8,767 bases of DNA from Candidatus Dadabacteria bacterium. Its GTDB lineage: Bacteria > Desulfobacterota_D > UBA1144 > Nemesobacterales > JADFKM01. Positions 1 to 8,767 of this stretch are shown piece by piece (position 1 is the first letter of the stretch; every line of letters begins with the position of its first letter). The stretch spans positions 1 to 8,767 of the forward strand of contig JADFKM010000069.1 of the NCBI GenBank assembly GCA_022564935.1. Direction: 5' to 3'. A program made the translations under genes and the position numbers. Below the pieces are notes generated by a model. It was given only the letters and a program-made list of their open reading frames with translations. It did not search any database and had not been told where the DNA came from.

Positions 1-365
1 TATAGGTGAAAAAAATCAAGATTGTAGTTTATATAGGGCATAATGGGAGTTTAAGAGCAAAATTAAGGTAAAAATGCAGTTCCTTGTGGGAATCGTGCCG
101 GCGGCCGCGGTATGGCTGTGGTTGTTGATTGCCCGACAAGCAGTACAAACTTACTCCAATCCGCTTCCTCTGTGCATTTTCTATGACGCGGGGGCTATTG
201 ATTGTACGCAGTGGGGTGTATGGGTTCACACAAGCCGGAGCGGCGCTCATGTTTGCTTTGATACCCGCGAGTGCTAGTGAGACGGGAAGAAGGCGACTGT
301 TAAAAATGATTTGAGGATGGCAGCTCCGGCGGACGAAGTTCACGGATTGACCCTCAGGCGTTATT
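1..365. other. No convincing gene; possible degraded DNA upstream of the BASS gene
   Basis: Only short open frames are present (for example plus-strand frames at 74-277 and 129-314). None has a good ribosome binding site or a product I recognise. The frame at 129-314 has a hydrophobic stretch near its end, which could be a permease remnant, but that is a guess. I could not find a promoter with a credible -35/-10 pair, nor a Shine-Dalgarno site just before the 366 GTG. The region may be the eroded 5' flank of the damaged transporter gene that follows. Confidence 0.4.
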
Positions 366-1076
366 GTGTTAGCTTTCGCAGCACTAATTTCTCCTGCCTA
401 CGGTGCCGATGGTTTGAGGACGCTAAGGGTCCTAAACAGCATAGTAACGGATTACTTCACCTTCTGGATGATTGCCGCGAGCGTAGTCGCCTATCTGTAC
501 CCTGGGTATTTTTCGCCTCTTGCGTATCTGATCACCCCCGCTTTGGGAGTGATAATATTTGGTATGGGGGTGACGCTTAGGACAGGGGACTTTAAGCGAG
601 TGCTCGAGAGGCCGGGGGACGTCTTTGTCGGGGCCGGGGCGCAGTATGTGTTTATGCCGCTCCTTGCGGCAGGGGTCGTTCTCGTCGGCTCATGTCCCGG
701 CGGGACGGCTTCGAATGTGATTACCTACCTTGCCCGCGCCGATGTTACCCTTTCAGTGAGTATGACGACCGCTTCCACTCTGCTCTCTCCTATATTCGTT
801 CCCCTTCTAACATACCTCTATGCTGGGAGGTGGATAGATGTGCCTGTGCTGAAACTGTTCATCAGCACGGTGGAAATAGTGCTCCTCCCTGTCGCTCTGG
901 GTATAGGCATAAGGTGGGCTTTAAGGCAGAAGATTGCAACGGCGGTGGAAGTGATGCCGATGGTCTCTTCATTGGGGATAATTTTCGTAGTGGGAGTGAT
1001 CGTAGCCGCAAACGCCGCTACGATAGGGTCTGTGAGGCTGAGCACGGGCGGCGCTTATGGAGCGGGCGATGAATGA
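366..1076 (+). CDS. Bile acid:sodium symporter (BASS) family transporter, internally deleted and C-terminally truncated; probable pseudogene
   Basis: The 236-residue product matches the YocS/ASBT-like BASS family of sodium-coupled organic-anion transporters in the inner membrane. Family signatures visible are GVIIFGMGVTL (residues 61-71), GSCPGGTASNVITYLAR (108-124), the SVSMTTASTLLSP segment (130-142) and VVGVIVAANAATIGSV (208-223). Intact members run to about 300 residues. Two things are missing. MPLLA (97-101) runs straight into AGVVLVG, where the family normally has about 17 more residues. Everything after residue 223 (about 85-90 residues, including the last helices) is replaced by an unrelated 13-residue tail. 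The GTG start has no clear Shine-Dalgarno; a TTG at 414 is an alternative that better matches the usual N-terminus. The reading frame overlaps the following permease start by 8 bases. Family assignment is firm; loss of function is inferred from remembered family length. Confidence 0.8.
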   Translation: MLAFAALISPAYGADGLRTLRVLNSIVTDYFTFWMIAASVVAYLYPGYFSPLAYLITPALGVIIFGMGVTLRTGDFKRVLERPGDVFVGAGAQYVFMPLLAAGVVLVGSCPGGTASNVITYLARADVTLSVSMTTASTLLSPIFVPLLTYLYAGRWIDVPVLKLFISTVEIVLLPVALGIGIRWALRQKIATAVEVMPMVSSLGIIFVVGVIVAANAATIGSVRLSTGGAYGAGDE

Positions 1077-1986
1077 GCTGACCGCTACTGGTTTAAACAG
1101 GCGTAAATACCCCATAAAGGGGTACCTGTTTCTCGTCTCTACAGCTTTTTTCACCGCGCTGTCATATGTATTCGCAAAGCTACTTCAGAGGGACTTAAAT
1201 CCCGAGACCATAACGTTTTTCTGGTTCTTCGGGGCTTTCTTCTTCGCCATGTTCGTGGTGGCTTTCATCCCTTCTCAAAGGGCGGAGCTGAAGAACCTCG
1301 GCAGTTACAAAAAGATATTCATATTAAGCTCCTTGGTGACCTCCGTTGGGGTGGCTTTGTGGATAATCTCGATTAAGACAATCGGGCTTCCGCTGACGTC
1401 CTTTCTCATGAAAACACAGACCCTTTTTTCCCTTTTCCTGGGAATGGCCTTCCTGGGCGAAAGGCTGAACAGGGGAGAGGTCCTGGGCGTCATCATCACG
1501 ATCATCGGAGGCGTTGTGGTGGCGTATCAAAGGGACTTCGGGCTTTTATTAGGCACGGCGACAGCGGTGCTTTCTGCGTTCTTCTACTCCTTCCTAGCCT
1601 TCCTGGTAAAACGCATAGCCCAGGACCTGAACATGCTCACCGTGGCTAACCTGCGCGCCCTTGGGGTCTCGATTGTGATGTTCACCTACCTGATGGTGAG
1701 CGGCAGGTTCATGATGCCTGAGTTTATAGACGTCATATACATGGCCCTGGGCGGGCTGAGCGGCGCTTACATAGCAAAGGCGAGCCAGTTCCAGTCCATA
1801 AAACTGCTTGACGTGTCACGCAGTACGGCGGTGATGCCGATGGAGTCCATTTTCGTGGTGGCCTTCTCATACATCTTTTTCGACTCGCTGCCCTCCCCGG
1901 TGAAGCTCCTCGGTGGGGCGATAATACTCACCGGAGTGGTGTTCCTGATAATTTTCAGGGGCGAGCAGGACGTTATGGGGAAGTGA
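1069..1986 (+). CDS. DMT superfamily (EamA-type) transporter
   Basis: A 305-residue inner-membrane permease with about ten hydrophobic helices (roughly 18-38, 48-68, 84-101, 109-130, 137-152, 156-180, 192-211, 221-237, 254-271, 279-296), the usual size and layout of the duplicated EamA fold. The hallmark at the end of the first repeat is the run SFLMKTQTLFSLFLG followed by GERLNRGEVLGVIITIIGG (111-148). The second repeat shows the corresponding STAVMPMESIFVV (252-264) and a final glycine-rich helix. Family members export amino acids, metabolites or drugs; the substrate cannot be read from sequence. I chose ATG 1069 over ATG 1057 because GGAG at 1059-1062 sits 6 bases upstream of it. It overlaps the end of the BASS frame, so it may be translationally coupled to it. 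No clear terminator lies in the 82-base gap before the convergent ddl. Confidence 0.9.
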   Translation: MNELTATGLNRRKYPIKGYLFLVSTAFFTALSYVFAKLLQRDLNPETITFFWFFGAFFFAMFVVAFIPSQRAELKNLGSYKKIFILSSLVTSVGVALWIISIKTIGLPLTSFLMKTQTLFSLFLGMAFLGERLNRGEVLGVIITIIGGVVVAYQRDFGLLLGTATAVLSAFFYSFLAFLVKRIAQDLNMLTVANLRALGVSIVMFTYLMVSGRFMMPEFIDVIYMALGGLSGAYIAKASQFQSIKLLDVSRSTAVMPMESIFVVAFSYIFFDSLPSPVKLLGGAIILTGVVFLIIFRGEQDVMGK

Positions 1987-2068
1987 GGTGGGAGCTCAAG
2001 GGGGGCTTAAAGCATGGCGGTTTCCTGCTTATGACTGCTATATGGAAGGCATAGTGGTGCGGTGATGT

Positions 2069-3175
2069 CTAGTCCTCTTCGTAGTCCGTCTCAAGCGCCT
2101 TTACCTGCTCGTTCCTCTCAATCGCCAGGCGTATGAGCCTTGTGATAAGCTCGCTGTACTCAAGCCCCGTCGCCTCCCACAGCCTTGGGTACATGCTTAT
2201 GTGTGTGAATCCGGGGATGGTGTTTATTTCACTGAGATAAATTTCTTCCAAGCTCCCTTCCAGGAAAAAATCGGCCCGGCACATACCTGCGCAGTCAAGC
2301 GCCTTGAACGCTCTTATTGAATAGTCCTGGAGCCGCTCGACCGTTTCTTCGGACAAGTCCGCCGGGGCAATGAGATCCGTGCCAACTTCTAAGTACTTCG
2401 CCCTGTAGTCGTAGAACTCTCTGTGCGGGATGATCTCTCCCGGAAGAGAAGCTACGGGGCTGTCGTTGCCGAGCACGGCTACCTCGATCTCGCGGCCGTC
2501 TATGACGGCGTGCTCCACGAGAATCCGCCTCGAATACCTGGCCGCAAGCTCCACGGCGGCCTCAAGCTCCTGCTTTATGTTCACCCTTGTTATTCCGACG
2601 CTTGAGCCCAGGTTTGCAGATTTCACGAAGCACGGTACACCTACCGCAGAAAGTACGCGCTCTAACATGTCCGTCCTGTCAATTTCCCACTCATGCTTGT
2701 TGAGCCAGGTGTAGTCCAGCACCGGGATCCCGGCCTCCTTCAGCACGGCTTTGGTCACTATCTTATCCATCGCGACCGAAGAGCCCAGCACCGCCGCTCC
2801 CACGAACGGTACCCCCATGAGAGCGAGAACTCCCTGAATAGAGCCGTCCTCTCCGCCGGGACCGTGGAGTATGGGGAAGATGACGTCCACTCTGTGCTCC
2901 TTGAGGATTGTGTCGGGGGCGATTTCGTAGATAACGGGTATTCCGGGGTCGAGGGACGGAGAGAGTACGGAGCTTCTTTCGATGCGAGGCTCGCCCCCTG
3001 TAAGCCAGGATTCGGTATTTGCGAGTCTCCAGGCCCCAGTTTTCTCAATGAAAACGGGAAATGGCCGGAACTGCGTCGTATCGAGGTTGGCGAGGATGGA
3101 TTTCGCCGAGATCAGCGAGATATCATGCTCTAAGCGACTGCCGCCGAAAACAATGGCTACCGTTAATTTCCCCAA
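2069..3175 (-). CDS. ddl: D-alanine--D-alanine ligase
   Basis: A 368-residue cytoplasmic ATP-grasp enzyme that joins two D-alanines for the peptidoglycan pentapeptide. Visible motifs are FGGSRLEHDISLISA (10-24, with the substrate-binding Glu16), HGPGGEDGSIQG (104-115), SSVAMDK (132-138), FVKSANLGSSVGI (183-195, ATP-binding Lys185 and the Ser-Ser-Val loop), EFYDYRAKY (253-261), CRADFF (299-304) and SEINTIPGFTHISMYP (315-330, metal-binding Glu316 and Asn318). The tyrosines in the omega-loop motif favour D-Ala-D-Ala over the D-Ala-D-lactate form, where a phenylalanine is usual. Length fits the longer DdlA-like class. The start is TTG at 3175, supported by AGGGG six bases upstream and the immediate GKLTVAIVFGG N-terminus. 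Serine replaces the usual proline after Lys185. The gene stands alone, convergent with the DMT permease and divergent from the thiolase, not in a mur/fts cluster. Confidence 0.95.
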   Translation of the reverse strand: MGKLTVAIVFGGSRLEHDISLISAKSILANLDTTQFRPFPVFIEKTGAWRLANTESWLTGGEPRIERSSVLSPSLDPGIPVIYEIAPDTILKEHRVDVIFPILHGPGGEDGSIQGVLALMGVPFVGAAVLGSSVAMDKIVTKAVLKEAGIPVLDYTWLNKHEWEIDRTDMLERVLSAVGVPCFVKSANLGSSVGITRVNIKQELEAAVELAARYSRRILVEHAVIDGREIEVAVLGNDSPVASLPGEIIPHREFYDYRAKYLEVGTDLIAPADLSEETVERLQDYSIRAFKALDCAGMCRADFFLEGSLEEIYLSEINTIPGFTHISMYPRLWEATGLEYSELITRLIRLAIERNEQVKALETDYEED

Positions 3176-3202
3176 GTTTGGCCCCTTAACTGCGGTTCCC
3201 TT

Positions 3203-3231
3203 ATCGTCACCCCTTAGCCAGTTAATGTCAA
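3203..3231 (-). promoter_or_regulatory. Candidate sigma70 promoter for ddl
   Basis: On the minus strand a perfect TTGACA (3231-3226) is followed after 17 bases by GACGAT (3208-3203). The -10 is weak, matching only the second, fifth and sixth consensus positions. Transcription would begin near 3196 and give a leader of about 20 bases that includes the AGGGG Shine-Dalgarno. Nothing else definite was seen in the stretch between this site and the thiolase promoter (about 3232-3431). Confidence 0.4.
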
Positions 3232-3431
3232 GTCTACACAGTCCGGTGAGTTTTTTAGTCGCGGCTCCCGCCAGGCGTTCCTCGGCATCGGTGCATTAGT
3301 ATTTAGAATAGGGGGTTTCATTCACTCAGGGAAGGCCGTTTATGCTCTTACTTCCCATGTTCATGGACATCACGACACCGGACCAAATCGAACCTGCTTT
3401 GAATTTGATTGGGCGTCGCGTACCCCAAATT

Positions 3432-3459
3432 TTGCAAATCCCCTTATGTCCGGTACAAT
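3432..3459 (+). promoter_or_regulatory. Candidate sigma70 promoter for the thiolase gene
   Basis: TTGCAA (3432-3437) and TACAAT (3454-3459) are separated by 16 bases; each differs from consensus at one or two positions. The predicted start near 3466 leaves a leader of about 28 bases ending in a very strong Shine-Dalgarno, AAGGAGGAG at 3480-3488, five bases before the ATG. Confidence 0.6.
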
Positions 3460-3493
3460 GTGGAATATGCATCAAATTTAAGGAGGAGCGGCC

Positions 3494-4699
3494 ATGCCTG
3501 ACGTTGTGATATGCGAGCCTTTAAGAACTGCAATAGGTGCTTTCGGCGGTACATTGAAAGATGTACCGGCCGTACAGCTTGGATCGATTGTAATAAAAGA
3601 GATACTGGATCGAACGAAAATCGATACGAAGGAAATAGATGATGTGATTCTAGGCAACATACTCGGAGCCGGTCAGGGTATGAACCCTTCGAGGCAGGTC
3701 GCGGTCAATGCGGGAATCGATGCAGGAACGCCCGCTTTCACCATTAACAGGGTGTGCGGCTCGGGAGTCCAGTCTATCGCTCTCGCCGCCCAGGCCATCA
3801 AAGCCGGAGATGCTGAGCTGGAAATTGCGGGCGGTATCGAGAACATGAGCATAACCCCGTTCTACCTTACCAAAGCCCGTTATGGCTACAAGATGGCGAT
3901 GCCTAAGGACGAGCTCACCGACGGCATGGTTTACGACGGTCTGTGGGATATATTCAACGACTACCACATGGGTGTGACAGCCGAGAACCTCGTCGAGCAG
4001 TACGACATTACAAAAGAAGAGCAGGACGAGTTTTCTTATAAAAGTCAGATGAAGACCAAAGACGCCATGGAGGGGGGAAGGTTTAAAGACCAGATAGTGA
4101 CCGTTATGGTGCCCCAGAGGAGGGCCGACCCGATCGAGTTTAATACCGACGAGCATCCAAGGCCCGACGTAACACTCGAGGCCCTGGCCAAGATGCGCCC
4201 CGTGTTCAAGGTGGGGGGTACGGTCACGGCCGGAAACGCATCCGGTATCAACGACGGAGCCTCCGCAATGATCGTTGCAAGCAAGAAGAAGGCGGATGAC
4301 CTGGGGTTGAAGCCCGTGGTGTCGATAAAGTCGTACGCGGTGGCGGGTGTCGAGCCGTCGATTATGGGCATAGGCCCCGTTCCGGCAATGCAGAAGGCGC
4401 TCGATAAGGCGGGAGTTTCCATCGACGACATAGACCTCGTGGAGCTTAACGAGGCCTTCGCCGCACAGTCCATCGCCGTGCTGAGGGATTTCCCCATTCC
4501 CAATAAGAAGCTCAACGTGAACGGCGGCGCCATCGCCCTCGGGCATCCCATCGGAGCCTCCGGAGCCATTATCACCACGAAGCTGATCCATGAAATGGTG
4601 AGGAAGAACGCCAAGCTTGGTCTCGTTGCGCTGTGTATCGGCGGCGGGATGGGAATCGCCATGGTTCTGGAAAGGGATAAGAAGAAAAAAGGCAAGTAA
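3494..4699 (+). CDS. Acetyl-CoA C-acetyltransferase (thiolase II)
   Basis: A 401-residue cytoplasmic thiolase that condenses two acetyl-CoA to acetoacetyl-CoA, or runs the reverse cleavage. The catalytic set is complete: nucleophile Cys88 in NRVCGSGVQS (85-94), NEAFAAQ with Asn319 (319-325), His351 in GGAIALGHPIGASGA (344-358) and the acid/base Cys381 in CIGGGMG (381-387). The size is that of biosynthetic thiolases (AtoB, PhaA or ThlA type, about 390-400 residues). It lacks the partner genes seen in fatty-acid oxidation (fadB), PHB synthesis (phaB/phaC) or mevalonate clusters, so I give no symbol. The start is fixed by AAGGAGGAG five bases upstream. The tail is lysine-rich. It has its own promoter and terminator, so it is probably monocistronic. 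Confidence 0.95.
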   Translation: MPDVVICEPLRTAIGAFGGTLKDVPAVQLGSIVIKEILDRTKIDTKEIDDVILGNILGAGQGMNPSRQVAVNAGIDAGTPAFTINRVCGSGVQSIALAAQAIKAGDAELEIAGGIENMSITPFYLTKARYGYKMAMPKDELTDGMVYDGLWDIFNDYHMGVTAENLVEQYDITKEEQDEFSYKSQMKTKDAMEGGRFKDQIVTVMVPQRRADPIEFNTDEHPRPDVTLEALAKMRPVFKVGGTVTAGNASGINDGASAMIVASKKKADDLGLKPVVSIKSYAVAGVEPSIMGIGPVPAMQKALDKAGVSIDDIDLVELNEAFAAQSIAVLRDFPIPNKKLNVNGGAIALGHPIGASGAIITTKLIHEMVRKNAKLGLVALCIGGGMGIAMVLERDKKKKGK

Positions 4700-4715
4700 T
4701 AATTTTCTCGATATT

Positions 4716-4749
4716 AAGAGGGGCTGCATTACCATGCCCCTCTTTTTTT
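4716..4749 (+). terminator. Rho-independent terminator of the thiolase gene
   Basis: A perfect 9-bp stem AAGAGGGGC / GCCCCTCTT encloses an 11-base loop and runs into seven consecutive T (4743-4749). It begins 16 bases after the thiolase stop codon. Confidence 0.93.
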
Positions 4750-5112
4750 AGAAAGCGTTTTTCCGTCTTAAAAATCTCCCCTCCTTAAAAGCTACCTCCT
4801 ATCTAAACACACATCTCTAGACCTTATCTCATTTCTTTAAACTGTGTGTTAACGTAGTTTATGACACGTGTGATTTGAGGGATGGCAGGTGTGCTTCGGG
4901 GCTTTGTCACCGGGGGTTGTGAGTGCGCTCTGAATTAAAGCAGCGGTGTCCACCGGGTTGCACCATATGTTGTAGTAGTTCATGGGTGGTCTCCGTTGAA
5001 GTTATGAATGGGTGTATATTCGGGTTTTTTCTGAATGACTATTCCGTGTATAAACGTAATGAGTTTCCGCTATGTTGAGCAATGGTTTTGAACTTGTATA
5101 TGATCCCCCCTC
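4750..5112. other. Intergenic stretch between the thiolase terminator and the 3' end of the minus-strand hydrolase
   Basis: No recognisable gene. It contains a low-confidence small ORF on the minus strand (4849-4983, listed separately), an 8-bp inverted repeat AACACACA / TGTGTGTT (4806-4813 and 4843-4850, 29-base spacer) and a short palindrome ACACGTGT at 4864-4871. I see no intrinsic terminator for the hydrolase gene here. Confidence 0.5.
4849..4983 (-). CDS. Possible small protein, 44 residues, with paired HTCH motifs
   Basis: This ORF begins MNYYNIWCNPVDTAAL and ends in a Cys/His-rich tail where HTCH occurs twice, separated by PSN. ACGGAG lies 7 bases upstream of the ATG (GGAG at 4994-4991), a well-placed Shine-Dalgarno. 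It lies downstream of the hydrolase gene on the same strand, 130 bases beyond that stop. I do not recognise a family and see no clear promoter of its own. The Cys/His spacing might suggest metal binding, but chance is a real alternative for an ORF this short. Confidence 0.22.
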   Translation of the reverse strand: MNYYNIWCNPVDTAALIQSALTTPGDKAPKHTCHPSNHTCHKLR

Positions 5113-7008
5113 CTAAAACCTAAGCAGGTTCCAGTACCACAGCATCCAGTAGAACGCCAGGGCGGCCACGGTGACCATGGTGTAGTGAACCCTCCCGAAC
5201 GTTTCCCAGTACCCGGCACTCCACGCTTTTCTTGCAAACAGGATAACAAGGATTGTGAGTAAGGCTGTGAGCTTCGGTATATTGAGTAGAAAATTCATCG
5301 CACCCGGCACTCCGTAGCGGTATTCATGCACAGGCACGGAGTAGAGAACCAAGGCAAATCCGGCGAGAAATATTATGTTTAGGGCGCACATTAGCCAGGC
5401 CGTGACCCTTGCTATGCGTTTTGAGGCCGATGGAGGGGGTCTGTGTGTTAACAGGCGCCGGGCGAAATGGTCATAGGGCCATTCGAATATTGCGTATAAA
5501 AATACAAGCATTATGAGCGCCAGGAGGCTGAGTTGAAAGGCATTTGTCTCATACCAGGATATTTTCCTGAGCGAGGAGGTTTCAAAGAGCATATGCGTGA
5601 CCCTGCCGCCCTCGTCTATGTTGAAACCTACGAACTTGCTTTGAGAAGCGGCTTTAAAAATATGGGATTTGGTCTGAACGAGTAAAAGGGTTTCATTATT
5701 TCCCAAAGGGTAGTTGAGCACTAAGGCTCCATAGTTGTTCAGTTTTACTTTGAATTGGTTGAAGAAGTTCCCGAACTTCTCGGAGCCGTCGCCGTAATAG
5801 AGCTCCATTCGGTAGCTTCCCTCATACATACTTAAATCCCCCTCAGACTGAGGCGTTTGAATATCGGAAGGCGCGGAGCCATTTTTAGGATAGTATTTAT
5901 CGAGCAGCCTGCTCGAGAGCCTCTCCGCCAGTCTTGGGTCAAACTTGTTGTATGCTACGAAGAATCCTAAGTTGCGGTCGGGAAGCATGAATATCTGGCT
6001 GTAATAACCCGGAATTCCCCCCTTGCTCCATATCGCCCGCTGCCCGTTTATGTTGTGCTCTATCAACCCAATGCCTACCCCGGGCATTGCGCTGTGGAAG
6101 GAGTATTGACGTCCTTGCATCTTAAGAACTGAGCGTTTTGTAAGTATTTCCGCTTCCCCCAAGCTGCCGCCCTGAAGGAAAGCGATCATGAATCTCGATA
6201 TGTCCCCTGCGGTTGAAAAAAGTCCAACGGCAGGTTCGAGGTTGGAAAAGTCCCTTGAAATGGGTAGGAAATCGCCGTTTTTGTAGTTATAGCCGAGCGC
6301 AAAATCCTTGCTCAGGTCCAGACCGGGGTTAAACATGCTCCTCCCCATGCCGAGCGGTTTGAATATGTTATGCTCGACGTAATCCGTGAAATTCAGGTCG
6401 GTGGCTTCCTCTACGATGTAGCCGAGAAGCCCGTATCCGTGGTCAGAGTAGTTTATTGTGTATCCGGGCTGATAGGCAACTTCGGGCATCTGGAAAGATA
6501 GGTACCTTTCAAGGTACTGCACTTCCGATCTTTTCTTTGAGGCGGTTCCAAGGAACTTCGACCTGAACCCTCCGGTATGGGTGAGCAAGTTGAGCACGGT
6601 TAGAGGGTTTTTGTAATGTGGCTTTATCTTAAAAGAGCTTACGTATTTATTTACATCGTAATTTAGGTCAATAACCCCCTTTTCAGCAAGCTGCATTATG
6701 GCAGTGGCTGTAAACAGTTTTGATGTTGGGCCAATCTTGAACATTGTGACGTAGGGGTCTGTCAATATCTGGTTGTCTACGTCGGAAAATCCCCACCCCT
6801 TCGCAATCCATACTTCCCCGTCTTTTACAATGACAAACACCGCCCCGGGTATGCCGAGCTTTGACATTTCCTGGGTAAAAAACAGGTCGAGGAAGTCCTC
6901 GAACTCAATCGGTTCCCATTTTGTGAATATTTTCGTCTCTTCGAGTAGCGGTTCTTGTGACCCGGCTAACTCTGCCGTACATAGTGAAATGGGAATTATT
7001 GCGCACAC
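5113..7008 (-). CDS. Serine-hydrolase / beta-lactamase-fold (PF00144-type) membrane protein with the catalytic Ser replaced by Pro
   Basis: A 631-residue protein of the class C beta-lactamase / penicillin-binding-protein-like family, with an exported N-terminus, a periplasmic catalytic-type domain (about 37-375), a beta-rich linker (about 393-485) and about four C-terminal membrane helices (489-509, 533-558, 572-592, 609-628). The fold is clear from LFTATAIMQLAEKG (98-111), LTHTGGF (142-148), the YSD motif at 187-189, NIFKPLGM (214-221), LFSTAGDISRF (263-273) and SKGGIPGYYS (328-337), where the third motif is K-G-G. The SxxK motif, expected as GSTSK, reads GPTSK (93-97): Lys97 is kept but the nucleophile is Pro94 (codon CCA, 6729-6727). 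This predicts a pseudoenzyme, a recently inactivated gene or a sequence error. The GTG at 7008 lacks a nearby Shine-Dalgarno; the frame stays open upstream to an ATA at 7035 that would give a better signal peptide. Targets of active relatives are peptides, D-amino-acid peptides or esters; none can be assigned here. Confidence 0.85.
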   Translation of the reverse strand: MCAIIPISLCTAELAGSQEPLLEETKIFTKWEPIEFEDFLDLFFTQEMSKLGIPGAVFVIVKDGEVWIAKGWGFSDVDNQILTDPYVTMFKIGPTSKLFTATAIMQLAEKGVIDLNYDVNKYVSSFKIKPHYKNPLTVLNLLTHTGGFRSKFLGTASKKRSEVQYLERYLSFQMPEVAYQPGYTINYSDHGYGLLGYIVEEATDLNFTDYVEHNIFKPLGMGRSMFNPGLDLSKDFALGYNYKNGDFLPISRDFSNLEPAVGLFSTAGDISRFMIAFLQGGSLGEAEILTKRSVLKMQGRQYSFHSAMPGVGIGLIEHNINGQRAIWSKGGIPGYYSQIFMLPDRNLGFFVAYNKFDPRLAERLSSRLLDKYYPKNGSAPSDIQTPQSEGDLSMYEGSYRMELYYGDGSEKFGNFFNQFKVKLNNYGALVLNYPLGNNETLLLVQTKSHIFKAASQSKFVGFNIDEGGRVTHMLFETSSLRKISWYETNAFQLSLLALIMLVFLYAIFEWPYDHFARRLLTHRPPPSASKRIARVTAWLMCALNIIFLAGFALVLYSVPVHEYRYGVPGAMNFLLNIPKLTALLTILVILFARKAWSAGYWETFGRVHYTMVTVAALAFYWMLWYWNLLRF

Positions 7009-7046
7009 AAATGCCGTGACGATATTGCGAACTATTGTAGGAAATC

Positions 7047-7053
7047 TCCTTTA
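7047..7053 (-). promoter_or_regulatory. Shine-Dalgarno AAAGGAG pointing to an upstream start of the hydrolase
   Basis: The minus strand reads AAAGGAG at 7053-7047. It is 38 bases from the GTG at 7008, too far to serve it, but about 11 bases from an in-frame ATA at 7035-7033. From that ATA the protein would begin MVRNIVTAFVCAIIPI, giving the positive n-region and hydrophobic core of a signal peptide. No ATG, GTG or TTG lies in frame between the site and 7008. Confidence 0.6.
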
Positions 7054-7133
7054 GAAATGTTGATAATTCCTTTTCAGGATAAGCGCAAGTTGTTATTGAA
7101 GTAATTAAACCGGTTTTAAATGTCGCCCAAAAT

Positions 7134-7162
7134 ATTTTAAACGACCTTTGCTTGAGTCTCAA
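7134..7162 (-). promoter_or_regulatory. Sigma70 promoter for the serine-hydrolase-like gene
   Basis: On the minus strand TTGAGA (7162-7157) and TAAAAT (7139-7134) are exactly 17 bases apart, each one mismatch from consensus. The start would be near 7127, leaving a leader of about 90 bases that contains the 10-base palindrome AAACCGGTTT (7107-7116) just after the start site, a possible operator. Confidence 0.65.
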
Positions 7163-7193
7163 TATATTGACCTCTAAAGTCTGTTTATATAAG
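7159..7193 (+). promoter_or_regulatory. Possible divergent plus-strand promoter sharing a 12-base palindrome with the hydrolase promoter
   Basis: TTGACC (7167-7172) is followed after 15 bases by TATAAG (7188-7193), a short but usable spacing. Its -35 lies back to back with the hydrolase -35, only four bases apart, and the two are joined by the perfect palindrome TCAATATATTGA (7159-7170). If active, it would transcribe the gap toward the regulator gene. Confidence 0.35.
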
Positions 7194-7342
7194 TGAAATC
7201 AGGCTTGCAAATTTAGGTAAAAACATCACATTGTTTACCGCCGTTTAATTTATCGTCGAAGGCATTGGAGGGGGAGGACTGTTTTGTGGAGAATACGCAG
7301 TTAAAACTCTAAATTCAGGCAGTAAAATAGCCTGGAGGAAAT

Positions 7343-7364
7343 AGCGCCGGGAGCTCCCGGCGCT
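7343..7364. repeat. Perfect 22-base palindrome
   Basis: The half AGCGCCGGGAG is followed directly by its exact reverse complement. As RNA it folds to a 9-bp GC-rich stem with an AGCU loop. It is much more GC-rich than its surroundings. The lack of a T-run on either side argues against an intrinsic terminator; a protein-binding site, a REP-like unit or an RNA 3' structure remain possible. Confidence 0.75.
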
Positions 7365-7453
7365 TGCGAGTGTTATGAGAAAAAATTTTCTATCACTTTT
7401 GTAACCTTTTGCGACATTCGTAGTTGTTATTAGTATTAGTTTCCTTTAATCGT

Positions 7454-7531
7454 CTCTTTCATCCTCCTACTTTGAGAGATAGTGAGCCTTTCGGATACAT
7501 CCCGTGGGCTCACTTACTCTTTCAATCTCCT
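7454..7531. repeat. Stem-loop framed by imperfect direct repeats
   Basis: AGTGAGCC (7481-7488) pairs with GGCTCACT (7507-7514) across an 18-base loop. After a 2x2 mismatch the stem continues with AGAG (7475-7478) and CTCT (7517-7520). Two 15-base direct copies, CTCTTTCATCCTCCT (7454-7468) and CTCTTTCAATCTCCT (7517-7531), match at 13 of 15 positions; the first lies just outside the left arm and the second overlaps the outer right arm. Their start-to-start distance is 63 bases. Confidence 0.6.
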
Positions 7532-7620
7532 CTAAACATTAAATGAATGCTCTGAGACAAGGCTCCTACGTACAGTTTTAGGTTATTAGTTGAGATTTTC
7601 CTGTGATGGAAAGATAGGCA

Positions 7621-7668
7621 TTGCTATTATCTTCATAATTTGTTATGATTATCATAAGATATTATGAT
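7621..7668 (+). promoter_or_regulatory. Promoter and probable autoregulatory operator array of the S24 regulator
   Basis: The core is a perfect 15-base palindrome, TTATGAT-T-ATCATAA (7643-7657). Further copies of the half-site flank it: TCATAA (7633-7638) on the left and TTATGAT (7662-7668) on the right, so the half-sites alternate in orientation and also form inverted pairs with 4-base spacers. A promoter overlaps them: TTGCTA (7621-7626), 18 bases, then TATGAT (7645-7650), starting near 7657. A second pair, TTGTTA (7640-7645) and TATGAT (7663-7668) at 17 bases, would start inside the Shine-Dalgarno. Overlap of the palindrome with the -10 implies repression, most simply by the adjacent gene product. 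Confidence 0.6.
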
Positions 7669-7687
7669 ACGGGGAGGTAGCGGCACG

Positions 7688-8329
7688 ATGACCAAAATTA
7701 AAAGCCCCAAGCACAGGAATTTCGACACGATAATTGAAAGGGTGAAATCGGCAAAAAACATAAGATATGATATTGAAGTTGCGGAGCTTCTAGGAATGAC
7801 GCAGTCGGCTTTTGCGGAGCGAAAGAGGAGAAACAGCGTTCCCTATGGGGAATTGATGCACCTTTGCGACGAAGAGGGCATTTCCTATGATTGGCTTCTG
7901 GATGATAAGGGCTCCGGGCCGGACTCGAGCGATTTTGCAAAGATAAACATCTATGCCCTTGCAGGAGCGGGTGATGCCAAAGATCTGGAGGGACTCGAGC
8001 CTATAGACTCTATAGTGCTCCCTGTTGAATTCTCCTTTCCTTCCCTGGTGGCGTTGAAAATCAGGGGCGAGAGCATGGAGCCTACTATATACGACGGCGC
8101 AGTTGTGGGTGTTGACCGCGAAGATAAGCATATTATAAACGGGAAAATTTATGCCGTATGGATTCCATATGAAGGAGCGGTTATTAAGAGGGTGTTTATA
8201 GACCCTGAGAAGATAATACTCAGGTCGGATAACAGTAGGTTCCCGACGTCGTCATACAAGATGAGTGAATTGCGGGACAGGGAGAACATAATAATCGGCA
8301 GGGCTTCATGGGTAGTGCAGAAACTCTGA
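7688..8329 (+). CDS. CI/LexA-like transcriptional regulator with S24 self-cleaving domain
   Basis: A 213-residue cytoplasmic repressor. Residues 11-71 resemble the phage CI-type helix-turn-helix domain (VAELLGMTQSAFAERKRR at 31-48 is the recognition region; ISYDWLL at 65-71 is typical of its end). Residues about 85-213 are a peptidase S24 domain with Ser129 in RGESMEPTIYDG (126-137) and Lys167 in AVIKRVF, the Ser-Lys dyad of LexA, UmuD and CI. Ala-Gly bonds at 92-93 and 94-95 (LAGAG) sit where LexA-type proteins are cut. RecA-stimulated autocleavage is therefore plausible but inferred. ATG 7688 is chosen over ATG 7664 because GGGGAGGT (7671-7678) lies 9 bases before it and overlaps the longer reading. 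No phage genes are adjacent, so this may be a host regulator or a relic of one. Its likely first target is its own promoter. Confidence 0.9.
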   Translation: MTKIKSPKHRNFDTIIERVKSAKNIRYDIEVAELLGMTQSAFAERKRRNSVPYGELMHLCDEEGISYDWLLDDKGSGPDSSDFAKINIYALAGAGDAKDLEGLEPIDSIVLPVEFSFPSLVALKIRGESMEPTIYDGAVVGVDREDKHIINGKIYAVWIPYEGAVIKRVFIDPEKIILRSDNSRFPTSSYKMSELRDRENIIIGRASWVVQKL

Positions 8330-8432
8330 GGTCGGGTCCGTATTGCCGGGCTAGTTGCGTTATTTTGAACTAAAACGCAGATACAGGAGTGCTTGTGCCC
8401 TTTTATTCAATGTAAACGGGACAATTTTTCTC

Positions 8433-8462
8433 TTGACTTTTTGATATTTAAAATGCTAGTAT
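8433..8462 (+). promoter_or_regulatory. Strong sigma70 promoter with extended -10
   Basis: TTGACT (8433-8438) and TAGTAT (8457-8462) are 18 bases apart, and the -10 is preceded by TGC (8454-8456), the TGn extended -10 signature. The predicted start is near 8469-8471, directly before the stem described at 8475-8521. Confidence 0.65.
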
Positions 8463-8468
8463 CTTTTT

Positions 8469-8545
8469 ATAAGGCCCCCGGGTTGAGTCAAATTATGGGA
8501 GCAAGAGAACCAACCCGGGGGTGAGGTATGAAAGAATTACACTGA
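8469..8545 (+). ncRNA. Candidate structured 5' leader or small RNA with 11-bp stem
   Basis: Starting within a few bases of the predicted transcription start, CCCCCGGGTTG (8475-8485) pairs perfectly with CAACCCGGGGG (8511-8521) around a 25-base loop. The 3' arm contributes the five G of a Shine-Dalgarno-like stretch (GGGGGTGAGG, 8517-8526) in front of a 5-codon frame, ATG 8528 to TGA 8545 (MKELH). Folding would therefore hide part of the ribosome site. The 3' end of the RNA is not evident. I tried 6S RNA, tmRNA, SRP RNA, RNase P RNA and several riboswitch consensus patterns from memory and none fits. Confidence 0.4.
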
Positions 8546-8565
8546 AAAACCTATCTTTGTGCAGT

Positions 8566-8628
8566 CTATATGTATTTCACTGCCAGTAGAAAGCCTTCCC
8601 CCATAGCCTTGTTTATACGGCTGGGCAT
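8566..8628 (-). CDS. Possible 20-residue small protein
   Basis: The frame MPSRINKAMGEGFLLAVKY plus Ile is preceded by AGAGGTGAA directly before the ATG (8628), a reasonable though close Shine-Dalgarno, and by AT-rich DNA that could hold a -10. It lies antisense to RNA read from the 8433 promoter. It could also be the N-terminal remnant of a longer gene or chance. No family recognised. Confidence 0.15.
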   Translation of the reverse strand: MPSRINKAMGEGFLLAVKYI

Positions 8629-8767
8629 TTCACCTCTATATAAATAATATAGCATATAATGGAAACGGTGTGTTTTTTTTTGTGCCGCAATAAAAAATAT
8701 TTTTGGAACGAGAATCCGGATCCCTTTAATAATCATTTTTAGAAGAACTTGTTGTAGGTTAACTTAA

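Follow-up and report, generated by a model that had tools for sequence, protein, structure and literature searches.

A membrane-anchored S12-fold protein with proline at the nucleophile position, probably a pseudoenzyme

The gene on the reverse strand at 5113..7008 of the window (the whole stretch of DNA that was analysed, 8,767 nucleotides) encodes a PF00144 protein (peptidase family S12 / class C beta-lactamase type) with a C-terminal membrane domain, in which an essential catalytic residue, the nucleophilic serine of the SxxK motif, is replaced by proline. Loss of such a residue is a feature of pseudoenzymes, and we lean, with modest confidence, towards reading the product as a non-catalytic, membrane-anchored binding protein. 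In our literature search, no paper turned up that describes a naturally occurring pseudoenzyme with the serine beta-lactamase/PBP-like S12 fold. Such proteins, if maintained, would show what role the S12 fold and a membrane domain can play without catalysis; in genome and resistance surveys, moreover, Ser-less S12 proteins risk being wrongly annotated as beta-lactamases or serine hydrolases.

The gene and the predicted structure of its product

Read from GTG, the frame at 5113-7008 comprises 631 codons, and no stop interrupts it for about 14 codons further upstream. Residues 43-361 match PF00144 with an E-value of 3.9e-55 (187.8 bits, against a gathering score of 27), and alignments to full-length homologues, which share up to 37% identity, reach residue 631; the homology takes in the beta-rich linker and C-terminal helices and places the protein in a full-length, TM-anchored S12 family. 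No other PF00144 gene was found in the source genome (2.0 Mb in 104 contigs, 88.6% complete). The gene's codon use is typical of that genome, whose coding density is 0.81 (ORFs of at least 100 aa, 702 kb). A comparison with anti-phage defence families gave no match.

The AlphaFold model of the 631-aa protein, built with 61 sequences, has a mean pLDDT of 90.8. Its serine-hydrolase fold domain (residues ~33-375; 5884..6912, reverse strand), where pLDDT mostly exceeds 90 and which was delimited by VIA-align against Pab87 (2qmi), adopts a class C beta-lactamase-like fold, with Z of 37-41 against S12 structures; the best matches are Pab87 (Z 40.8), IS11 esterase, Lip3 DL-peptidase, EstG, LACTB and ClbP (Z 37.5). 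Between this domain and the membrane helices, DSSP on the model delineates a beta-rich domain (residues ~395-484; 5557..5826, reverse strand). The four membrane helices that the earlier note had read from the sequence reappear in the model as four long, hydrophobic C-terminal helices, predicted at residues 489-519 (5452..5544), 528-557 (5338..5427), 577-598 (5215..5280) and 603-625 (5134..5202), all on the reverse strand. Among the structural matches are solved catalytic-serine mutants, namely AmpC S64G/S64D and ClbP S95A, and because these keep the fold, the S12 fold evidently survives without its serine. In the model Pro94 forms the N-terminal start of helix 93-109, and proline is tolerated at the start of a helix.

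Alterations in the active-site motifs

Codon 94 is CCA (6727..6729, reverse strand) and places proline at the SxxK nucleophile position, within K-I-G-P-T-S-K-L-F-T-A-T-A-I-M-Q-L, an assignment on which sequence, alignments and model agree. The residue is serine in 87/87 full-length homologues of our first set; in an enlarged set of 176 aligned relatives, comprising the first homologues and draws from five further groups, it is serine in 172, aspartate in three, alanine in one and proline in none. The SxxK serines of Flp, Pab87 and Lip3 likewise align with Pro94 in PDB alignments. The earlier note's central observation is thereby borne out; that note had singled out the gene for this very residue, but with an invariant column chance does not come into question. 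The SxxK lysine, which it had reported as kept, is indeed present as Lys97 (AAA, 6718..6720, reverse strand) and is invariant in 87/87. Neither orthologues with Pro94 nor relatives of at least 50% identity were found among 57 genomes of the phylum and in five other phyla-level groups, each sampled evenly at 338-396 genomes, and single-protein scans of viral contigs and genome contigs returned no relatives of the 631-aa protein.

The second motif, Y187-S188-D189 (6442..6450, reverse strand), was recognized in the earlier note as YSD and stands up in the homologue alignment: Tyr187 is found in 87/87 homologues, and Asn is usual at 189 (81/87). YSD, YGD, YTD or YSS occur in relatives whose serine and histidine are intact, with Asp in the cyanobacterial ones; Asp189, considered as a further catalytic loss, is accordingly not diagnostic and was set aside as a seemingly tolerated variant.

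The third motif has fared differently. In alignments without gaps, the family's H-x-G falls on S328-K329-G330 (6019..6027, reverse strand), so that the [HK]xG of an active S12 hydrolase is replaced by SKG (query WSKGGIPGY vs, for example, GHGGNIRGF and EHGGTDPGF in relatives). Column 328 holds His in 83 of the 87 homologues and K, K, Q and A in the others, never Ser, whereas Gly330 is invariant (87/87); the step from His to Ser (AGC) takes two base changes. The K-G-G that had been taken for an intact third motif is present as letters at 329-331, and a one-residue bulge may put Lys329 at the third-motif position instead of Ser328, but K329-G330-G331 was rejected as the motif because it requires an insertion and a deletion within ~8 residues. 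The claim that everything around the proline is intact therefore falls: the third motif differs, and ATA stands where the Shine-Dalgarno sequence leads one to expect a start codon. Codon 315 (TTG, 6064..6066, reverse strand) further encodes Leu where the alignment of the first 87 homologues has Phe throughout, and Leu, Trp, Met or Tyr appear there rarely in the enlarged set. Since some relatives in that enlarged set lack His328 while keeping Ser, the alignments suggest that the change at 328 may predate the loss of catalysis.

Loss of catalysis, gene decay or sequence error

How did such a gene come about? One answer is that it is dying: an active enzyme lineage whose third motif was unusual would lately have lost Ser94 to proline and its start codon to ATA, and the frame would be open for want of time. 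The main evidence for this lies at the 5′ end, where a strong seven-base Shine-Dalgarno sequence, AAAGGAG (7046..7052, reverse strand), is followed 10 bases after GGAG, where a start codon is expected, by an in-frame ATA (7033..7035, reverse strand); the GGAG-to-start spacing in the source genome peaks at 7-10. A start at this ATA would yield a complete signal peptide, (M)VRNIVTAFVCAIIPISLCTAELA. There is no ATG, GTG or TTG between it and the GTG at 7008, which is without a Shine-Dalgarno sequence and clips the signal peptide, and for these reasons loss of the start codon is possible. The ATA may be a rare AUA start, translation may begin weakly at the GTG, or the start codon may have been lost; general use of AUA starts in the source genome was considered and rejected, as the other Shine-Dalgarno-linked ATA codons (702 kb) come after an ATG or some other start or are internal to coding sequence. 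That genes decay nearby is indicated by the neighbouring SBF/PanS-type transporter gene (366-1076, forward strand, 236 aa), which compared with its families is missing ~14 residues internally as well as the C-terminal third and is probably a pseudogene or a deletion remnant running into an EamA gene. Nor does the open frame weigh heavily against gene death: a random substitution creates a stop in about 3.3% of cases, and intactness therefore bounds neutral change only to a few tens of substitutions, and the earlier note's use of the intact codons as an argument for recent loss or a maintained role carries little by itself.

What speaks against gene death is where the changes fall, for random decay would not cluster at the active site. 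The protein keeps 69 of the 80 columns conserved at >=85%, and three of its 11 deviations lie on the five catalytic-motif positions (hypergeometric P 0.017, with no correction for the choice of the gene by its serine loss; any P value that includes codon 94 is weakened by that choice). Among all 88 sequences 77 have no deviation at these five positions and ten have one; the query has three, and no other of the 87 more than one. When 50 random substitutions were simulated, codons 94, 315 and 328 were all struck in <0.1% of trials, and the histidine codon in addition had to change twice. The conserved non-catalytic columns are meanwhile kept normally, with 8 deviations against 9.8 expected from the end-branch length (sd 3.0). 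The root-to-tip distance is unremarkable (rank 50 of 88), and the end branch is about 1.7x that of the weakly supported sister L048 (1.56 vs 0.94, mixture model), a length that fits a shift of function and relaxed constraint alike. Taken together, the constraint numbers favour loss of catalysis with the fold maintained over simple decay, and we regard gene death as the main rival account, possible but less likely. A consensus or assembly error at 6727-6729, with serine as the true residue, would be easy to envisage in a draft genome that is incomplete (88.6%) and divided among 104 contigs, given that CCA is one transition from a Ser codon; a single error, however, could not reach the atypical Ser328 and Leu315, and the frame is otherwise clean across 631 codons, which leaves this explanation very improbable. 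Might the protein instead remain catalytic, with Thr95, Ser96 or Ser328 taking over, or with Lys97 and Tyr187 providing general base chemistry? Lys97 and Tyr187 are both kept, but positions 95 and 96 are each variable (at 96, S 58, T 20, G 7 and A 2 across the 87 homologues), and both residues occur beside Ser94 in active-looking relatives; we give continued catalysis very little credence. No other nucleophile emerges from the alignment, for Ser96, which the earlier note had named as a possible alternative, is simply the variable S/T/G/A position of SxxK. Among the three readings put forward in that note, the pseudoenzyme has gained support, recent inactivation stays alive through the ATA at the expected start, and a consensus error on its own is disfavoured, since it would explain neither the second lost catalytic position (His328 to Ser) nor the Leu in place of the near-invariant Phe315.

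Family members that have lost the serine

The Pro94 protein is not the only full-length member of the family without the nucleophile. The three aspartates of the enlarged set belong to a clade from three genomes (L218, L219 and L234) with FPMED[IL]AK at the first motif, YGD at the second, and the histidine, lysine and tyrosine kept; the members are 57-71% identical and the clade is fully supported in the tree. Their loci, at 7569-9518 of L237 (forward strand), 209-2146 of L238 (reverse strand) and 2-1597 of L239 (reverse strand), encode full-length S12 membrane proteins. For the closest pair dN/dS is ~0.08, an indication only, as dS is saturated. The gene stands divergent to a heavy-metal (Zn/Cd-type) P-type ATPase in 3/3 genomes (the one ATPase tested scores above the cut-offs of TIGR01525 and TIGR01512), and a ZupT-like ZIP transporter lies beyond the ATPase in the two genomes where the contig reaches that far. 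At other homologue loci, whose flanks are short (1.5-3 kb), an ATPase neighbour was sought and only a weak partial match, at L050, was seen. From the low dN/dS and the kept gene order, non-catalytic members of this full-length family are evidently kept by selection, to judge from such comparative data.

A further member, L212 (read on the reverse complement of ~1501-3300), combines Ala94, Ser97, Ser189 and Glu328 within an intact frame of 635 codons, and its sister L203 has Ser94. Parsimony on the tree has serine lost three separate times, which suggests at least three losses in the full-length family; a sister relation between the query and the Asp clade is not supported. As the remainder of the Pro94 protein is normally constrained and Ser-less members have arisen independently, one group of them under purifying selection, the pseudoenzyme reading is supported. 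A metal site made up of Asp94, Asp189 and His328 is possible in the Asp clade. A broader proposal, on balance a doubtful one, is that membrane-anchored S12 hydrolases repeatedly became non-catalytic receptors, the Pro94 protein being one, and that the Asp-clade protein, its pocket remade with these three residues, would sense metal outside the cytoplasm or act there as a metal chaperone, serving the Zn/Cd P-type ATPase and the ZupT-like transporter next to it. The kept gene order makes the clade's link to metal homeostasis a testable one. Elsewhere in the family, L042 / L169 (G062:C143:5482-7335) has one in-frame TGA in its homologue match, very near the C-terminus.

Comparison with known systems and a proposed role

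Among the closest known systems are full-length PF00144 proteins annotated 'serine hydrolase domain-containing' that end in membrane helices. Two examples, WP_181824415.1 of Chroococcidiopsis thermalis pCHRO.01 (L031) and the acidobacterial L048, are 36-37% identical to the query over the whole length and have in common with it the beta-rich linker, the C-terminal helices, the lysine, the tyrosine and the third-motif glycine, but they carry Ser94 and His328 where the query has Pro94 and Ser328. On pCHRO.01 this Ser-type homologue (L031, 2782-7237) directly precedes the poly-gamma-glutamate synthase genes pgsB and pgsC/capC. The Asp clade is alike in being full-length and without the nucleophile, in keeping Lys and Tyr and in having Asp in the second motif; it differs in its Asp rather than Pro at 94, its retained histidine and its location beside the heavy-metal ATPase. 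Pab87 of Pyrococcus abyssi is octameric and is not known to have membrane helices. It is the best fold match (PDB 2qmi; Z 40.8, rmsd 2.7 over 333 residues, 33-375), differing in that its SxxK serine is present. Lip3 DL-peptidase (PDB 9sn1), an S12 domain with a C-terminal extension, aligns across model residues 30-630 (Z 39.0), and differs in having both the serine and a third-motif lysine in the sequence alignment.

The most instructive precedent is provided by the ClbP-type prodrug-activating peptidases (PDB 7mdc, 7mde and 7mdf), which also place an S12 domain outside the membrane and continue into membrane helices (Z 37.5 over 337 residues). ClbP has three TM helices, against the four predicted here, and an active Ser95, and where the two proteins align they are 19% identical; the NRPS/PKS genes expected of a ClbP-type prodrug cluster are absent from the 8,767-nt window. 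ClbP variants S95A and K98T, and even a PhoA fusion with only the three helices, support siderophore-microcin activity (PMC6776366), and since that activity persists without catalysis, ClbP sets a precedent for action through the membrane domain. ClbP S95A moreover binds a substrate analogue without cleaving it (PMC9889268), which by analogy is what a Ser-less receptor would do.

For the Pro94 protein we therefore picture, on the pseudoenzyme reading, a signal-peptide-bearing, four-helix, membrane-anchored protein of the PF00144/S12 fold, in which Pro94 and Ser328 would prevent formation of an acyl-enzyme while the fold, Lys97, Tyr187 and the membrane domain are kept. Its extracytoplasmic pocket would bind a peptide-like ligand without cleavage, or would be vestigial, and the retained activity would lie in the membrane domain or in the binding of a partner; a non-catalytic receptor or scaffold seems the most likely role. 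In this scheme, translation of the gene, ligand binding and any partner are what we infer.

Two further features of the window deserve mention. A perfect 22-base palindrome, AGCGCCGGGAGCTCCCGGCGCT, occupies positions 7343-7364, in a 600-base gap before an S24 repressor-like gene. The D-alanine-D-alanine ligase gene at 2069-3175 (reverse strand) has a TTG start and an N-terminal GGSRLEH, where GGRSxEH is usual in these ligases.
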